A stretch of DNA of 64,000 nucleotides. Source: a candidate division WOR-3 bacterium (GTDB lineage: Bacteria > Hydrothermota > Hydrothermia > Hydrothermales > JAJRUZ01). Below, in pieces: positions 1 through 64,000 of this stretch; position 1 is the stretch's first letter; each line of letters begins with the position of its first letter. The stretch spans positions 1 through 64,000 of the forward strand of contig JBDRZP010000013.1 in assembly GCA_039804025.1 (NCBI GenBank). The letters are read 5' to 3'. The notes beneath the pieces are model-generated. The model did not search any database, was not told the DNA's origin, and saw only the letters and a program-made list of their open reading frames with translations. Made by a program: the position numbers and the translations under genes.

Positions 1-411
1 TATCTCATGCCTTATTCTCATTATTGCCCACTGCTTTCTTGACCTCAACCATAAATGCCTTATTGGAAGTAAAAAGGAAACTCCGTGCTCCTTTTTCTGA
101 ACCGGGTAATCTTCAGATTTATGAACCAATTCTATATCCTTAATTAAAATTTCATAATTATAAGGAGATCTCCTATCCTCTCTAAGTATTCCACTTACTA
201 TAATTGAGGATTCCTGAGTAATTTCATCATACATTTCAAAAACTCTATCATCAACCTCTCCCTTTGCCACTACTCCCTGAATAAAACCTGTCCCATCTCT
301 TATTATAAGAAAATGAATTTTACCTTTTGATCTTTTATTATAAAGCCAACCCTTTAACTTTACTTCCTTTCCAATATGTTTTGAAGCTTCTGATATCTCT
401 ATAATATCCAT
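1..411 (-). CDS. asnS: Asparaginyl-tRNA synthetase, N-terminal part (cut by window edge)
   Basis: Only the first 137 residues lie in the window. They form the OB-fold anticodon-binding domain (about residues 14-100: GWLYNKRSKGKIHFLIIRDG, later IIVSGILRED) followed by the start of the class II catalytic domain with KKEHG and RHLWLRSRKQWAIMRIR. The enzyme charges tRNA-Asn in the cytoplasm. I chose the ATG at 409-411, three bases after the stop of the upstream TPR lipoprotein gene, so the two are probably co-transcribed. An aspartyl-tRNA synthetase is the main alternative; the KEHG...HLWLRSR stretch favours the Asn enzyme. Confidence 0.8.
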   Translation of the reverse strand, partial: MDIIEISEASKHIGKEVKLKGWLYNKRSKGKIHFLIIRDGTGFIQGVVAKGEVDDRVFEMYDEITQESSIIVSGILREDRRSPYNYEILIKDIELVHKSEDYPVQKKEHGVSFLLPIRHLWLRSRKQWAIMRIRHEI

Positions 412-414
412 TTT

Positions 415-1281
415 TTAAAATCCTTTTAATTTTAATTCTTTTATAATTTCACGCGCTTCCTGAGCTATTCCAGAATTTTTAAATGGAAGTATTTCAAGAA
501 CTTTCCTGAAATCATAATAGGCAGACACTGTATCACCTTTTTCTAAATTGATCTTACCTCTTAAAAAATAAGCTTTTGGCAAATATATAGGAGGTTCTTT
601 CATAGTTATATATTTTGAGAGATAAGTATATGAAGAATCAATTTTATGTTCTTCAAAATATTTTTTTCCGTATTCAAAATAAGTTAAACCTATATAAAAT
701 GTTATATTCAAATTTAATTTTGAAGCACTTATTTTCTCACTGAACTTTTTATAAAGATTTAAAATCTTTCTGTATTCATTTTTATCAAAAAGATTTTTTA
801 TATATTCAAGAAAAAGCTCATCATCAAACTTTTCCTCAAGAACTTTTTCTACAAAATTTTTTCCTTCTATTTGCTCTCTTTCAATAAAGTAAAGAGCAAT
901 AAACTTTTTTTCTTCAAAAGTTAAATTCTCGGGTTCAAGAAGATATATTAAAAAAAGCGAACGTCTTGCTATCTCAGGTCCTTTATTTTTTGTTTCTAAA
1001 TAAATATCTCTTAAATTTTTTAATAATCTTTTTTTATATTTATTTTTATCAATAACCTTTTCAAAATAATAAAGGGCTGATAGATAAAATTTCTTTTTTA
1101 TATTTATCTCTCCAAGCAAAAGATAAATTTCAGGTTCTTCTTTTCCCTTTTTTAAAGAATAAAGAAGTATACTCTCAGCCTCTTCATACATACCTTCCTC
1201 AATGTATTTTTTACTCCTTGAAATGGGATCTGAACAGTTATAAAGAATTAAAAAAATTAAAAATAATATTTTTTTATCCAT
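415..1281 (-). CDS. TPR-repeat lipoprotein
   Basis: This 288-residue protein starts with a signal peptide ending in a lipobox (ILYNC, Cys16), so it is probably a lipid-anchored envelope protein. Tetratricopeptide-like helical repeats follow: residues 20-85 include YEEAESILL and YLSALYYFEK, and 230-275 include PKAYFLRGKINLEKGD. TPR proteins are usually assembly scaffolds; no enzymatic motif is visible. The start overlaps the end of pnp by 25 bp, implying translational coupling. Specific role unknown. Confidence 0.75.
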   Translation of the reverse strand: MDKKILFLIFLILYNCSDPISRSKKYIEEGMYEEAESILLYSLKKGKEEPEIYLLLGEINIKKKFYLSALYYFEKVIDKNKYKKRLLKNLRDIYLETKNKGPEIARRSLFLIYLLEPENLTFEEKKFIALYFIEREQIEGKNFVEKVLEEKFDDELFLEYIKNLFDKNEYRKILNLYKKFSEKISASKLNLNITFYIGLTYFEYGKKYFEEHKIDSSYTYLSKYITMKEPPIYLPKAYFLRGKINLEKGDTVSAYYDFRKVLEILPFKNSGIAQEAREIIKELKLKGF

Positions 1282-2045
1282 TCTTTTAAAATCTCTCCTG
1301 CTTTTTTAGCACAATTCTCAGCTATTTTTAAAACTTCTTCATGACTTATATCTTTCACCTTTTCTCCGAGCCCCATATTTGTAATTGCAGAAAAACCCAA
1401 AACTTTTAAACCAAGAGCTTTTGCCATAATTACCTCTGGCACTGTTGACATACCCACAGCATCAGCACCTATTATTCTTAAAAATCTATATTCTGCCTTT
1501 GTTTCAAGGGAAGGACCCTGCCAGCCAACATAAACTCCCTTTTTTATCTTTATTCCCCTCTCCTTTGCTATCTCCTCTATTTCCTCTATAATTTTTTCAT
1601 CATAGGCATCAAGCATGGACGGAAATTCTGTTTTTCCTCTTAAGGGATTTTCAGGAAATAAATTTATGTGATCAATTATTATCATAAGATCTCCAATATC
1701 AAAGGAAGGATTTAAACCACCGGCAGCATTTGTAACCACAAGAATTTTACCTCCTAACTCTTTAAGAATTCTTACAGGCAAGGTAACTTCTTTCATACTG
1801 TATCCTTCATAATAGTGAAATCTACCCGAAAAAATTAAAGCACTTTTATTTTCAAATATACCAAACAGAAGCTCACCTTTATGTCCTTTTACACCTGAAA
1901 CAGGAAAACCTTCTATTTCAGAATACTTTATTCTCTTTTGAACATTAATAAATTCTTCAATTTTTGACCAACCTGAACCTGTAATAATACCTATTTCAGC
2001 AAAATCAATGCCTTTATCCTTTAAAAATTTAATTATTTTATCCAT
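1257..2045 (-). CDS. pnp: Purine nucleoside phosphorylase
   Basis: The enzyme splits purine (deoxy)nucleosides with phosphate into base and (deoxy)ribose-1-phosphate in purine salvage. Family signatures are GIITGSGWS (phosphate loop region), VVTNAAGGLN, GWQGPSLETKAEYR, GADAVGMSTVPE and SAITNMGLG, in the normal order for the roughly 270-residue trimeric class. I prefer the ATG at 2045 (262 residues), 4 nt after the divIVA stop. An upstream in-frame ATG at 2075 would add ten residues, KSRRKEFEL-like, that read like divIVA tail sequence in another frame. Confidence 0.92.
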   Translation of the reverse strand: MDKIIKFLKDKGIDFAEIGIITGSGWSKIEEFINVQKRIKYSEIEGFPVSGVKGHKGELLFGIFENKSALIFSGRFHYYEGYSMKEVTLPVRILKELGGKILVVTNAAGGLNPSFDIGDLMIIIDHINLFPENPLRGKTEFPSMLDAYDEKIIEEIEEIAKERGIKIKKGVYVGWQGPSLETKAEYRFLRIIGADAVGMSTVPEVIMAKALGLKVLGFSAITNMGLGEKVKDISHEEVLKIAENCAKKAGEILKEWIKKYYF

Positions 2046-2049
2046 TAAC

Positions 2050-2523
2050 TCAAATTCTTTTCTTCTGCTCTTCAAGTATTCTAAATTGACTGTTTAACCA
2101 CTCCAATTGAGTTTCAAGAAGGGACTTTAATTCCCAGAGAAAACCTTCCTTTTTTGACTTTAATAGCTCTATTTCTTCTCTTAACTTCTGGAGTTCCCTT
2201 CGTGTATTTTCCAGAATTTTTTCTGATTCAATTTTTGCATTGGAAATTATAAGTTCTGCTTCCCTCTGAGCATTCTTTTTGAGTTCTTCTGTTGTCTTTT
2301 GTGTGGTAAGTAAGGCTTCTTTCATAATATTTTCCATTCTTCTGTAATCTTCAACCTTACTATCAAGATCCCTTATTCTTTCATTTAAAGTTAAATTTTC
2401 CCTTATAAGTTCTTCCATCTGCTCTGCCACTGTTTTTAAAAATTCCCTCACCTTTTCAGGATCATATCCTCTGAGCGACCTTGGAAAATCTGCGTTTCTT
2501 ATTTCTATTGGTGCAATTTTCAT
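2050..2523 (-). CDS. DivIVA-domain coiled-coil protein
   Basis: This 157-residue protein has the DivIVA N-terminal membrane-curvature domain (residues 1-60; IRNADFPRSLRGYDPEKVRE with the conserved FLKTVAEQ continuation). A charged coiled coil runs from about 28 to the end. DivIVA-family proteins mark negatively curved membrane and recruit division or growth proteins. DivIVA is better known in Gram-positives but also occurs in deltaproteobacteria and several candidate phyla. The gene lies in a 35-nt gap after yggS that holds a tRNA T-arm-like motif. No good Shine-Dalgarno sequence is visible. Confidence 0.85.
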   Translation of the reverse strand: MKIAPIEIRNADFPRSLRGYDPEKVREFLKTVAEQMEELIRENLTLNERIRDLDSKVEDYRRMENIMKEALLTTQKTTEELKKNAQREAELIISNAKIESEKILENTRRELQKLREEIELLKSKKEGFLWELKSLLETQLEWLNSQFRILEEQKKRI

Positions 2524-2543
2524 AATTAATTAAAAAATTTATG

Positions 2544-2554
2544 GGATTTGAACC
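2544..2554 (-). promoter_or_regulatory. T-arm-like leader motif upstream of divIVA
   Basis: On the sense strand the sequence is GGTTCAAATCC, an exact match to the tRNA T-arm consensus GGTTCRANYCC. It can form a three-G:C stem (GGG/CCC) around the loop TTCAAAT. It begins just after the yggS stop and ends 20 nt before the divIVA ATG. No tRNA body surrounds it. Function is inferred only from recurrence at six other gene starts in this window. Confidence 0.6.
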
Positions 2555-2558
2555 CTTT

Positions 2559-3251
2559 TTAAAATCTTTCTCCAAATAAAATTCTTCCAAGTCTTATAAT
2601 ACTTGCACCCTCTTTTATAGCATAAATAAAATCTTCACTCATTCCCATTGATAGTTCCTGTAATTTCAAATTATACTCTTTTTCTAAATAATCTCTCAAC
2701 TCCCTTAATTCAGAAAAACTCTTTCTTGATTTTTTCTCTTCTGGTGGATAAGGACCTATGGTAAAAAGACCTTTTATTTCAATATTTTTTAAATCAAGAA
2801 ATTTCTCAAAATTACTTAAAAGTTCTTCTCTTTTAAATCCATACTTTGTTTCTTCACCTGAGGTATTAACTTCTATAAGCACCTTGATTTTTTTGTTTAA
2901 TTTGTTTCCAATTTTATCTAACTCCTTTCCAAGTTTTAAGGAATCAACACTTTCTATCATGGTAAATAGATAAGAAGCCTTTTTAACTTTATTTGTTTGC
3001 AAATGCCCTATCATATGCCATTCTGGTTTATCAAAAATTTTTATTTTACCTTCAGCTTCTTGAACCCTATTTTCACCAAAAAGCCTTATTCCATGTTCAA
3101 AGGCAATTTTAATTCTTTCAATATCAATACCCTTTGTAGCACCTAAAATTTTAATTTTTTCTGGATTTTCAGATTCCTTATAGATAATTTCCTTAATTTT
3201 TTCTATTCTTTCAGGTATTGTTAATTTTTCTAACTCTCTCAATAAATTCAT
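2559..3251 (-). CDS. yggS: YggS/PLPBP-type pyridoxal phosphate homeostasis protein
   Basis: This is a single-domain TIM-barrel PLP-binding protein that buffers free pyridoxal phosphate. It shows the PLP lysine (ILGATKG, Lys40), LFGENRVQEA, WHMIGHLQTNKVKKA, IEVNTSGEETKYGF, LSMGMSEDFIYAI and IRLGRILFGER. At 230 residues it is family-sized. The N terminus overlaps the end of the upstream membrane-protein gene by 41 bp; it is followed by divIVA. A yggS gene near division genes is common in bacteria, which fits this neighbourhood. Confidence 0.93.
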   Translation of the reverse strand: MNLLRELEKLTIPERIEKIKEIIYKESENPEKIKILGATKGIDIERIKIAFEHGIRLFGENRVQEAEGKIKIFDKPEWHMIGHLQTNKVKKASYLFTMIESVDSLKLGKELDKIGNKLNKKIKVLIEVNTSGEETKYGFKREELLSNFEKFLDLKNIEIKGLFTIGPYPPEEKKSRKSFSELRELRDYLEKEYNLKLQELSMGMSEDFIYAIKEGASIIRLGRILFGERF

Positions 3252-3606
3252 AAACTTTTTCCCTTTCCTTTGTAAAAAGTGTTATTCCCCTTAAATTATC
3301 AAGAAAATTTTTTCTAAAATAAGGGGACACAAATAAACCTTGAGTTATTTTTTCAACTCTTTTTATATTCTTTACATCAATTTCCCTTTTCCAGAAAATT
3401 TTCTCAATAATAAGCTTTTTATCATCTATTTTATATTTAATCGGAAAAAGAAAATCATTAATTGAAAATAAAAGTATAAGGATAGATAAAAGAGAAAAAA
3501 AGGAACCATAAGAAATAAAAATAAGAAATGAAACTAAAAGTATTAAAAAGATTACAAAAAAGCCTTTTAATTTATTATCCTTTAAAAGCCAAACCTCCCA
3601 TTCCAT
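3211..3606 (-). CDS. Small membrane protein with PH-like C-terminal domain
   Basis: This 131-residue protein has two hydrophobic helices (about 13-33 and 35-53) followed by a short beta-rich region with one C-terminal helix (IDDKKLIIEKIFWKREIDVK, then YEFIERVRKI). This layout resembles bacterial PH (YdbS/YdbT-like) membrane proteins, an inference from pattern only. It overlaps yggS by 41 bp and sits 9 nt after the kbl-like gene, so it is part of the same operon. Function unknown. Confidence 0.6.
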   Translation of the reverse strand: MEWEVWLLKDNKLKGFFVIFLILLVSFLIFISYGSFFSLLSILILLFSINDFLFPIKYKIDDKKLIIEKIFWKREIDVKNIKRVEKITQGLFVSPYFRKNFLDNLRGITLFTKEREKVYEFIERVRKINNT

Positions 3607-3615
3607 TAATAATTT

Positions 3616-4848
3616 TTAAAATTTTTCTCTTTTATATTTTTCAAGAACACTCAAAACATAATCAATATCATAATAGGTATGATCTGCATTTACTTGAAAT
3701 CTTATAGTTTCATCCCCTCTTGGAACTATTGGATAGGTAAGACCTGTTGCTAAAATTCCATTTTCAATTAAATAATTAACAAGATCCCTTGTTTTCCATG
3801 TATCCCTTATTAAAAGAGGAACAATGGGATGGGAGCTTAAAATCGTCTCGTATCCAAGCTTTAAAAGGTTTTCCTTGAAATACTTTGTTAATTCTCTTAA
3901 GTATTCAAGCCTTTTCCTACCTTCTTTGCTATCAAGAAATTCGATAACTTTAAGAGCACAAGCTGCCTCAGCTGGTGTTATAGGATTTGAGTAAACATAT
4001 GTTATAGCAACTTCCTTTAAGTAATTTATTATCACTTCATCAGATACAACATAACCACCATTTACTCCGAATGCCTTACCAAGTGTTCCTATCAAAATAT
4101 CACATCTTGCACCTGTATATTCCTCAGTTCCTCTTCCAGTTTCACCAAAAGCACCAACTCCATGAGAATCATCTACAACTACTATTATGTTTTCTTCAAA
4201 ATATTCATCATATTTATTTGAAATCTCTTCTATTTCCTTTAAAGGTGCAAAATCACCTCTCATACTGAAAACTCCATCAGTAACAATAATAAGTCTTTTT
4301 GCCTTTCCAAGAACACCTTTAACTTTTTCCTCAAGATCCTTCATATCAAGATGCTTATAAATAAGTCTTTCCTTGGGTCTTGATAACCTTATGGCATTTA
4401 TAATACAGTTGTGATTTAACTCGTCACTTAAAACAATTGTTTCAGCATTTATAAGAGCAGCCAGAACACCAATAACCGTGACATAGGCTGCACTGTAAAT
4501 CATACAGTCTTCCCTTTTATGAAATTCTGCCAGCTTTTTTTCAAGCAATCTATGGGGTTCAAAGGTTCCACTTATAAATCTCACTGCACCTGGACCAACA
4601 CCAAATTTTCTTGCATATTCTTCTTCTATTTTTATTATATCTTCAAGAAGCGACATTCCAAGATATGAATTAGAATTCATTCTTATAAATTCCTTATTTC
4701 CAAAACCCTTCAAGAAATACCTTGGTCCTTTACCATTTTCCGGTTTTTTAATTCCTGTTATAATATATTCCTTTCCCTTTAATCTACCTTCTTCCTTGAG
4801 TTTTAATAATTCTTTTTTTAAAACTTCGTTTAATTTATTGGTAGCCAC
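3616..4848 (-). CDS. kbl: Alpha-oxoamine synthase family enzyme (glycine C-acetyltransferase-like)
   Basis: This 410-residue fold-type I PLP enzyme condenses an amino acid with an acyl-CoA or runs the reverse cleavage. The PLP lysine is Lys258 in GTLGKAFG. The DDSHGVGAFGETGRG segment (Asp226/Asp227, His229) and the SNSYLG and RFISGTFEPHRLLE segments fit 2-amino-3-ketobutyrate CoA ligase (Kbl) rather well. BioF (8-amino-7-oxononanoate synthase) and serine palmitoyltransferase-like enzymes are the alternatives; no threonine dehydrogenase or biotin gene is nearby to decide. The start is GTG at 4846-4848 behind AGGAGG. Confidence 0.8.
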   Translation of the reverse strand: MATNKLNEVLKKELLKLKEEGRLKGKEYIITGIKKPENGKGPRYFLKGFGNKEFIRMNSNSYLGMSLLEDIIKIEEEYARKFGVGPGAVRFISGTFEPHRLLEKKLAEFHKREDCMIYSAAYVTVIGVLAALINAETIVLSDELNHNCIINAIRLSRPKERLIYKHLDMKDLEEKVKGVLGKAKRLIIVTDGVFSMRGDFAPLKEIEEISNKYDEYFEENIIVVVDDSHGVGAFGETGRGTEEYTGARCDILIGTLGKAFGVNGGYVVSDEVIINYLKEVAITYVYSNPITPAEAACALKVIEFLDSKEGRKRLEYLRELTKYFKENLLKLGYETILSSHPIVPLLIRDTWKTRDLVNYLIENGILATGLTYPIVPRGDETIRFQVNADHTYYDIDYVLSVLEKYKREKF

Positions 4849-4909
4849 TTTTATCCTCCTTTTTAATTTTAAATATAATTATAAGAAAAACTTATCTTAA
4901 AATTTATAG

Positions 4910-5323
4910 ATGAACTATTTAATTTTATCAATAATTACACTTATTGCTTGGGGATTTTGGGGATTTTTTTCAAAATTTTCTACATATTATTACAGGTGGT
5001 ATGAATACTTCATTTTCTCAAGTATTATGTCGCTTTTTTTCTCAACATTTCTTTTTTTCCTTTATAGAAAAGATTTGAACTTTAGACCAGAAGGATTAGT
5101 TTACCTTTTACTTGCACTATTCTCAGGAACCATAGGAACGGTATTTTTTTATCTCGCACTTACAAAAGGAAAAGCATCCATAATAGTCCCTTTAACATCC
5201 CTTTATCCTGCTTTTACTCTTATACTTGCAAGGATATTTTTAAAAGAAGAATTAAGTCTACAAGGGTATATTGGAATAATACTTGCCATATTCGCTATTT
5301 TATTACTGTCGAGAAGTTCTTAA
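4910..5323 (+). CDS. EamA-family half-size membrane transporter
   Basis: This 137-residue protein has four to five predicted transmembrane helices and one EamA/DMT unit (ITLIAWGFWGFFSKFS at the start; GTIGTVFFYLALTKGKASII, then LYPAFTLILARIFLKEELS). Typical DMT exporters carry two such units, so this one must dimerise or pair with another subunit. The substrate cannot be told. There is no Shine-Dalgarno sequence; a TAAAAT box lies 6 nt before ATG. The 3' end overlaps truD on the other strand by 21 bp. Confidence 0.8.
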   Translation: MNYLILSIITLIAWGFWGFFSKFSTYYYRWYEYFIFSSIMSLFFSTFLFFLYRKDLNFRPEGLVYLLLALFSGTIGTVFFYLALTKGKASIIVPLTSLYPAFTLILARIFLKEELSLQGYIGIILAIFAILLLSRSS

Positions 5324-6454
5324 ATTAAGCCTCCTCATTAAAATTTTTAATAAAATTGTAGCATAGGAACCAGGAGGTAAAGAAAAAGAAAGCAAAAGTT
5401 TTTCTCTGTCGTAATCAAAACTCAAATCCATAGGATATACCCATAATTTTCTTTTAAACCCTTTAAAGGAAAAATTTTCCAAAAATTCAGGGACTTTTAA
5501 TGGATAACTGAGATTCTCTTTTTTTAATTCTGAAATTAAAATTTTTTCAAATTCAGGATGAGAGGGAATTCTTTCTGTTCCAGGAACAGGAAATATAGAT
5601 TCACTCAAAATATCCTTTACCTCATCGTTAACAATCTCAGGAACAAAAAGGAAAAGATTTTTTATCTTAATAGCAAAACCCTTTTTAAAACTTATTTTAC
5701 CTTTTTTAAGAAATTTACTGGCACATTTATCCCATATAAGGGATGAAAATTTTTCAAAATAAATTTTTAACAAATCTTCTTCTATCTCTTCTATAATTCC
5801 CCTATAATCACCCTTAATTAATTTTTTTATAGTTTCTCTATCCTTATCAGAAGGTGCATAGGGAAGAATTCTCTCTGGTTTATCAAAAAATCTTTTTACA
5901 TATTTTTTGAACCTATTTAAATTCTTTCTTCCCTCAGGTGAAAGGGATAAAAGGTGAACCTTTATTGCCTCTTTAAGATTTCCTTTCATTAACAGCGAGA
6001 AAAAGAGAGAGGAAACATCTGAGGACAATCTCTGTATATCAAAATAATTGGGGAAACCATTTTTCTTAATATCCTCAAGAATTTGAAAAATTTTATTTAA
6101 TTCCCTTTCCTTTATACCTCTTAAAGTTATTTTGAAATTATTCTTTTCAAGATCATAGGAGTTTAACTCTTTATCAGAAAAACCAACAAGTTCAGCAGAA
6201 AAGTTTTTAAATTTTATATAATTTGGAATATTTCCTTTTGCAGAAAAATAAAAAATGCTCAAAGACTTTTTATCCTTCAAACCTAAAAAACTTATTTTTG
6301 CATTAAAGGTTTTCTCAAGAAGACTCTTTAAATAAAAACTTTCAAGGTCTATTTTTCTTGCTTTAAAAACTTTATATAACCCTTTATCTTTTAAAACATC
6401 CTTCTTTAAAACCTCTTCCACCACAAAATCCTCTGGATAAGTTTTAAATTTCAT
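5303..6454 (-). CDS. truD: tRNA pseudouridine(13) synthase TruD
   Basis: TruD converts uridine 13 of certain tRNAs to pseudouridine. The N-terminal PEDFVVEE and the catalytic segment FLGLKDKKSLS (Asp61) are diagnostic, followed by LRGI and NYFDIQRLSS. The length (383 residues) matches the family. The ATG at 6452-6454 shares its A with the preceding stop (TGATG); a GTG one codon earlier is also possible. The N terminus is coupled to the secreted propeller gene. The 3' end overlaps the convergent EamA gene by 21 bp. Confidence 0.9.
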   Translation of the reverse strand: MKFKTYPEDFVVEEVLKKDVLKDKGLYKVFKARKIDLESFYLKSLLEKTFNAKISFLGLKDKKSLSIFYFSAKGNIPNYIKFKNFSAELVGFSDKELNSYDLEKNNFKITLRGIKERELNKIFQILEDIKKNGFPNYFDIQRLSSDVSSLFFSLLMKGNLKEAIKVHLLSLSPEGRKNLNRFKKYVKRFFDKPERILPYAPSDKDRETIKKLIKGDYRGIIEEIEEDLLKIYFEKFSSLIWDKCASKFLKKGKISFKKGFAIKIKNLFLFVPEIVNDEVKDILSESIFPVPGTERIPSHPEFEKILISELKKENLSYPLKVPEFLENFSFKGFKRKLWVYPMDLSFDYDREKLLLSFSLPPGSYATILLKILMRRLNLRTSRQ

Positions 6455-8427
6455 CACTCACAAATTATTTTTTTTATCTTCATACCCTTATCAGACTTTA
6501 TAACTAAAAGGTAAAAACCCCTTTCAAGGGCCAAAGCATCCACCCTGACTCTATCACCTGAACTTACAAAATTCAATTTTTTAATCCTGCCTGATGGTGA
6601 ATAAACAAAAATCTCCTTTAAGGCATCTTTTGTTTTTATGTAAAAGAAACCTGTCTCCTTTTTAAAGGGATTGGGAAAAACAAGGGGTTCTTCTATTTCC
6701 TGGGGCCCAAAAACATTTATATTCATAATTGAGACTCCATCCTTTGTACCTATTATAATTTCATTATTTAAATTATCATAATATAAAAGGGAAGCAGAGC
6801 ACTGTGAATTAAAATCAACATTTTCAGTCCTTGTAAGAGTATTATGGGAAGATTCAAAAATTTTTTCATCACCACTCCTTGAAATAAAAATTAACCCACT
6901 TCTTGTAATAGCATAAGTATTTCCATATTTATCATTTATTACTGAAACAGTATAAGAATCAAAAGTCCTATAATTTTTAATAAATTGAAAATCAGGCAAT
7001 TTATATTCAAATAACCCTGAATTTGTTGCAAAAAAAATCTTATTTTCATAAATTGATATATCATAAACAGGATAACCTGCATTCATAACAAAATTGGCAT
7101 TATAATTTTTATCAATTTTATAAATATTACCATCTGTATTGGAAACAAAATAAAAATCAGCACATTTTTCTATATCTGTTGCATAACCAAGGTTAAAAAT
7201 TTCTTTAATTTTCTCATCCTTTAAATTCCTTATTTCTATTGAATTCTGTGCAGGCTTTAAAACAAAAAAGGTAGAATCATTAAAAAATTTTAAAAGCTGA
7301 ATACAGGTAGAAAGATTTAAAGTATCATATATATTGAAAAGAGAATCAATCTTAAAAATTGGACCACACCAAGGGGAAGTGATTATAATTTTAGAATTTA
7401 CATCAAGGGTTCTTATCCAACCACTTAATAATTTATTTAACCTTTCATATTTTTCATTAAAAATATCAAATCCTCTATCATGGGAAAAAAGGTAATATTT
7501 TCCAAATTTTTTAACAGAAGAAATGGAATTGGAAGTTAATTCTTTAAAATAATTTTTGAAATTTAAAAAAAGAGAATTTTTATAATCATAAATTACAATA
7601 CCTTTTCCAAGGAGATAAATTTTATTTTTAACCTTAATCAAACTTTTTGTATTGAAATTACTGAATTTTAATTTTTGACCATTATAAAAAATATATGAAC
7701 CACCTTCTGTCCCTACAAATAATGTGTCAGAATTCCCATTTAGAGAATTTATAATATATGGAAATTTAGCTAAAAGAGAATCAGGGTATAAATACAAAAA
7801 ACTATCAGAAGAAACAAAAATTTTATTATTAAAGATAAAGATATCACCTATTTTCCCTGTCGCAATTCCAGAATGGAAAGTTGGGGGGATCCTTCCCAGT
7901 AAATCAATTTTAATTTTATAAAGACCTAATTTTGTTCCAACAAATAAGGTATCTTTTATTATTTCAAGAGAAATTACGGTATCCTTAGGAAAATAATTTT
8001 TTCTTTCAAAGAAAAGTGAATCATCAGAAGTATCAATTGTTTTATTTCTATATATCCCCTTTAAACCCCTATTACCTGCTAAAAAAACTGTATCACCTTT
8101 TATCTTTATTTCCCTGTAAATATCTCTTTCAAGAAAAAGAGGAGGATAAAAATACTTTTTGTTATTTTTTAAATTTATAACAATAAGATTTTCAGAATTT
8201 GTTAAATTTAAAAGGCTATCTTTTAAAAAAATAGCATAATAAGGGTATAGGGGAATTGAATCAGAATTTGTAAATTTGTAAAAAACTGAATCCTTATTAA
8301 AATCAACAAGATAAATACCGTGATCACCTGTTATAAAAATTGTATCATTCCTATTACAAACACTGTAAAAAGTATCTGAATGTGTAAAATTATTAAAAAT
8401 TGAAAAAAATAAAATTAACTCAAACAT
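6454..8427 (-). CDS. Secreted beta-propeller-like protein with C-terminal sorting tail
   Basis: This 657-residue protein begins with a hydrophobic signal segment (LILFFSIFNNF). It continues with many short beta-strand repeats of the type DTLFVGTKLGLYKI, DTLFVGTEGGSYIF, YENKIFFATNSGLFEYKL and NEIIIGTKDGVSIM, as in two-component-regulator propellers. It ends with a Por/type IX-like tail: VFPNPFKKETG, then IFVYSPSGRIKKL and ALERGFYLLVIKS. It is probably exported and surface-associated. The start overlaps the DegT-like gene by 13 bp. No catalytic motif is seen. Confidence 0.7.
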   Translation of the reverse strand: MFELILFFSIFNNFTHSDTFYSVCNRNDTIFITGDHGIYLVDFNKDSVFYKFTNSDSIPLYPYYAIFLKDSLLNLTNSENLIVINLKNNKKYFYPPLFLERDIYREIKIKGDTVFLAGNRGLKGIYRNKTIDTSDDSLFFERKNYFPKDTVISLEIIKDTLFVGTKLGLYKIKIDLLGRIPPTFHSGIATGKIGDIFIFNNKIFVSSDSFLYLYPDSLLAKFPYIINSLNGNSDTLFVGTEGGSYIFYNGQKLKFSNFNTKSLIKVKNKIYLLGKGIVIYDYKNSLFLNFKNYFKELTSNSISSVKKFGKYYLFSHDRGFDIFNEKYERLNKLLSGWIRTLDVNSKIIITSPWCGPIFKIDSLFNIYDTLNLSTCIQLLKFFNDSTFFVLKPAQNSIEIRNLKDEKIKEIFNLGYATDIEKCADFYFVSNTDGNIYKIDKNYNANFVMNAGYPVYDISIYENKIFFATNSGLFEYKLPDFQFIKNYRTFDSYTVSVINDKYGNTYAITRSGLIFISRSGDEKIFESSHNTLTRTENVDFNSQCSASLLYYDNLNNEIIIGTKDGVSIMNINVFGPQEIEEPLVFPNPFKKETGFFYIKTKDALKEIFVYSPSGRIKKLNFVSSGDRVRVDALALERGFYLLVIKSDKGMKIKKIICE

Positions 8428-9494
8428 CTTTCAATTACCTCCTTTATTTTTTTCATATCATTAATATTATAACGGTGATCGATAGGTAAAGAAAGTATTT
8501 TCTCAGGAATTTTGTGAATTTCTGGATAATTCTCCTTCTTTATTAAAGGGTGAATATCTGGCCATAGTGTTGGTGGGTATATCCTGTTTTTAATCAGAAA
8601 ATCTTTTATTTTATGTTTATTGTTACTAAAAAATGGGAAATTCAAGGGACATATACCCTCTGGCAGGTCTGTGTAAAGTGGCTGTATTTTTTCAAAATTA
8701 AGGTTTTTTAAAAGATAAATAAAATTTTGCCTTCTTTTTTCTATTATAAATTCATATGGAATTCTTTTTAAAATGTAATTTGTTAAAAAAGAGAGTTTTT
8801 TGGAATCTTTATTATCTGTTAATTTTTTTTCATAATTTCTATCAAGAACATCATAGGCAAAGGAAAATAAAGGCTTTGTTAAATCAGGAAGAAAATTGTG
8901 AAAGTTTCTTATAAGATAAGCTGATAATTTAATTAAAAAAGTTTTATAATCAAAGTTTTTAACAGAATCCTTAATCTCTCCATCAAAAAAAAGAACACCT
9001 CCATCAGGTAAGGGTAAAATTTTCCTCAAAGAGCCAAAAATAAAGGATGGTTTTATTTTAAAATTTCTTTTTTTAAAGGTTAAAAGAGAATGACTTATAT
9101 CAAGTATAAAGGGAATTTCAAGTTCATAATCTACTGGAAACCCAAAATATTCAATTATTATAACAATAGGATTTTTATACCTTGCTGCTTTTTTCTTTAT
9201 ATCATCAAAATCAATTTGGGGTTTTGGGTCAAAATAAACTCTATAAAAATCAAAATCAAGGGATAATTCCTCAAAAGGTCTTATAACTTCATAGCAGGTA
9301 TAGCTTGGTAAAAGATAAAAATATTTTTCTTTTAAATTTTTAAGAAGAAAACGAAGAGCATCTCTTCCTGAAAAAAAGAGTTTAAAATTTTTCAAATAAC
9401 TCTTCCAAAACTTAAAAATATTTTTCTTTTTTTTAAAAAGAAATGAAAATTCAAAATAGTAGTCAGAACCAATAGGATAATTTTTTGTTCTCAT
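8415..9494 (-). CDS. DegT/DnrJ/EryC1-like PLP-fold protein
   Basis: This 359-residue protein has the outline of a sugar-aminotransferase-type fold-I PLP protein. FSGRDALRFLLKNL is the N-terminal substrate-binding region, and YFYLLPSYTCYEV and VIIIEYFGFPVD follow. The putative PLP lysine is Lys158 in GSLRKILPLPDGG (normally S-x-K-x2-x3-GDGG). The usual E/D-D-A-A-Q motif is replaced by ILDISHSL, so activity is uncertain. It could make an amino sugar or be a divergent homologue. It is coupled to the downstream propeller gene. Confidence 0.6.
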   Translation of the reverse strand: MRTKNYPIGSDYYFEFSFLFKKKKNIFKFWKSYLKNFKLFFSGRDALRFLLKNLKEKYFYLLPSYTCYEVIRPFEELSLDFDFYRVYFDPKPQIDFDDIKKKAARYKNPIVIIIEYFGFPVDYELEIPFILDISHSLLTFKKRNFKIKPSFIFGSLRKILPLPDGGVLFFDGEIKDSVKNFDYKTFLIKLSAYLIRNFHNFLPDLTKPLFSFAYDVLDRNYEKKLTDNKDSKKLSFLTNYILKRIPYEFIIEKRRQNFIYLLKNLNFEKIQPLYTDLPEGICPLNFPFFSNNKHKIKDFLIKNRIYPPTLWPDIHPLIKKENYPEIHKIPEKILSLPIDHRYNINDMKKIKEVIERCLS

Positions 9495-9532
9495 TATAGG
9501 ATATTTTAAAGTTAATTATTTTAAAATAAAAA

Positions 9533-12190
9533 ATGATTTTCTTTCTTTTATTTAACTTCCTTAATTATGAAGAAGAATCACTTATAAAAGATATTCTATC
9601 TTATAAATACCTTGAAATTAAAGACCTTTCCTTTGAAAAGGATAAAAGTATATTTACAAATTTAAAGGATTCTCTAACCCTCCTTTTTCTTAAAGAACCT
9701 TTTAAAATTCCTGAATACGCAGAAAAAATTTTTAAAGATTTTAACTCAGATGAAAGGGAAATTATTGAAAAAATTTTTAAATTAAAAATCAAAGAAGAAA
9801 ATTTTGAGAATATCTTAGAAGAAACGATAAATAATTTAAAAAGGGCTAAAGAAATTATCAAAAATTCCTTTTCAAATATTGAAAAAGAAAAACTTGATAC
9901 ATTGATTTACAATATAACTCTTCTTTTTGAAGATGAAAATGATAAAAATGATGATACTTTATATGCTATTTTTGAAAGAGAAAAGGGAAATAAAATTAAG
10001 GCAAAAAAATGGAAGGAGAAGAAGATTGCAAAATATTTATTAAAAATAAATAGAGAAAAACTCTTTCAAGGTTTAAAAATTTCCTTTGAAAATTTAATTT
10101 TTTTAACCTATTCACTTATAAATGCAGAAAATTTAAGGGATACAGTAATAAAAACAGAGCTTGGATATATTGTGATAAACAGTAAAGAGGAAGATAACAT
10201 ATATAAAGGTGACAGTTTTTTTATTATTTTTGATTTAAAAGGTAATGACAAATATTTAGATAGGGTAGGTTCCTCAAATTTGTTTTATTCTATACCCTTT
10301 TCAATTTTAATCGATAAAGAAGGAAACGATTCTTATATTTCAGATAAAGCCCTTTCCATCTGCTCATCCTTTTTTGGAGTTTCAATTCAATTTGATTTAA
10401 AAGGTAATGATTTAAGAAGGGGAAAATTCTTTTCAATTTCTTCATCTATGTTTGGAATTAGTTTTCTTTTTGATAAGGAAGGGAATGATATCTATGAATC
10501 AGATTTTTTCTCACAATCTGCTTCCTTCTTTGGAAAATCCTTTTTATTTGATTTTGATGGCAATGATTTATATAAGGTAACAGAAAAGGGCCAAGCTTTT
10601 TCAGGAACATTGGGATTTTCAATTCTCTATGATAGAAAGGGTATGGATTCATATATAGCTTATGGTAAGAATTATCATATACCTCTTTTGCCTGATGAAA
10701 CAAGGTCTTTTGCACAGGGGTTTTCTCTTGGCATAAGACCCTATCTTGGTGGTGGTGTTGCTCTTTTAATTGATGGAGAAGGAAATGATATATATTATTC
10801 AGAAGTATATGGACAGGGCTCTGCTTATTGGTATGGAACAGGAATTTTAATTGATGGTAAGGGAAATGATTTATATCACTTAGCAGAATACGGTCAGGGG
10901 GCAGGCATTCACTTGGCCTGTGGAGCACTTTTTGATTTAGAAGGTGATGATGAATATATTTCAAGATTCGGTCCTGCTCAGGGTGAAGGGCATGATTACT
11001 CTGTTGGTATACTTATTGACAAAAAAGGGCATGATACTTATAAAGTTTCAGGAGGTCAAGGAATAGGTTTAAATACCTCAGTTGGTATATTTATTGATTC
11101 AGAAGGAAATGATATCTATGTAACAACTGAGGAATTCGGTCAGGGTGGAGGAAAAATGTCAAGGGGGAAAATTGGAATAGGTATTTTTATTGATTTAAAA
11201 GGAAAGGATTTTTATAAGGGAGAAAATTTAAAAAAAGAACCCTTTTTAATTTCAAAGGGAGAATTTGGATTAAGTTATGATTCTGACACAGTTGAAACTC
11301 GCGAACCGGAAGAAGAAGGAGTAGATATGGAAATTCCCCTTGATTTAGATATTGATTCTTTATTTAAACTTGCTTCTGAATGGGAGGTAGGTAAGTATAA
11401 AAAGATTGTTCCAAAGGCAAGAAAGGTTTTAGCGCAGAGAAAAGAGGAGGCACTTATTTATATTTTTAATAATAAAATAAAAACACTTAACAGTTTAGAA
11501 TTAAGGGCAATTAAGGAAGTTATAAAAGAAAATAAAGAGTTAAGTGCATTCTATATGAGGGAAGCTTTAAAAGAAAAAAATGATACATCAAAATTGAATA
11601 TTATCTATCTAACAGGTGAAGCAGAAGTTAAAGATATGGAAAAAGAATTATGGAAATTGTTAAGAAAAGAAAAAAGAGATTTATTTAAGGCGAATATAAT
11701 CTATTCATTATCAAAATTAAAAACGGAGAATTTTGAAGAGTTATTTAAATATTTAAATAAAAATAGTCCTGAAATAAAAATATCACTTATAAGAGCATGC
11801 GGAGAGATAAAAAGAAAAAAAATTTTAAAAAAAATAGTTCCCTTATTACAAGACAATGATGCTCTTGTTAGATTTGGTGCAGAAAAAATTTTAAGGGATA
11901 ATGTGGATTCTGTAAGGTCTTATTTAATTGAGAAAATTAACCAAAAATTTAGCGATAGAACTTTATTTCATCTTTTAAGGGTTTTAAAAGGAATAAAAGA
12001 AATGGATTCTGAAGTAAAAGAAGTTTTTTTAAAATTCTGTGAAAATAAAAATAAAAAAATAAGGGCAGAGGCTATTGAATCACTATTAAATTTTAAAGAT
12101 GATGAAGAAATAATAAAAAAATTAAAAGAAATAAAAGAAAAGGAAAAAGAACCTTATATTTTATGGATTTTTCAGAGTAAAGGTTTTTAA
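9533..12190 (+). CDS. Large beta-solenoid-like repeat protein with C-terminal HEAT repeats
   Basis: The protein has 885 residues. After an alpha-helical N-terminal region (1-230), about a dozen copies of a short unit with core DxxGNDxY run from roughly 230 to 575 (IDKEGNDSYI, FDKEGNDIYE, IDGEGNDIYY, IDSEGNDIYV). Spacer turns rich in G/Q (YGQGSAYWYG, FGQGGGKMS) look like a calcium-binding or solenoid stack. A helical C-terminal half (about 610-885) carries HEAT-like repeats (LVRFGAEKILRDNV, KIRAEAIESLLNF). The N terminus is hydrophobic, so export is plausible. No enzyme motif. The 3' end overlaps the radical SAM gene by 30 bp. Confidence 0.65.
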   Translation: MIFFLLFNFLNYEEESLIKDILSYKYLEIKDLSFEKDKSIFTNLKDSLTLLFLKEPFKIPEYAEKIFKDFNSDEREIIEKIFKLKIKEENFENILEETINNLKRAKEIIKNSFSNIEKEKLDTLIYNITLLFEDENDKNDDTLYAIFEREKGNKIKAKKWKEKKIAKYLLKINREKLFQGLKISFENLIFLTYSLINAENLRDTVIKTELGYIVINSKEEDNIYKGDSFFIIFDLKGNDKYLDRVGSSNLFYSIPFSILIDKEGNDSYISDKALSICSSFFGVSIQFDLKGNDLRRGKFFSISSSMFGISFLFDKEGNDIYESDFFSQSASFFGKSFLFDFDGNDLYKVTEKGQAFSGTLGFSILYDRKGMDSYIAYGKNYHIPLLPDETRSFAQGFSLGIRPYLGGGVALLIDGEGNDIYYSEVYGQGSAYWYGTGILIDGKGNDLYHLAEYGQGAGIHLACGALFDLEGDDEYISRFGPAQGEGHDYSVGILIDKKGHDTYKVSGGQGIGLNTSVGIFIDSEGNDIYVTTEEFGQGGGKMSRGKIGIGIFIDLKGKDFYKGENLKKEPFLISKGEFGLSYDSDTVETREPEEEGVDMEIPLDLDIDSLFKLASEWEVGKYKKIVPKARKVLAQRKEEALIYIFNNKIKTLNSLELRAIKEVIKENKELSAFYMREALKEKNDTSKLNIIYLTGEAEVKDMEKELWKLLRKEKRDLFKANIIYSLSKLKTENFEELFKYLNKNSPEIKISLIRACGEIKRKKILKKIVPLLQDNDALVRFGAEKILRDNVDSVRSYLIEKINQKFSDRTLFHLLRVLKGIKEMDSEVKEVFLKFCENKNKKIRAEAIESLLNFKDDEEIIKKLKEIKEKEKEPYILWIFQSKGF

Positions 12191-13084
12191 ATCTTCAAGG
12201 TATTTACCCTGGAAACTCTCCCTTTTTTCCAGTTCCCTTTCAATTTTATTTAATACAATCATTTTATTTTTACACCAATCAGGTGCGACCAATAAATTGT
12301 CAGGGGCTTCTCCTGTTAATCTTGCGATTAAAATATTTTCTTTGAGTCTTTCAATAAAATCACATACAGCATTTATATACTCCTCAATTTCAAGGGGTTT
12401 ATATTTTCCTTCTTTATACCATCTCTCAAGTTCAGTATATTTAACAATATGTAATGGATGAATTTTAACTCCGTCAATTTTCAATTTATTTAAAAAGAAA
12501 GCAGTATTCATCCAGTCATCGTATGTATCTCCAGGTAATCCTATAATAACATGAGCCATAACCCTAATATTATTTTCCTTTAATTTAAAAACAGCTTCCT
12601 CAAAATTTTTAACATTGTGCCCCCTTTTTGTTATTTCCATTGTTTTATCATTTGCTGATTGAAGACCCAGTTCAACCCATAAATAAGTTTTCTTATTAAG
12701 TTCAGAAAGAAGTTCCAAAACTTCATCTCCTACGGTATCACTTCTTGTTCCAATTGAAATTCCAACAATATCAGGATGGGTATTTAATGCTTCATAATAA
12801 ACTTTTCTCATAAATTCTATATCACCATAAGTATTTGTAAATGCTTGAAAATAAACAATGAATTTATTAACCTTTCTTTTATTTCTAATTATTTCCATAC
12901 CCTTTAAAATTTGCTCTTTTAAAGGAACTTTTCTTCTTGCTGTCTCAGGGACAAAAGATGGGTTATAGCAATAAATACACTTCGCCTGTGGTGGACATCT
13001 AAAACCTGCATCCACTGAAATTTTCCAAACTTTTTCTCCAAAAAGATTCTTAAGATGTTCTGAAAATTTATTATACCTTTTCAT
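12161..13084 (-). CDS. Radical SAM protein, YhcC/TIGR01212-like
   Basis: This 307-residue radical SAM enzyme has the cluster cysteines in GFRCPPQAKCIYCYN (Cys30, Cys36, Cys39). The spacing is CxxxxxCxxC, the long-first-gap type of the YhcC family rather than CxxxCxxC. Further matches are YFQAFTNTYGD, GISIGTRSDTV, WVELGLQSANDKT, VMAHVIIGLPGDT and GVKIHPLHI. The family is widespread; a defined reaction is not established as far as I know. It is encoded after a TPR gene on the same strand with no gap, and converges on the beta-solenoid gene. Confidence 0.85.
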   Translation of the reverse strand: MKRYNKFSEHLKNLFGEKVWKISVDAGFRCPPQAKCIYCYNPSFVPETARRKVPLKEQILKGMEIIRNKRKVNKFIVYFQAFTNTYGDIEFMRKVYYEALNTHPDIVGISIGTRSDTVGDEVLELLSELNKKTYLWVELGLQSANDKTMEITKRGHNVKNFEEAVFKLKENNIRVMAHVIIGLPGDTYDDWMNTAFFLNKLKIDGVKIHPLHIVKYTELERWYKEGKYKPLEIEEYINAVCDFIERLKENILIARLTGEAPDNLLVAPDWCKNKMIVLNKIERELEKRESFQGKYLEDLKTFTLKNP

Positions 13085-14374
13085 TTAAATAAAAAATCTT
13101 GAAAATCTTTTGATAATATCAATATGAGTCAAATCACTTTTAAATTTTCCCTTATCATTAAAAAAATCTTCAAAGACAGAAGGTAAATTTTGTTTGAGAG
13201 TTAGTTCTATAAAATTTTTATCACCTTTACTTAAAAGATAAAAAGAATAGATGAAATTAATTAGTTTTGAAATAAATGAAAATTCAGGTGCAATATAGGA
13301 AGCTTTTCTATAATACTCTTCTGCTTTTAAGAAGTCTTTTTTATAATAATAAAAAATAGCCGAATAAAGAAAATATTCCGATAGAAAAAGGTGATTATCT
13401 GATCCTTTAAAATTTGTTAAAAATTCCTGAACTTTTTCAAATTCTTCTTTTATTAAGAAATACTTAATGAGAGTTAAATCAATATTAGAATTGATATCCA
13501 TGAAGCAATACTTATTTCTAAATTTGACTAATTTTTTTACATATTTTTCTGCTTCACGAAATTTATTTTTATTAATGAGGATATCAATATAATCTATATA
13601 AATAAAAATCTTATAGAATTCAGGACCTTTAAATTTTTCAATATTTTTAAGTGCTTCAATTATAAATTTCTCAGCTTTTTCAAAATCTCCAAGATTTAAA
13701 AAACTTGCACTAATTTTTCTAAAAATTCTGTAATCATAATTTCTTTCCTTTGTTTTTTTTAAAACATCCTCACATATTTTTATGCATTCTTCAAAATCAC
13801 CTCTTACAAAGTGAATCATTGCAATATTTTCCATAATTCCCCTTCTGCTTGATTCAGAAATATTCATTTTTTCTGAAAGAATATAAGAAGTATTGAAGTG
13901 TTTTAAAGCATCTTCATAATTTGAAAAATGAAAGGATATTATACCTCTTAAATTCTCTATCTTTGATTTTATATAAATATCAGTTTCTTTTTCTCCCTTT
14001 TCTGTAAGTTCATAGCCATTTTCTAAAATTTTTAGAGCAATGTTAAATTTTTTTCTGTTAAAATAATATAGAGCAACGGTAAAATAATAAAAACTGTGAT
14101 ATTCCTTTTCAAGAGTATTTAAATCAAAATTCTTATACACCTCTTTGATTGATTCTTCTTCATGTTTAACACAATAAACTCTTGCAAGAAGAATTTTAAA
14201 AAGATTATCTTCAATATCTTTAATCTTATCAATTTCCTTTAAATAAGATTCAATTTCAATAAGAATATACACATTCTCATAAAGAAAAACAAAATTTTTT
14301 CTAATAAATTTAAAAATTTCTTTTAAATTTTTTTTCTTTAGATTATAATCAAAAAATTTAACAATATCTTTCAT
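13085..14374 (-). CDS. TPR-repeat protein, cytoplasmic
   Basis: This 429-residue all-alpha protein consists of tetratricopeptide-like repeats (YFNRKKFNIALKILENGYEL, YEDALKHFNTSYILSEKM, FEECIKICEDVLKKT, FEKAEKFIIEALKNIEK). There is no signal peptide or catalytic domain. I place the start at the ATG in the ATGA overlap with the rmlB stop (14371-14374); a GTG-type start seven codons earlier is possible but unneeded. It may be an adaptor. Role unknown. Confidence 0.7.
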   Translation of the reverse strand: MKDIVKFFDYNLKKKNLKEIFKFIRKNFVFLYENVYILIEIESYLKEIDKIKDIEDNLFKILLARVYCVKHEEESIKEVYKNFDLNTLEKEYHSFYYFTVALYYFNRKKFNIALKILENGYELTEKGEKETDIYIKSKIENLRGIISFHFSNYEDALKHFNTSYILSEKMNISESSRRGIMENIAMIHFVRGDFEECIKICEDVLKKTKERNYDYRIFRKISASFLNLGDFEKAEKFIIEALKNIEKFKGPEFYKIFIYIDYIDILINKNKFREAEKYVKKLVKFRNKYCFMDINSNIDLTLIKYFLIKEEFEKVQEFLTNFKGSDNHLFLSEYFLYSAIFYYYKKDFLKAEEYYRKASYIAPEFSFISKLINFIYSFYLLSKGDKNFIELTLKQNLPSVFEDFFNDKGKFKSDLTHIDIIKRFSRFFI

Positions 14375-15519
14375 TTTCGCAATCTGCTGTACCACGTTTC
14401 CAAAAAATTCTTAACTTTTTTATTTAGAAGTAATTCTCTATAAAAATAAAAATTTTCCTTATAAAATTCAAAAGTTTTTTTAAGAGCATCTTTAAATTTC
14501 CATTCAGGCTTAAAACCGAGTTCAAATATTTTCTTGCCATCCATTGAATATCTCCTGTCATGAGCAGGTCTATCCTTAATAAACTCAATCCCTTCCTCCT
14601 TATTTAATCCTCCTAATTTACAGATAAGTTCAGCGAGCCTGATGTTTTTTACTTCGGTGCTACCAGGTATGTTATACTCCTCACCAATTTTACCCTTTTT
14701 ATAAACAAGGTATATAGCCTTTACAGCATCTTCTATATAAATCCAGCTTCTTTTCTGATTTCCATCTCCATAAAGGGGAATTTTTTCTTTCATCAATACC
14801 TTCATAATAGAAAGGGGTATAAATTTTTCAGGAAACTGTCTTTCTCCAAAAACATTAGCAGGTCTTACTATGATTACAGGTATTCTGTAAGTTTTATAAT
14901 AAGAATAAACAATCCTATCAGCACTTGCCTTACTTGCAGAATATGGACTTGAGGGATAAAAAGGGTGATTTTCTTTTGCTTTTCCTTTTAAAATTTCCCC
15001 ATAAACTTCATCTGTTGATATATGAATAAACTTTCCCTTTTCTCCGTGAATTTCTCTGAAAGTATCAATTAAAAAATAAGTTCCCAGTATATCTGTAAAA
15101 ATGAATCTATGTGGATAAAGAATTGACCTATCAACATGGGTTTCTGCAGCAAAATGAAAAATATTATTTGAGTATTTCATAACAAGTTTTAATGGCTTTA
15201 CATTTGTAACGGAAGCTACAAGAAGAAAAATCTTTTCCTCACCTTCAAGAAATTTTTTTATTTCTTTTTCGAGATCTTTTTCTTTCAAAACTTTATAATT
15301 ACTTTTTAGAAAATTTTTTTTACCCTTGTAAATATCCTTGCCAAAGCCAGCATAAAAGATATTTTCCTCATTCAGATAAGGATAAAGGTTAAAAGGGTGG
15401 CCTGAATATTCAAGAGAATCATAGACAATTATTTTTGCATCCTTTTCCTTTTTTATCAAATATCTCACAAAATTAGAACCAATAAAACCAGCTCCACCTG
15501 TTACAAGGTAAATATTCAT
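14371..15519 (-). CDS. rmlB: dTDP-glucose 4,6-dehydratase-like SDR enzyme
   Basis: This extended short-chain dehydrogenase probably makes a 4-keto-6-deoxy nucleotide sugar for surface glycans. Visible are the NAD loop GGAGFIGSNF, HFAAETHVDRSI, the catalytic STDEVYGE (Asp-Glu) and YSASKASAD (Tyr-x3-Lys), RPANVFGERQFPEKFIP, GDGNQKRSWIY and KDRPAHDRRYSMDGKKI. These are RmlB-like throughout. At 382 residues it is about 30 longer than usual because of an insertion around residues 55-100, between the second strand and HFAAE, which replaces the normal GDI segment. No other rml gene is nearby. Confidence 0.85.
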   Translation of the reverse strand: MNIYLVTGGAGFIGSNFVRYLIKKEKDAKIIVYDSLEYSGHPFNLYPYLNEENIFYAGFGKDIYKGKKNFLKSNYKVLKEKDLEKEIKKFLEGEEKIFLLVASVTNVKPLKLVMKYSNNIFHFAAETHVDRSILYPHRFIFTDILGTYFLIDTFREIHGEKGKFIHISTDEVYGEILKGKAKENHPFYPSSPYSASKASADRIVYSYYKTYRIPVIIVRPANVFGERQFPEKFIPLSIMKVLMKEKIPLYGDGNQKRSWIYIEDAVKAIYLVYKKGKIGEEYNIPGSTEVKNIRLAELICKLGGLNKEEGIEFIKDRPAHDRRYSMDGKKIFELGFKPEWKFKDALKKTFEFYKENFYFYRELLLNKKVKNFLETWYSRLRK

Positions 15520-16262
15520 CTATAAAAGATAAAATTTTCTCCTTGTAAATTAAAAATTTTAACATTAAAGCCAAGATATTCACTAATAATTTCTTTTTTC
15601 TCAAAAATTTTATTTTTTTCCACAAAAAGCGTATTTCCATTTTCTTTTAGAAAAAGAAAATAATCAGAAAATTTAAGAGCAATATTAATATCATGTATTA
15701 CAAAAATTAAATTTTTATTTTCTCTTTTAACAATATTCTTCATAATATTAAAAATTAAAAAGGTATTTTCAAAATCAAGATGAAGACTTGGCTCATCAAG
15801 GAGAATAAGTTCAGGGTCCTTAACAAGAGATCTTGCAAGAAGAACCTTTTGTTTCTGACCACCTGAAAGTTCTGTAAATTTTTTATTTTTTAATTCATAA
15901 ATATCAAAAATTCTTAAAAAATAATCTAACTTTTCTTTATCAACTTTTGTATAAGGATAAAAACCGAGTTCAACCATTTCATAAACTGTAAAAGGAACAT
16001 CAGATTCATAAAACTGGGGCAAATAGGAAATTTTTTTTGCCCTTTCAAGAGGATCCATTTTAAAAATATCTTTTCCATCAAAATTAATCTCACCTTTTAA
16101 GGGTTTTAATACACCGGAAAGAACCCTTAAAAGTGTTGTTTTACCTGTTCCATTTTTACCGAGAATTGAAAGAATATCACCCTTTTTTAAATAAAAGGAG
16201 ACCCCCCTTAATACAGGGGGGTCTTTATAACCGGCGTAAATAGATTTTACCTCGATCTTGAT
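15516..16262 (-). CDS. ABC transporter ATP-binding protein, FecE/BtuD-like, with non-ATG start
   Basis: This ATPase of an iron-complex/B12-type importer is complete only if translation starts before the first ATG. The Walker A motif GKNGTGKTT lies upstream of the ATG at 16056-16058, which would remove 68 residues. Also visible are the signature LSGGQKQK, Walker B LILLDEPSLHLD and the switch VIHDI. No ATG, GTG or TTG occurs in frame upstream. The best start is AUC at 16260-16262 (giving xKIEVKSIYAGY, the normal family start, 248 residues) preceded by AAAGGA. It overlaps the upstream gene by 16 bp and rmlB by 4. No permease gene is present here. Confidence 0.8.
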   Translation of the reverse strand: MKIEVKSIYAGYKDPPVLRGVSFYLKKGDILSILGKNGTGKTTLLRVLSGVLKPLKGEINFDGKDIFKMDPLERAKKISYLPQFYESDVPFTVYEMVELGFYPYTKVDKEKLDYFLRIFDIYELKNKKFTELSGGQKQKVLLARSLVKDPELILLDEPSLHLDFENTFLIFNIMKNIVKRENKNLIFVIHDINIALKFSDYFLFLKENGNTLFVEKNKIFEKKEIISEYLGFNVKIFNLQGENFIFYR

Positions 16263-16546
16263 TTTGGTTTTATCCTTTGTATATCCCTTTGTCTTTCAGA
16301 TTCCTTTTTATTATTTTCAGTTTTTTCCTTGTAAGGAGTGTAAAATTTTCCTTCCCTATCCCTTAATCTTTTAAAGAATTTATCAGTTATTCCGTCACCA
16401 TCTCTATCAAGAGTATCTCTTTTAACTTTATAAATTATTTCACTTTTGAGCTCTACCCTTTTAGATTTTGATGATTCTGACTTTTTATTAATCTCTATTG
16501 AATGAAGTAGAAAAGGTGCAATAAGTAAGATTAAAATTTTTTTCAT
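16247..16546 (-). CDS. Small secreted protein with one DxDxDG calcium-type loop
   Basis: This 99-residue protein has a signal peptide (KKILILLIAPFLLHS), then a highly charged body with LDRDGDGITDKFF, a thrombospondin type 3/dockerin-like calcium-binding loop. The C-terminal half is rich in K, R and E. Its start overlaps the upstream DUF4384-like gene by four bases (ATGA), and its end overlaps the ABC ATPase start. The three genes are therefore coupled. Function unknown. Confidence 0.65.
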   Translation of the reverse strand: MKKILILLIAPFLLHSIEINKKSESSKSKRVELKSEIIYKVKRDTLDRDGDGITDKFFKRLRDREGKFYTPYKEKTENNKKESERQRDIQRIKPKSRSR

Positions 16547-17727
16547 CTCCTTGTCCTTTTTGTTTCTGATTTATTTTGAGGCAAAACTCCACCTTTTTTC
16601 AAATCAGTTTCAACTTTTTCCCTGTGAATTCTGGCTCCTTGTTCTCTTTGAATTCTACTTTCTCTTTCCTTTCTTAACTCCTGGCTTTTTATAGGATTAG
16701 AAACTCTTTTTCTGTAATCTTCTGATTCTTCCTTTTCCATCTCTTTATTCTCTTTTACTTTTTTGATATCTGACTCATAAATATTTTTTCCTTCATATTC
16801 CTTATATTCCCTTTTCCTTTCAACTTCAGTTTCTCTGATTCTTTTTTGTTCATGTTCTGGTCGAGTCTTTATTTCTCCTTTAGATTCCCTTATTCTTTCT
16901 TTTTCCATGTCCTTCCTGATTTCTCTTTTTTCAATCATCTCCCTTACAGGTTTACCTTCCACAACCCCTTTTTCTCTTACTCTTATCCTTGTTTCCTTTT
17001 CTATTTCCTGGAGACGGGTTCTTTTTTCAGGTGTAATTTCTCTTGTAAATTCCCACCTTGTTCTTATTCTGTATCTGGGAGGTGCATATTTTACATACCT
17101 TGGAACATAAACATATCTATATTCATAAACTCTTATTTCATATAAGGGACAAAAATCAAAATAAAAATGAACAAAAACATGCGGATGATGGCAATCGTAG
17201 CAATACCATGGTGCCGGATGATATACATAATACCTTGGAATTACATAATAACTTGTCCATGCGCCAAAATAAACCCTTGGAAACCAGAAGGGTGGTCTGA
17301 AACTGAAAACGAGAGCAAATCTTATATCATCATAATCATAATATATATAAGATTCAGGAGGCAGAGGTTCAAAACAATCAAGGGGCATATCATAAATTGG
17401 ATAGGGAACAACAACAGCATAAATATATTCAATACCTGGATCATAAGAAGAAGTCCATTCAATATCATCGTAAAAATCATCGGGTAAAACATAATGGACA
17501 CCTGCATGTATATATACAGGTCTTCCGGCAGGAAATATTAATTTAGTTCTTCCATTGGGGTCAATATTATATAAGTAAAGATAACCATCTACTTTTGAAA
17601 TAACATTAATTTTTAATCTTTCACCAGCTGTATATATAGACTTTGGACCACCTTCAACCCAGACATCCACCATCCCTGCCTTTAAGGCAAGGAATTGGAA
17701 AGCTAATATTAAAATTAACTTTTTCAT
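16543..17727 (-). CDS. Secreted DUF4384-like protein with charged C-terminal tail
   Basis: This 394-residue protein has a signal peptide (1-17) followed by a domain (18-110) with GERLKINVISKVDGYLYLYN and GRTKLIFP, typical of DUF4384 modules. Next come a Tyr/Pro/His-rich stretch (about 110-215, WYCYDCHHPHVFVHFYFDF) and a long Arg/Glu/Lys tail (215-394) with no obvious fold. DUF4384 modules occur in exported proteins and some secretion-associated kinases; the role here is unknown. A strong Shine-Dalgarno (AAGGAGG) precedes the ATG. A T-arm-like motif lies 26 nt upstream, inside the end of the preceding gene. Confidence 0.65.
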   Translation of the reverse strand: MKKLILILAFQFLALKAGMVDVWVEGGPKSIYTAGERLKINVISKVDGYLYLYNIDPNGRTKLIFPAGRPVYIHAGVHYVLPDDFYDDIEWTSSYDPGIEYIYAVVVPYPIYDMPLDCFEPLPPESYIYYDYDDIRFALVFSFRPPFWFPRVYFGAWTSYYVIPRYYVYHPAPWYCYDCHHPHVFVHFYFDFCPLYEIRVYEYRYVYVPRYVKYAPPRYRIRTRWEFTREITPEKRTRLQEIEKETRIRVREKGVVEGKPVREMIEKREIRKDMEKERIRESKGEIKTRPEHEQKRIRETEVERKREYKEYEGKNIYESDIKKVKENKEMEKEESEDYRKRVSNPIKSQELRKERESRIQREQGARIHREKVETDLKKGGVLPQNKSETKRTRR

Positions 17728-17738
17728 TTCATACCTCC

Positions 17739-18557
17739 TTATTTAATTTTAAGGGGTTTGAACCCTTCAGAGGGTAAAGAAAGCTCCCTATTTCCCTCGT
17801 CTATTTGATAAGCCCACTCAAAAGCTAATTTATTACCTAAACTCAAAACTCTTATTTTTGCAAAATGATTATCTCTTGTCCAGAAAACATAAATATGACC
17901 TTCGATTGCTTCAAGAACACCTATCTTTGACCATCCGTATAAAGGTGCATAACTTATTTCATCAAAACTTTCAGCGTACCCCATATCCTGAATCCATGTA
18001 AGTGTATCTGGTACAATTATATAGCCTACTTTATCTGAGGTATCGTATTTATAATAAAAATCACAGTTTGGAGATAGATAGGAACATACAGACTGATTTG
18101 AAAAATCAAATCCAGAAAAATCAGGATAAATAAGATAACTCCATAAAACATCCTCACCATCAGGTCTTGGAGTATCAAACACTTCCTCAGGAGAAAGGTC
18201 TGACTCATTCCCTGCTGTATCATAAGCGGATACAGCATAATAGTAAGTTATTCCATTTTGTACATTATAATCAATAAAGCTTGTTTTAGAGGGGGGGAGA
18301 TTTGCAATTTTTTCATAGGGTCCTTCATAGGAGAAACCCCTCCACACATAGTATCCTGCGAGGTCTTTTTCAGTATTAGGAATAAAGTAAAGATAAACTT
18401 TCTGATCACCAGTAACAGAATAAAGTCCTCTTGGTGCTGAAGGTGGTATAGTATCAACTTCAACAGGGTAATTAGTATAAATATTTTCTTCTTTTATTAT
18501 GCATCCCCATAAAAGGGGAATCAGAGTAATTATACCGAGTATCTTTATTTTTCCCAT
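17739..18557 (-). CDS. Lipoprotein with fibronectin type III domain
   Basis: This 272-residue protein has a lipoprotein signal with lipobox LLWGC (Cys19). A fibronectin type III domain spans about residues 38-130 (PSAPRGLYSVTGDQKVYLYF, AGYYVWRG, YYYAVSAYDTAGNESDLS). The remaining 140 residues have no recognised domain. It is probably anchored in the envelope, with the FN3 unit serving as a spacer or binding module. It precedes the DUF4384-like gene by 11 nt in the same operon. AGGAGG lies before the ATG. Confidence 0.75.
   Translation of the reverse strand: MGKIKILGIITLIPLLWGCIIKEENIYTNYPVEVDTIPPSAPRGLYSVTGDQKVYLYFIPNTEKDLAGYYVWRGFSYEGPYEKIANLPPSKTSFIDYNVQNGITYYYAVSAYDTAGNESDLSPEEVFDTPRPDGEDVLWSYLIYPDFSGFDFSNQSVCSYLSPNCDFYYKYDTSDKVGYIIVPDTLTWIQDMGYAESFDEISYAPLYGWSKIGVLEAIEGHIYVFWTRDNHFAKIRVLSLGNKLAFEWAYQIDEGNRELSLPSEGFKPLKIK
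17754..17764 (-). promoter_or_regulatory. T-arm-like motif upstream of the DUF4384-like gene
   Basis: Sense-strand GGTTCAAACCC inside AAGGGTTCAAACCCCTT gives a full five-pair T-stem (AAGGG/CCCTT). It ends 26 nt before the ATG at 17727. It overlaps the last codons of the FN3 lipoprotein gene. The following CTTAAAAT and AAGGAG are shared with the motif at 53808-53818, giving 20 identical bases from AGGG to AAAA. The match could in part be fixed by the coding sequence. Confidence 0.55.
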
Positions 18558-18619
18558 TTCAAACCTCCTTTTTCAATTTACAAAAATGCAATTTCTATTC
18601 CAAATAAAAATAAGAAAAA

Positions 18620-18649
18620 TTGCACATAATAAGTTCAAAAGGGTATAAT
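18620..18649 (+). promoter_or_regulatory. Sigma-70-type promoter for tRNA-Leu and ferredoxin
   Basis: The -35 box TTGCAC (18620-18625) and -10 box TATAAT (18644-18649) are separated by 18 bp. The -10 box ends 16 nt before the tRNA 5' end. No second promoter fits in the 18 nt between tRNA and ferredoxin gene, so both are probably on one transcript. Confidence 0.7.
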
Positions 18650-18665
18650 TTTTATTCAAAAAATA

Positions 18666-18749
18666 GCCGGAGTGGCGGAACGGAAGACGCGGCGGACTCA
18701 AAATCCGCTCTCCGTTAAGGAGGTGAGGGTTCAAATCCCTCCTCCGGCA
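18666..18749 (+). tRNA. tRNA-Leu (anticodon CAA)
   Basis: This is an 84-nt cloverleaf. The acceptor GCCGGAG pairs with CTCCGGC, with discriminator A at 18749. The anticodon stem GCGGA/TCCGC encloses the loop CTCAAAA (anticodon CAA). A long variable arm (CTCTCCGTTAAGGAGGT) marks a class II tRNA, and the T-arm is GAGGGTTCAAATCCCTC. CCA is not encoded. The ferredoxin ATG follows after 18 nt. Confidence 0.95.
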
Positions 18750-18767
18750 TGAAATAAGGAGGGAATA

Positions 18768-19037
18768 ATGGCATATATTATTTGCGAACCCTGTATTGGA
18801 GTTAAGGATACAGCTTGTGTAGAAGTTTGCCCGGTGGATTGCATACATCCAAGAAAAGATGAACCAGAATACGAAAGCTCAGATCAGCTTTATATAAATC
18901 CACAGGTTTGTATTGATTGCGGAGCCTGTGAATCAGTCTGTCCGGTTCAAGCGATCTATGCGGAAGATGCTGTTCCAGAAAAGTGGAAGAGCTTTATTAA
19001 AAAGAATTACGAACATTACGGTTTAACTGCTCCTTAA
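18768..19037 (+). CDS. Ferredoxin with two Fe-S cluster motifs
   Basis: This 89-residue electron carrier has two cluster-binding segments: CEPCIGVKDTACVEVCP (residues 6-22) and CIDCGACESVCP (about 48-59). It resembles Thermus/actinobacterial-type 7Fe or 8Fe ferredoxins (FdxA-like), with an extended C-terminal helix (PEKWKSFIKKN). It can accept electrons from the kor and por oxidoreductases encoded just downstream on the other strand. AAGGAGG lies before the ATG. It is probably expressed by read-through from tRNA-Leu. Confidence 0.92.
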   Translation: MAYIICEPCIGVKDTACVEVCPVDCIHPRKDEPEYESSDQLYINPQVCIDCGACESVCPVQAIYAEDAVPEKWKSFIKKNYEHYGLTAP

Positions 19038-19060
19038 AATAGTATTTTTTTAAATTTTTA

Positions 19061-19086
19061 AAGGGGGGTAAAATCCCCCCTTTTTT
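19061..19086. terminator. Bidirectional Rho-independent terminator
   Basis: A hairpin of AAGGGGGG and CCCCCCTT around the loop TAAAAT is followed by a T run to the right and preceded by T-rich sequence to the left. It separates the convergent ferredoxin and korB genes and can work on both strands. It overlaps the korB stop codon region. Confidence 0.85.
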
Positions 19087-19975
19087 ATTTTTTGTTTTCT
19101 ATCAACTTTAAAAGTTCTTCCTTTGAAAGCATTTTTTGTGTTTTAAATTCTTCCACTATTGAGTAATCTTCTTTTCCAAAGATATCCAATTCATAATGCT
19201 TTTTCTCTTCAACATAAAAAATTCCAACAGGAATCTTACCTTTTCTCCATGTTTCCATAATTTTAGCAATGGCCTCTTCTCTCCTTGCAAATGGTCCATT
19301 TAATAACTCTATATTTTCCCTGAAATAATCATAAGAATATTCTTCATTAAAAGTAACACAAGGAGAAAGTACATCAATATGGGAAAAGCCTTTATGTTTT
19401 ATACCTTCTTTTAAATATTCCTTTAAATTTTTTGTATCACCTGAAAAACCCCTTGCTACAAATGTTGCACCTGCTGAAAGAGATATTAAACAGGGCTCTA
19501 TAGGATTATCCTTTGAACCATAAGGAGTTGTCCCTTTTACAAAACCGTAAGGAGAGGTAGGTGCAACTTGGCCTTTAGTTAGAGCGTAAATTTCATTATT
19601 CATAACAATATAAGTAAGGTTTATATTCCTCCTTGCGGCATGCATAAAGTGGTTACCACCTATTCCGTAACCATCACCGTCTCCACCTGTAACTATTACA
19701 TTTAATTTCTGATTTGCAAGTTTAACTCCGGTAGCAACAGGAAGAAGTCTTCCATGGATTGTATGGAAGGCATTGGTATTTATATAATCAGGAAATTTTG
19801 AAGAACAGCCAATTCCACTTATAACTGCTGCATCATAAGGTGAAATTCCAAGTTCAAAAAGTGCTTGTTTTAAAGCAGCAAGAACTCCAAAATCACCACA
19901 ACCAGGGCACCAAGTACTCTTTTTACCCTCATAAGCCTTAACTGAAGTTATCTCAAAGTTTAAAAGTTTTTCCAT
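19085..19975 (-). CDS. korB: 2-oxoacid:ferredoxin oxidoreductase, beta subunit (KorB-like)
   Basis: This TPP-binding subunit works with the upstream gamma-alpha fusion to oxidise 2-oxoglutarate (or another 2-oxoacid) with CoA and ferredoxin. Cluster cysteines are seen in TWCPGCGDFG, GIGCSSKFPDY and LSPCVTFNE. The TPP/Mg motif is GGDGDGYGIGGNHFMHAARR, and NNEIYALTKGQVAPTSPYG is typical of KorB. The length is 296 residues. A single base separates it from the upstream subunit. Substrate assignment to 2-oxoglutarate is by similarity and not certain. Confidence 0.9.
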   Translation of the reverse strand: MEKLLNFEITSVKAYEGKKSTWCPGCGDFGVLAALKQALFELGISPYDAAVISGIGCSSKFPDYINTNAFHTIHGRLLPVATGVKLANQKLNVIVTGGDGDGYGIGGNHFMHAARRNINLTYIVMNNEIYALTKGQVAPTSPYGFVKGTTPYGSKDNPIEPCLISLSAGATFVARGFSGDTKNLKEYLKEGIKHKGFSHIDVLSPCVTFNEEYSYDYFRENIELLNGPFARREEAIAKIMETWRKGKIPVGIFYVEEKKHYELDIFGKEDYSIVEEFKTQKMLSKEELLKLIENKK

Positions 19976-19976
19976 C

Positions 19977-21728
19977 TTAATTCTCCTTTTTTAGAATTTT
20001 TTTAACTTCACTTATTATCTCAGAGGGTTTAAAAGGAAAACCTGAATATTTTTTAATTGAATAAACATTTTGCTTTCTCCCCCATATCCTTGAAAGATAG
20101 TTTTTTAGCTGTGAAAATGAATTTAATTCACATATAAAAACATTTTTGTTATAGGTTAAAGAGTAAATATAGTCTTCATGAAGTGGCATAAGGGTTCTTA
20201 TTCTGAGATATGACATTTCTATACCTTCATTTTTAAGTCTAATAAGAGATTCTCTCATTGGTCCAAGTGATGAACCAATACCAATCAGTATATTTGGTGC
20301 GTTTTTATTGCCATAGAATTCAGGTTCAGGAACATCTTCAATAATTCTTTCAAGTTTTTTTAACCTTTTTTGAACCATTTGAACCCTGTATTCATTCTCC
20401 TCATCTATGAATCCATCAGGTGTTTTTTCATTGGAATTATATCTAACTATAACCCCTTTTGTTCCTGGAATAGCCCGTGGAGAAATCCCATCCTCAGTTA
20501 ATTCGTATCTTTCATAAACTTTACCAGCTTTAACATACTCGAAAACTTCTTCTTCACTTAAAATTTTCCCTCTTTCCCACTTTAAATTACCATCATAGGG
20601 AATATCATCAATTGTCTGCTGATTCTGGGAAACTGCCTGTTCTGATAACACAATAACAGGAATTTGATATTTTTCTGCAATGTTAAAAGCCCTGAAAGTA
20701 AATTCAAAACTTTCTTCAGGAGTGGATGGAACAAGTACAGCTCTTGAGACATCACCGTGCCCTGCAAAAAGAATATGATTTATATCTTCCTGACCAGTTT
20801 TTGTTGGCAATCCTGTTGATGGACCTCCTCTCTGAGCATGATAAATAACAAGAGGAACTTCTGCCATTGAAGCAAGGGAAATCGCCTCAGTTTTGAGATC
20901 CATCCCTGGACCGCTTGTTGAAGTCATAGCTCTCAATCCAGCAAAGGATGCACCAATAGCCATATTAATTGAGGCTATTTCATCTTCACACTGAATTGTA
21001 ATTCCTCCGAATTTTGGCATGTATTTTGCGAGAAATTCAAAAACCTCTGTAGAAGGAGTTATAGGGTATGCAGCAAAAAATCTGCATCCAGCAGCAATAG
21101 CACCAAGAGCTACTGCTTCATTTCCAGATAAATAATATCTTCCTGGATCAATAGATTTTTCAATTTCATATCTCTTTTTCAAAAGATTTTTAGCAAGGGA
21201 ATAACCCTCTTCTAAGGCTTTCATATTATTTTCTATGATTTCACCACTTCTCCCTTTTAAATAGAACATAATAGAGTTTTTAATTTCCTCAGGTTCAATA
21301 TTGAAAACATAACCCAGAAATCCAAGTGCTATTATATTCTTAAAAATTTCCTTTTTAAACATTTCCCTTGCTTTTTTTCTCAAAGGAAGAGGATATAAAT
21401 AAACATCATCTCTTCCAAGATTTTCGGATTTAAACTCCTCATCTATTATAATAACACCTTCAATTCTTATATCTTTTAAGTGACTATATACTGCCTTTGG
21501 TTCGAGTGCAATAAGTGCGTCTATATAATCATTCCAGGAAAAAATTCTTTCCACATTTGCCCTTATAGTTAAACTTGTAGGTAAACCCCGTATGTTAGAA
21601 GGGAAATCTCTTACAGAAACTGTGTAAAGTCCCCTTCTTTTTAAAGCATAGGCAAGGACTTCCCCTGCTAAAAGGGAGCCATCACCTGCAAGTCCTGCAA
21701 TTCTAACTGAAAAATCCTTTAATTTCAT
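19977..21728 (-). CDS. korA: 2-oxoacid:ferredoxin oxidoreductase, fused gamma-alpha subunit (KorA-like)
   Basis: This 583-residue fusion has the gamma domain at about 1-185 (IAGLAGDGSLLAGEVLAYAL, RGLPTSLTIR) and the alpha (pyrimidine-binding) domain from about 195. The latter shows LSGNEAVALGAIAAGCRFFA, YPITPSTEVFEFL, MTSTSGPGMDLKTEAISLAS and AQRGGPSTGLPTKTGQEDI. The fused arrangement is typical of KorA proteins in many anaerobes. It supplies reduced ferredoxin with korB. A clear promoter lies 39 nt upstream of the ATG, and AGGAGG precedes it. Confidence 0.92.
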   Translation of the reverse strand: MKLKDFSVRIAGLAGDGSLLAGEVLAYALKRRGLYTVSVRDFPSNIRGLPTSLTIRANVERIFSWNDYIDALIALEPKAVYSHLKDIRIEGVIIIDEEFKSENLGRDDVYLYPLPLRKKAREMFKKEIFKNIIALGFLGYVFNIEPEEIKNSIMFYLKGRSGEIIENNMKALEEGYSLAKNLLKKRYEIEKSIDPGRYYLSGNEAVALGAIAAGCRFFAAYPITPSTEVFEFLAKYMPKFGGITIQCEDEIASINMAIGASFAGLRAMTSTSGPGMDLKTEAISLASMAEVPLVIYHAQRGGPSTGLPTKTGQEDINHILFAGHGDVSRAVLVPSTPEESFEFTFRAFNIAEKYQIPVIVLSEQAVSQNQQTIDDIPYDGNLKWERGKILSEEEVFEYVKAGKVYERYELTEDGISPRAIPGTKGVIVRYNSNEKTPDGFIDEENEYRVQMVQKRLKKLERIIEDVPEPEFYGNKNAPNILIGIGSSLGPMRESLIRLKNEGIEMSYLRIRTLMPLHEDYIYSLTYNKNVFICELNSFSQLKNYLSRIWGRKQNVYSIKKYSGFPFKPSEIISEVKKILKKEN

Positions 21729-21766
21729 ACATACCTCCTTTTAAATTTATTTTGCTTTTAAAAGAA

Positions 21767-21795
21767 AATATAACAGTAACTTAATAAAATTTCAA
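21767..21795 (-). promoter_or_regulatory. Promoter of the kor operon
   Basis: On the minus strand TTGAAA (21790-21795) and TATATT (21767-21772) are separated by 17 bp, followed by a leader of about 30 nt with an AGGAGG ribosome site. It fits the consensus seen at the tRNA genes. Confidence 0.65.
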
Positions 21796-21990
21796 ATAAT
21801 TTTTAAAATTTATTCCAGTTTAATTTTAGAAAATTTCTGGTTCTAAAGTAGAACTTTCCTATTTTATTTAACTTTATATCTTTGATTTTATATTAAAAAA
21901 GGCACTTTAATCCTACTCATCAGCCTTTATTAGTATACTTAAAATTGTTAGTGATTTTGTAAAATACCATAACATTTCAGTCTATGAGGA

Positions 21991-23028
21991 TTATTCAGGT
22001 TTTCTTATTTCCCACTTTAATTCCTTAATTTTCTTTACAGTCAATTCATCAAAAATATATACGATTTCAGGATTATTTATTTTTTTGGCCGCTTCCTGAT
22101 ATTTTAATAAAAACAATTTAGGTTTTCTCGCGCAATTTTTAAGTTCAGTTATTCCAAATTGTTCTTTAATAATGTGTGCCATTACTTTTCCAACATCGTG
22201 CGCCGTTGGATTATCTATAGTTTTCTTTAAATTATCAAATTTTTTCTTTTGATTACTTTTAAATGCGATCTTGAGAATAAAATCAAATCTCATTAAATAA
22301 GCGTTAGCAAACTCAATTTCCCGTTCATTTATAGATGGATCTGAAATAGCTGTTGCTATACCTTCATCAACTAAATAATAGAGTATTTTATTTAATGTTT
22401 CATAAGTTGAATCTACAATAGTTTCATAAGGTAGTCTTAAGGTGAAACAATGATATAATTCATGTGCAAGCCATAAATATGTAGATTCATTATTGGATGC
22501 ATATAATATTTCAATTCCTGCATAGTTTCCTTTTACTACACCCTGAGCAAGACCAACAACAAAGTATATTGTTATATCTATATCTATATTTTCTTCCGGA
22601 ATGTATTTTAAAGTAATTCGTTTAATTGAATCTACATCAAAGTTATTTTTTAATTCGATTATTTTTTGATGCAAAATTTCTGGATTTGATTTACCATTTT
22701 TAATACATTCAATCATATAAGAAATCATTTGTCCACAAAAATCATCAGTTTTATATTTTTTATCTAAATCGTAATTTAATAGTGCATGATAGAATATGTT
22801 TTTTAAATCAACCATATTAAGTCTTAAACCGGACTTAGTCCATTCACACATTTTTTGATATGGTTCTGTTGATAATAATCTGTTTATTTTCGAAGTATCA
22901 ATAGAATCTGATTGAACCAATTTCAAAAATTCTTCAGCACCAGAAAAATTTAATCTTAATCTTATATTTTGCGATATAAGTATGTTTGGAATAAGGAAAA
23001 TTAAAACAATAATAAACTTTGTATTCAT
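21991..23028 (-). CDS. Putative secreted zinc metallopeptidase (DUF5700-like)
   Basis: The protein has 345 residues from the ATG at 23028, which begins a good signal peptide (NTKFIIVLIFLIPNILISQ); an in-frame start 14 codons earlier lacks this feature. The zinc-protease motif is LAHELYHCF (HExxH) in the middle of the protein. Downstream, LVDEGIATAISDP may supply the third ligand Glu. The family assignment is from memory of HExxH proteins of this size. It interrupts the kor/por neighbourhood, is flanked by non-coding sequence on both sides, and uses more NCG codons than its neighbours, so it may be a later insertion. Confidence 0.6.
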   Translation of the reverse strand: MNTKFIIVLIFLIPNILISQNIRLRLNFSGAEEFLKLVQSDSIDTSKINRLLSTEPYQKMCEWTKSGLRLNMVDLKNIFYHALLNYDLDKKYKTDDFCGQMISYMIECIKNGKSNPEILHQKIIELKNNFDVDSIKRITLKYIPEENIDIDITIYFVVGLAQGVVKGNYAGIEILYASNNESTYLWLAHELYHCFTLRLPYETIVDSTYETLNKILYYLVDEGIATAISDPSINEREIEFANAYLMRFDFILKIAFKSNQKKKFDNLKKTIDNPTAHDVGKVMAHIIKEQFGITELKNCARKPKLFLLKYQEAAKKINNPEIVYIFDELTVKKIKELKWEIRKPE

Positions 23029-23114
23029 AGTTTTAAATTTTATTCCACCATTTTGGATTAAGTCACACAATACGCAAGCCCCTGTTCAAAATTTTTCTAT
23101 GAAACCTTATAATT

Positions 23115-24053
23115 TTAGAAAATTTTTTGTCCATCAAGTCTTAAAAGTCTCTCCCATTCTTCATCAACTCTTTTTTGAATTTCCTCAATTAAATCCTCTC
23201 TATTTTTCAAATGGCTGAATCTCTCTTGTTTTAAAAGCCATTCCTTAACAGGCAATTTTTCTTTAGGTTTATAATTTACTTTATAAACACCATGATCAAT
23301 TTCATATAATGGCCAGAAACATGTTTCAACAGCTAAGAGGGCAAGTTCCACTGTTTCACTTTCATTATAACCCCAACCTGGCACACAGGGTGAAAGAACA
23401 GCAATAAATTTTGGACCCTCAATTTCAAAGGCTCTTCTCACTTTCCTTATCAAATCCCCAAAATGTGAAGGTGACGCCTGAGCCACATAGGGGATTTCAT
23501 GGGAAGCAATAATTTCTATTATATCTTTTCTATGCTGCATTTTACCAGACATTTTCTTGCCTGGAGGAGAAGTGGTTGTATTTGCACCAAAGGGTGTTGC
23601 TGAAGACCTCTGAACACCAGTATTCATATAAGCCTGATTATCATATAGAACATAAAGAAAATTATGACCCCTTTCAATAGCCCCTGAAAGTGCCTGTAAA
23701 CCTATATCATAAGTTCCACCATCCCCACCAAAAACAATAAAATTTATTTTTTCATCCTCAGGTATCAATCCTTTCCTTCTTAAAACCTTATAAGCAGATT
23801 CAACACCTGATATAACAGCAGCTGCATTTTCAAAGGCTACATGAATCCAGGGCACATTCCATGCTGAATATGGATATATTGTTGAAACAACCTCAAGACA
23901 GCCTGTAGCATTAGATATCACAACAGGATAATCAGATGAAGCAACAACCATTTTTATAATTGAAGGAAAGGCACAACCACTACATGCTCTGTGCCCTGAG
24001 GTTAAACCTGTATTCCTCTCAGAAAGCTCTTTTAAGGAAAGTATCTTTTTCAT
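23115..24053 (-). CDS. porB: Pyruvate (or 2-ketoisovalerate):ferredoxin oxidoreductase, beta subunit
   Basis: This 312-residue TPP-binding subunit contains cluster cysteines in HRACSGCAFPS, NATGCLEV and LSPCVPGWGYNE. The TPP/Mg motif is VFGGDGGTYDIGLQALSGA, followed by LYDNQAYMNTGVQRSSATP; all are canonical for PorB. It completes the four-subunit porCDAB operon and makes acetyl-CoA plus reduced ferredoxin from pyruvate, or acts on branched-chain 2-oxoacids. It starts 10 nt after the porA stop, behind AGGAGG. Confidence 0.92.
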   Translation of the reverse strand: MKKILSLKELSERNTGLTSGHRACSGCAFPSIIKMVVASSDYPVVISNATGCLEVVSTIYPYSAWNVPWIHVAFENAAAVISGVESAYKVLRRKGLIPEDEKINFIVFGGDGGTYDIGLQALSGAIERGHNFLYVLYDNQAYMNTGVQRSSATPFGANTTTSPPGKKMSGKMQHRKDIIEIIASHEIPYVAQASPSHFGDLIRKVRRAFEIEGPKFIAVLSPCVPGWGYNESETVELALLAVETCFWPLYEIDHGVYKVNYKPKEKLPVKEWLLKQERFSHLKNREDLIEEIQKRVDEEWERLLRLDGQKIF

Positions 24054-24063
24054 TTTTTTCCTC

Positions 24064-25254
24064 CTATTCCCTTAATCCTATGTATATAAACTCTTCCTCT
24101 ATCTTGTTCTCTTTTTTTATCTTCTTCAAAATATCAAAAACTTTAAAGGCATCATCTAAGCTGAATTCCCTCCCACCGAGCCCAAACATAAAACTCTGAA
24201 TTACAGGTTTTTTTATGGCAGGATACAATGCAGCTTTTACCTCTATTGAAACAGGACCTCCCATTGTACTGAAGGTCTCAGCTCTATCCATCACTCCAGC
24301 TACTTTTACATTTTCAAGCTTTTTTCTTAAAATTTCATAAGGGAAAGGTCTTGTAATCTTAAGTTTTAAAATACCTACCCTTTCACCTTTTTCTCTTAAT
24401 AAATCCACTGCTTCTTTAAGTGTCCCAGCAGCTGAAGACATCGCAATTACTGCTATTTCAGCATCATCTAAAAAATACTCTTCAATAAAGGAAGGAATAT
24501 TTAGTTCAAATTTTCTATTATATTCCTCAAACACTTCATCTATAATTTTCTTAGATTTTAAAATTGCCTCAAGTTGTGATCTTTTATGCTCCATATAATA
24601 ATCATAAAGGGCAAGGGGGCCAACAGTAATTGGATTTTTCACATCTAAAATAGAATATAGAGGCTCTCTTTTTCCTAAAAATTCTCTAACTTCTTCATCT
24701 TCAAGAAGTAAAACATTTTCCATTCCATGAGTAACTATAAAACCATCCATCGTCACCATACATGGAAGATTTACCTTTTCAGAAATTTTTACAGCGTTAA
24801 TAATAGTATGGTAAACTTCATTGGCATTCTCACAGTAAATCTGTATCCAGCCGGAATCTCTTGAACCCATAGTATCAGAATGATCACAATGGATATTTAT
24901 GGGGCCAGAAAGAGCTCTATTACCAACTATCATAACAATAGGTAATCTTAAAGAAGAAGCTATATAAAGAATTTCATGCATCAGGGCAAGACCCTGGGAA
25001 CTTGTTGCAGTCATTACCCTTGCACCCGACGCAGAAGCTCCTATACAAACAGAGATAGCAGAATGTTCTGATTCAACAGGAATAAATTCTGTGTCAACTT
25101 CCCCATCTGCTACATATTTTGAAAAAATCTGTATTATTTCTGTTGAAGGTGTAATTGGATAAGCGGCTACTACATCAGGATTTATCTGTTTCATTGCATA
25201 AGCAGCTGCTTCATTTCCAGTCTTTGCAACTATTTTTTTTGTTTCTGTTTTCAT
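24064..25254 (-). CDS. porA: Pyruvate:ferredoxin oxidoreductase, alpha subunit
   Basis: This 396-residue pyrimidine-domain subunit carries KTGNEAAAYAMKQINPDVVA, YPITPSTEIIQIFSKYVADG, MTATSSQGLALMHEILYIAS, NIHCDHSDTMGSRDSGWIQI and a C-terminal transketolase-like domain ending in GGPVSIEVKAALYP. The start is the ATG at 25254 in an ATGA overlap with porD behind GGAGG; an in-frame start 20 codons earlier would lie inside porD. Pyruvate is the likely substrate, with branched-chain oxoacids as the alternative. Confidence 0.92.
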   Translation of the reverse strand: MKTETKKIVAKTGNEAAAYAMKQINPDVVAAYPITPSTEIIQIFSKYVADGEVDTEFIPVESEHSAISVCIGASASGARVMTATSSQGLALMHEILYIASSLRLPIVMIVGNRALSGPINIHCDHSDTMGSRDSGWIQIYCENANEVYHTIINAVKISEKVNLPCMVTMDGFIVTHGMENVLLLEDEEVREFLGKREPLYSILDVKNPITVGPLALYDYYMEHKRSQLEAILKSKKIIDEVFEEYNRKFELNIPSFIEEYFLDDAEIAVIAMSSAAGTLKEAVDLLREKGERVGILKLKITRPFPYEILRKKLENVKVAGVMDRAETFSTMGGPVSIEVKAALYPAIKKPVIQSFMFGLGGREFSLDDAFKVFDILKKIKKENKIEEEFIYIGLRE

Positions 25255-25532
25255 ATTTTTTCCTCCTTCATTAAAATAGCTTCTTTGGGGCATACCTTTG
25301 CACATATACCACAACCTTTACAATAATCCAAATCAAACTTATAAATCTTTCCATCTTTTACTTTAATAACAAAATCAGGACAATAAAGCCAGCAAAGTAA
25401 GCAATGAGTACACTTCTCTGAATCATAGAGAGGAGATTCCCTTTTCCATTCACCTGTTTTATATTCAAGGGATGTAGGAACATTTCTTATAACAGCTCCT
25501 TCTTCAAGCTCCCTCCAGGTTTTAAGTTTCAT
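25251..25532 (-). CDS. porD: Pyruvate:ferredoxin oxidoreductase, delta (ferredoxin) subunit
   Basis: This 93-residue 2[4Fe-4S] subunit has CTHCLLCWLYCP and CKGCGICAKVCP, with the N-terminal leader WRELEEGAVI typical of PorD/VorD. It passes electrons from the TPP/cluster subunit to soluble ferredoxin. It overlaps both neighbours by four bases (ATGA), which keeps the subunits coupled. Confidence 0.93.
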   Translation of the reverse strand: MKLKTWRELEEGAVIRNVPTSLEYKTGEWKRESPLYDSEKCTHCLLCWLYCPDFVIKVKDGKIYKFDLDYCKGCGICAKVCPKEAILMKEEKI

Positions 25533-26098
25533 CCCTTAACCTCCTTATAAGCCAATTTAATTGCCTCAATATTTTTATTTACTATACTCTCCTCATATTT
25601 ATTTTTTAACCTTTCTCTTACAAAATTAATAAATTCCTCAAGAGTTAAAAAACCAGTAATCTTTAAAAGTGCACCTAAAAGAGGTGCATTGGGCATCTCC
25701 CTACCAAAAATTTTTTTTGAAATACCTGTCGCATCAACGGTTTTAATTTCAGATTTTAAATTTAAACTTCTTTTTAGGTCTTCAGGTCTAACATTTGTAT
25801 TAATAAGAAGGATTGTATTATTTTTAATAAAATTTTTAAAATTTTCAGTCTTTAAAAGCCTTGGGTCAATTATAACAACAATATCAGGGTCCTTTATTCC
25901 ATAATGACCCTTTATCTCATATTCACTGATTCTCGTAAAAGCAAAAAGAGGAGCACCCCTTCTTTCAGGTCCATATTCTGGAAAAGCCTGGACAAATTTA
26001 CCTTTATGAACAAATGCTTCTCCAAAAAGCAAAGCAGCTGTTTTAACCCCCATTCCTCCTCTTCCAAACCAAACAATTTCAATTTTATTTTTTTTCAT
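25529..26098 (-). CDS. porC: Pyruvate:ferredoxin oxidoreductase, gamma subunit
   Basis: This 189-residue gamma subunit shows IVWFGRGGMGVKTAALLFGE, FPEYGPERRGAPLFAFTRIS, PDIVVIIDP, VDATGISKKIFGREMPNAPL and LLGALLKITGF, the normal series of family motifs. It is the first gene of the porCDAB operon, preceded by a strong GGAGGAGG ribosome site and a promoter at 26129-26158. Confidence 0.93.
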   Translation of the reverse strand: MKKNKIEIVWFGRGGMGVKTAALLFGEAFVHKGKFVQAFPEYGPERRGAPLFAFTRISEYEIKGHYGIKDPDIVVIIDPRLLKTENFKNFIKNNTILLINTNVRPEDLKRSLNLKSEIKTVDATGISKKIFGREMPNAPLLGALLKITGFLTLEEFINFVRERLKNKYEESIVNKNIEAIKLAYKEVKG

Positions 26099-26128
26099 AT
26101 TCCCTCCTCCTTATAAGATTTAAAATAA

Positions 26129-26158
26129 AATATAATCGCTCTTTTTATTAAAATTCAA
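26129..26158 (-). promoter_or_regulatory. Promoter of the por operon
   Basis: Minus-strand TTGAAT (26153-26158) and TATATT (26129-26134) are spaced by 18 bp, 30 nt before the porC ATG. It matches the kor and tRNA promoters. Confidence 0.65.
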
Positions 26159-26181
26159 ATAATTTATTTCTTCTATTTTAA

Positions 26182-26209
26182 TTGAATTTAAAAAAGAAAA
26201 AAATATAAA
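26182..26209 (+). promoter_or_regulatory. Promoter of the response regulator/EAL pair
   Basis: TTGAAT (26182-26187) and TATAAA (26204-26209; the shifted TAAAAT at 26206 would give 18 bp) are separated by 16 bp. It is back-to-back with the por promoter. AAAGGAGG lies before the ATG at 26231. Confidence 0.5.
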
Positions 26210-26230
26210 ATAATACAAAGGAGGTTTTTA

Positions 26231-26611
26231 ATGGATAAAAAAAGAATTTTAATAATTGATGATGAAGAAGATATGGTCTCTTTAGTGGAAGAGATCTTAA
26301 AGGATGAATATTCAGTGGAAAAAGCATATTCACCTTCTCAGGCAATTGAACTTTTGAATAAAGACAGTCAATTTGACCTTATTCTTCTTGATATAATATT
26401 ACCTGAAAAAGATGGCTGGGAATTATTCCGTGATTTCAAAAATCTTTTAAAAGAAAAGGATAAAGAAATTCCTGTTGTAATTTTTTCAATTTTAAAAGAA
26501 CCACAGGATATGCTTAAGGCAATTAAGGAAGGTGCTGTTGCTTATATTGTAAAACCTTTTGAACCTGAAGGTTTAAAGAATAGAATAAAAGAAATTTTTG
26601 AAAAATTATGA
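26231..26611 (+). CDS. Single-domain response regulator (CheY-like receiver)
   Basis: This 126-residue receiver domain has the acidic pair Asp10/Asp11, phosphoacceptor Asp54 (ILLDIILPEKDGWELF), the switch residue Ser86 (VVIFSIL) and Lys108 (AYIVKPF). All residues for phosphorylation are present. There is no output domain; the output is probably the EAL protein encoded immediately after with an ATGA overlap. No histidine kinase gene is nearby. Confidence 0.9.
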   Translation: MDKKRILIIDDEEDMVSLVEEILKDEYSVEKAYSPSQAIELLNKDSQFDLILLDIILPEKDGWELFRDFKNLLKEKDKEIPVVIFSILKEPQDMLKAIKEGAVAYIVKPFEPEGLKNRIKEIFEKL

Positions 26612-27804
26612 AAGATGAAATAACTGGACTTCCACTTTTAATTACTGTCCTTGATTCAATAAAAGACCGTATTGAAAAAGAAAAAGAAGTAAATATACTT
26701 ATAGTTCAGATTCTTGAATCCTCAATTTACGAAGAGGAATTCGGGTTTGATGTATTTGATTCATGGATAAAAAACCTTTCAAATCTATCAAAAAAACTAA
26801 TTTCAATGGAATTTACACCTTATGAAAATCCCATTATATTCACAACAGAACCTTATTCCAGTTTAATCTGTTTTGTTTTTCCGAAAAATCACGATGTAAA
26901 AAAATTTATAAACAAATTTAAAAATGAAATTGAAAAAATTATTCCTGCTCCAACAGCTATAACAGTAAAAGAAATTAGATTTGACCCTTTAAAAAGAACA
27001 GAAAGAACAATATTCCAGGTAATAAATGAGGTTAAAATTGAACATACAAAAACAGAAACAAAGATGAAATCCAACATAAAGTCTCTATTCAGAAAAATAT
27101 TGAGAACTAATGAAATAAGAATGGTATTTCAACCCATATACAATATCGCAGAAAATAAAGTAACATACGGATATGAAGCCCTTGCAAGGGGTCCAAAAGA
27201 AACAGAATTGGAAATGCCAACTGCTTTATTTTCTGTAGCAGATGAGCTGAATGAACTTGAAAATTTAGAAAAACTCTGCAGATGGAAAGCTCTTTTAACA
27301 TCAAAAAAATTACCTGACGATAGATATAAAATATTTTTAAATGTTTCATCAAAAATTCTCCAACATAAAAAAAATATTTATGTTGAAGAGCTATTTGAAA
27401 ATATTAAAGAACTGGAAATAAATCCAGAAAGATTAGTAATTGAATTAACTGAAAGATTTGCTATAACTGATTTCAATGTTTTAAGGGAAAATATAAACTT
27501 TTTAAAAGAAAAAGGAATTGAACTCTCAATAGATGATGTAGGAGTCGGCTATTCCTCTTTGCAAACCTTAGCAGAATTAAATCCAGATTACCTTAAATAT
27601 GATATGGTGCTCGTCAGAAATATCCATGAAGATATGGTTAAACAGAATTTACTTGAAATGGTATTAAATTTTGGTGAAAAAATAAAAGCAAAAGTTATTG
27701 CAGAAGGAATTGAAAAAGAAGAAGAACTTGAAACATTAAAGAAAATAGGTGTTAAATACGGACAGGGGTTTTACCTATCCTTACCTTTTGAAGTAGAGCT
27801 TTAA
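26608..27804 (+). CDS. EAL-domain c-di-GMP phosphodiesterase with degenerate GGDEF N terminus
   Basis: The 398-residue protein has an EAL domain from about 170. It carries YGYEALAR, LNVSS, VIELTER, SIDDVGVGYSS, YLKYD, AEGIEKEEEL and GQGFYLSLPF, so the metal- and substrate-binding Glu, Asn, Asp, Lys and Gln positions appear intact and hydrolysis of c-di-GMP is likely. The N terminus starts DEITGLPLL, as GGDEF domains do (D-x-LTGL), but no GGDEF signature follows, so it is probably a sensory or regulatory remnant. It is coupled to the response regulator. Confidence 0.85.
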   Translation: MKDEITGLPLLITVLDSIKDRIEKEKEVNILIVQILESSIYEEEFGFDVFDSWIKNLSNLSKKLISMEFTPYENPIIFTTEPYSSLICFVFPKNHDVKKFINKFKNEIEKIIPAPTAITVKEIRFDPLKRTERTIFQVINEVKIEHTKTETKMKSNIKSLFRKILRTNEIRMVFQPIYNIAENKVTYGYEALARGPKETELEMPTALFSVADELNELENLEKLCRWKALLTSKKLPDDRYKIFLNVSSKILQHKKNIYVEELFENIKELEINPERLVIELTERFAITDFNVLRENINFLKEKGIELSIDDVGVGYSSLQTLAELNPDYLKYDMVLVRNIHEDMVKQNLLEMVLNFGEKIKAKVIAEGIEKEEELETLKKIGVKYGQGFYLSLPFEVEL

Positions 27805-27834
27805 TGCTTAATTTTTTGTATATAAAATAAATTT

Positions 27835-29733
27835 TTATTCCCCTGCACTTAAAACTTTAAACTCAACTCTTCTATTCATAGCTCTTCCTTCTCTTGTTGT
27901 ATTATCACCTATTGGCATTGTCTCTCCGTATCCTTTTGCAATGAGCCTGGAAGGATCAATTTGATGGAAAGTTATAAGATAGTTCCTAACCGACTCTGCC
28001 CTCGCCTGAGAAAGAGCCATATTATAACTATCTGAACCAACGGAATCAGTGTGACCCTGAATTTCTACAACAGCTTTTGGATTTGATTTTAAAAATTCTG
28101 CTACTCTATCCAGAATTGGATAAGATTCAGGTTTTATTGTGGCTTTACCTGTATCAAAATAAATATTCTGCAATCTTATAGTTACACCCTTTTCTGCTTT
28201 CTTTTTAAGCCTAATATCCTTTACTAAAGGTTCACCCTCTTTAAGAACAATTGGTACATTTTCCACTAAATAACCTTCAGCTTCAACTCTTATAATATAC
28301 GAACCTGGTGGTAATTTTAACTTGTAAATTCCTGTCTCCGGATCACTTATTGTGCCTTCAAATCCGGTCTCAGGGATTGTTATTTTGGCACCAAGGGGTG
28401 TCTCTGTGATATTATCAAGAATTTTTCCTGTGATAAGTATAAATTCTTTTCTCTTTAAAGGAAAATCAAGAACAAGTTCTGCACCCTCTTTTATAACAAA
28501 ACTTTTTCTCATCCAGGCGTAACCTTCTTTTTCCACATATAAACTGTAATTTCCTGGTTCGAGCTCCACAGAATAAAACCCGTTTTCATCAGAGGAAATT
28601 GGGGGTTTATCAGTTCCTTCAAGAGTTATCTGTGCAACAAGGGGTTCTCCTGTAGATGCATCATAAATTTTACCACTTACTTTTGCAAGTTTTGGTGAGG
28701 GTGGAGGTGGTGGCGGAGGGGGTGGGGCTGCTTTCTTTGGAAGAACATTATAAACATTCGACATAACAAAAATAAATCTCCAATCCGGTATGTAAGTGAA
28801 TAAGTTTCTATCATGAGAATATAAGGAAATCTGGGAATCATCTAAGGTTTTTAATCTTGCATCAACAGCAAAATCAAATATTACTCCACCTGGAGTTTTA
28901 AACCTAACTCCTGGAGTTATAGCAAGAAGATTATCTCTCAATTCAGTGAAATAAACACCATGTAAATCAGCTATGAAATCCACATAGGGTCCAGCAGAAA
29001 GTGTTATATTAAAACCAAAAGGCAATCTTGTAAAATCTTTGAAATCATCCTTTGTTCTATAAATCGTGTCAATCTGTGCAACTCCATTTTGATTATAGTT
29101 ATACCAAAGAACAGGAAAAACATCCCTTTCTTTTGAAGGTTTACCTGTCTGAAAGAAACCCAAAAGACCATTAAACCTTATAACCTGAAGTTTGAGTCCA
29201 AGCATTAAACTTGACCAAAACTCTCCGCTTTGAGGTATATACATTGGAAAACCATACTGAACAAATTTGGGGTCTTTTCTTTCTATTCCCTGATTTGGCA
29301 AATAGTACCCAAGAGCTATGCCACCTGCAAATTCAATCCCAGTAACAGTGTCTGAGAAAAAGGGATATCCCAATTTTGTAAATATATCAAATCCCCTATA
29401 TGCAAAATATCCATCATCACTCCTCTGAACAGGGTAATCCCCTCTTTCAAGCTGCCTCCCTTCAAAATCTCCTCTCAATCCAAACTCCCAATAATCAAAG
29501 GGAGCATAGGAAAGAGAGAGAGATGAGATAAGGAAATGTCTTCTATCATCCTGAGGGTTGTTCACAGAGTCAACTGAATTGTCCCAGTATTTAAAATCCT
29601 GAAAAGAATAACCACCAAATAAAGAAAAAGAAAAATCTCCTTTTTTATGAGGCATTGGGTAAAATAATCTAAAAGACCCGCTTGGTCCGAGAATTGAAGG
29701 GGCTGAAAATAAAATAAGAAAAATAAAATTCAT
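27835..29733 (-). CDS. OmpA-family outer-membrane protein with two carboxypeptidase-regulatory-like domains
   Basis: This 632-residue protein has a signal peptide and an N-terminal beta-barrel-like region (to about 295; alternating strands such as FEFGLRGDFEG-type segments). A proline run near 305-315 follows, then two CarboxypepD_reg-like units (KVSGKIYDASTGEPLVAQIT; ITGKILDNITETPLGAKITI). The C-terminal OmpA peptidoglycan-binding domain shows YFDTGKATIKPESYPILDRV, IQGHTDSVGSDSYNMALSQA and MNRRVEF. It tethers the outer membrane to peptidoglycan. It lies 19 nt after tRNA-Glu with no promoter of its own, so it is probably co-transcribed with the tRNA. Confidence 0.88.
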   Translation of the reverse strand: MNFIFLILFSAPSILGPSGSFRLFYPMPHKKGDFSFSLFGGYSFQDFKYWDNSVDSVNNPQDDRRHFLISSLSLSYAPFDYWEFGLRGDFEGRQLERGDYPVQRSDDGYFAYRGFDIFTKLGYPFFSDTVTGIEFAGGIALGYYLPNQGIERKDPKFVQYGFPMYIPQSGEFWSSLMLGLKLQVIRFNGLLGFFQTGKPSKERDVFPVLWYNYNQNGVAQIDTIYRTKDDFKDFTRLPFGFNITLSAGPYVDFIADLHGVYFTELRDNLLAITPGVRFKTPGGVIFDFAVDARLKTLDDSQISLYSHDRNLFTYIPDWRFIFVMSNVYNVLPKKAAPPPPPPPPPSPKLAKVSGKIYDASTGEPLVAQITLEGTDKPPISSDENGFYSVELEPGNYSLYVEKEGYAWMRKSFVIKEGAELVLDFPLKRKEFILITGKILDNITETPLGAKITIPETGFEGTISDPETGIYKLKLPPGSYIIRVEAEGYLVENVPIVLKEGEPLVKDIRLKKKAEKGVTIRLQNIYFDTGKATIKPESYPILDRVAEFLKSNPKAVVEIQGHTDSVGSDSYNMALSQARAESVRNYLITFHQIDPSRLIAKGYGETMPIGDNTTREGRAMNRRVEFKVLSAGE

Positions 29734-29752
29734 AATGATTTAAATTCTTTCA

Positions 29753-29827
29753 TGGCCCCAGGGGGATTTGAACCCCCGTCTCCACCTTGAAAGAGTGATG
29801 TCCTGGGCCTGGCTAGACGATGGGGCC
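29753..29827 (-). tRNA. tRNA-Glu (anticodon UUC)
   Basis: This is a 75-nt cloverleaf on the minus strand. The acceptor GGCCCCA pairs with TGGGGCC, with discriminator A. The anticodon loop CTTTCAA gives UUC. The T-arm is GGGGGTTCAAATCCCCC. CCA is not encoded. The OmpA-family ATG follows after 19 nt. Confidence 0.95.
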
Positions 29828-29840
29828 ATTAATTTCTAAA

Positions 29841-29870
29841 ATTATAACATTTTAAAACGATAATTTTCAA
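29841..29870 (-). promoter_or_regulatory. Promoter of tRNA-Glu/OmpA unit
   Basis: Minus-strand TTGAAA (29865-29870) and TATAAT (29841-29846) are separated by 18 bp, 13 nt upstream of the tRNA 5' end. Confidence 0.75.
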
Positions 29871-29872
29871 AT

Positions 29873-30379
29873 TTAAGGTGTTTTCCCCTTTGCTGCTATG
29901 TAAAGTTTTCTAAATTGTTCGTTATCTACAATTGCTTGATTAATTAAGAAATAAGTTTCAAGATTTTTGTTTGTTTCTCTTATTCTATCTGCAAGCTCCT
30001 CTGCTAAGTTTCTTAAAACAGTTACCCCAATTCTCGGGTCCTTCTCAACAATTTTCCAGAAATCTTCTCTTTTTAAAAGATAAAGAGTTGAATCTTTTAA
30101 AGCTGTACAAGTGGCACTCCTCGGTGCATCAGAAATAAGAGAAAGTTCTCCAAAAAAGGACCCATCTTCAAGCTCAGCAAGAACAAGCACAAGATCACCC
30201 CTCTTTAACCTCACTTCAACTTTACCCCTATTTATAATAAATAGATAATTTCCAGGAGAACCTTCCTCAAAAATAATTTCTCCTTTCTCATAATTTTTTT
30301 CCTCCAAGTATTCAACTATTTTTGAAAGCTGACTATCTTCCAATCCATGAAATAAACTTACTCTTTTTAAAATATCCAC
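29873..30379 (-). CDS. Cyclic-nucleotide-binding-domain protein
   Basis: This 168-residue protein has a CAP_ED fold: LFHGLEDSQLSKIVEYLEEK, GEIIFEEGSPGNYLFIINRG, then the phosphate-binding cassette FFGELSLISDAPRSATCTAL with the GE and the R-SA needed for cyclic nucleotide contact. A long C-terminal helix follows and there is no HTH, so it is a signalling adaptor rather than a CRP regulator. I place the start at GTG 30377-30379 behind AAGGAG; an ATG at 30442 would lie inside tRNA-Val. It is co-transcribed with the tRNA. Confidence 0.85.
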   Translation of the reverse strand: MDILKRVSLFHGLEDSQLSKIVEYLEEKNYEKGEIIFEEGSPGNYLFIINRGKVEVRLKRGDLVLVLAELEDGSFFGELSLISDAPRSATCTALKDSTLYLLKREDFWKIVEKDPRIGVTVLRNLAEELADRIRETNKNLETYFLINQAIVDNEQFRKLYIAAKGKTP

Positions 30380-30400
30380 AATTTTCTCCTTATTTTTTAA

Positions 30401-30476
30401 TGGGCGATGGAGGATTTGAACCTCCGACCTCCACGTTGTCAACGTGGCGCTCTCACCAACGCTGAGCTAATCGCCC
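30401..30476 (-). tRNA. tRNA-Val (anticodon GAC)
   Basis: This is a 76-nt cloverleaf on the minus strand. The acceptor GGGCGAT pairs with ATCGCCC, with discriminator A. The anticodon stem CCACG/CGTGG encloses TTGACAA (GAC). The T-arm is GGAGGTTCAAATCCTCC. CCA is not encoded. The GTG start of the next gene follows after 21 nt. Confidence 0.95.
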
Positions 30477-30485
30477 ATTAATTCT

Positions 30486-30514
30486 ATTATAAAGGAAAGC
30501 AAAAAAAATTTCAA
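30486..30514 (-). promoter_or_regulatory. Promoter of tRNA-Val unit
   Basis: Minus-strand TTGAAA (30509-30514) and TATAAT (30486-30491) are separated by 17 bp, just upstream of the tRNA and just after the rpsT stop. Confidence 0.75.
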
Positions 30515-30520
30515 TAAAAA

Positions 30521-30784
30521 TTAACTCTGTGTCTTTAAAAGCTTTTTGAAAACTTTGGACTTTATTCTTGAACCCTTATTTTCATGTATAACACCTCTTT
30601 TTACAGCCTTATCAACTATACTCTGCAATTCAACAAATAAAGCTTTTCTCTCTTCCTCCTTTTCTGTTCTCCTTATTTTTTTTATGAGATTTTTTATTTT
30701 TAATTTATAAAGTCTATTTATCATTCTCCTTTTTTCATTTTGTCTTTCTCTTTTTAACACAGATAGGGATTTTTTTCTTGCCAT
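30521..30784 (-). CDS. rpsT: 30S ribosomal protein S20
   Basis: This 87-residue basic protein binds 16S rRNA. MARKKSLSVLKRERQNEKRR at the start and the Lys-rich helices ending VIHENKGSRIKSKVFKKLLK are typical of S20. It is a single gene with a leader that contains a T-arm-like motif ending 21 nt before ATG and no Shine-Dalgarno sequence. A TATAAT box at 30851-30856 would place that motif inside the transcript. Confidence 0.93.
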   Translation of the reverse strand: MARKKSLSVLKRERQNEKRRMINRLYKLKIKNLIKKIRRTEKEEERKALFVELQSIVDKAVKRGVIHENKGSRIKSKVFKKLLKTQS

Positions 30785-30805
30785 TTAATTTTATTTTGTA
30801 ATATC

Positions 30806-30816
30806 GGGATCGAACC
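30806..30816 (-). promoter_or_regulatory. T-arm-like leader motif upstream of rpsT
   Basis: Sense-strand GGTTCGATCCC uses G at the R57 position, as many tRNAs do. The stem is CGG/CCG around TTCGATC. It ends 21 nt before the rpsT ATG in otherwise AT-only sequence. An autoregulatory S20 site is an alternative reading. Confidence 0.6.
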
Positions 30817-30882
30817 GTGTATATTTAGTATTTTTAATTTAAGTATTTTTATTATACAAAAAATAAAGCTTAAAATAAAAAA

Positions 30883-31752
30883 ATGCAAATAATTTTACTA
30901 ATTTTTTCTTTTCAGGTAATCACCTATGGTAATGAAAGATGGAATTTTGCAAGAAATGCGAGAATATCATCCCTTGGTGAAGCTTCTTCAACTCTTAAAG
31001 ACCCTGCTTCTTTCCTTTTTAACCCGGCAACACCTTTATTATTAAAAGAAAAAGTAATTCAGGGAACTTTTTCTAACTATTTTTCTGATATTTTTAAGTT
31101 CGGAGCTTTTAATCTTTTAACAGGTGACTCAATAAATAAATTTTTCCTTTCTCTTAATTACATATTTTCTGACAAAATCCTCTACACGATTTATAAAGAC
31201 ACAACACCGGCAGAGGACCCTTTAAATATAGAAAATAAAGGATTTATAAGTATAAATTCAATTCAGATTTTATCTGGGTTTTCAAAAAAAATAAAAAATA
31301 TTTATACAGGAATTTCTTTAAAAATAATGAGGGAAAATTTATATGTGGGTAAGGGTTATGGAATGGGAATAGACATTGGATTTCTTTTTAAAAGAGATTT
31401 TAATTTTTCTTTTACTTTGAGAAACGCTTTTGGTAATATAAATATCTGGGATTCAGGCAGAAAAGAATTTATTCCTCCTTCAATTAGAATAGGAATTTCA
31501 AAAGAATTTTTAAAAAAGATTTTATTTACCTTTGATTTTGAAACTCTTTTAGAAGAAAAATTTAAATTCAAAACTTGTGCAGGAATTGAATTTATGGGAA
31601 CGGAAAATTTCTTTTTAAGAGCCGGGTGGAGAGAAAATATTCCAACCTTTGGAACTGGTTTAAGAATAAAAAAAATAAATATAGATTACGCCCTTGGTGG
31701 TAATTTTGAATTATCTCTTTTTCATATAATTTCTGCTTCAATTGAGTTTTAA
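30883..31752 (+). CDS. Outer-membrane beta-barrel protein (PorV/UPF0164-like)
   Basis: This 289-residue protein has a short signal peptide followed by the PorV/PorQ-like start WNFARNARISSLGEASSTLK, with DPASFLFNPA (the D-P-x2-x3-NPA motif of the family). Amphipathic strands follow, ending in ASIEF with a terminal aromatic residue typical of outer-membrane barrels. In Bacteroidetes such proteins shuttle type IX substrates; here that role would fit the sorting-tail proteins in the window but is inference. A TAAAAT box lies 6 nt before ATG, without a Shine-Dalgarno. Confidence 0.7.
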   Translation: MQIILLIFSFQVITYGNERWNFARNARISSLGEASSTLKDPASFLFNPATPLLLKEKVIQGTFSNYFSDIFKFGAFNLLTGDSINKFFLSLNYIFSDKILYTIYKDTTPAEDPLNIENKGFISINSIQILSGFSKKIKNIYTGISLKIMRENLYVGKGYGMGIDIGFLFKRDFNFSFTLRNAFGNINIWDSGRKEFIPPSIRIGISKEFLKKILFTFDFETLLEEKFKFKTCAGIEFMGTENFFLRAGWRENIPTFGTGLRIKKINIDYALGGNFELSLFHIISASIEF

Positions 31753-32317
31753 TCTAAAAGGTTTTATCTTAAGAAAACTTTTACATTTAATTTCGGTTCT
31801 TTTTCCTGTTGCAATCCTTATTTTTGATAAAAAAATTTATTTACCTATTATTGCTTTTTTTCTTGGGGGATTTTTAACTGCAGATTATCTAAGATTCGAA
31901 ATAAAATCTTTCAAAATATTTTTCAAGTGCTTTTTCGGGGAAATGATAAAAAAAGAAGAACAGAATTTTTTCACAGGTGCAACATGGGTATGTATATCTG
32001 CTTTTTTACTTGCACTCTTTTTCCCAAGAAAAGTAGCAGTTATCTCTCTTTTATTTCTCTCTATTTCAGACAATTTAGCAAGTATTGTGGGAAAACTATT
32101 CGGAAAAACAAAACTCTTTAAAAATAAAACTCTTGAAGGTTTTTTAGCTTTTCTTATTGTTTCTTTTATAATAACCCTTTTCTTTCAAGAACTTTCTATA
32201 AAGAAAAAAATTATTATATCTTTATTTGCTTCATTTGTAGAGCTATTTTCAGGAACCATTGATGATAACTTTACTGTTCCTTTATTAACTGCTATTTTAT
32301 TATACTATGTCCTTTAA
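31742..32317 (+). CDS. SEC59/DGK1/VTE5-family integral membrane protein
   Basis: This 191-residue protein has about six transmembrane helices. It carries RKLLHLISVLFPVAI, GATWVCISAFLLALF, SISDNLASIVGKLFGKTKLF, KTLEGFLAFLIVSF and the family-typical TIDDNFTVPLLTA. Relatives are CTP-dependent lipid kinases (dolichol, diacylglycerol, phytol) or CdsA-like cytidylyltransferases; the exact lipid is unknown. The start is TTG at 31742, overlapping the previous gene by 11 bp; no ATG is available. Confidence 0.75.
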   Translation: MSFNLKGFILRKLLHLISVLFPVAILIFDKKIYLPIIAFFLGGFLTADYLRFEIKSFKIFFKCFFGEMIKKEEQNFFTGATWVCISAFLLALFFPRKVAVISLLFLSISDNLASIVGKLFGKTKLFKNKTLEGFLAFLIVSFIITLFFQELSIKKKIIISLFASFVELFSGTIDDNFTVPLLTAILLYYVL

Positions 32318-32336
32318 TTTAAAATTAAAAATTTAA

Positions 32337-32347
32337 GGTTCAAATCC
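32337..32347 (+). promoter_or_regulatory. T-arm-like leader motif upstream of the PPIase gene
   Basis: GGTTCAAATCC with stem AGG/CCT around TTCAAAT ends 21 nt before ATG 32369. It lies in a 51-nt intercistronic gap. It is the only plus-strand copy and is also in sense orientation. Confidence 0.6.
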
Positions 32348-32368
32348 TAAAATTTTTATTAAACTAAA

Positions 32369-33535
32369 ATGAAAACTTTAATTCTTATTAGTTTATTGAT
32401 TACTTTTAATAAAAAAATTGAAGAAGCTGAAAAATTAATAAAAGCAGGAAAAACAAAAGAAGCGATAAGTTTGTATAGAGAAGGAATAAAAGATTTAAAG
32501 GGCAATAAAAAAATAAAAAAGGAAATAGAATTTTTTGACATACTTATAAGAGAAGAAAACTATGAAGAAGCTCTCAGTCTTATAATTGATTTAGAAAATA
32601 AAGTTTCAGAATTCAGCTCAATTTATCCTGAAATTTTATACAGAAAAGCTTTTTTATATGAAAAAATGGGTAATTTACAAGAAGCACAGAGAATTTATGA
32701 AAAAATTGTTTTGAACTATAAAAAATCAAGGGTTTATAAAATGGCGAGTGATAGAATGGAAAGTATTTTTGATCTTTTAAGCAAAGACTTTGTTGCAACT
32801 TTTGGACCTTTAAGTATAACTTATAAAGAATTTAATGAATTTTTAGAAAATATTCCTCCCTATGCAAGACCCTCTCCTTCTGATACCAATGCCATAAAAA
32901 GAACTCTTGAAAGACTCATTTATATAAAACTCCTCTATCTTGAAGCTTTAGCGGAAGGACTTGATTTAACAGAAGAATTTAGAAATAATTTGGAAAAAGC
33001 AAAAGAGAGAATACTTGCAGACCTTTATATGAAAAAGAAAAATGAAAATATAGAAGTTTCGGAAAAGGAAATTAGGGAGTATTATATTAAAAACAGAGAA
33101 AACTATAAAATCCCTGATAGATGGGATTTAAGGAGAATTGAGGTTAAAACAGAAAATGAGGCATCGGAAATTCTTAAAAAAATTAAAAGAGGAGAAAAAT
33201 TTGAAGACCTGGCAAGAAATTTCTCCTTAGCACCTGATGCTTCAAACGGAGGTTTAATAACTAATTTTACTGAAAAAAGTTTTCCTGAAGAATTTGTAAA
33301 ACCTTTAAAAACAATGAAAGAAGGAGATATAAAGGGTCCTATAAGATTAAAAAATGGAAACTTTGCTATAATAAAGCTGGAAAAAATAAAGAAGGGTGAA
33401 TATAGAAAAATGGATGAAGTTAAGGGACAGATTGAAAGCAAACTAAAAAATGAGAAAATTAATAAATTCTGGACAAAATGGAAAGAAGAAATGTATAAAA
33501 AGTACGATGTAAAACTATATTTAAAAAATGAGTAA
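32369..33535 (+). CDS. SurA/PpiC-type peptidyl-prolyl isomerase with TPR N terminus
   Basis: The protein has 388 residues. After a short hydrophobic start (KTLILISLLITF), helical TPR-like repeats run to about 125, then a SurA-like chaperone domain and a parvulin domain (about 235-345: DLRRIEVKTENEASEILKKI, GEKFEDLARNFSLAPDASNG, PEEFVKPLKTMKEGDI). It probably helps fold outer-membrane proteins in the periplasm. The 3' end overlaps tyrS by 8 bp. Confidence 0.8.
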   Translation: MKTLILISLLITFNKKIEEAEKLIKAGKTKEAISLYREGIKDLKGNKKIKKEIEFFDILIREENYEEALSLIIDLENKVSEFSSIYPEILYRKAFLYEKMGNLQEAQRIYEKIVLNYKKSRVYKMASDRMESIFDLLSKDFVATFGPLSITYKEFNEFLENIPPYARPSPSDTNAIKRTLERLIYIKLLYLEALAEGLDLTEEFRNNLEKAKERILADLYMKKKNENIEVSEKEIREYYIKNRENYKIPDRWDLRRIEVKTENEASEILKKIKRGEKFEDLARNFSLAPDASNGGLITNFTEKSFPEEFVKPLKTMKEGDIKGPIRLKNGNFAIIKLEKIKKGEYRKMDEVKGQIESKLKNEKINKFWTKWKEEMYKKYDVKLYLKNE

Positions 33536-34688
33536 GGAGATAGAAATTTTACTTAAGGGGATAGCAGAAATTGTCACAAGAGAAGAGCTGGAGGAAAAAA
33601 TTAATAAAAAAAAGGTTTTAACCATTAAATACGGAGCAGATCCTTCAAAACCAGACTTACATTTAGGTCATTACATATGTCTCAGAAAATTAAAAGAGTT
33701 TCAGGATTTGGGACATAAGGTAATTTTTATAATCGGTGATTTTACAGCAATGATAGGTGACCCTTCAGGAAGATCAAAAACAAGACCTATGCTAACAAGA
33801 AAAGAAGTTGAAGAAAATTCAAAAACCTACTTTGAACAGGTTTTTAAAATTCTTGATAGAGAGAAAACAGAAATAAGGTATAACAGTGAATGGCTTTCTA
33901 AACTTACCCCAGAAGATATAATAAGACTTTCTGCAAAGGCTACAGTAGCAAAATTGCTTGATAGAGACGATTTTTCTGAAAGGTATAAAAAGGGAATACC
34001 AATATCACTTCATGAATTCCTATACCCTGTTTTTCAGGCTTATGATTCAATTTATATTAAGGCAGATGTGGAAATAGGTGGAAGTGATCAGCATTTTAAC
34101 TTTGCTTTAACAAGAGAAATTATGAAACAGATGGATTTAGAACCACAAGTTTTTATAACTCTTCCCCTGTTAGAAGGAACTGATGGAAAGCTTAAAATGA
34201 GTAAATCCTATGGAAACAGTATAAACTTTTTCGACGAACCGGAAGATATATTCGGAAAGGTAATGTCAATTCCTGATAGTTTAATTTTAAAATACTATAA
34301 ACTTGTTCTTTTAAAGGAAGAAAAAGAGATAAAAGAATTTGTTGAAAAAAATCCACTTGAAGCAAAAGAAAAACTTGCTTTTGAAATAACAAAAATTTTT
34401 TATGATGAAGAAAAAGCAGAAAGAGCAAGATCATATTTTAATAAAACTTTTAGAAAAAGGGAAATACCAGAGGAAATTCCTGAATACAGAACAGGAAGTA
34501 AAAAACTTCTTGAGATTCTTTTTGAAAGCAGAGTTGTTTCAAGTAAAAGTGAGGCAAGGCGTCTTATAAGACAAAAAGCTATCGATATAAACGGTGAAAG
34601 TGTTATAGATGAAAATCTTGTGCTTGATAAAGGGGAATATAGGTTAAAAATAGGAAAGAGAAAATTTTTAAAAGTTATAGTTGAGTAA
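33528..34688 (+). CDS. tyrS: Tyrosyl-tRNA synthetase
   Basis: This 386-residue class I synthetase has HIGH as HLGHY (residues 45-49), GDPSGRSKTRP, PVFQAYDSIYIKADVEIGGS and KMSKS at 223-227. A C-terminal S4 RNA-binding domain follows from about 320 (SKSEARRLIRQKAIDINGE). This is the TyrRS type with HLGHY and GDPSGR, usual in many Gram-negatives and thermophiles. It is embedded in the ppiC-tyrS-dxr-rseP operon. Confidence 0.94.
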   Translation: MSKEIEILLKGIAEIVTREELEEKINKKKVLTIKYGADPSKPDLHLGHYICLRKLKEFQDLGHKVIFIIGDFTAMIGDPSGRSKTRPMLTRKEVEENSKTYFEQVFKILDREKTEIRYNSEWLSKLTPEDIIRLSAKATVAKLLDRDDFSERYKKGIPISLHEFLYPVFQAYDSIYIKADVEIGGSDQHFNFALTREIMKQMDLEPQVFITLPLLEGTDGKLKMSKSYGNSINFFDEPEDIFGKVMSIPDSLILKYYKLVLLKEEKEIKEFVEKNPLEAKEKLAFEITKIFYDEEKAERARSYFNKTFRKREIPEEIPEYRTGSKKLLEILFESRVVSSKSEARRLIRQKAIDINGESVIDENLVLDKGEYRLKIGKRKFLKVIVE

Positions 34689-34689
34689 T

Positions 34690-35784
34690 GTGAATATTTT
34701 TGTATTTGGAGCAACCGGTTCTATAGGGAAAAATTTTTTTTCCCTTTTAAAAAAATATCCTGAGCTTAAACCAGTTGGAATTCAGGCTCATAAGAATGAA
34801 AGAAAACTTTTAGAATTAAAGAAAAAATTTAACATTGATTTTGCTTTCATAACAGGAAAAATTGGAGAAAACAAAGAAATAATCTACGACAGGGAAAAAT
34901 TAAAGGATTTTGTAAATTCTAATAGAGTAGAAAAGATACTTTTCGGTGCCGGTGGTATTGACCTGGCTGATATATTTTTAGAAATTTTAAATTCAGGAAA
35001 AAGAGTATGTATGGCTAATAAGGAGATTATAATTGCTTTTGGAGAAATAATAAAAAATAAAAATTTAACAAATTTAATTCCTGTAGATTCAGAACATTCT
35101 TCAATTTTCAGAATTTTAAAAAATATAAAAAAGGATGAATTAAAAAAAATTATAATAACCGCTTCAGGTGGTCCTTTTTACAACATTAAAAATTCAAAAT
35201 TATCAAAAATAAGTGTAAGGGAAGCCCTTAGACATCCGAGGTGGAAAATGGGAAAAAAAATAACCATTGATTCTGCAACTCTTATAAATAAAGGTTTTGA
35301 AGTCATTGAAGCACATTACTTATTTGATATTGAACCTGAAAAAATTGATGTTCTTTATCATCCTGAAAGTAAGGTTCATGGAATGGTTTTATTAAAGGAT
35401 GGAACATATATAGCTCATATAGGTGAAACTGATATGAGAATTCCAATTCTGTATGCTCTTTTTTATCCTGAAATTAAAGAATATAAAGGATTAAAAAAAT
35501 TTTATGAAAAATTAAACTTTAAAAAATTAAAAAGGGAAAAAAGAAAATTGATTGATTTATGTTTTAAAGCTTTAAAAGAAAAAAGGGGAAAACCTGCATT
35601 TCTTATAGGAGCAGATGAAGAACTTGTTAATTTATTTTTAAAGGGCAAAATAAAATTTCCAGATATTGAAAGAATTCTTTTAAAGATTTATAAAAAAGCG
35701 CCCCATATAAATGATAGAAACTTTAATGAAATAATGAAAATTATTGAAATTTCAAAAAATTTAGTGTATAAAGAGATTAAATGA
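34690..35784 (+). CDS. dxr: 1-deoxy-D-xylulose 5-phosphate reductoisomerase
   Basis: Dxr makes 2-C-methyl-D-erythritol 4-phosphate, the committed step of the MEP isoprenoid pathway. It shows FGATGSIG (NADPH loop), FGAGGIDLADIFLEIL, ANKEIIIAFGE, PVDSEHSSIF, ITASGGPFY and RHPRWKMGKKITIDSATLIN. The best start is GTG at 34690, one base after the tyrS stop, giving the normal N terminus. A TTG start three codons earlier is possible. It overlaps rseP by four bases. Confidence 0.94.
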   Translation: MNIFVFGATGSIGKNFFSLLKKYPELKPVGIQAHKNERKLLELKKKFNIDFAFITGKIGENKEIIYDREKLKDFVNSNRVEKILFGAGGIDLADIFLEILNSGKRVCMANKEIIIAFGEIIKNKNLTNLIPVDSEHSSIFRILKNIKKDELKKIIITASGGPFYNIKNSKLSKISVREALRHPRWKMGKKITIDSATLINKGFEVIEAHYLFDIEPEKIDVLYHPESKVHGMVLLKDGTYIAHIGETDMRIPILYALFYPEIKEYKGLKKFYEKLNFKKLKREKRKLIDLCFKALKEKRGKPAFLIGADEELVNLFLKGKIKFPDIERILLKIYKKAPHINDRNFNEIMKIIEISKNLVYKEIK

Positions 35785-37040
35785 TGTCTACAATTTTAAT
35801 TACACTTTTGCTTCTATCTATATTAATATTTATTCACGAATTCGGACATTTTATTGTAAGTAAATCGCTTAAAGTTCCTGTGGAGGAGTTTTCTATTGGA
35901 TTTGGTCCTAAAATTTTATCCTTTAAAATTAAAGAAACAACCTTTAAGGTTTCCTCTATACCTTTTGGTGGTTATGTAAAAATATTTGGTGAGGAAAGTG
36001 AAGGAGAAAATTCCTTCTGGGAAAGACCATTTATAATTAAATTTTTAATCCTTATAGCAGGTGTTGTTTTCAATTTCATTTTTGGTTTTTTGATAATTTT
36101 TTTATTATTTTTTATCTTTGGAATTGTCGAATCTCCTCCTTATATTGATGAACCTCCCCAAAAAAGTCCTGCCTTTTTAAGTGGTTTTAAATTTAAAGAT
36201 AAAATATTAAAAGTTGATGGTAAAAATTTTATAAGATGGAAAGATTTTTATGCAGTTTTTCAGGATGGTGATACACACAGAGTAAAAGTATTGAGAAATA
36301 AAAAAGATACTTTCGAACTCAAACTCTGTGGAATCTGGGATGATACTCTTTCAAGGTATGATACTGGTTTAGAGCCTATTTTCTTTCCTGTTATTGGTGA
36401 AGTTTTAAAAGATTTTCCAGCTGAAAAAGCAGGTATTAAAAAAGGTGATACAGTTATAAAGATAAATAACACAGAAATAAGAAAATGGGATGAAATTCAA
36501 AAAATTATTGAAAACTCAAAAGGTGAAGAAGTTTCAATTTATGTTAAAAGGGGAAATGATACTTTAAAATTTTTAATAAAACCTGTTAAAGTTAACGATT
36601 CATATAAAATAGGTGTAAGAGCAGATATAAATTTAATAAAATTGCCTTTTTTTTCTGCTCTTTTATTTGCTTGGGAAGAAACATATTTTATAGTATATCA
36701 AACATTCAGAATTCTCTATTTACTGATAAAAAGAAAAGCTCCAATTAGTTCGGTTGGAGGTCCGGTTATGATAGGTAAAGTAATAGGAGAAACTAAAGAT
36801 AAAGGACTTTCTTCTCTCTTATTTATTCTTGCCTTCATTTCAATCAATTTAGCTCTTATAAATCTCTTTCCTTTTCCAGCACTTGATGGAGGTCATTTAT
36901 TAATAGTTATAATTGAAGCAATAGTAAGAAAAAGGCTTGCTTTTAAATTAAGAACTCTTATTCAGTTAATAGGTTTCGTTTTTCTAATTTCTCTCGCGAT
37001 CCTCATAACAATATTTGACATTCACAGGTTACTCAAATGA
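35781..37040 (+). CDS. rseP: RseP-family site-2 zinc metalloprotease
   Basis: This 419-residue intramembrane protease has HEFGH at 19-23 in the first helix, FGPKILSFKI, a PDZ domain at about 190-275 (DFPAEKAGIKKGDTVIKINN) and the second active-site segment NLFPFPALDGGHLL. It cuts transmembrane substrates such as anti-sigma factors. The ECF anti-sigma factor encoded at 52264-52836 in this window, with one TM helix, is a possible target (inference). dxr-rseP is a widespread gene pair. Confidence 0.93.
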   Translation: MMSTILITLLLLSILIFIHEFGHFIVSKSLKVPVEEFSIGFGPKILSFKIKETTFKVSSIPFGGYVKIFGEESEGENSFWERPFIIKFLILIAGVVFNFIFGFLIIFLLFFIFGIVESPPYIDEPPQKSPAFLSGFKFKDKILKVDGKNFIRWKDFYAVFQDGDTHRVKVLRNKKDTFELKLCGIWDDTLSRYDTGLEPIFFPVIGEVLKDFPAEKAGIKKGDTVIKINNTEIRKWDEIQKIIENSKGEEVSIYVKRGNDTLKFLIKPVKVNDSYKIGVRADINLIKLPFFSALLFAWEETYFIVYQTFRILYLLIKRKAPISSVGGPVMIGKVIGETKDKGLSSLLFILAFISINLALINLFPFPALDGGHLLIVIIEAIVRKRLAFKLRTLIQLIGFVFLISLAILITIFDIHRLLK

Positions 37041-37321
37041 TTGAACTAAATACACTTGGAATAATATCAAAAGCAGGGATGGGAATTATAGGTATTGAAA
37101 ATGTAAAAAAGTATCTTAAAAAATTGAAAATTAAAAAAGGATTTTTTATTTTAGCGAAGGATGCTTCTGAAACCACAAGGAAAAAAGCTTTGTTTTTAAA
37201 AGAAAAGTACAATTTACCCCTTATAGAACTTGGAACAAAAAAAGAACTTGCAAAATTTTTTAAAAAGGAGGAGGTTAGTTTTATATATGTAAAAACAAGG
37301 GGATTTTTAAAAATTATTTAA
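37037..37321 (+). CDS. L7Ae/L30e-like ribosomal RNA-binding protein
   Basis: This 94-residue protein shows the L7Ae/L30e/YlxQ fold features: TLGIISKAGMGIIGIENVKK, ILAKDASETTRKK and LPLIELGTKKELAKF. Such proteins bind kink-turn RNA. An ATGA overlap couples it to rseP. It converges with and overlaps the amidase gene by 15 bp. Confidence 0.85.
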   Translation: MIELNTLGIISKAGMGIIGIENVKKYLKKLKIKKGFFILAKDASETTRKKALFLKEKYNLPLIELGTKKELAKFFKKEEVSFIYVKTRGFLKII

Positions 37322-39451
37322 AACTATAAATTTCGCAATTCTTTTTTCCTTCCCCTTTAAAATTATAAAATATGTTCCTGAAGTCAATCTTAAATTAATT
37401 TCTTTTTTACCCTTTGAAAGCAAAAATTCTTTATAAACATTTCTTCCTGTTACATCGTAAATATTTAGAAAAGAATTATTATCTTTAAAACTTAAAATTA
37501 ATTTACCATCTTTATAATTGAAAAATTTATCATTAAATTCTTTTTCCTCAACATATAAAGGAGAAATAAAGGAAAATTTAACTGCATCAGAAATAACAAC
37601 ATCACCAGTTTGTGCATTTGAATATAAAATTAGATAAAAGGGAGAAATTAAAGTAAAGGTATCACAGAAAATCCATCCAACTTGATTTACTCCTTGAGAA
37701 TATTGATTTACATAAAAATCGAAGATTCCATTTTGAGCATATATCCTATAATGGGCATTCTGTGTTCTATTATATCCTTTTCTTACAAAAATTCTGACTT
37801 CGTAAACTCCGGAAATTAGTGATGAAAAGTCATATTTAACAGAATCATTTTGATTTGTATAAGCCCATCTATAATCTGATAAATATCCCGTGTAAGAAGA
37901 TAAATTCCAGTTGCCATAAAAATAACAAAGAGGACTCCCGTCATCTATTAAATAGAAGGACAAATTATCAATAGAATTTAAAAATCTAAATTTAACTGCA
38001 TCAAAAGCTATCTTTTTACCGGAAACATTTGAAGTATCTCCGAGTGTAACACATCCATTTATATAATTTCCACCTTTAGGCATTGGATAAACTCCAAGAC
38101 TTTTCCAAATACCATTAGAATTTCCCTGATTAACCCAGTATGGAGTAGTTTCTATCAAGTTATAAATTTTATATCTTACATTTCCCTTAAAAGAAGTATC
38201 TGCTGGTATATATACAAATATTTCATAATCTCCTGTATCAGGTAAATTTGGTGTCCATCTTGCCCAGTTAGAAACAGGATTTGTCCATGTATAAGTCCAG
38301 AAAATATGTCCTCCGTAACCTTGTCCCACATTATCCTTGAACCACCATGAAGAATAAGGTCCACCTCGTTTAAAACCCTTTGAAAGGTCATCTACTAATG
38401 TGTCTGGAGAGGGTAAATATCCCACAAGTCTCATATAATATGTCCAGTCCCAGTAAGGTCCAGGATCTGTATGAGTTGAGCCAGGAACCTCATTATGTCC
38501 TATTATATGCTGTCTATCAAAAGGAACACTAAATAAATTTATAATTGACCTTGTTATGTAAGCAGATTTTTTATACATCTCGTCAGTATACCAACCATTC
38601 TGTTCAATCCAACCTTCGTGTTCAGTTCCTATGCTTAAAGTATTATATGTCCAGTTCCCAGCATGCCAGGCAATATCTTTGTGTAAAACCATCTGGGTTG
38701 AATGTCCATCATTTGATCTCAAAACATAATGGGCAGAAACATTGGAGTTTGGATTTTGGAACCAGGAAATTGTTCCCTCATAACTTCCCTGTGTTGTGTG
38801 AATTATAACATATTGAATTGGATAAGAAGAGGGTCTGTTAGAAGGTGTGTAATTTGAAGGGTCAGCTGGGATAAACCGGTTTATGCTATCAAGTTCAGGT
38901 GCTTGGAAAATTTTTTCATGAATTTTTATTTCTTTTCCTTCAATTTTTATATTGCCTTCTTCAAATCCCTTTTTATAAATTTCAAAAAATCTATTTAATT
39001 TAAGTTCATTTCCTTTAAAATATTTTAATAGAGCTTTTTCTATATTTCCCTTTTCTTCATTCAGATATTTTCTCAAAAGGTATGCTGCAAATCTGATATT
39101 GTTTTCAACATCAAGAACAATTAATTTTAATTTACCTTTATATTGAATCTGAGTTCTTCCTTTATCATGGGTTTCACATTCAACCCATTTATCAGGAACA
39201 TAGTTTAGTTTAATATCATTAATATATATGGTATCTTCTTCAGGGATGCCCATCATCCCGTATTTTCTATCAATTGAAGGGCATAAGGGCTGGTGAAATT
39301 TTGTTTCCATATAACCTATTATTTTTAGTATATCAGGATCCACATTAAATTCCCTTGAGGCTTTTTCAATCATTTCATTATATTTTTCAAGTTCTTTAAT
39401 TCTATCATTAGGAGGAGCAGATAATATAAGTACTATAAAAAATTTAAACAT
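37307..39451 (-). CDS. Secreted peptidoglycan hydrolase: transglycosylase-like plus Amidase_2 plus golvesin-like domains
   Basis: The protein has 714 residues. After a signal peptide comes a lytic-transglycosylase-like region (about 20-150: ASREFNVDPDILKIIGYMET, then LDVENNIRFAAYLLRKYL). An N-acetylmuramoyl-L-alanine amidase domain follows (about 205-340) with zinc-site elements YVIIHTTQG, SAHYVL, GTEHEG and HNEVPGSTHTDPGP. Two golvesin/CBM-like beta domains (about 365-500 and 500-620; SSWWFKDNVGQGYG, DAVKFRFL) come next. The tail (LNIYDVTGRNVYKEFLLSKG, LTSGTYFIIL) is a Por-type sorting tail. It probably remodels peptidoglycan outside the cytoplasm. Confidence 0.8.
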   Translation of the reverse strand: MFKFFIVLILSAPPNDRIKELEKYNEMIEKASREFNVDPDILKIIGYMETKFHQPLCPSIDRKYGMMGIPEEDTIYINDIKLNYVPDKWVECETHDKGRTQIQYKGKLKLIVLDVENNIRFAAYLLRKYLNEEKGNIEKALLKYFKGNELKLNRFFEIYKKGFEEGNIKIEGKEIKIHEKIFQAPELDSINRFIPADPSNYTPSNRPSSYPIQYVIIHTTQGSYEGTISWFQNPNSNVSAHYVLRSNDGHSTQMVLHKDIAWHAGNWTYNTLSIGTEHEGWIEQNGWYTDEMYKKSAYITRSIINLFSVPFDRQHIIGHNEVPGSTHTDPGPYWDWTYYMRLVGYLPSPDTLVDDLSKGFKRGGPYSSWWFKDNVGQGYGGHIFWTYTWTNPVSNWARWTPNLPDTGDYEIFVYIPADTSFKGNVRYKIYNLIETTPYWVNQGNSNGIWKSLGVYPMPKGGNYINGCVTLGDTSNVSGKKIAFDAVKFRFLNSIDNLSFYLIDDGSPLCYFYGNWNLSSYTGYLSDYRWAYTNQNDSVKYDFSSLISGVYEVRIFVRKGYNRTQNAHYRIYAQNGIFDFYVNQYSQGVNQVGWIFCDTFTLISPFYLILYSNAQTGDVVISDAVKFSFISPLYVEEKEFNDKFFNYKDGKLILSFKDNNSFLNIYDVTGRNVYKEFLLSKGKKEINLRLTSGTYFIILKGKEKRIAKFIVLNNF

Positions 39452-39453
39452 TT

Positions 39454-39645
39454 TTAAACCTCCTTCTTTTTTATTTTCTTCAATATTTCATCTTTAAATT
39501 TCTCCGGATGTGTTTCTTCAAAAGCAGGTTTACCTATTAAAAGTAAAAAGCAATCTTCACATATTAAAAAATCACCCATTTCTATAAACCTTTCTTTTTT
39601 ATGCTTTTTATATTCCTTTCTACAATTTATGCATTTATCACTCAT
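39454..39645 (-). CDS. Small zinc-ribbon-like protein
   Basis: This 63-residue protein has two CxxC pairs: CINC near residue 5 and CEDC near 29. They resemble a treble-clef or ribbon like the ClpX N terminus (GDFLICEDCFLLLIG). It lies between rmuC and the amidase gene with only 2 nt to the latter. Function unknown; the cysteines suggest a structural zinc. Confidence 0.65.
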   Translation of the reverse strand: MSDKCINCRKEYKKHKKERFIEMGDFLICEDCFLLLIGKPAFEETHPEKFKDEILKKIKKKEV

Positions 39646-39684
39646 CTTGATAAAAATTTTAAAATTTCTTTATTAAAAAGTCAA

Positions 39685-40626
39685 TCATTTTATCCGTGTA
39701 ATGCTTTTTATGAGCTCATCAAGTATTTTATCTGCCTTATCAAGATTTTCAATTGAATTTTTTAATTGATTTTTTGCCCGTTCAAAAAAATCCCTTGTGG
39801 TTTTTATATCATTTTCAATTTTCTGTAACATACTGACAATTTCCTTTGCTTTTTCTTCAATCTTTAAACCTCTTAAACCATATAGAAGTGTGCTTAAATA
39901 AGCATAAAAAGTATTTGGGGAAACAGGTATAACTTTTTTCTCCATGCAATATTCAAAAATTTCTTTATCTTTTACAAAGGCTTCATAATAAACATTTTCA
40001 GCGGGAATATACATCAAAGCGAAATCAAAAGTTCCTTCTAAAGGTAAAATATATTTAGATGTTTCATCAATTCTATTTTTTACATCCCTAAGAAACTCGC
40101 CTCTATATTTTGAAAATTCTCTCTCATTCTCAGCACTTATCATTCTATTAAAACTATCTAAGGGAAATTTAGCATCAACTGGTATAATTTTGTCCCCGAT
40201 TTTAATTATTGCGTCAACTTTTTTCCCACTTTTAAACTGATATTGAAATTCATAATTTTCTTTAGGAAGAATCTGGTTTAAAATATTTTCTAAAAGAAGT
40301 TCTCCAAGCTCTCCGCGAAGTTTTGGTGGTTTTAGAAGGTCTTCTAATTTTTTTACATCCTCGCTAAGTTCAATAACTCTTTTTGTCGCCTCATGTAAAC
40401 CACCGAGTCTTTCCCTGACATCAGAGAAAATCTCATAAGTTTTGCTAATAGTTTGATTGATGTTTCCAGTTGCATTTTGTAGATTCTGATTTATTTCTAT
40501 TCTTAACCCATTTATCTGCTCCTGTAATAATCTTATAGACTGATCTTTTTTAAGCTCTTCTATTTTTAAATAAAGAAAAATAAAAGAAATAATTACTAAT
40601 AAAATCAAAATAATTCCTAAAATCAT
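39685..40626 (-). CDS. rmuC: DNA recombination protein RmuC family
   Basis: This 313-residue protein has an N-terminal transmembrane helix (ILGIILILLVIISFIFLYL), a coiled coil (about 25-100) and the RmuC nuclease-like core: LRGELGELLLENIL, EYQFKSGKKVDAIIKIGDK, PVDAKFPLDSF, YIPAENVYYEAFVKD and VSPNTFYAYLSTLL. In E. coli RmuC limits DNA inversions at repeats. It is shorter than the roughly 475-residue E. coli protein, the missing part being mostly coiled coil. AGGAGG lies before ATG. Confidence 0.88.
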   Translation of the reverse strand: MILGIILILLVIISFIFLYLKIEELKKDQSIRLLQEQINGLRIEINQNLQNATGNINQTISKTYEIFSDVRERLGGLHEATKRVIELSEDVKKLEDLLKPPKLRGELGELLLENILNQILPKENYEFQYQFKSGKKVDAIIKIGDKIIPVDAKFPLDSFNRMISAENEREFSKYRGEFLRDVKNRIDETSKYILPLEGTFDFALMYIPAENVYYEAFVKDKEIFEYCMEKKVIPVSPNTFYAYLSTLLYGLRGLKIEEKAKEIVSMLQKIENDIKTTRDFFERAKNQLKNSIENLDKADKILDELIKSITRIK

Positions 40627-41056
40627 TTTCTCACCTCCTTTTGATTAATAAAAAATTCAAGAATATTTATTTTAAAGAAAAATTAATGAATTTTAAAATA
40701 ATTATGAATATATTGAATTTTTCTGCCTATTTCTTGCGGGTGCTCCTAATTTAGAAATAAGATTTATTTAAACTTTGAGATTCCTTAAATTTCTTTTTAT
40801 AAATATACCGCAATTCTTCTTAACTTTAAAAACTAACTTTTGTTGTATTATGAACTATTTTTCAAAAATTTGATAGTAAATCTCCCTCAATTTTTCTCCT
40901 CTATTCAAAAAGCTTTTTTAAATTTTTCCGTTAAATTACACTTTCAAATAATCCTTAACATTTCTATATTAAAAAATTTTTTCTTTTTTATACCTTTAAG
41001 TTAAAGAACCCTATTAAACCATTATCTTTGGAATTTATAAAAATTCAATAAACTTT
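40627..41056. other. 430-bp non-coding gap between rmuC and the repeat-protein gene
   Basis: I see no credible coding frame, tRNA or terminator hairpin. It is AT-rich throughout apart from a short richer patch near 40722-40748 (TCTTGCGGGTGCTCC). A minus-strand promoter for rmuC probably lies near its left end but no clear consensus pair is visible. It may contain a small RNA or a decayed gene; nothing in it supports either. Confidence 0.4.
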
Positions 41057-43393
41057 TTAATCCATTATTAATATTTTCCTTGTTACTGTGCAATAATCTG
41101 TTTCAAGGCGTAAGAAATAAATTCCTTCAAGAATCTTTCTATCCCTCTCATTTTTCCTATCCCATCTTATTTCATAAATACCAGCATCTTGCTTTCCATT
41201 TACAAATGTCTTTAAACACCCTCCTTTAACATCATAAAGCTTAAGCATAACATTAGAAGATTTTGGAAGATAGTATCTAATTTTTGTAAAGTAATTTAAC
41301 GGATTTGGCTGAATATAAAGAGAAATAAATACCTTTGGAATATTAATTTTCTCTCCAATCTCAACAAACGGATAAAATTTCCCCCATATTCTCATCGCAT
41401 TTACTGGATGATTGTTAATATAACCAACATAACCAGAATAAGTAATAAAAACCTGATTTCCTGAACCATGTGCAAGGGCAGGTGAATACTGACTACCTGA
41501 CTGAGTTGAAACAGAAAACTCCTCAATCACATTCCCATTTGGACTAACCTTTGCACCATAAATATCAGAAAAAGAACCACTACGATAATCCTCCCAAACA
41601 ACAAAATAGTTTGTCCCATCAAAAGCAACTGAAGGAACAGACTGATTACCTGTTGCTGTTGATATCGCTATACCATTTGGATCAAGAACTGTTCCACCTG
41701 TATTAACACGAGCACCATAAATATCAGAAGAACCACTACGTTTATCCTCCCATACAACAAAATAGTTTGTCCCATCAAAAACAACTGAAGGAAAAAGTTG
41801 ATAACCTGTCGCTGTTGATATTGCTACTCCATTTGGATCAATAACCGTTCCATCCAGAGCAACACGAGCACCATAAATATCAGAAGAACCACTACGCAAA
41901 TCATGCCATACAACAAAATAGTTTGTCCCATCAAAAACAACTGAAGGACATCCTTGATAACCTGTTGCTGTTGATATCGCTATACCATTTGGATCTAAAA
42001 CTGTTCCACCTTGCGAAACACGAGCACCGTAAATATCAGAAGAACCACTACGATAATCCTCCCATACAATAAGATAGTTTGTCCCATCAAAAGTAACTGA
42101 AGGATAAAGTTTAGCACCTGTTGCTGTTGATATCGCTATACCATTTGGATCAAGAACTGTTCCACCTGTATTAACACGAGCACCATAAATATCATAAGAA
42201 CCATTACGAGTATCTACCCATACTACAAAATAATTTGTCCCATCAAAAGAAACTGAAGGATAATATTCATCACCCGGTAGTGTTGATACTGCTACACCAG
42301 TCGGATCAAAAACAAATCCACCTGGCGAAACACGAGCACCATAAATATCATAAGAGTTATTGCGATTATCCATCCATACTACAAAATAGTTTGTCCCATC
42401 AAAAGCAACCGAAGGAACATACTGACTATGTGTTATTATTGATATTAATATACCATCCGAATCAAGAACTGCTCCATTTTGAGTAACACGAGCACCATAA
42501 ATATCTACCGAAGAAGCACTTTGATCATGCCATACAACAAGATAGTTCATTCCACTAAAAGCAACTGAAGGAGAAAATTGATGACTTGTTGATGTTGATA
42601 TTGCTATACCATTTGGGTCAAGAACCGCTCCATCCGGCGAAACTCGAGCACCGTAAATATCAAAAGAAGAGAGACTGCGATCATCCTGCCACACAACAAG
42701 ATAGTTTGTCCCGTCAAAAGAAACTGAAGGAACAAACTGATTACTTATTGCTGTTGATATTGCTATACCTTCCTGATCAATAACTGTTCCATCTGGTGAA
42801 ACACGAGCACCATAAATATCAGAAGTAGAGCCACTGCGAGAATCTTCCCATACAACAAAATAGTTTGTCCCATCAAAAGCAACTGAAGGGTGTTCTTGAT
42901 CATTTGTTGCTGTTGATATTGCTATACCATTTGGATCAAGAACTGTTCCATCCAGAGCAACACGAGCACCATAAATATCATAAGAACCACTGCGAAAATC
43001 CTCCCATACAACAAGATAGTTTGTCCCATCAAAAGCAACTGAAGGAATTCCTTGATAACCTGTTGCTGTTGATATTGCTATTCCATTTGGATCAAGAACT
43101 GTTCCATCTTGCGAAACACGAGCACCATAAATATCAGAAGTAGAGCCACTGCGAGAATCTTCCCATACAACAAAATAGTTTGTCCCATCAAAAGCAACTG
43201 AAGGATGAGTTTCATCATTTGGTACAGGCATATAAATAACACTTGTATCAATAAGAAATTCCCCTGCTTTTAAATCATAAATTTTTCCAATAGTAGGGAC
43301 AGAATTTTTTCTCTCAGCATATAGATTCTGCAGCATAAATAGAAGGGCTAACTTACAGACCACTATGCCCCCCCACTTTTTTAAATAATACAT
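41057..43393 (-). CDS. Secreted tandem-repeat protein with sorting tail
   Basis: This 778-residue protein has a signal peptide, about eleven repeats of roughly 53 residues, and a Por-type tail (IQPNPLNYFTKIRYYLP, MLKLYDVKGGCLKTF, ILEGIYFLRLETD). Each repeat reads approximately PSVAFDGTNYFVVWEDxRSG, then DIYGARVSxDGTVLDPNGIA, then ISTATG. This is a four-stranded, propeller-like unit. The near identity of the copies indicates recent duplication. It is probably a surface protein; ligand unknown. AGGAGG is present. A T-arm-like motif lies 23 nt upstream. Confidence 0.8.
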   Translation of the reverse strand: MYYLKKWGGIVVCKLALLFMLQNLYAERKNSVPTIGKIYDLKAGEFLIDTSVIYMPVPNDETHPSVAFDGTNYFVVWEDSRSGSTSDIYGARVSQDGTVLDPNGIAISTATGYQGIPSVAFDGTNYLVVWEDFRSGSYDIYGARVALDGTVLDPNGIAISTATNDQEHPSVAFDGTNYFVVWEDSRSGSTSDIYGARVSPDGTVIDQEGIAISTAISNQFVPSVSFDGTNYLVVWQDDRSLSSFDIYGARVSPDGAVLDPNGIAISTSTSHQFSPSVAFSGMNYLVVWHDQSASSVDIYGARVTQNGAVLDSDGILISIITHSQYVPSVAFDGTNYFVVWMDNRNNSYDIYGARVSPGGFVFDPTGVAVSTLPGDEYYPSVSFDGTNYFVVWVDTRNGSYDIYGARVNTGGTVLDPNGIAISTATGAKLYPSVTFDGTNYLIVWEDYRSGSSDIYGARVSQGGTVLDPNGIAISTATGYQGCPSVVFDGTNYFVVWHDLRSGSSDIYGARVALDGTVIDPNGVAISTATGYQLFPSVVFDGTNYFVVWEDKRSGSSDIYGARVNTGGTVLDPNGIAISTATGNQSVPSVAFDGTNYFVVWEDYRSGSFSDIYGAKVSPNGNVIEEFSVSTQSGSQYSPALAHGSGNQVFITYSGYVGYINNHPVNAMRIWGKFYPFVEIGEKINIPKVFISLYIQPNPLNYFTKIRYYLPKSSNVMLKLYDVKGGCLKTFVNGKQDAGIYEIRWDRKNERDRKILEGIYFLRLETDYCTVTRKILIMD
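41520..43210 (-). repeat. Tandem coding repeats, about 156-160 bp unit, about eleven copies
   Basis: On the plus strand the strings CCATACAACAAAATAGTTTG and GTTGATATTGCTATACCATT recur with small changes about every 156-160 bp. The copies lie wholly inside the secreted repeat protein gene. DNA-level similarity is high enough for slippage or recombination between copies. Confidence 0.85.
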
Positions 43394-43416
43394 GATACCT
43401 CCTTTCTTTAAATCTT

Positions 43417-43427
43417 GGAATTGAACC
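43417..43427 (-). promoter_or_regulatory. T-arm-like motif upstream of the repeat-protein gene
   Basis: Sense-strand GGTTCAATTCC matches the consensus but has only two stem pairs (GG/CC). It is therefore the weakest hairpin of the seven. It ends 23 nt before the ATG at 43393 and precedes AAAGGAGG. Confidence 0.5.
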
Positions 43428-43463
43428 TTGATCTTAAATTTTAATATAAAAAAAAGAACTTGT

Positions 43464-46400
43464 CTACTCTCTTTTTAAAAATTTTTTCTGAACAAAGGCA
43501 TACATTGAGGGAATAAATATTAAACTAACTAAAAGAGAAAAGAAAAGACCTCCAATTACAGAAACCGCAAGTGGTCTCCAAGTTTCAGAGCCTTCTCCTC
43601 TAAAAATAACAAGAGGCAAAAGACCCATAATTGTGGTTAAACTTGTAATCAGAATCGGTCTAAATCTCCTCAAAGCACCTTCTTCTGTGGATTCTAAAAT
43701 ACTCTTACCCTCAAGTCTTAACCTTTCAACATAATCAAGCATTACTATTGCATTATTAACCACTATTCCTATCATCATAACCATACCAACAAAGGAAGGA
43801 ACAGAAAAAGGAATTCCTGTCAATAGATGTATCAAAGCAACTCCAGTAACTCCTGAGGGGACCGTAAACATTATTATAAAGGGCAAGAGAAATGACTCAA
43901 ATTGAGCTGCCATAACAAGATAAACAAGAACTATTCCAAGGAGAAAAGCATAAAAGAGAACCTTAAAAGATTCTGTCTGCTCTTCTGTTAAACCACCAAA
44001 TTCAACTCTATACTCTCCACGAGCTATAAATACATCTCTCAATTTTTTAAGAAGTTCCTTTTTAATCTCACCTATAGGTCTACCAGATGATTCAGCCTGA
44101 ACCTTAATAACCCTCTCTTTCTTTTCTCTCTCTATTGATAAAGGCGAAAAACCTTTTTCAAGTTTAAAAATACTTCCCATATATAATTTCTGGTCACCAA
44201 AAGGAAAAGATATAAAAGGCAAAAATTCTTTATTTTTCCTGTAATTATCTTCAAGAACTATTTTTATATCAAGTTCCTTTTTACCAATTTTAAAGGTTCC
44301 TACTTTATCACCAAAATTTAAAGCCCTGAGATAAGCACCGAGTGAAGAAGAATAAAAACCAAATTTCGAAATTCTTTCTCTATCAGGAATTAAAAGATAT
44401 TCTGGTAAACCCTTTTCCCTTGAAATTCTTACACTCCTTAAACCCTCTGTTTTCTCAAGAACATCTTTTATATATTCAGCAATTGAATCCGTAGCCCTGA
44501 AATTTTCCCCATATATTAAAATTTCAATTGGGGCACCAAAACCCTGAATTAAATTTTGAACATTACCAGAAGTCAAAACCTGAAAAGTCTTTATTCCAGG
44601 AATTTTCTTAATCTTTTTCTCTATCTCCTCTGCAATTTCAAAAACACTCCTTTTTCTTTTTGCAGGACTTCCTAAGTTAACATAAAAAAATCCTGTATTT
44701 TCTCCCTCAACAAAACCCATAACACTTGCAAAACCAGATTCTGTTCTTCCTACTCTTAAGGTAAAAGTCTTTACTTCTGGAATTTCTTTTAAAATATCTT
44801 CGATTTTATTTGCTACACTATCAGTAACAGAAAGTTTTGTTCCAGGTGGCAAAATAAAACTACCCCTTAATTCCCCTGAGTCTGCTTCAGGAAAGAATTC
44901 TGTCTTTACAAACCCAGCTAAAAATAAAAGTAATCCAAAAACAAAAAATAAAAATCCAGCTATAAGTGTAAAATAAAGCCTCCTTAAAGCAAAATTAAGT
45001 GTTTTTTTATAAAATTTTCTAAGTAAATCAAATAACTTAAAAAGAATGCCCTTTTCCTCTGGAATATTTCTGATTATAAGCCTTGATAAGGTTGGAGTTA
45101 AGGTTAAACTGACTAAAAGTGAGGTTAAAAGAACTGTCGTTACAGTCATTGCAAGTTGTCTGAACATAATTCCAACAAAACCTGTCCCTATAACAAGAGG
45201 ACCAAATATAGCAATTGTAGTTAATGTAGAAGCAAGAATTGGGGAGAATACTTCCATTGCTCCTTTGAAAGAAGCATTTAAGGCATTCTCTCCTTTTTCT
45301 CTCCTGAAAAATATATTTTCAAGAACAACCACTGCATTATCAACAACCATACCAGCAGCAAGGGCAAGGGAAGAAAGAGAAATTATGTTTATTGACCCAC
45401 CTGTTAATTTTAAAAGTATAAACCCCGCAAAAAGAGAAAATGGTATCGTAAGTGCTATAACAACACTTGAAGAAAAATGCCTTAAAAATATAAAGGTAAC
45501 AAGGAAAATAAATAATAAAGCCCAGTATATCGTACTTGTTAAATTCTGAATTGAACTTTTTATAAACCTTGAAATATCATTAACAACTTTTAAATTTACT
45601 CCTGGATAATCTTTTAAAATCTTTTCAACTTCTTTTTTTACCCTTTCTGAAACAAGAACTGTATTTGCACCTGATTGTTTTAAAACTCCAAATATAAGAG
45701 AAGGAATTTTCTCTGTCCTTACCTTTGTTATAAAATCATCATAATCAAGTTTAACCTCAGCTACATCTTCCAGTTTAAAAACTCCTTTGCCTTTAACATA
45801 AATAGGAATCTTTTTTATTTCATCAAGAGAAGAAAACTTTGAATTCACTTTAGCTGTAATTGAATAGAAATTGTCCTCAAAACTTCCTATAGGAACATTT
45901 ATGTTTTCCCTTAAAATTGCCTCCTTTATCATAAATGGAGTTATTCCATACTCCTCAAGATATCTTTTTTTAAGTTCAATTTTTACAATTTCCCTTCTAC
46001 CACCACCCCAGAACTGAATATCTCCAACACCTGGAATTCTCTTTAGTCTTTCAACAATCTCATCCTCAAAAAATGTTCTTAAATCAAAAAGAGTATCCTT
46101 AACCTGAAAAGTTCCCACAAGAATAGGAATTTGAGAAAGGTCAAATTTAAAAACCTTAGGAATATCCGCATCCTCCGGTAGATAATATTTTGTTATTTCA
46201 AGCCTCGTTCTTATATCATCGGCTGCCTTATCAATATCAGTACCCCAGTCAAATTCCACTGTAACAACAGAAATATCCTGAAGTGAAAAAGACCTTATGT
46301 TAGTAACATTTGGTACTGTGGATACTGCATTCTCTATATATTTGGTCACCTCCTCCTCAATTTCCTCTGGTGAAGCACCGGGTCTTATGGTCACTATACT

Positions 46401-46529
46401 TACCATAGGAATTGATACATCTGGGAAGAAATCTATTGGTAATACCCGGATAGAAAAGATACCAAGTAATAAAAGTGCTGTATAAACTGAAAAAGTAAAA
46501 ATTGGTCTTTTTACAAAGAACTCTGTCAT
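43464..46529 (-). CDS. RND-family efflux transporter, inner-membrane pump
   Basis: This 1021-residue AcrB/HAE1-type proton-driven pump has twelve TM helices. The N terminus reads VKRPIFTFSVYTALLLLGIF, with PIDFFPDVSIPMVSI and GASPEEIEEEVTKYIE. TM4 has LAAGMVVDNAVVVLENIFFR (proton-relay Asp pair region), and the second half has FVGMVMMIGIVVNNAIVMLD. It is the last gene of the tetR-tolC-mfp-rnd operon. It exports drugs or other amphiphiles; substrate unknown. It overlaps the MFP gene by four bases. Confidence 0.94.
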   Translation of the reverse strand: MTEFFVKRPIFTFSVYTALLLLGIFSIRVLPIDFFPDVSIPMVSIVTIRPGASPEEIEEEVTKYIENAVSTVPNVTNIRSFSLQDISVVTVEFDWGTDIDKAADDIRTRLEITKYYLPEDADIPKVFKFDLSQIPILVGTFQVKDTLFDLRTFFEDEIVERLKRIPGVGDIQFWGGGRREIVKIELKKRYLEEYGITPFMIKEAILRENINVPIGSFEDNFYSITAKVNSKFSSLDEIKKIPIYVKGKGVFKLEDVAEVKLDYDDFITKVRTEKIPSLIFGVLKQSGANTVLVSERVKKEVEKILKDYPGVNLKVVNDISRFIKSSIQNLTSTIYWALLFIFLVTFIFLRHFSSSVVIALTIPFSLFAGFILLKLTGGSINIISLSSLALAAGMVVDNAVVVLENIFFRREKGENALNASFKGAMEVFSPILASTLTTIAIFGPLVIGTGFVGIMFRQLAMTVTTVLLTSLLVSLTLTPTLSRLIIRNIPEEKGILFKLFDLLRKFYKKTLNFALRRLYFTLIAGFLFFVFGLLLFLAGFVKTEFFPEADSGELRGSFILPPGTKLSVTDSVANKIEDILKEIPEVKTFTLRVGRTESGFASVMGFVEGENTGFFYVNLGSPAKRKRSVFEIAEEIEKKIKKIPGIKTFQVLTSGNVQNLIQGFGAPIEILIYGENFRATDSIAEYIKDVLEKTEGLRSVRISREKGLPEYLLIPDRERISKFGFYSSSLGAYLRALNFGDKVGTFKIGKKELDIKIVLEDNYRKNKEFLPFISFPFGDQKLYMGSIFKLEKGFSPLSIEREKKERVIKVQAESSGRPIGEIKKELLKKLRDVFIARGEYRVEFGGLTEEQTESFKVLFYAFLLGIVLVYLVMAAQFESFLLPFIIMFTVPSGVTGVALIHLLTGIPFSVPSFVGMVMMIGIVVNNAIVMLDYVERLRLEGKSILESTEEGALRRFRPILITSLTTIMGLLPLVIFRGEGSETWRPLAVSVIGGLFFSLLVSLIFIPSMYAFVQKKFLKRE

Positions 46530-47401
46530 TTCAAGTCTCCGTTTAATATTTTAACTTTCATACCCTCTCTTAAAATTTCTACTCCTTTTAAAACAACAAG
46601 ATCATTCTGAGTAAGCCCATCAATTATCTCAACAAATCCACCTGACTCAATTCCTGTTATAACTGGCACCCTTTTACTTACACCATTTTCTACCACAAAA
46701 ACTGACTTTTTAGCTGTGCCAAGCACACATTTTGAAGGAATTTTTAAAACATTCTCTTTTTTTAGAACAGGAATTTCAACTTCACAGGGTGTTCCAGGTA
46801 AAATCTTTTTGTTAGGGGTGAAAAAGGCTCTAAACTCAAAATTTCCTGTAAAAGGATCTGAAGTTACACTTATTTCTCTTATTACACCCTTAAATTCTTC
46901 TGAATTAACATAAATTTTAACCTGTTTTCCATAAGTAACATATTTTGAATATTCAGCTGGTAAATACAACTTTACTTTATATTCTCTATCTCCATAAATT
47001 CTTGCAAGAGGTCTCTGAGGCGAAACAAATTCACCCTTATCAAATTTAAAATAGGAAATTTTCCCAGAAACAGGAGCTTCAATTTTTACAGGCTCAAATT
47101 CCAAACCGTATTCCCTTCTTTCTAAAAGTAAAATAACTTCCCCTTTTTCTACATAATCACCTTCATTTTTAAGACTTTTAAGATAATAACCAGGAATAGG
47201 TCCGTAAACGAGAACATCAGGATTTCCCTCTATCTGCGATGAAAGTTTAATTTCAAGCTGAATTTCACCAATAACTGGCTTTATAACAGTAACAGGAATA
47301 AATGTCTCTTCATTTGATTTTACTCTTTCATTTTTTTTCTGACAGGATATATAAAATAAAGAGATTAATAACAAAAAGTTTATTAAACCTTTTTTCATCA
47401 T
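46526..47401 (-). CDS. RND efflux periplasmic adaptor (membrane fusion protein)
   Basis: This 291-residue lipoprotein has a signal with lipobox IVSC-like FYISC, the barrel-sandwich halves PGYYLKSLKNEGDYVEKGEV and IEAPVSGKISYFKFDKGEFV, and an HlyD-like beta-barrel ending in IIDGLTQNDLVVLKGVEILR. The alpha-hairpin between the lipoyl halves is very short, as in compact AcrA-like adaptors. It links the RND pump and TolC. ATGA overlaps lie at both ends. Confidence 0.9.
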   Translation of the reverse strand: MMKKGLINFLLLISLFYISCQKKNERVKSNEETFIPVTVIKPVIGEIQLEIKLSSQIEGNPDVLVYGPIPGYYLKSLKNEGDYVEKGEVILLLERREYGLEFEPVKIEAPVSGKISYFKFDKGEFVSPQRPLARIYGDREYKVKLYLPAEYSKYVTYGKQVKIYVNSEEFKGVIREISVTSDPFTGNFEFRAFFTPNKKILPGTPCEVEIPVLKKENVLKIPSKCVLGTAKKSVFVVENGVSKRVPVITGIESGGFVEIIDGLTQNDLVVLKGVEILREGMKVKILNGDLK

Positions 47402-48696
47402 TCACCTCCTTTTCCAAAGTCAAAATTTACACCATAAAGGGTGGATTCATATTTAATCTTTGCTTCTTTTAATTTAAAAAGGGAATTTAAATACATAACT
47501 TGAACTTCAAGATATTTCCTTAAAGCATCAAGAAAATCTGTATTGGAAATAAATCCTTTTTCATATTGACTTTTAGATATATCAAGGGATTTTTGAGTTA
47601 GTTCCAGTGATTTCTTTGAAAATTCAAAAGATTTTATCGCAGACTCAAATTCCTTTTTAGCAGAAATTATATCCTCTTCTATTTTTTTCTCTGTGAAATC
47701 AAGAAGATATTCAAGAGCTTTTTTATCAGCTTCCCTCTTTCTTATCTCATCAAGCCTTTTACTGAAATCAAATAAAGGAAAAGAAACATAAAGATTATAC
47801 TGGAAATATCCGCCCCATTCATCCTTAAAAAATCCGTAAGGCTTGCCATAAATATAATTAATACTACCAAATATTTTAGGCATAAAATTTGAATAAGCTG
47901 ATTTTTTGTTATAATCAAGCATTTCAATATTTTTACTCAGAATCATAAAATCAAGCCTTGAGGGACTCTTTTCTTCAAAAATTGTATCAGGAACTAAACT
48001 GTCAACAAGAATAACTTCATCTTTTGTATCAATATTACAAAATGTTTTAAGGGAGGAAATAACCCTAATATAGAATTTTTCAAAATCTGATAAGGTGGAT
48101 TCAAGTTGCTTTTTCTCTGCTTCACTTCTTAAATAATCAAGTTCAATTGTAAATCCTGCCTCATATCTTTTTTTTGCTACCTTAATATGCTCATCAAGAA
48201 TTTCAATAATTTTTTTATATTTATTCAAAGCATATTTTAAAAATAAACCCTGATTGTAAAGCATTCTAACAAGAAATTCCACCTCTTTTTCCTTCAGTTC
48301 CTTTTCCTTTAACTTGGAGTCCCTTAATGAATTCATCATCTTAAGCATATACAATCTTTGAAAACCCGAAAAAATTAAATATTCAAGAGTAACATTTAAA
48401 ATTCTCCTTTCTGCTTTTCCAAAAGTTATCTCTACAGGCTGATAAATAGGCTGTAAAGTAACTGGATCTATCCCAACAAGAACATACTGTGTTATTTTAT
48501 CTACAAATGTTGAATGAGTATAGGTAAATGAAGAGTTTAATTCCGGAAGAAAGGACTTTATAACCTGATTTCTGCTATAGTTTACAGAATTAATTTCCTC
48601 AATTTTTGATTTTATAAGGGGATTAGAAAGCGCTTTTTTTACTGCTTCTTCTTCAGTTAAATATACCTGAGAAATTAAAAAAATTAATTTTAACAT
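47398..48696 (-). CDS. TolC-family outer-membrane efflux protein
   Basis: This 432-residue protein has a signal peptide and two halves of long helices with the TolC/OEP pattern (YLTEEEAVKKALSNPLIKSK; YNQGLFLKYALNKYKKIIEI; AKKRYEAGFTIELDYLRSEA; ISKSQYEKGFISNTDFLDAL). It forms the exit duct for the RND pump. It begins 2 nt after tetR ends and overlaps the adaptor gene. Confidence 0.9.
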   Translation of the reverse strand: MLKLIFLISQVYLTEEEAVKKALSNPLIKSKIEEINSVNYSRNQVIKSFLPELNSSFTYTHSTFVDKITQYVLVGIDPVTLQPIYQPVEITFGKAERRILNVTLEYLIFSGFQRLYMLKMMNSLRDSKLKEKELKEKEVEFLVRMLYNQGLFLKYALNKYKKIIEILDEHIKVAKKRYEAGFTIELDYLRSEAEKKQLESTLSDFEKFYIRVISSLKTFCNIDTKDEVILVDSLVPDTIFEEKSPSRLDFMILSKNIEMLDYNKKSAYSNFMPKIFGSINYIYGKPYGFFKDEWGGYFQYNLYVSFPLFDFSKRLDEIRKREADKKALEYLLDFTEKKIEEDIISAKKEFESAIKSFEFSKKSLELTQKSLDISKSQYEKGFISNTDFLDALRKYLEVQVMYLNSLFKLKEAKIKYESTLYGVNFDFGKGGE

Positions 48697-48697
48697 T

Positions 48698-49270
48698 TTA
48701 TCCTCCTTCTTTTATATCAAGAATTTTTTTTATATAATTCCATGCCTTTTCAAAGGATAACCTTTTACCAAAAAAATCTTCTGCCATTGAGGCAGCTCTT
48801 ATAATTCCAAGAATCATAACAGAATCAGAATAAATATTCTGGTGAATTGAAAAAACCTTTAAATTTTCTCCTTCCTTTAAAACAGAACCTATTCCTTTTA
48901 AAATTCTCCTTAAATAAGGCAAAATTGTTTTTATTATTTCTTTTCCCAGTTCACCAGGCCATAATCTAATAGCACTTTCGTAATACTTCTTTCTTTCATA
49001 GAAATTACTGTATATAATAAAAAGTAAATTTTTTAGTTTTCTCTGTGGTTCAAGATTACCTTTAATAATATCCTCAATTTTAACATAAAACTTTTCAATC
49101 TCATATCTTATTGAGGAAAGAAATAAATCCCTCTTATCTTTGAAATAAAGATAAACTGTTCCTTTTGCAATACCAGCTTTTTCAGCAATATCCTCTATTC
49201 GGGCATTGTAAAAACCTTTTTCAAGAAATACCGATATTGCACTTTCAAGAATTTTATTCTTATTTTCCAT
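48698..49270 (-). CDS. TetR-family repressor of the efflux operon
   Basis: This 190-residue regulator has an N-terminal HTH at 1-50 (ILESAISVFLEKGFYNARIE, AGIAKGTVYLYFKDKRDLFL) and an all-alpha ligand domain. I start it at the ATG at 49270. A TTG-type or ATG start 7 codons earlier would place the operator inside the coding region. It is the first gene of the tetR-tolC-mfp-rnd operon and sits directly behind its own palindromic operator, so autorepression with ligand release is likely. Confidence 0.9.
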   Translation of the reverse strand: MENKNKILESAISVFLEKGFYNARIEDIAEKAGIAKGTVYLYFKDKRDLFLSSIRYEIEKFYVKIEDIIKGNLEPQRKLKNLLFIIYSNFYERKKYYESAIRLWPGELGKEIIKTILPYLRRILKGIGSVLKEGENLKVFSIHQNIYSDSVMILGIIRAASMAEDFFGKRLSFEKAWNYIKKILDIKEGG

Positions 49271-49271
49271 T

Positions 49272-49290
49272 ATGACTGACCGTTCAGTCA
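49272..49290 (-). promoter_or_regulatory. TetR operator palindrome
   Basis: Sense strand ATGACTGAACGGTCAGTCAT: half sites TGACTGA and TCAGTCA around ACGG. It lies between the -10 box and the tetR start, where bound repressor would block transcription. The half-site type is common for AcrR-like regulators. Confidence 0.8.
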
Positions 49291-49292
49291 TT

Positions 49293-49321
49293 ATTATACA
49301 ATTTTAAAAATAAAAATTCAA
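49293..49321 (-). promoter_or_regulatory. Promoter of the tetR efflux operon
   Basis: Minus-strand TTGAAT (49316-49321) and TATAAT (49293-49298) have a 17-bp spacer and abut the TetR operator. It lies just after the nth stop codon. Confidence 0.8.
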
Positions 49322-49336
49322 GTATCTATTTTGAAT

Positions 49337-49993
49337 TTATTTTTTAGAATTTAAACCTATTTTTGGACAGAAAGGTTCAACAGGACAAATTTTGCAAAGA
49401 GGTTTTAAAGGTTTACATATTCCCTGTCCAAATGCTACAAGTGTTCTATTTATTCTACTCCAGTATTCCCTTGGGAAAATCTCTTTTAATTTTTCTTCGG
49501 TTTCTTCTCTCTTTTTTGTGCTTACCCAACCCAGCCTGTTTGAAATTCTGTGAACATGTGTATCAACACATATTTCATCCTTTTTAAAAATCTCTATCAA
49601 AATTAAATTCGCAACCTTTCTTCCAACTCCTGGTAATTTTACAAGTTCCTCAAATTTATCTGGAATTTTTCCACCATATTTTTCTATAATCTCTTTGGAT
49701 AATCTCTTTAAAATTTTTGCCTTTACTTTATAAAAGCCAACAGGATAAATTAATTTCTCAATTTCCTTTACCTTTAATTTTTTTAAATCATTAAAATCCT
49801 TTACTTTTTTTAAAAAATTTTCCATCACCCTCCCTGTTACTTCATCCTTTGTTCTTGATGATAAAATAGCTGAAATGAGTATTGAAAAATCTGATCTTCT
49901 TTTAAGAGCTATAAGTGATACAAGGGGAACTTTAAGATTTTTTGAATACTCTTCAATTTTTAAAAATAAATCGCAAGGTGAAATTTCTTTCAC
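49337..49993 (-). CDS. nth: Endonuclease III
   Basis: This 218-residue DNA glycosylase/AP lyase removes oxidised pyrimidines. It carries the HhH motif LPGVGRKVANLIL with the catalytic Lys, and VDTHVHRISNRLGW with the catalytic Asp. The C-terminal 4Fe-4S ligands are CKPLKPLCKICPVEPFC (Cx6Cx2Cx5C). It overlaps ogt by four bases, part of the chain sigma, anti-sigma, uvrC, ogt, nth. Confidence 0.94.
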   Translation of the reverse strand: MKEISPCDLFLKIEEYSKNLKVPLVSLIALKRRSDFSILISAILSSRTKDEVTGRVMENFLKKVKDFNDLKKLKVKEIEKLIYPVGFYKVKAKILKRLSKEIIEKYGGKIPDKFEELVKLPGVGRKVANLILIEIFKKDEICVDTHVHRISNRLGWVSTKKREETEEKLKEIFPREYWSRINRTLVAFGQGICKPLKPLCKICPVEPFCPKIGLNSKK

Positions 49994-50478
49994 TTAATAT
50001 TTACTCCTTCAAGTTTAAGAAGTTTTTTCTTCCAATCAAGTCCACCACTAAAGCCTCCTAAATTATTTTTCCCTACAACCCTGTGACAGGGAATAATTAT
50101 AGGATAAGGATTTTCTGAAAGAGCCCTACCCACTTTTCTCCTTAAATTTCTATTACCTAATTTTTCAGCAAGTTCAGAATAAGTAATTACCTCACCCCAT
50201 TTAACTTTTAAAAGTTCCATAAAAACTTTCTTTTTAAAATCATCAATGAAATTTAAATCTATTAATTTATAGGAAAACTTAAAATCTTCCTTTTTGCCAA
50301 CGAAATAATTTTTGAATTCTTCAATAACTTTAGAAAATTCTTCTTCAACTTTCCCTTCAACTTCAAAATTTTTATAATTTTTATTATCAAGAAAATTTAT
50401 TTCTTTTATTTTCCCTTCTTTAAATTTAATTGAAATTTTTCCAAGAGGTGATTTTATTTTAACTGTGTAATCTCTCAT
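49990..50478 (-). CDS. ogt: Methylated-DNA--protein-cysteine methyltransferase
   Basis: This 162-residue suicide repair protein removes alkyl groups from O6-guanine. The active-site segment is IIIPCHRVVG with the acceptor Cys, followed by GGFSGGLDWKKKLLKLEG. The HTH segment is WGEVITYSELAEKLGNR. There is an N-terminal RNase H-like domain but no Ada regulatory domain. Its start overlaps uvrC by 20 bp. Confidence 0.93.
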   Translation of the reverse strand: MRDYTVKIKSPLGKISIKFKEGKIKEINFLDNKNYKNFEVEGKVEEEFSKVIEEFKNYFVGKKEDFKFSYKLIDLNFIDDFKKKVFMELLKVKWGEVITYSELAEKLGNRNLRRKVGRALSENPYPIIIPCHRVVGKNNLGGFSGGLDWKKKLLKLEGVNIK

Positions 50479-52264
50479 AAATTATTTCTGCCAGTTTTCT
50501 TCCAATTCCTTTTACTTTTGCAATTTCATCAATACTTGCACCTTTTAATCTTTCTATTGAACCAAAAAACCTTAAAATTTCCATTTTCTTTTTTTCACCA
50601 ATTCCAGGTATTCCATCAAGTTCTGAAATTTTAACTTTTTTCTCCATCTTCTTTCTATGGAAAGCTACAGCAAATCTGTGTGCCTCACTTCTAATATCCC
50701 TTAAAAGTCTTATTGCATAAGTTTTTTTGGGTATCATCACCTCTCTGCCATCAGGAAAATAAAGCTGGTCAAAGGTTTTAGCAAAAGCACAAACTTTAAC
50801 ATCTTTTATATCAAGTTCTTTGAGAGCATTTAAAGCTGCACTTAACTGTGGTTTTCCACCATCAATTATAAATAAATCTGGAAATTTTTCATTTTCTTCT
50901 TTCAATCTTTTAAATCTTCTCTTTACAACCTCATAAACCATCTGTGGATCAGATCTTGCTTCCTCTGTTTTAATTTTATATTTTCTATAAGATTTTTTAT
51001 CCCTTTTACCATTTTTAAAAACAACAACCGCACCAACCCTTTCATCTCCAAAGGAATGGGAAATATCAAGGCACTCAATATGAAAAGGATAATCTTTAAG
51101 ATTTAAATTTTCTTTTAGTTCAACAATTGCCTTAGATGGTAAAATTTTCCCCTTCTTTTCAATATAGTATTCCTCAAGTTTTATCCTCGCATTTTCCTCA
51201 GCCATTTTTAAAAGTTTTTCCTCGTCTTCACCTTCAGGTTCTCTAAATTTAATTGAAACATTTCTCTTAAGTTTTAAAGCCTCTTCTATCTCCTTATAAT
51301 TTTCATCAACTTTAATTAAAATAATTTCCTCTGAACCAAGAATACCTGAAAGGTAATACTGGGAAGCAAAAGAAAATAAAACATCCTTTTCCTCATAATA
51401 GAAAGGAACATCAAGAATAAAGTTTTCCATATCAAGAAGTTTTCCTTTTCTAACTCTTAAAAGGGAAATGGATGCAAAGGGATGATGAATCTGACATGCT
51501 AAAACATCAAGGGATTTTTCTTCCTCTAAAACAGCAATCTGACTTCTTGAAAGTTCTCTTATTGAATATAAAGCATCCCTTAATCTTGCCGCTTTTTCAA
51601 ATTCCATTTTTTCCTTACATTTCTCTATTTCCTTTAAAAGATAATCCTCCACACTTTCTGTTCTTCCTGTAAAAAATAAAACTGCTTTATTTACTACTTC
51701 TCTATACTCTTTAGGGTCTACAAACCCCTCTACACAGGGAGCAGGACACCTTTTAAGTTCGTATTCAAGACAGGGATTTATTTTCTTTTTTGAGGGTAAT
51801 TTATATTTACAAGTTCTTATTGGAAAAATTCTTAAAGTCATTCTCAATGCTTTTCTAAGAGATTTAGCAGAATGAAATGGTCCTATAAGTAAAGAGCCAT
51901 CATCCCTTAAATCTCTTGTCATGAAAATTCTTGGATACATTTCTCTTAAGGTTATTTTAAGATACGGATATTTTTTGTCATCCCTTAATCTTATATTGAA
52001 TCTCGGCTTTTTACTTTTAATTAAATTATTTTCAAGAAGAAGTGCCTCAGGTTCAGATGAAGTAACAATAAACTCAAAATTTTTAACCTTTTCTATCATT
52101 AAGCTCAATCTTGGATTCTCATACTCTGCATTTAGGTGAGTTCTTATCCTTTCTTTTAAATTTCTTGCCTTACCTATGTAAAGAAGGTTACCTTTTTTAT
52201 CATAAAAAAGATAAACTCCTGGTTTTTCAGGAACAAGTTCAAGATTTTCCTTATTAAATTCCAT
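50459..52264 (-). CDS. uvrC: Excinuclease ABC subunit C
   Basis: The 601-residue UvrC performs the dual incision in nucleotide excision repair. The GIY-YIG domain is N-terminal (KPGVYLFYDKKGNLLYIGKA). The Cys-rich CLEYELKRCPAPCV segment, the UVR motif near 205-240, the RNase H-like nuclease (LFIIDGGKPQLSAALNALKE) and the C-terminal tandem HhH (GIPGIGEKKKMEILRFFGS) follow in the usual order. It shares one base with the anti-sigma stop (TAATG), so translation is coupled. Confidence 0.95.
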   Translation of the reverse strand: MEFNKENLELVPEKPGVYLFYDKKGNLLYIGKARNLKERIRTHLNAEYENPRLSLMIEKVKNFEFIVTSSEPEALLLENNLIKSKKPRFNIRLRDDKKYPYLKITLREMYPRIFMTRDLRDDGSLLIGPFHSAKSLRKALRMTLRIFPIRTCKYKLPSKKKINPCLEYELKRCPAPCVEGFVDPKEYREVVNKAVLFFTGRTESVEDYLLKEIEKCKEKMEFEKAARLRDALYSIRELSRSQIAVLEEEKSLDVLACQIHHPFASISLLRVRKGKLLDMENFILDVPFYYEEKDVLFSFASQYYLSGILGSEEIILIKVDENYKEIEEALKLKRNVSIKFREPEGEDEEKLLKMAEENARIKLEEYYIEKKGKILPSKAIVELKENLNLKDYPFHIECLDISHSFGDERVGAVVVFKNGKRDKKSYRKYKIKTEEARSDPQMVYEVVKRRFKRLKEENEKFPDLFIIDGGKPQLSAALNALKELDIKDVKVCAFAKTFDQLYFPDGREVMIPKKTYAIRLLRDIRSEAHRFAVAFHRKKMEKKVKISELDGIPGIGEKKKMEILRFFGSIERLKGASIDEIAKVKGIGRKLAEIIYERLHS

Positions 52265-52836
52265 TATTTAAAAGAGAACTTAAAGGATGTTAAATAGAAT
52301 TTATTTTTTTTATAAATTTTATTATCCTTAAAAACTGTCAAATAATGAGTACCCGGATTTAACTCTAAATCTTCTGCAAGATAATACAAAAGTTTATCAG
52401 TTTTCTTTAAGGAATCAGATATATCAACACTATCAATAAAAACTTTTAACCCCTTTATATTATTTACTTTAAGAACAAAAAGAACCTCTTCAGGTGTTAA
52501 AACCTCTTCCTCTGAAGGTGATATAATCATAATTTCCTTTTCAATTTTAACAATAAATTTAAAAAGAATAACGAAGATTAATGATAATGTAACAAGAGCA
52601 GGAACAAAAGTTTTAATTATTTTTTCCTTTCTCCTTCCCCTTTTTAAAACTTCTTTTCTTATTCTCAATTTCACATCAAGGGGGACTTCTATTTCAAAAG
52701 ATTTAAAAAATTCCTTTACCTTTTCATAATTTTCTTTACACTCCTTACATTCCTTTATGTGATTTTCAAGTTCTGTTAAACTTTCACCTTTATTTTCAAT
52801 TATTTCAAATATTTCATTTATTTCAAAGTGTTTCAT
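52264..52836 (-). CDS. Transmembrane anti-sigma factor with zinc-finger N terminus
   Basis: This 190-residue protein has an anti-sigma zinc motif (HIKECKECKENY, H-x3-C-x2-C) near residues 25-38. One TM helix follows at about 80-102 (FVPALVTLSLIFVILFKFIV), then a periplasmic domain. It would hold the sigma factor encoded upstream at the membrane until proteolysis. ATGA overlaps the sigma gene, as usual for cognate pairs. Confidence 0.85.
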   Translation of the reverse strand: MKHFEINEIFEIIENKGESLTELENHIKECKECKENYEKVKEFFKSFEIEVPLDVKLRIRKEVLKRGRRKEKIIKTFVPALVTLSLIFVILFKFIVKIEKEIMIISPSEEEVLTPEEVLFVLKVNNIKGLKVFIDSVDISDSLKKTDKLLYYLAEDLELNPGTHYLTVFKDNKIYKKNKFYLTSFKFSFK

Positions 52837-53315
52837 TTTAATAGTTCAATTAAAAGTTCTCTTCCCCTTTTAAGTCTTGTTTTTACAGTTCCTTCAGGAA
52901 TACCAAGAATTTCTGCAATTTCCTTAACCTTAAAGCTTGAAATGTAATAAAGTTCGAGGGTTTCTCTTATTTCTTCTGGTAACATTTTCATTTTTTCAAA
53001 AATTTTTTCTTTCTTTTCGTCCCTCTCATAAGAATAATGTTTTTCATCAACAAAATCAAGGGGTATAAATTTTATAAATTTTCTCTTTCTATAAAAGGAA
53101 ATAACAGAATTCATAGCAATTTTAAAAATCCAGGTATAATAGGAACTTCTTCCTTCAAATTTATCAAGCCCCTTATAAACTTTGAAAAATATTTCCTGAC
53201 ATAGATCTTGAGCATCCTCTCTATTTGATACCTTGTAATAAACATATTTCCATATTCTGTCAAAATATTTATCATAAAGGATATTGAAGAGATTTTCTTT
53301 TTCATTTTTATCCAT
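52833..53315 (-). CDS. ECF-type RNA polymerase sigma factor
   Basis: This 160-residue protein has sigma region 2 (YFDRIWKYVYYKVSNREDAQ, DLCQEIFFKVYKGLDKFEG) and region 4 (LPEEIRETLELYYISSFKVK, EIAEILGIPEGTVKTRLKRG). It resembles RpoE-like ECF factors. It is flanked by a CpxP-like gene upstream and its anti-sigma downstream, so an envelope-stress role is likely. Confidence 0.92.
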   Translation of the reverse strand: MDKNEKENLFNILYDKYFDRIWKYVYYKVSNREDAQDLCQEIFFKVYKGLDKFEGRSSYYTWIFKIAMNSVISFYRKRKFIKFIPLDFVDEKHYSYERDEKKEKIFEKMKMLPEEIRETLELYYISSFKVKEIAEILGIPEGTVKTRLKRGRELLIELLK

Positions 53316-53321
53316 TTTAAA

Positions 53322-53783
53322 TTAATTTTTCCACAACATCTTTCTTTCTCTATCTCTTTCTCTTCTCATTTCTCTTAATTTTTCTCTTATTTCATTAAAT
53401 CTTTTATTGCCAAGTTTATCGTAAACTTTCTTAAAAGCTTCAATCTGTTTGATTCTAAGATTCTTGTTAAGTTCTGCCAGTTCTTCTATCAATTTTTCAG
53501 CTTTATTAAAATCAATTTTTTCAGATTGCATAACTTCTTCCAGTTCAATCTCTTTGATTCTTATTTCTGATTTTATTTTTTCAGTTTCCTTTTCTAAATT
53601 AAAATAGAGGTTTTTAAAAAGTTCCGCTTCTTCCTTTGAAAGCCCTATATTTTTCTGAACATAACTATCAAGTGCCAAAACTCTTATAATTATTTCAGGA
53701 TTTCTTTTTAAAAACATCCTTTTTAAGAATTCACCCTGTTCTGGTTGAGATATCAAGATTATTAAAGGTATTAAAGATTTCAT
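53322..53783 (-). CDS. CpxP/Spy/ZraP-like periplasmic helical protein
   Basis: This 153-residue protein has a signal peptide (SLIPLIILISQ) and then three or four charged amphipathic helices. LSKEEAELFKNLYFNLEKET and ELAELNKNLRIKQIEAFKKV are followed by FNEIREKLREMRRERDRERK. This pattern is seen in Spy/CpxP/ZraP-type chaperones and sensors, often controlled by ECF factors. It stands directly in front of the sigma gene. GGAG precedes ATG and a T-arm-like motif lies 24 nt upstream. Confidence 0.65.
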   Translation of the reverse strand: MKSLIPLIILISQPEQGEFLKRMFLKRNPEIIIRVLALDSYVQKNIGLSKEEAELFKNLYFNLEKETEKIKSEIRIKEIELEEVMQSEKIDFNKAEKLIEELAELNKNLRIKQIEAFKKVYDKLGNKRFNEIREKLREMRRERDRERKMLWKN

Positions 53784-53807
53784 ATAAATTCTCCTTTTTA
53801 TTTTAAG

Positions 53808-53818
53808 GGGTTTGAACC
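53808..53818 (-). promoter_or_regulatory. T-arm-like leader motif upstream of the CpxP-like gene
   Basis: Sense-strand GGTTCAAACCC in AGGGTTCAAACCCCT (four stem pairs) ends 24 nt before the ATG at 53783. It stands in non-coding sequence between divergent genes. With the following CTTAAAA it repeats the 17754-17764 element. Confidence 0.65.
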
Positions 53819-53878
53819 CTGAATTAATATTTGACGCAATTTAATTAAAAGTGGTTCATTTTTTATAATTTATTTCTG

Positions 53879-54919
53879 ATGAAAAAAGAAAGAAAAAGAT
53901 GTGAAAAACATCCTGAAAGATTTCTTACAAGAAAGTGTTTTAGGTGTAAGAAAGAGATATGTTCTAAATGTTCCATTAAAAAATACAGACATTATTTTTG
54001 TTCTAAAAAATGTATTTATTTATTCCTTTTTGAAAATTTTAAAAAGAAAAGAATTTATAAAGAACCTCTCTCTTACCCTTATATTAAAATTATTTTTGTT
54101 TCCTTTATACTATTATTTTTTATTTCAATTTATTTTCTTTATAAAAAACCAGTCATTGAACATAAGGATTTCATTTTAAAAAAAATTTACATAGGAGAAA
54201 AATACTATCATCCTTTTTTTGATGGCTCAATTGTAAGATTCAAAACTCAAAAAAAGGAAATCTATATTACCTTTGATGGTGGAAGTTTTGCACAGAGGGC
54301 TGATGTGATACTTAATATTTTAAAAAAATATAAGATAAAAAGTTCCTTTTTCCTTACAGGTGAATTTATGGAAAAATTTAAAAATGTTGTCCAGAAAATT
54401 ATTTCAGATTCCCATGAAGTTTTAAATCACACATACTCCCATCCACATTTTACTACCTATGAAATTAACAAAAAAAACCAAACAATTAAAGGTTTATCAC
54501 CTGAAATGATATTTGGAGAGCTTTTCAAAACTGAGGAATTATTTGAAAAAATAACTGGAAAAAAGATGGAATTTATATGGAGATCCCCCTATGGTGAGGA
54601 AAACGCTGAAATAAGAAGATGGGCAAGCAGGCTCGGTTACATTCATGTAAGGTGGACCTATGATTTCCTTGACTGGAAAAGTGTAAGGGATTATAGGGAA
54701 AGGTTTGAAAATTTTAAAAAAATAGAAGATAAAAGAGGTTATATTTTACTTTTGCATCTTGGTTCCCCTGAAAATGACACCTTAGAATACAAAATTTTTC
54801 TTGAAAATTTAATTAAAGAATTAAAAAAGGAAGGTTATCAATTTAAAAAAATATCAGAAGGAATAAAGGAGGAAATTTTATGGAACCAAAAGATATCCTT
54901 GAAAAACTTGAGGTATTAA
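53879..54919 (+). CDS. Membrane-anchored polysaccharide deacetylase with N-terminal zinc-finger
   Basis: The protein has 346 residues. The cytoplasmic N terminus (about 8-45) carries a B-box-like zinc-binding series CEKHPERFLTRKCFRCKKEI, then CSKC, HYFC and KKC. A TM helix (about 68-90) and a NodB deacetylase domain (about 125-335) follow. The latter has YITFDGG (motif 1), HTYSHPH (metal His pair), WRSPYGEEN and LLLHLG. Motif 1 has DG where most have DD. The target is probably a cell-wall or surface glycan. A TATAAT box lies 9 nt before ATG. Confidence 0.8.
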   Translation: MKKERKRCEKHPERFLTRKCFRCKKEICSKCSIKKYRHYFCSKKCIYLFLFENFKKKRIYKEPLSYPYIKIIFVSFILLFFISIYFLYKKPVIEHKDFILKKIYIGEKYYHPFFDGSIVRFKTQKKEIYITFDGGSFAQRADVILNILKKYKIKSSFFLTGEFMEKFKNVVQKIISDSHEVLNHTYSHPHFTTYEINKKNQTIKGLSPEMIFGELFKTEELFEKITGKKMEFIWRSPYGEENAEIRRWASRLGYIHVRWTYDFLDWKSVRDYRERFENFKKIEDKRGYILLLHLGSPENDTLEYKIFLENLIKELKKEGYQFKKISEGIKEEILWNQKISLKNLRY

Positions 54920-55443
54920 AAAGAGGGCATTTTCTTTTAACAAGTGGAAATCACTCCGATATTTATTTTGAAAAATACAGGATACTATCATATCCTTTTT
55001 ACCTTCAAAAATTACTTGAATTTTCTCTTGATTTCTTAAAAAAAATTGAATTTGATGTGATACTCGGTCCTTTTACAGGTGGTGCTATAATTGCGGAGAT
55101 TTTAGGTCTTATGTTAAATAAAAGAGCAATATTTGCAGAAAAGGAAAAGGAGGAATTTGTTATAAGAAGAGATTTTTCAATAAATTTTCCTGCAGACGGA
55201 ATTATAGTTGATGATGTTATAACAACAGGAGGTTCCATTCAAAAAACACTTAAGGCAAGTGAAAAACTCTTAAATATTAAAGGTATTCTTGTTTTAATCG
55301 ATAGAAGGGAGAAAGAAGAAGATTTTGGAATCCCCTTTTATGCAATTTATAAAGAAAAGGTAAAAATTTTTTCACCTCAGGATTGTCCCTTATGTAAAAA
55401 GGGAATCCCACTTGAAAGACCAGGAGGAAAAACTTCTATTTAA
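54880..55443 (+). CDS. pyrE: Orotate phosphoribosyltransferase
   Basis: The 187-residue PyrE joins orotate and PRPP to OMP in pyrimidine synthesis. KRGHFLLTSGNHSDIYFEKY, ILGPFTGGAIIAEILG and the PRPP loop VDDVITTGGS are visible. The C-terminal CPLC pair is seen in PyrE of several thermophiles and archaea. The start overlaps the deacetylase gene by 40 bp, with GGAGG just before the ATG. The 3' end overlaps the kelch gene by 8 bp. Confidence 0.92.
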   Translation: MEPKDILEKLEVLKRGHFLLTSGNHSDIYFEKYRILSYPFYLQKLLEFSLDFLKKIEFDVILGPFTGGAIIAEILGLMLNKRAIFAEKEKEEFVIRRDFSINFPADGIIVDDVITTGGSIQKTLKASEKLLNIKGILVLIDRREKEEDFGIPFYAIYKEKVKIFSPQDCPLCKKGIPLERPGGKTSI

Positions 55444-56467
55444 TAACAATTATTTTTTTGGATTTATAACCTGATTTTAAAAAGTAAACACCACTTTTTT
55501 TAATTTCAATTCTTCCACCTGATATAGAGTATAACTTGCTATTTTCTTTTTTAGATAGATTTATATAATTATCTTCCCTTATGTCAACTGAAGGTGAAAA
55601 TTCTTCATTTATATCAAGATAACCTGAATTATTTATCCCTCCAATTGCATAGAGTTTACCTCCTGAAAAATCACCTGAAAATTCACTTCTTGCTGTTGGC
55701 ATAGCAAGACCAGTTTCCCAGGTATTTGTGAAAAAATTAAATTCTTCATTAATATTCAGGTATCCATTTCTATATCCACCTATTGCGTATATTTTAAAAC
55801 CATCACACTTTGTCAAAAGGAAAGCCCGCGGTGTTGGCATATTTATTCCATTAGACCAGGTATTATTAGAGGGGTCATAAATTTCAATTTTGTTTAAATC
55901 ACCTGTTCCATTTTTTCCTCCTATTACATAAATTTTTCCATTATATACACAGGCACCAAAATATGCTCTTGGTGTTGGCATTGGAGCTTTTATACTCCAT
56001 GTGTTTGATGAAATTGAGTATTCTTCATTTATTGATAAATACTGGCTACCGTTGAATCCTCCAATTACATAAATTTTTCCATTTAGATAAACAGCAGCAG
56101 CACCTTCCCTTGCCTGGTTCATAGGAGCTTTTGTTGTCCATGTATTTGTTACTGGATTATATTCTTCGTTTATTTTTAAATAAGAGCCATTAAACCCACC
56201 TATTGCGTAAATTTTATTCCCGTCTGATACAAGAACAAATCTTTCCCTTGGTGTTGGCATAGAAGTTTTTGTTTCCCAGGAGTCTGTTACAGGGTCATAA
56301 ACTTCATTAGTTCCAAGAAAACCCGTTGCATTTCTACCACCTATTACATAGATTTTTCCATTAAGTTCTACTGCACCATGACCTTTTCTATTAACTGTCA
56401 TTTTCGTTTTTGTCTGCCAGATTTCAAAGAAAATTAGAAAACACAAAAAACCTTTTATTAAGCTCAT
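55436..56467 (-). CDS. Secreted kelch-repeat beta-propeller protein
   Basis: This 343-residue protein has a signal peptide and six kelch repeats (GKIYVIGGRNATG, NKIYAIGGFNGS, GKIYVIGGFNGSQ, GKIYVIGGKNGTG, FKIYAIGGYRNG, GKLYAIGGINNSG), each with a W or W-like closing strand and MPTPR. They should close one six-bladed propeller. A short tail (GGRIEIKKSGVYFLKS) resembles Por-type sorting ends. It is probably an exported binding protein; ligand unknown. Confidence 0.8.
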   Translation of the reverse strand: MSLIKGFLCFLIFFEIWQTKTKMTVNRKGHGAVELNGKIYVIGGRNATGFLGTNEVYDPVTDSWETKTSMPTPRERFVLVSDGNKIYAIGGFNGSYLKINEEYNPVTNTWTTKAPMNQAREGAAAVYLNGKIYVIGGFNGSQYLSINEEYSISSNTWSIKAPMPTPRAYFGACVYNGKIYVIGGKNGTGDLNKIEIYDPSNNTWSNGINMPTPRAFLLTKCDGFKIYAIGGYRNGYLNINEEFNFFTNTWETGLAMPTARSEFSGDFSGGKLYAIGGINNSGYLDINEEFSPSVDIREDNYINLSKKENSKLYSISGGRIEIKKSGVYFLKSGYKSKKIIVIK

Positions 56468-56519
56468 AGAAGTATTATAATCAATTTAATAAAAAAATAC
56501 AATACTACAAAAAAATATT

Positions 56520-57524
56520 TTAAAATTTAAGAACTTTAATAATAACTTCAAAAATTAAACCTAAAATAAAAAAGTAACCAAATTTTTTATTATGGTCAAA
56601 AGCAAAGGCAACAAACCATAATGGCCATACTGAGTCAGGATAAATTTCAGGTTTTGTTAAAGGTTTTGGCTTTAAATAAACTTTAAGGATTCTATCAAAA
56701 AACCATTTTAAAGAAAAAAGAACAATAAGCATTGTTAATCTGAAAAATCCAATTAATACAAGATAAATGGTTAATACATACTGTAAAGAAATTATTATAA
56801 TATTTAAAATTCTCGCATTTTTTTCACCAATAATAACAGGTAATGTTTTTATACCTTTACTTTTGTCATCCTCATATTTATCAATATGCTTTCCAAATAT
56901 AACACTCGTTGCTCCTAAACTGTATATAAAACTCATCAGAATAACTTTTATATCCCATTCTCCAGTGATTATATAATATCCACTCCCTATCATAAGTGGT
57001 CCCCATACTATTAAAACACTCAATTCTCCGAGTCCTATATATTTTAAAGGCCATGTATAAAATAGAATAAAAAAAGAACCTATTAAAACTAAAATTAATG
57101 CTTGAATTCCTTTTAAATATATAAAATAAATTCCCACTAAAAGCGAAAGTATACCTGTAACTATTACATATTTAAAAAATTCTTTTTTATCTAATAGATT
57201 ATGTTCAAAGGGGTGAGGTCCGTATTGCGCCCTAAAGTAATTTTCCTTATCTACTCCTTTTATAAAATCTGTATAATCATTTAACATATTGTTTAAGGCA
57301 TGGGCTAATACAAGTCCAATAGTTAATATAATCCAGTTTAATAAATCAAATTTATCATTTAAAAAAGTTAAAATGCCTACAATATAAGAAGGTATTAATG
57401 TAATAACAAAAACAGCTCCTCTTGTGAGAATTAACCATTTTGATATAACATCAAGTTTTTCCCATTCTTCTTTATCTATTCTCGGTATAACCCTCAGTGC
57501 TTTTATCCAGAAAGAAACATTCAC
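56520..57524 (-). CDS. UbiA-family prenyltransferase
   Basis: This 334-residue protein has eight to nine TM helices. The two prenyl-diphosphate motifs are NMLNDYTDFIKGVDKE (NDxxDxxxD) and KHIDKYEDDKSKGIKTLPVI (DxxxD then GxxTLP). It attaches a polyprenyl chain to an aromatic acceptor; MenA-like quinone synthesis or another lipid are possible. It follows the four-gene membrane cassette by 4 nt, so it may belong to the same unit. Confidence 0.85.
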   Translation of the reverse strand: MNVSFWIKALRVIPRIDKEEWEKLDVISKWLILTRGAVFVITLIPSYIVGILTFLNDKFDLLNWIILTIGLVLAHALNNMLNDYTDFIKGVDKENYFRAQYGPHPFEHNLLDKKEFFKYVIVTGILSLLVGIYFIYLKGIQALILVLIGSFFILFYTWPLKYIGLGELSVLIVWGPLMIGSGYYIITGEWDIKVILMSFIYSLGATSVIFGKHIDKYEDDKSKGIKTLPVIIGEKNARILNIIIISLQYVLTIYLVLIGFFRLTMLIVLFSLKWFFDRILKVYLKPKPLTKPEIYPDSVWPLWFVAFAFDHNKKFGYFFILGLIFEVIIKVLKF

Positions 57525-57528
57525 GGGA

Positions 57529-58215
57529 TTAAATCAAATGTATAAAATCATGAATTAAAAAGTAAAATCTACCAATCAAAAGAGCTATTCTTGCCATAAC
57601 AGTATATCCAAAAGCTGCACCAAAACCTATCATTATGAATATAATCCCAATTTTTGAAAAAATCTTTAAAAAACCCTTATGTTCCTTGGAAAAGAAAAAG
57701 TAAGATAAAACTGTGAATGTTCCTATAAATATTATTAAAGAGTTAAAAAAGTATAAGGTATTAGAAAATTGGGGCAAAAAAGTGTCTTTTATCTGATCGA
57801 AAATTCTTGCCTTAAAGGTAGGATAAAGAGATAAACCTGCTCCAACTCCCATTAAAAAGGCAATAGGATACCTTATAAGCCATGAATGCTTGGGAAAAAG
57901 CAGAGAAAAAAATAAAAGTCCAAAGGTAAGGGGAATAAGATACATAACAAATGCAAAAAAGCTTGAAATTAAATTAATATCAGGAAATAACTGAGGCCAG
58001 ATAATTTTATAATAAAAAATAGAAAATTTTTCTGAAAGTGGTTTTATTATAAATCTTAAAATAGCATTATGCCAGTAAATTGAAGCATAATAACCTGCTG
58101 AAACCCCTACAAATAAGTGTTCAGCAAATCTGTATACAGGATTATCCCTATATAAAAAGGAAAATATAGCAAGGGTTAAAAAAGCACTTATCCAAATCCA
58201 GGGATCAAGACTCAT
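57529..58215 (-). CDS. Polytopic membrane protein, cassette gene 4
   Basis: This 228-residue protein of about six or seven TM helices is not recognised. The N terminus is SLDPWIWISAFLTLAIFSFL; other stretches are AEHLFVGVSAGYYASIYWHN and LMGVGAGLSLYPTFKARIFD. The tail ends with IGFGAAFGYTVMARIALLIG. The start overlaps cassette gene 3 by four bases (ATGA). The glycine-rich helices suggest tight packing with partner subunits. Function unknown. Confidence 0.7.
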   Translation of the reverse strand: MSLDPWIWISAFLTLAIFSFLYRDNPVYRFAEHLFVGVSAGYYASIYWHNAILRFIIKPLSEKFSIFYYKIIWPQLFPDINLISSFFAFVMYLIPLTFGLLFFSLLFPKHSWLIRYPIAFLMGVGAGLSLYPTFKARIFDQIKDTFLPQFSNTLYFFNSLIIFIGTFTVLSYFFFSKEHKGFLKIFSKIGIIFIMIGFGAAFGYTVMARIALLIGRFYFLIHDFIHLI

Positions 58216-59033
58216 TTTTTAGTCCTCCTTTGCATGAAAAAGGCAATGTTGCCAAGTATAACAAGAAAGACCATTACAAAATTTGCAAGGGAAATTGAGT
58301 TCATCCCCTTTGTTGCAAGATCATAAGCCCTCAATAATTTCTCATACTCAGCAGCACCTCTCATTCCCCCTATTAAACCTATAAACTGTTTACTTCTGTA
58401 ATAAGGATAAAGTTGAGCTGCCATAACAGCTGTTACTCCAGCTGCTACATTGGCACCATATCTTCCATTTGCGTAAACCATCCAGCTTTCTGGTATTGCT
58501 GCTCCTGAAATGCTTATAGCAAGTTTAATGTCACTATAATTCTTAACTCCATTAAAAGCAGGAATTTTATCAAAGGGATATCCAAAATAGTCAGATTTAA
58601 AAACATTCTTTATATCTTCACCAATTCCTAAAATTGTTGCAGCAATTGAAGGGAAATATCCAAGGAAAACAATATCCTCCCTTTCCTTTAATCCATACTC
58701 CTTGATTATTTTATTGTAAACATCAAGAGCAAACCCTGTTCCAGCAGGATATAGAGTCATTATATATATCCTCAGCTTTTTCTTTGCAAGATGCTTTGCA
58801 AGAACAAGAGATATCGGGTAACATTCTGGTAATACATCAGGTGAATAGTCAAAAGATAATATTACAGGTGTTCCTTCAGGCAGAGCTTCTATAAAATCAT
58901 AAACATCCTGAACTGGTTTTAAAATATTTAAAGGTAAAGTAAATTTAAAAAGTAAAGGAAAGAAAACAGCAATTCCAATTAAAAGAAATATTAAAGCTCT
59001 CGGTATTTTAAGCAATCTTTCCCATATATTCAT
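58212..59033 (-). CDS. TM-soluble-TM membrane protein, cassette gene 3
   Basis: This 273-residue protein is not recognised. It has one TM helix near the N terminus (ALIFLLIGIAVFFPLLFKF), an alpha/beta soluble domain of about 205 residues (GTPVILSFDYSPDVLPECYP, LRIYIMTLYPAGTGFALDVY, LAISISGAAIPESWMVYANG) and one C-terminal TM helix (ANFVMVFLVILGNIAFF). The start is the ATG at 59033 in an ATGA overlap; a TTG three codons earlier is the alternative. The layout matches cassette gene 1, suggesting paralogous or paired subunits. Function unknown. Confidence 0.7.
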   Translation of the reverse strand: MNIWERLLKIPRALIFLLIGIAVFFPLLFKFTLPLNILKPVQDVYDFIEALPEGTPVILSFDYSPDVLPECYPISLVLAKHLAKKKLRIYIMTLYPAGTGFALDVYNKIIKEYGLKEREDIVFLGYFPSIAATILGIGEDIKNVFKSDYFGYPFDKIPAFNGVKNYSDIKLAISISGAAIPESWMVYANGRYGANVAAGVTAVMAAQLYPYYRSKQFIGLIGGMRGAAEYEKLLRAYDLATKGMNSISLANFVMVFLVILGNIAFFMQRRTKK

Positions 59034-59641
59034 TCTAACCAACTCCTTTCAATTCCAAGCATTATTTTTAAAGATGTTGCAAGAATCCCAAGAGCTATAC
59101 CAAGTGTTATGCCCCTTTGAGCAGCAAGATTTGGAACATCAAGAATCCACTGGGCAAAATAAGGGAGATTTTTTGATAAAACATCACCAAAGGAAGTAAG
59201 TCCTATCATTATAACAAATGCTGATAATAAAAGGAGAGCACTTTCAACACTTCTTGCTCTAAAAGCTCTATAGGCTGCAGAAGCCATATAAAAGGAAAGA
59301 AGGGAAAAGGTTGTTGCATTTAAAGGAACCATAACAAATTCATAAATTTTATCAAAAATTGAGCCCTTTCCTATACCAAAGAAAATACCAAGAATCATCA
59401 TACCGTAAAGAGAAATGAGAGTAACAAGAGAGTAAAAAACATTTTTCCCTTTCCTCACATTTGTAAAATGTCTTCTTGTAAGTGATATAACAGCCATAAT
59501 TATAGCCATTCCCTGAACTCCCTGAAACCATTCAAGGAGCAAGGTATAAACTGATTTAGAAAGAGGACCTGTAATAAAATATTGAAGGAATCCCAAAAGT
59601 CCTATAAAAAAAACAATAAAAAGTGGAAATTGTTTTTTCAT
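59030..59641 (-). CDS. Polytopic membrane protein, cassette gene 2
   Basis: This 203-residue protein with five or six TM helices is not recognised. A distinctive cytosolic-loop segment is FYMASAAYRAFRARSVESAL, followed by LLLLSAFVIMIGLTSFGDVL. Both ends overlap the neighbouring cassette genes by four bases. Function unknown; it is probably an integral scaffold for the two TM-soluble-TM proteins. Confidence 0.7.
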   Translation of the reverse strand: MKKQFPLFIVFFIGLLGFLQYFITGPLSKSVYTLLLEWFQGVQGMAIIMAVISLTRRHFTNVRKGKNVFYSLVTLISLYGMMILGIFFGIGKGSIFDKIYEFVMVPLNATTFSLLSFYMASAAYRAFRARSVESALLLLSAFVIMIGLTSFGDVLSKNLPYFAQWILDVPNLAAQRGITLGIALGILATSLKIMLGIERSWLE

Positions 59642-60417
59642 TTGGGAAAAATAAAGTTTAAAATATATGATTTACCAATTAAACCGAGAAATCCTCCTAA
59701 AATTAGTAAAAATCCTATTATAAGCTTCATAAAATCCTGGGCTTTTATAGTTGAAACAAGCACAGGTTCTCCTGATAGATAAGCACTTGCAGCGTAAAAC
59801 TCTTCTCCTATTAAAGTATAATCGCAGGATGTAACAAAAAAGGGGAGTTGTGTTATTGCATCTGTTCCCGCAATTTGAATTGCTCCAGTCGAAGCTCCTG
59901 TTTCAGCAAGTAAGAGAGATTCAGCCCAGAACATTCCCATAAAAAAATTTGTTGCGGTCTTTTCTCTTACCATTAAACCACAAACACTGGCAGCATATCC
60001 AAACTGGGAATCAGTAACATAGAATACAGAATCTTCTTTAAAAAGGTCAGGTCTCCCGATAGAAGTATAGGCCTGTTTTATTACCTCCTTTGCAACTGTA
60101 TAAACAACAGGGTTTCTATTTGGGACTATGATATCAGTTTCATACTCCCCTGCTTTTTTTGCTACTCTTGATAAAATGTTTAGAGAAGCAATAGTTGCTA
60201 CATCATCAATTGTAGAAAGTCCTGGAACATAAAGAATACTTCTTCCCATTTCTGTTGCCCTTCCTATTGCTTCATCAACTGCTTCAATTCCTGGTATTTT
60301 CCTTAAAAAAAGTTTTTCACCTTTCCTTGCTTTTGAAATAAAATAGAGAAGTAAAAAGGTATAAATTAATACTGAAATTAGAACAGATAATTTTTGAATA
60401 TCAATTCCAATTTCCAT
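59638..60417 (-). CDS. TM-soluble-TM membrane protein, cassette gene 1 (DUF6754-like)
   Basis: This 259-residue protein has TM helices at about 9-28 and 229-252 and an alpha/beta domain between: MGRSILYVPGLSTIDDVATI, ETDIIVPNRNPVVYTVAKEV, EDSVFYVTDSQFGYAASVCG and GAIQIAGTDAITQLPFFVTS. I link it to the DUF6754 family from memory; this is unverified. No nucleotide or metal motif is evident. It begins one base after the lipoprotein gene ends and overlaps cassette gene 2 by four bases. Confidence 0.7.
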   Translation of the reverse strand: MEIGIDIQKLSVLISVLIYTFLLLYFISKARKGEKLFLRKIPGIEAVDEAIGRATEMGRSILYVPGLSTIDDVATIASLNILSRVAKKAGEYETDIIVPNRNPVVYTVAKEVIKQAYTSIGRPDLFKEDSVFYVTDSQFGYAASVCGLMVREKTATNFFMGMFWAESLLLAETGASTGAIQIAGTDAITQLPFFVTSCDYTLIGEEFYAASAYLSGEPVLVSTIKAQDFMKLIIGFLLILGGFLGLIGKSYILNFIFPK

Positions 60418-60418
60418 T

Positions 60419-60811
60419 TTAATAAATTCTTTTTATTTCAACTTTATCCTTTATTATTTCAAATATTTTACCTTTATAAAATAAATCTATCTTCAATTTC
60501 AAATATTCTTTTGATTTTATTTCTTTTATATCGTAAACAGGGATTTCAAATATGTAATAATTTTTTTCCTTTTTAAAATTCACATTAAATTCAGAATCAT
60601 CGAATAGAATTTTAATATTTTTAATTTCAGGTTCTTTTTCAAAAGTTCCTTTAATTTCTATATTACCCTTTATTTTTCTATGAAACTGAATTGGGACTGG
60701 CATTAAATTTATAAAAATTTGAACATTCAATTCAAAGTCATCAGGAAGTTTAACCTGCTTGGTGCAACTTATAAAGAAAGAAGAAATAAAAAGTATATTC
60801 TTTAGCAGAAT
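60419..60811 (-). CDS. Lipoprotein with non-ATG start, in front of the membrane cassette
   Basis: Translation in frame upstream of the first TTG gives a clear lipoprotein signal: LLKNILFISSFFISC with Cys16, then TKQVKLPDDFELN. No ATG, GTG or TTG precedes it; the first codons after the EF-G-like stop are ATT (60809-60811) and CTG. GAGGAA lies 5 nt before ATT. The mature 115 residues look like a beta-sandwich (IKGNIEIKGTFEKEPEIKNI, YYIFEIPVYDIKEI). It would be 130 residues with the AUU start and sits one base before cassette gene 1. A TTG start at about 60730 would lose the signal. Confidence 0.65.
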   Translation of the reverse strand: MLLKNILFISSFFISCTKQVKLPDDFELNVQIFINLMPVPIQFHRKIKGNIEIKGTFEKEPEIKNIKILFDDSEFNVNFKKEKNYYIFEIPVYDIKEIKSKEYLKLKIDLFYKGKIFEIIKDKVEIKRIY

Positions 60812-62812
60812 TTATTCCTCTTTTTGTTTTTTTGCCTCTGCAATTATTTTCTGGGCAAGTTCTTTTGGAACCTCGTCATAATGGGAGAACTTAGCAAAAT
60901 ATACAGCTTTTCCCTTTGATATGGATCTTAAAGCACTTGAATATCCGTGAAGTTCTGCAAGTGGAACATAGGCTTTTATTTTTTGCTTTTTCTTACCATA
61001 AGGTTCCATACCAAGTATCCTTCCTCTTCTTGAGTTTAAATCACTCATTACATCCCCGGTTATTTCCTCTGGAACAATTATTTCTACTTCATAGATGGGT
61101 TCAAGAAGATAAGAATCAGCATTCATCTGAGCATCTCTGAAAGCCATTGAACCTGCTATTTCAAAAGCAAGGTTTGAAGAATCAACAGGGTGGTATTTAC
61201 CATCATAAAGTTCAACCCTTACATCAATTACAGGAAAACCAGCCAGAACACCTGATTGCATCGCCTTTTTAATTCCAGTCTCAACAGCAGGTATAAAGTT
61301 AGAAGGAATTGCACCTCCAAAAATAGAATTTACAAATTCATATTCCTTTCCCCTTGGTAAGGGTTCAATTCTTATATTACATATTCCATACTGACCTCTT
61401 CCACCTGACTGTTTAACATATTTCCCCATTGCTTCTGCCTTTTTTCTTATTGTTTCTCTATAGGGAATTTTTGGTCTTGCCTGGGTCACCTCTACTCCGT
61501 ATCTCCTTTTCATTTTAGAAACTATTACATTTAAATGAATCTCACCGAGACCCTCAACAATTGTTTGTTTTAGTTCAGGGTTATAATGAAATGAAAAAGT
61601 CGGGTCTTCTGCTGTTAATCTTTTTAATGCTTCTGATACTTTTTCTTCATCCTGTTTTGTTTTTGGAACTATAGCAACTTGAACACTTCTCCATGGAAAT
61701 TCTATTTCAGGATAGATAACAGGATCATCAGGAGAGCATAAGGTATCATTTGTATGTGTATCTTTAAGTTTTACAATTGCTCCTATTTCACCCAGTTTAA
61801 TTTCTGAAATTTCTCTTCTTTCCTTTCCGAGAACAGAATATAAGGAAGTTGTTTTTTCCCTTAATTCTCTTTTAGGATTTAAAAGTTCCATTCCGGATTT
61901 AATACTACCCCTGAATACCCTCACATAATTTATTTCTCCTAAGTGCGGATCACTCATTGTTTTGAAAATAAAAGCTACTGTAGGTTTTTCAGGGTCAGGC
62001 TCTATCATAACCTCAGTCCCGTCAATTTTTCTTCCCTTTCTTGGTGAAAATTCTTCATAGGAAGGGAAATATTCTGATAAAAATTCAATAAATTCATTTA
62101 TTCCTTTCCCTTCTAATGAATCACCAAAAAATACAGGGACAATAAGGTTTTCTTTTATTCCCTTTTTTAAAGCTGATTTAATTTCGTTTTCAGAAATCTC
62201 ACCTGTTTCAAGATATTTTTCAACAAGACTTTCATCGGTTTCAACAATTGATTCCATTGCTTCATCTTTTTCCTTGTTCCATTCAGAAGGAACTTCTTCA
62301 AAAATTGTTTTTACCCCTTGAAAGGAAGGTCCTTCCCCTAATGGGTATGTAAGAAGTATAAATTTTTTTTCAAAGGTATTTCTTAAGCCATTTAAAATCT
62401 CCTTTACATTTACATTCTCAGACTTCATCTTTGTTATAAAAACACAAACAGGGATATTCTTTTCAAAAATTTTTTCTCCGTAGATTTCTGTTCCAACTTC
62501 TATTCCTGCTCCTGCGTTAATGACAAGGCAAACAAGATCACATACATGGAGTCCAGAGAGGAATTCGCCTTGAAAATCAAGGAAACCGGGTGAATCGAGT
62601 AAGAATATTTTTTCTCCTTTATTTTCAAAATGGGCTATTCCAAGGTTAATTGTGATTCTTCTCTCTTGTTCTTCCGGGTCATAATCAAGAATGCTTGTTC
62701 CTTCATCAGTTCTTCCCAATCTGCTTGTGACTTTTTGGTTAAAAAGTATTGCTTCACATAGAGTGGTTTTGCCACATCCAGAGTGTCCTACAAAAAGGAT
62801 AGTTTTGGCCAT
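60812..62812 (-). CDS. Elongation factor G-like GTPase (divergent)
   Basis: The 666 residues have EF-G-like domain order: G domain, II, III, IV, V (KTRRYGVEVTQARPKIPYRE-type region IV entry; GMEPYGKKKQKIKAYVPLAE in V). The P-loop is GHSGCGKTT, switch II DSPGF, switch I RRITINLG. The guanine-specificity motif reads TKMK instead of NKxD, and the G5 SAL/K is GDSLEGKG. It resembles the EF-G paralogue class of many bacteria rather than FusA. Nucleotide specificity may be altered. A T-arm-like motif lies 21 nt upstream; the next gene is the lipoprotein. Confidence 0.85.
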   Translation of the reverse strand: MAKTILFVGHSGCGKTTLCEAILFNQKVTSRLGRTDEGTSILDYDPEEQERRITINLGIAHFENKGEKIFLLDSPGFLDFQGEFLSGLHVCDLVCLVINAGAGIEVGTEIYGEKIFEKNIPVCVFITKMKSENVNVKEILNGLRNTFEKKFILLTYPLGEGPSFQGVKTIFEEVPSEWNKEKDEAMESIVETDESLVEKYLETGEISENEIKSALKKGIKENLIVPVFFGDSLEGKGINEFIEFLSEYFPSYEEFSPRKGRKIDGTEVMIEPDPEKPTVAFIFKTMSDPHLGEINYVRVFRGSIKSGMELLNPKRELREKTTSLYSVLGKERREISEIKLGEIGAIVKLKDTHTNDTLCSPDDPVIYPEIEFPWRSVQVAIVPKTKQDEEKVSEALKRLTAEDPTFSFHYNPELKQTIVEGLGEIHLNVIVSKMKRRYGVEVTQARPKIPYRETIRKKAEAMGKYVKQSGGRGQYGICNIRIEPLPRGKEYEFVNSIFGGAIPSNFIPAVETGIKKAMQSGVLAGFPVIDVRVELYDGKYHPVDSSNLAFEIAGSMAFRDAQMNADSYLLEPIYEVEIIVPEEITGDVMSDLNSRRGRILGMEPYGKKKQKIKAYVPLAELHGYSSALRSISKGKAVYFAKFSHYDEVPKELAQKIIAEAKKQKEE

Positions 62813-62833
62813 TATTTCCTTTTAATTTTTTAC

Positions 62834-62844
62834 GGGATTGAACC
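62834..62844 (-). promoter_or_regulatory. T-arm-like leader motif upstream of the EF-G-like gene
   Basis: Sense-strand GGTTCAATCCC with stem GCGG/CCGT (three Watson-Crick pairs and one G-U) ends 21 nt before ATG. It lies in AT-rich intergenic sequence between divergent genes. Confidence 0.6.
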
Positions 62845-62949
62845 GCTTTATATTCAAAAATAATTTTTAAAAGTAAATTATAAATTATAAATTAATTTAA
62901 AGGTTTAAAAAAAACCGTAAAGTAAATTTTATTTAAGTAAAGTCTTTTT

Positions 62950-62979
62950 TTGCCTTCATAATTTATTTTTCTTTATAAT
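62950..62979 (+). promoter_or_regulatory. Promoter of the PLD-helicase gene
   Basis: TTGCCT (62950-62955) and TATAAT (62974-62979) are separated by 18 bp, 32 nt before ATG 63012. Only a weak ribosome site precedes the ATG. Confidence 0.6.
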
Positions 62980-63011
62980 AAAGTAATTTTTGATAAATTG
63001 AAAAAAGTAAT

Positions 63012-64000
63012 ATGAAAGAAAATTTATCTTTAGATCAATCCTTTATAATCAATGAACCAGGGAAGACCCTTAAAGATAGGTTTGAGCAATTAATAAAAGA
63101 TTGCAGGTTTTTTGACTCTCTCGTTGCTTATTTTTATCCAAGTGGATTTTATAAGTTACACAGGGCACTTGAAAACACTGAAAGAATAAGAATTCTTATT
63201 GGTATTGCTACATCTAAAGAGGCTTATGAATTATTAAAAGAAGCGAAGAAAGAGAATTCATTTTCTCATAAAGAGGTAAAAGAAAGTGTTGAAAACATAA
63301 TAGAAGAGGAAATGGCTATTTCAGAAGATTCAAAAAATGTTGAGGAAGGAATTCAGAAATTTATTGAATGGATTAGAAATGGAAAACTTCAAATAAGGGC
63401 TTATCCATCGCAAAATATTCATGCAAAATTATATATTATCACTTTTAAAGAGGGGGATCGTGATATAGGAAGAGTCATTACAGGTTCAAGCAATTTTACT
63501 CAATCTGGACTTGTGGATAATTTTGAATTTAATGTTGAATTAAAAAATCCTGCTGATTATAAATTTGCAAAAGAAAAATTTGAAGAATTATGGAAGGATA
63601 GTGTTGATGTCTCCGAGAATTTTGTTAAAACAATAAATGAAAGAACATGGCTTAATCAAAACATTACCCCTTATGAACTTTATCTTAAATTCTTATACGA
63701 GTATTTTAGGGATGAATTGAAAAGAACTGATGAAATTTTTATAAAATATCAGCCTCCTGATTTTAAAAGCCTCAAATATCAAGAACAAGCAGTTTTAAAT
63801 GCAAAAAAGATAATTGAAGAATATGGTGGAGTTTTCATTTCTGATGTTGTTGGACTTGGCAAAACCTATGTTGCTACAATGCTTGCAGGCCAACTTGATG
63901 GAAGAACTCTTGTTATAGCACCACCTGCTCTTATCAGCGAAAATAACCCTGGCTCATGGACGAATGTTCTCCGCGATTTTCATATTCCAGCTAAATGCTC
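63012..64000 (+). CDS. PLD-nuclease/SNF2-like helicase fusion, N-terminal part (runs past window)
   Basis: The visible 329 residues start with a phospholipase D-like nuclease domain. It carries the HxK motif IHAKLYIITF near residue 138, then RVITGSSNFTQSGLVDNFEF with the conserved Asn/Ser and a Glu. A superfamily 2 helicase domain begins near 255 with FKSLKYQEQAVLNAKKI (Q-motif-like), ISDVVGLGKTYVATMLAG (Walker A) and LVIAPPALISENN (motif Ia). Such fusions occur in mobile and defence contexts. The C-terminal half is outside the window. The start is ATG 63012. Confidence 0.85.
   Translation, partial: MKENLSLDQSFIINEPGKTLKDRFEQLIKDCRFFDSLVAYFYPSGFYKLHRALENTERIRILIGIATSKEAYELLKEAKKENSFSHKEVKESVENIIEEEMAISEDSKNVEEGIQKFIEWIRNGKLQIRAYPSQNIHAKLYIITFKEGDRDIGRVITGSSNFTQSGLVDNFEFNVELKNPADYKFAKEKFEELWKDSVDVSENFVKTINERTWLNQNITPYELYLKFLYEYFRDELKRTDEIFIKYQPPDFKSLKYQEQAVLNAKKIIEEYGGVFISDVVGLGKTYVATMLAGQLDGRTLVIAPPALISENNPGSWTNVLRDFHIPAKC

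Follow-up and report, generated by a model that had tools for sequence, protein, structure and literature searches.

A conserved ABC transporter ATPase gene without a usual start codon, and its probable translation from AUC at the end of an upstream gene

A gene for an ABC transporter ATPase (nucleotide-binding subunit, BtuD/FepC-like) in a candidate division WOR-3 bacterium has no usual start codon (ATG, GTG or TTG) ahead of its conserved domain, and this lack is shared by four related genomes, a TTG at residue 9 in one of them aside. An AUH codon (AUU, AUC or AUA) and the stop of the upstream gene keep their positions at the head of the gene, and a hairpin inside it is conserved beyond codon chance. 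We consider it likely, from comparison of these sequences, that a working ABC ATPase is translated from the AUH codon (AUC at 16262-16260) by coupled re-initiation and at low output, with the hairpin possibly attenuating its transcript. The window, the whole stretch of DNA that was analysed, comprises 64,000 nt of the genome here called G000, and the frames discussed lie on its minus strand.

The ATPase gene, its neighbours and its relatives

The ATPase gene spans 15516..16262 on the minus strand, with 248 codons from the AUC (16260..16262, minus strand) to the last sense codon and a TGA stop. The codons after the AUC read K-I-E-V-K-S-I-Y-A-G-Y, and the translation contains a Walker A motif (GKNGTGKTT), the signature LSGGQKQ and a Walker B motif (LILLDEP). 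Upstream, the frame is closed by an in-frame TGA (16296..16298, minus strand). There is no ATG, GTG or TTG between this TGA and Walker A, and the first in-frame ATG (16058-16056) lies beyond the motif. A weak Shine-Dalgarno-like site, AAAGGA (16273..16278, minus strand), stands 10 nt before the AUC. A sequence-only reading of the window had described this start region, motifs and coordinates included, and every element was found as it claimed. The protein scores 112.2 bits against PF00005, for which the Pfam cut-off is 25. The best NCBIfam models are ATPases of heme, Fe-dicitrate and F420-0 importers, all under cut-off, and the curated NCBIfam cut-off does not place the gene in the BtuD/FepC-type importer family (best 163.1 bits vs 261).

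The ATPase frame overlaps an upstream gene of 99 aa (16247..16546, minus strand), whose TAA stop (16247..16249, minus strand) falls on ATPase codons 5-6 (GTA A), a position shared by the four genomes. The 99-aa product has a hydrophobic, signal-like N terminus and a DxDGDG motif, and no match in Pfam or NCBIfam. Its gene is joined via ATGA to that of a DUF4384 protein (16543..17727, minus strand), the first of a conserved block, and the ATPase gene is joined via ATGA to a following dTDP-glucose 4,6-dehydratase-like gene (14371..15519, minus strand). The order DUF4384 protein, small secreted-like protein, ATPase and dTDP-glucose dehydratase-like gene is common to the four genomes.

One FecCD permease is encoded in each of G000-G004. 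In G000 the permease gene lies on contig C10, away from the window ATPase, and an ATPase gene adjoins the permease only in G004, where a BtuD/FepC-like ATPase with an ATG start follows it. In G000-G003 the permease sits with a BtuF-like gene, accompanied in G000, G001 and G002 by part of a TonB-receptor-like frame. Loci L107 and L109-L111 hold such BtuF-like and BtuC-like genes, lacking an adjacent ATPase in G000-G002 and having one in G004. No ABC ATPase directly follows FecCD in these four genomes in the 3.9 kb fetched, with frames read by eye; the G003 locus carries an ABC ATPase of a different kind on the opposite strand (also by eye). A permease without a following ATPase in G000-G003, but with one in G004, suggests that the window ATPase is plausibly its displaced, missing partner. 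A riboswitch search of the window and three FecCD loci gave nothing but three tRNAs above Rfam thresholds.

Among the 100 genomes searched, close orthologues of the ATPase occur only in the same family, with protein identities to G000 of 96% (G002), 60% (G001) and 56% (G003). A set of 36 named loci consisted of distant relatives and was left aside. The codon at the expected start is ATC in G000 and G002, ATT in G001 and ATA in G003. Comparison of orthologous starts thus agrees with the earlier claim that the AUC occupies the normal start position of the family, as AUC, AUU or AUA stands where relatives begin. In G000, G002 and G003, inspection of the frames gave no usual start ahead of the conserved domain. 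In G001 there is none before residue 9, and use of the TTG found there would remove the first strand. An in-frame stop lies just 4 codons before the AUH codon in G001 and G003, which leaves little room for an alternative start. In all four genomes the stop of the upstream gene is at +13 relative to the AUH codon. Residues 1-5 of the ATPase retain a beta-strand pattern (IKIEV, IKLQV, IQIQV), and the overlapping upstream frame is not conserved. The sole difference between G000 and G002 in the overlap leaves the ATPase residue unchanged but is non-silent in the other frame.

Could a genuine ATG have been deleted by an assembly or sequencing error? The genomes are incomplete and fragmented into many contigs, but mistakes at one site would be needed in four of them, and the comparison refutes this reading, to which we give a negligible probability. 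A truncated or dead gene, with a product only from the first ATG (or from TTG 9 in G001), is very improbable. Automated ORF calling would place the start at 16058 and yield 180 aa, but this product would be without Walker A, which is conserved in all four genomes, and the N-terminal 26 codons differ between G000 and G002 by one silent change and no amino-acid change. Over the gene as a whole these two genomes differ by 11 silent and 9 amino-acid changes (dS 0.078, dN 0.015; dN/dS about 0.2). An intact frame in all four genomes, the low dN/dS and the shared loss of the start indicate that the gene is alive and that its lack of a usual start is old. Assembly error and a frameshifted pseudogene, the two objections that the sequence-only reading had raised against itself, are ruled out, the former by the state of the relatives and the latter by the intact frame and by dN against dS.

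The start site, the overlap and the hairpin

The upstream stop overlaps the ATPase start region in the four genomes, as in termination-reinitiation gene pairs. A ribosome ending the 99-aa gene at its TAA would step back 13 nt and re-initiate at the AUH codon. With so weak a start, far less ATPase would be made than upstream gene product, and its synthesis may be sensitive to initiation factors. Where re-initiation failed, the hairpin with its U-rich tail would be free to form and might end the transcript; where it succeeded, the ribosome would open the hairpin. The TTG at residue 9 in G001 counts against this explanation, as does the weakness of the Shine-Dalgarno-like site, which is AAAGGA in G000, GAAGGG and nearer in G001, and without a clear form in G003. 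AUH accounts for about 10% of the codons here, and G000 and G001 both have it in 6.8% of aligned columns; because such codons are common, one of them near the ATPase start is weak evidence alone.

The start might lie just inside instead, at AUH codon 3 or at GUA codon 5, where GUAA would overlap the upstream stop in the manner of AUGA. GTAA is identical in the four genomes, and stop-start tetramers are the commonest junction in the G000 genome, with 49 ATG starts that have a stop at +1. We regard such a start as unlikely, as GTA and TAA are each conserved for separate reasons, the one as a strand residue and the other as the upstream stop. Moreover, the strand pattern persists at residues 1-4, codon 3 is CTA in G001, and the remaining rare starts in this study use AUH or CUG, never GUA. 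We infer from the sequences that initiation is at AUH codon 1, and not at codon 3 or GUA 5, together with re-initiation, low output and attenuation.

The hairpin lies in ATPase codons 13-22 (16199..16224, minus strand) and has the shape of an intrinsic terminator: a G+C-rich stem of 10 pairs (7 of them G-C), a 6-nt loop and a T-rich tail, CCTTTTATTT. A fold at the same site has 12 pairs in G001 and 9 in G003. Synonymous recodings drawn from the codon usage of 19 window genes were equally stable in 6 (G000), 5 (G002), 7 (G001) and 4 (G003) cases per 20000, where G000 and G002 are not independent. In a sample of 368 genes with 30% G+C, no other 45-nt fold within the first 120 nt is as stable. 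Pair counting found pairing in 28 of 30 cells, with one compensatory change; covariation is not significant, with 171 of 500 shuffles as high, because there are only three distinct rows. The pattern ACCCCCYN{4,10}RGGGGGT is found at two places in the G000 genome. The stem begins 22 nt past the stop of the 99-aa gene, the expected location for a terminator of that gene, and it may add attenuation of the ATPase transcript.

A downstream hairpin is also what would be looked for if the ATPase were made solely as a -1 frameshift fusion with the 99-aa protein, like the ORF pairs of insertion sequences. The overlap is in phase -1 in all four genomes, and Z_ZZN tetramers are present in the overlaps (by eye). 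Stimulators of -1 frameshifting stand 5-9 nt downstream of a slippery heptamer. No X_XXY_YYZ heptamer was seen by eye in the three distinct overlaps, and the hairpin is more than 22 nt beyond any pre-stop site, too distant to aid a slip before the stop. In a fusion, moreover, a cytosolic ATPase would be headed by a signal-like N terminus. The other rare-start genes described below are in different phases (stop offsets +2, -4 and -2), so a single frameshift rule does not fit. We judge such a fusion to be quite improbable.

Rare starts elsewhere in the lineage

Stop-to-stop frames of G000 (the window and contigs C1, C2, C3 and C4; 621 kb) were compared with G001. From 391 ORF pairs, 15 were dropped by script (6 with N in the subject, 6 with the core >60 aa in, 2 off the stretch and 1 short). 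By script, the 376 pairs kept comprised 349 with a usual start in both genomes and 27 that were flagged. Hand triage rejected 18 flags: 11 had a Met just past the cut, six were explained by TTG (MurA, an LptD-like gene, a TPR-like gene, RibF, DHPS and a membrane protein), and C3:76214 was ambiguous. The wider search for conserved N termini proposed in the sequence-only reading thus gave 9 of 376 orthologue pairs in which the G000 gene has no usual start.

These nine are the ATPase, RuvC, a diacylglycerol-kinase-like protein, DUF488, a small membrane protein, a signal-peptide TPR-like protein, a phosphomannomutase-like protein, a methyltransferase and a metallo-beta-lactamase fold protein. Five lack a usual start there in G001 too: the ATPase, RuvC, the diacylglycerol-kinase-like gene, the small membrane protein (ATA in G000, ATT in G001) and the signal-peptide protein (ATT and ATA, with a TTG 12 codons further in G001). 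The metallo-beta-lactamase fold gene has AUU in both genomes, and in G001 also an in-frame ATG upstream. The methyltransferase has AUU in G000 and GUG in G001. The phosphomannomutase-like gene (G000:C4:75969-77300, minus strand; L254-L255) has a CTG start just past a tRNA-like 3' end, and TTG in G001. RuvC (G000:C2:163671-164165, minus strand; L126:3671-4165) has an ATA that overlaps the YebC stop as ATAA, the same in G001 and G002. Across 28 genomes its start is ATA in G000-G002, TTG in G003, usual in 19 others (ATG in G004) and unreadable in 3; G052 and G058 show no usual start in the 16 codons printed, but have an in-frame ATG just upstream. The diacylglycerol-kinase-like gene (G000:C2:145279-146184, plus strand; L125:5279-6184) has an ATT that overlaps the upstream stop as ATTAG. 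Across 17 genomes its start is ATT in G000-G002, usual in 11 and unreadable in 3.

With start sites picked by hand, 8 of the 9 rare-start genes have the stop of an upstream ORF at -4 to +13 of the start, compared with 132 of 362 shared usual starts (Fisher p 0.002). Junctions are frequent at UUG and GUG starts as well (34 of 64), so part of the excess may go with weak starts generally.

Within the window, comparison of 36 ORFs with their relatives in G001, G003 and G004 gave the ATPase as the only gene with a conserved N terminus and no usual start; of the two further flags, one was a shadow ORF and the other a frame whose ATG is conserved. Comparison with G002 (58 ORFs) added a lipoprotein gene (60811-60422, minus strand; signal ...FISC), which is probably the other rare start (AUU/CUG) of the earlier reading. 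Its start region has ATT CTG directly after a stop in G000 and ATT TTG in G002, and an in-frame TTG (G001) or GTG (G004) lies upstream of the signal.

The same pipeline was applied to a control genus of the same class (G006 and G016 vs G011), where 2 of 93 pairs were dropped and 91 kept. Five were flagged: two were real, namely the infC AUU in the two query genomes (one gene), and three had a Met soon after. The difference between 9 of 376 and 1 gene of 91 is not significant with so small a control, so that a raised rate depends on comparison with general knowledge. Starts are about 80/12/8% AUG/GUG/UUG, and CUG starts account for 0.024% of ORFs in 69 genomes, in figures cited by one paper (PMC9845219).

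The hint of the earlier reading that infC might show changed start discrimination was borne out only in part. The gene is present in single copy in each of G000-G004. Its start in these genomes is ATG and not AUU, the codon found in the control genus, and many relatives in the class have AUU or AUC after a strong Shine-Dalgarno site. IF3_C scores are 81-84 bits in G000-G004 vs 98-117 in the 15 further genomes that gave a match. IF3 of this order (L102 in G000; G000:C25:5125-5382) has a small deletion and an insertion in the C domain. A link between loss of the infC AUU brake and gain of AUH starts is speculation. The initiator tRNA was considered as another source of altered start choice; its pattern of three G-C pairs in the anticodon stem, GGGCTCATAACCC, occurs once in each of G000-G004, so no anomaly was seen there.

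Comparison with known systems and meaning

AUH starts are a known rare kind, of which the AUU of infC is the textbook case. To our knowledge infC and pcnB are usually taken to be almost the only genes with such starts, which gene callers ignore. The ATPase resembles infC, which encodes IF3 (AUU, AUC or AUA), and pcnB (AUU) in its conserved AUH start, which in those genes limits expression. It differs in that it is no translation-factor gene, as infC is, and in that its start lies inside an overlap with an upstream gene.

Conserved AUH starts, a feature shared with the ATPase, are also described for Staphylococcus aureus ccpN (AUA), cvfC1 (AUU) and citZ (AUA), where expression from AUA and AUU was about 10% of that from AUG (PMC13009471). 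The S. aureus genes have an extended Shine-Dalgarno sequence, whereas the ATPase site is weak and overlapped by an upstream stop. Streptomyces sigR is likewise an ordinary gene with a rare start that annotation misses; its start is GTC and thus not AUH, and it is repressed by IF3, which represses rare starts (PMC5472188). Termination-reinitiation at ATGA and TGATG gene pairs, as described in PMC6728339, also involves a stop and a start that overlap or nearly do so, but here the start is AUH and the junctions read AUAA, AUUAG, AUAG and UAAUU. In IS911, orfB has an AUU start within a -1 overlap, going by a title cited in PMC4227106. The ATPase resembles it in a start within an overlap with the upstream gene, but has no slippery heptamer that we could see and no transposase. 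What is new is the number of AUH starts in this lineage and their junction habit; in the open full-text literature, no report was found of abundant AUH starts in a bacterial lineage, nor of AUH at stop-start junctions.

We tentatively propose, as an idea that we find possible rather than probable, that this lineage follows a relaxed start-codon rule. AUU, AUC, AUA or CUG would open about 2% of its conserved genes, chiefly at sites that the ribosome reaches from an upstream stop, after infC gave up its AUU brake. The weak start of the ATPase would in addition gate a terminator within the gene, as an attenuator set by the start codon. If this is true, annotation drops or truncates real genes in the lineage (9 of 376 conserved pairs, RuvC included), and the switch of infC to AUG is a candidate cause of the AUH starts. 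The junction pattern would imply a testable claim, that a terminating ribosome is less strict on start codons than a freshly recruited one.

Follow-up and report, generated by a model that had tools for sequence, protein, structure and literature searches.

A conserved four-gene membrane cassette containing DUF6754 and its association with a MutL-family ATPase, a barrel-sandwich protein and a small protein

The window, a 64,000-nucleotide stretch of DNA from a WOR-3/Stahlbacteria relative, contains a tight chain of genes for membrane proteins lacking a recognisable activity, which raises the question of what these proteins form together and what they might do. An earlier note on this DNA had described five chained genes, encoding a lipoprotein, two proteins with a soluble domain between two transmembrane (TM) helices, and two polytopic proteins. 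All five open reading frames (ORFs) were found on the minus strand, in a run from an EF-G-like GTPase gene to a UbiA-family gene in which the genes lie a few bases apart or overlap by ATGA:

62812-60812, minus strand: EF-G, an EF-G-like GTPase of the NCBIfam PRK12740 subfamily
60419..60808, minus strand: small lipoprotein, with a lipobox-like Cys in homologues and a probable CTG start
59638..60417, minus strand: A, 259 aa, DUF6754, TM-helix-(beta-alpha)6-TM, a short form lacking the N-terminal FN3-like domain
59030..59641, minus strand: B, 203 aa, polytopic with about six TM helices, predicted N-in/C-in from hydropathy and charge profile
58212..59033, minus strand: C, 273 aa, TM-helix-(beta-alpha)6-TM, domain predicted to be extracytoplasmic
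57529..58215, minus strand: D, 228 aa, polytopic, with a near-invariant FGAsFGYTvMAR...GR stretch
57524-56520, minus strand: UbiA-family gene, downstream of D

The A-B, B-C and C-D junctions are all ATGA overlaps, and the lipoprotein stop lies one base ahead of A. The coordinates first proposed hold for A to D, whereas the lipoprotein probably starts at the CTG at 60808 and not at the ATT at 60811, because its ORF lacks an ATG and the sister species (G002) has a TTG aligned with the CTG at 60808-60806. A was found to be a full-length, high-scoring member of DUF6754 (PF20539; 383.5 bits against a gathering cut-off of 27, E 4.8e-115, positions 7-254 of 257), and nothing scored above cut-off for B, C, D or the lipoprotein among the Pfam and NCBIfam models, as expected from the suggestion that only the first gene would have a database family. 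Purifying selection acts on all five genes: compared with two congeners, dN/dS was 0.14-0.38 for the lipoprotein and 0.03-0.08 for A-D (0.028-0.056 for A alone; saturated synonymous sites make the value for C against the more distant congener not computable). Elsewhere in the window (52264-53783), a sigma-factor-like gene is accompanied by a gene for a one-TM protein, a candidate anti-sigma factor, and by a small secreted helical protein upstream, possibly an envelope-stress module.

The four genes A-B-C-D form a unit that extends far beyond this genome. Their order is kept in about 160 cassettes across many phyla and is nearly invariant in the roughly 60 stretches of relatives' DNA and 80 named contigs compared, with about 150 homologues of B in the same operon position and about 160 homologues of C, which upholds the view of the locus as a conserved multi-gene membrane cassette with two polytopic members and no recognisable activity. 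The survey of gene neighbourhoods across phyla that had been proposed as a check did show co-occurrence: within the window's own phylum, 128 of 133 genomes have A, and it is present in 60/60, 40/40 and 36/41 genomes of the phyla of a Zixibacteria, a Poribacteria and a Zipacnadia genome, respectively (the names of these groups being inferred from the named contig leading to each), and it is found in none of 14 well-known control genomes. In three genomes seemingly without A (G034, G055, G204), all or part of C is present, and these absences are therefore probably assembly gaps. A scan of named sequences gave at least 581 confirmed stretches, the best 80 of which come from WOR-3/Stahlbacteria, TA06, Edwardsbacteria, Fermentibacteria, Coatesbacteria, Eisenbacteria, Latescibacterota, Zixibacteria, Poribacteria, CSSED10-310, Mcinerneyibacteriota and others. 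The cassette also occurs in records labelled as Desulfuromonas sp. SDB and Proteobacteria bacterium OTbin.15 (L110, L129), which are probably misassigned bins.

The immediate neighbours of the cassette do not share this conservation. The UbiA gene adjoins it in two of the loci read, and EF-G is a neighbour in three families belonging to a single class, which speaks against the meaning that the earlier note had attached to both. Similarly, the lipoprotein had been counted as part of the cassette; its homologues, with the lipobox-like Cys, were seen in three families only, making it a lineage-restricted accessory outside the conserved core. The idea that it represents a detached FN3 domain of A was ruled out by a locus carrying both the lipoprotein and a long A (L043). 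The succession of an EF-G-like GTPase and a small lipoprotein ahead of A recurs in three families of the class and is a possible secondary association.

Genomes carry one to seven copies of A-type genes, and tandem double or triple arrays of the cassette are frequent; the zixibacterial group mostly has 4-6 copies of A. The window's genome itself encodes a second A-B-C-D cassette on another contig (L003 12549-15976), overlooked at first, in which A is longer and begins with a signal-peptide-like stretch followed by an FN3-like domain. In a tree of 156 cassettes, the two copies fall into separate clades that each span several families of the class, so that both types have been kept since before the class diversified; at least six families retain both. 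The second cassette is an anciently diverged copy. An A-A-B-C-D variant, with two adjacent A genes and single B, C and D genes (L189 8542-10318, L190 6773-8552, L212 8506-10271), suggests A heterodimers. In Mcinerneyibacteriota, one A protein of 1160 residues (L143 567-4049) has an N-terminal extension of about 900 residues of no recognised kind, and a similar extension is found in L128. The gene for an ARPP-1 (PF20208) protein lies upstream of one cassette, separated from it by a few genes (L003 6709-7617), and a relative is encoded between two cassettes in another genome (L074 3385-4299).

One reading of such an operon would be four membrane proteins that act independently and are merely co-expressed, with no stable complex. 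It can draw on the lack of both fusions and structural proof of subunit contact: no genuine B-C or C-D gene fusion hinting at contact was found, and apparent B-C, C-D and D-A fusions, seen as long ORFs in GC-rich MAGs, were dismissed as ORF-extension artefacts, their extra parts lacking the partner domain. A homology of B and D was likewise rejected, the hhalign alignment being out of register and unconvincing. The near-invariant order, the translational overlap, the tandem duplication of whole units and their loss as units are, on the other hand, typical of the subunits of a single complex, and we regard independent action as very improbable.

The fold predictions gave A and C a common design. 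Their AlphaFold models (mean pLDDT 90.5 for A and 95.5 for C) share the same order of elements, a TM helix, a helix, six beta-alpha units and a TM helix, as had been noticed for the layout of the two genes from sequence. No close relative of either was found in the PDB (none of the matches listed has a TM-score over the query above 0.36), and no significant viral fold relative of C. A profile alignment of A with C that included secondary structure had a Z of 3.4, and 0 of 200 shuffles preserving the secondary structure reached its score; an alignment by sequence only was not significant and hhalign was negative. Homology between A and C is suggestive.

The charge bias of the two families, assessed by a positive-inside test over about 150-175 sequences, differs in direction. 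A has a net charge of +4.1 after its first TM helix, before which the long forms have an FN3 domain and a signal peptide, and C has +2.1 before its first and +3.1 after its second TM helix, compared with +1.1 and +0.2 beside the domain. This opposite asymmetry predicts a cytoplasmic soluble domain for A and one outside for C; the extra FN3-like domain of many A proteins is placed outside as well, and B reads as six TM helices with both termini inside from charge and hydropathy. Residues E166, E172, T185, D199, Y200 and E206 are invariant in A, as are E70, P73, W184, Q216, Y230 and E231 in C. In the models, these residues are positioned at or soon after the ends of strands, which would suit a ligand pocket; a nucleotide-binding glycine motif is not apparent in either protein.

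A second set of genes, missed in the earlier note, emerged from clustering the neighbours of A. Encoded upstream of A in several lineages are a MutL-family ATPase (ASKHA-type, PF13941) and a 373-residue barrel-sandwich protein (BSH), with a protein of about 110 residues (sm) and gcvPB further upstream beyond them. In the window's genome, the three partners are found on other contigs:

G000:C11 (59865-61641): MutL and sm
G000:C29:12869-13993: BSH

The counts among 60 relatives are 58 for MutL, 57 for BSH, 56 for sm and 55 for A (higher for A if assembly gaps are counted). The two genomes of one genus, G042 and G053, lack MutL, BSH, sm and A-D alike, which may reflect a single loss event; a further genome (G044) has MutL, BSH and sm, with neither A nor C detected. 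Within the Poribacteria phylum, 38/40 genomes have BSH, and neither BSH nor A had a plasmid match. The partners are usually single-copy, while A-D has one to seven copies. In one compact arrangement, sm-A-B-C-D-MutL-BSH, the genes follow each other without a break and mostly overlap (L211 8818-14966); sm is usually directly upstream of A in the Zipacnadia-led phylum, in 13 loci (e.g. L025, L038, L069, L110, L142, L155 and L162) the gene immediately upstream of A is BSH, preceded or not by MutL, MutL-BSH also adjoins A in L207 and L215, and the two are fused in L123. It is highly probable that the seven-part association of A-B-C-D with MutL, BSH and sm is real. Among the papers searched, nothing on this system was found for DUF6754, for MutL/GlmL or for the uncharacterised families of these phyla, and the link of the three partner genes to A-B-C-D seems to be previously undescribed.

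In the Zipacnadia-led phylum, a membrane protein of about 140 residues, weakly PH-like in L211, is encoded directly upstream of sm (L211 8450-8866, L212 7686-8129, L209 7881-8360) and is a possible eighth component. A second MutL-BSH pair, which is divergent and not encoded beside A-D (G043:C89, G045:C48, G047:C118; L182, L183, L184) may serve another system.

What the seven proteins do together can be approached from the predicted architecture. We infer a physical complex of four subunits in the inner membrane, A-B-C-D, which would supply the membrane half of a system of seven parts, with MutL, the RnfC/NqrA-like BSH and sm as its other half. The polytopic B and D would make up the membrane core, and A and C, as Rossmann-like subunits of the same layout and opposite orientation, A in the cytoplasm and C outside, would provide binding sites for a ligand or partner at either face of a translocation path through B/D. 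From the cytoplasm, a single MutL-BSH-sm module may energise, reset or assemble each complex, with ATP coupling through MutL, and the paralogous cassettes (1-7 per genome) may differ in specificity. Among the solute, envelope and reaction readings, transport is the best fit to a pair of inverted alpha/beta subunits around two polytopic subunits. The location of the partners on other contigs of the window's genome, and not beside A-D, counts against this explanation, and A-D revealed no substrate, ligand or enzymatic motif; as a whole mechanism, a transporter-like complex run by the shared module is our preferred but tentative proposal, held at somewhat less than even confidence.

The predicted outward-facing domain of C and the long forms of A with a signal peptide and an FN3-like domain would also suit an envelope assembly or maturation complex, in which the FN3 and C domains handle clients outside (lipoproteins, glycans or secreted proteins) and MutL/BSH provide ATP-driven cycling. 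The lipoprotein ahead of A in three families and a lipoprotein signal peptidase-like gene directly after D in seven loci point the same way, but these neighbours are confined to one class and were therefore probably inherited once, and A-D match no peptidase, glycosyltransferase or chaperone family. We consider an envelope role of this kind rather unlikely.

A membrane-bound enzyme or carrier complex tied to glycine/serine or lipoyl metabolism, in which the Rossmann-like A and C would bind a cofactor, is brought to mind by the gcvPB gene preceding sm-MutL in many genomes, by lipoate-ligase-like genes after D in 8 loci and by a D-2-hydroxyacid dehydrogenase (SerA-like) gene ahead of A in 8 loci. 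The compact operons of L211 and L209, however, have none of these metabolic genes, A and C show no apparent nucleotide-binding glycine motif, and BSH has no obvious lipoyl/biotin lysine motif and falls below the Biotin_lipoyl and RnfC_N cut-offs. Such a function is improbable.

Returning to the transporter-like proposal, it would extend to an ATP-coupled membrane machine of a new class, near-universal in several bacterial phyla, in which a shared ASKHA-type MutL with a barrel-sandwich adaptor would drive two polytopic subunits and, on opposite membrane faces around them, a related pair of Rossmann-like subunits of inverted topology; we put this forward as a possibility that is more doubtful than not. 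A multi-subunit membrane system that is near-universal in several deep bacterial phyla, often multi-copy and under strong purifying selection points to a probably core process in these lineages, unseen in model organisms, and the MutL/BSH/sm link offers testable handles in the form of a probable ATPase and a compact complete operon.

Compared with known systems, the Pfam entry DUF6754 covers one protein, while B, C, D and the MutL/BSH/sm partnership lie outside it. No match in PADLOC-DB was found for A-D, the lipoprotein, BSH or MutL, and an anti-phage defence system was discarded. The A domain has weak fold matches to cytoplasmic Rossmann gating or carrier domains (KtrA/TrkA RCK and the MoCo carrier protein), from which A and C differ in being anchored by two TM helices, as well as by the low TM-scores given above. 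The partner ATPase belongs to the same Pfam family as GlmL, the glutamate-mutase accessory protein (MutL/GlmL, PF13941), but the L025 protein scored well below the NCBIfam cut-offs for GlmL (NF040745; 221.5 vs 475 bits) and Or-4 (219 vs 600), and the neighbourhoods read showed no recognisable mutase gene. For a biotin-dependent sodium-pump decarboxylase, BSH reached 20.8 bits against the 22.1 of Biotin_lipoyl, with no lysine motif seen. BSH is also weakly similar to the barrel-sandwich subunit RnfC/NqrA of Rnf/Nqr and likewise goes with a multi-subunit membrane complex, although it scores below the RnfC_N cut-off (21.2 vs 25.6 bits) and has no iron-sulfur (4Fe-4S) domain match. Group II ECF transporters, finally, differ in having one S component where the A-D system has four membrane subunits, and A-D, MutL and BSH lack any ABC match, with the ASKHA-type MutL instead; by analogy only, the resemblance lies in a single ATPase module being shared by several membrane modules that are interchangeable.
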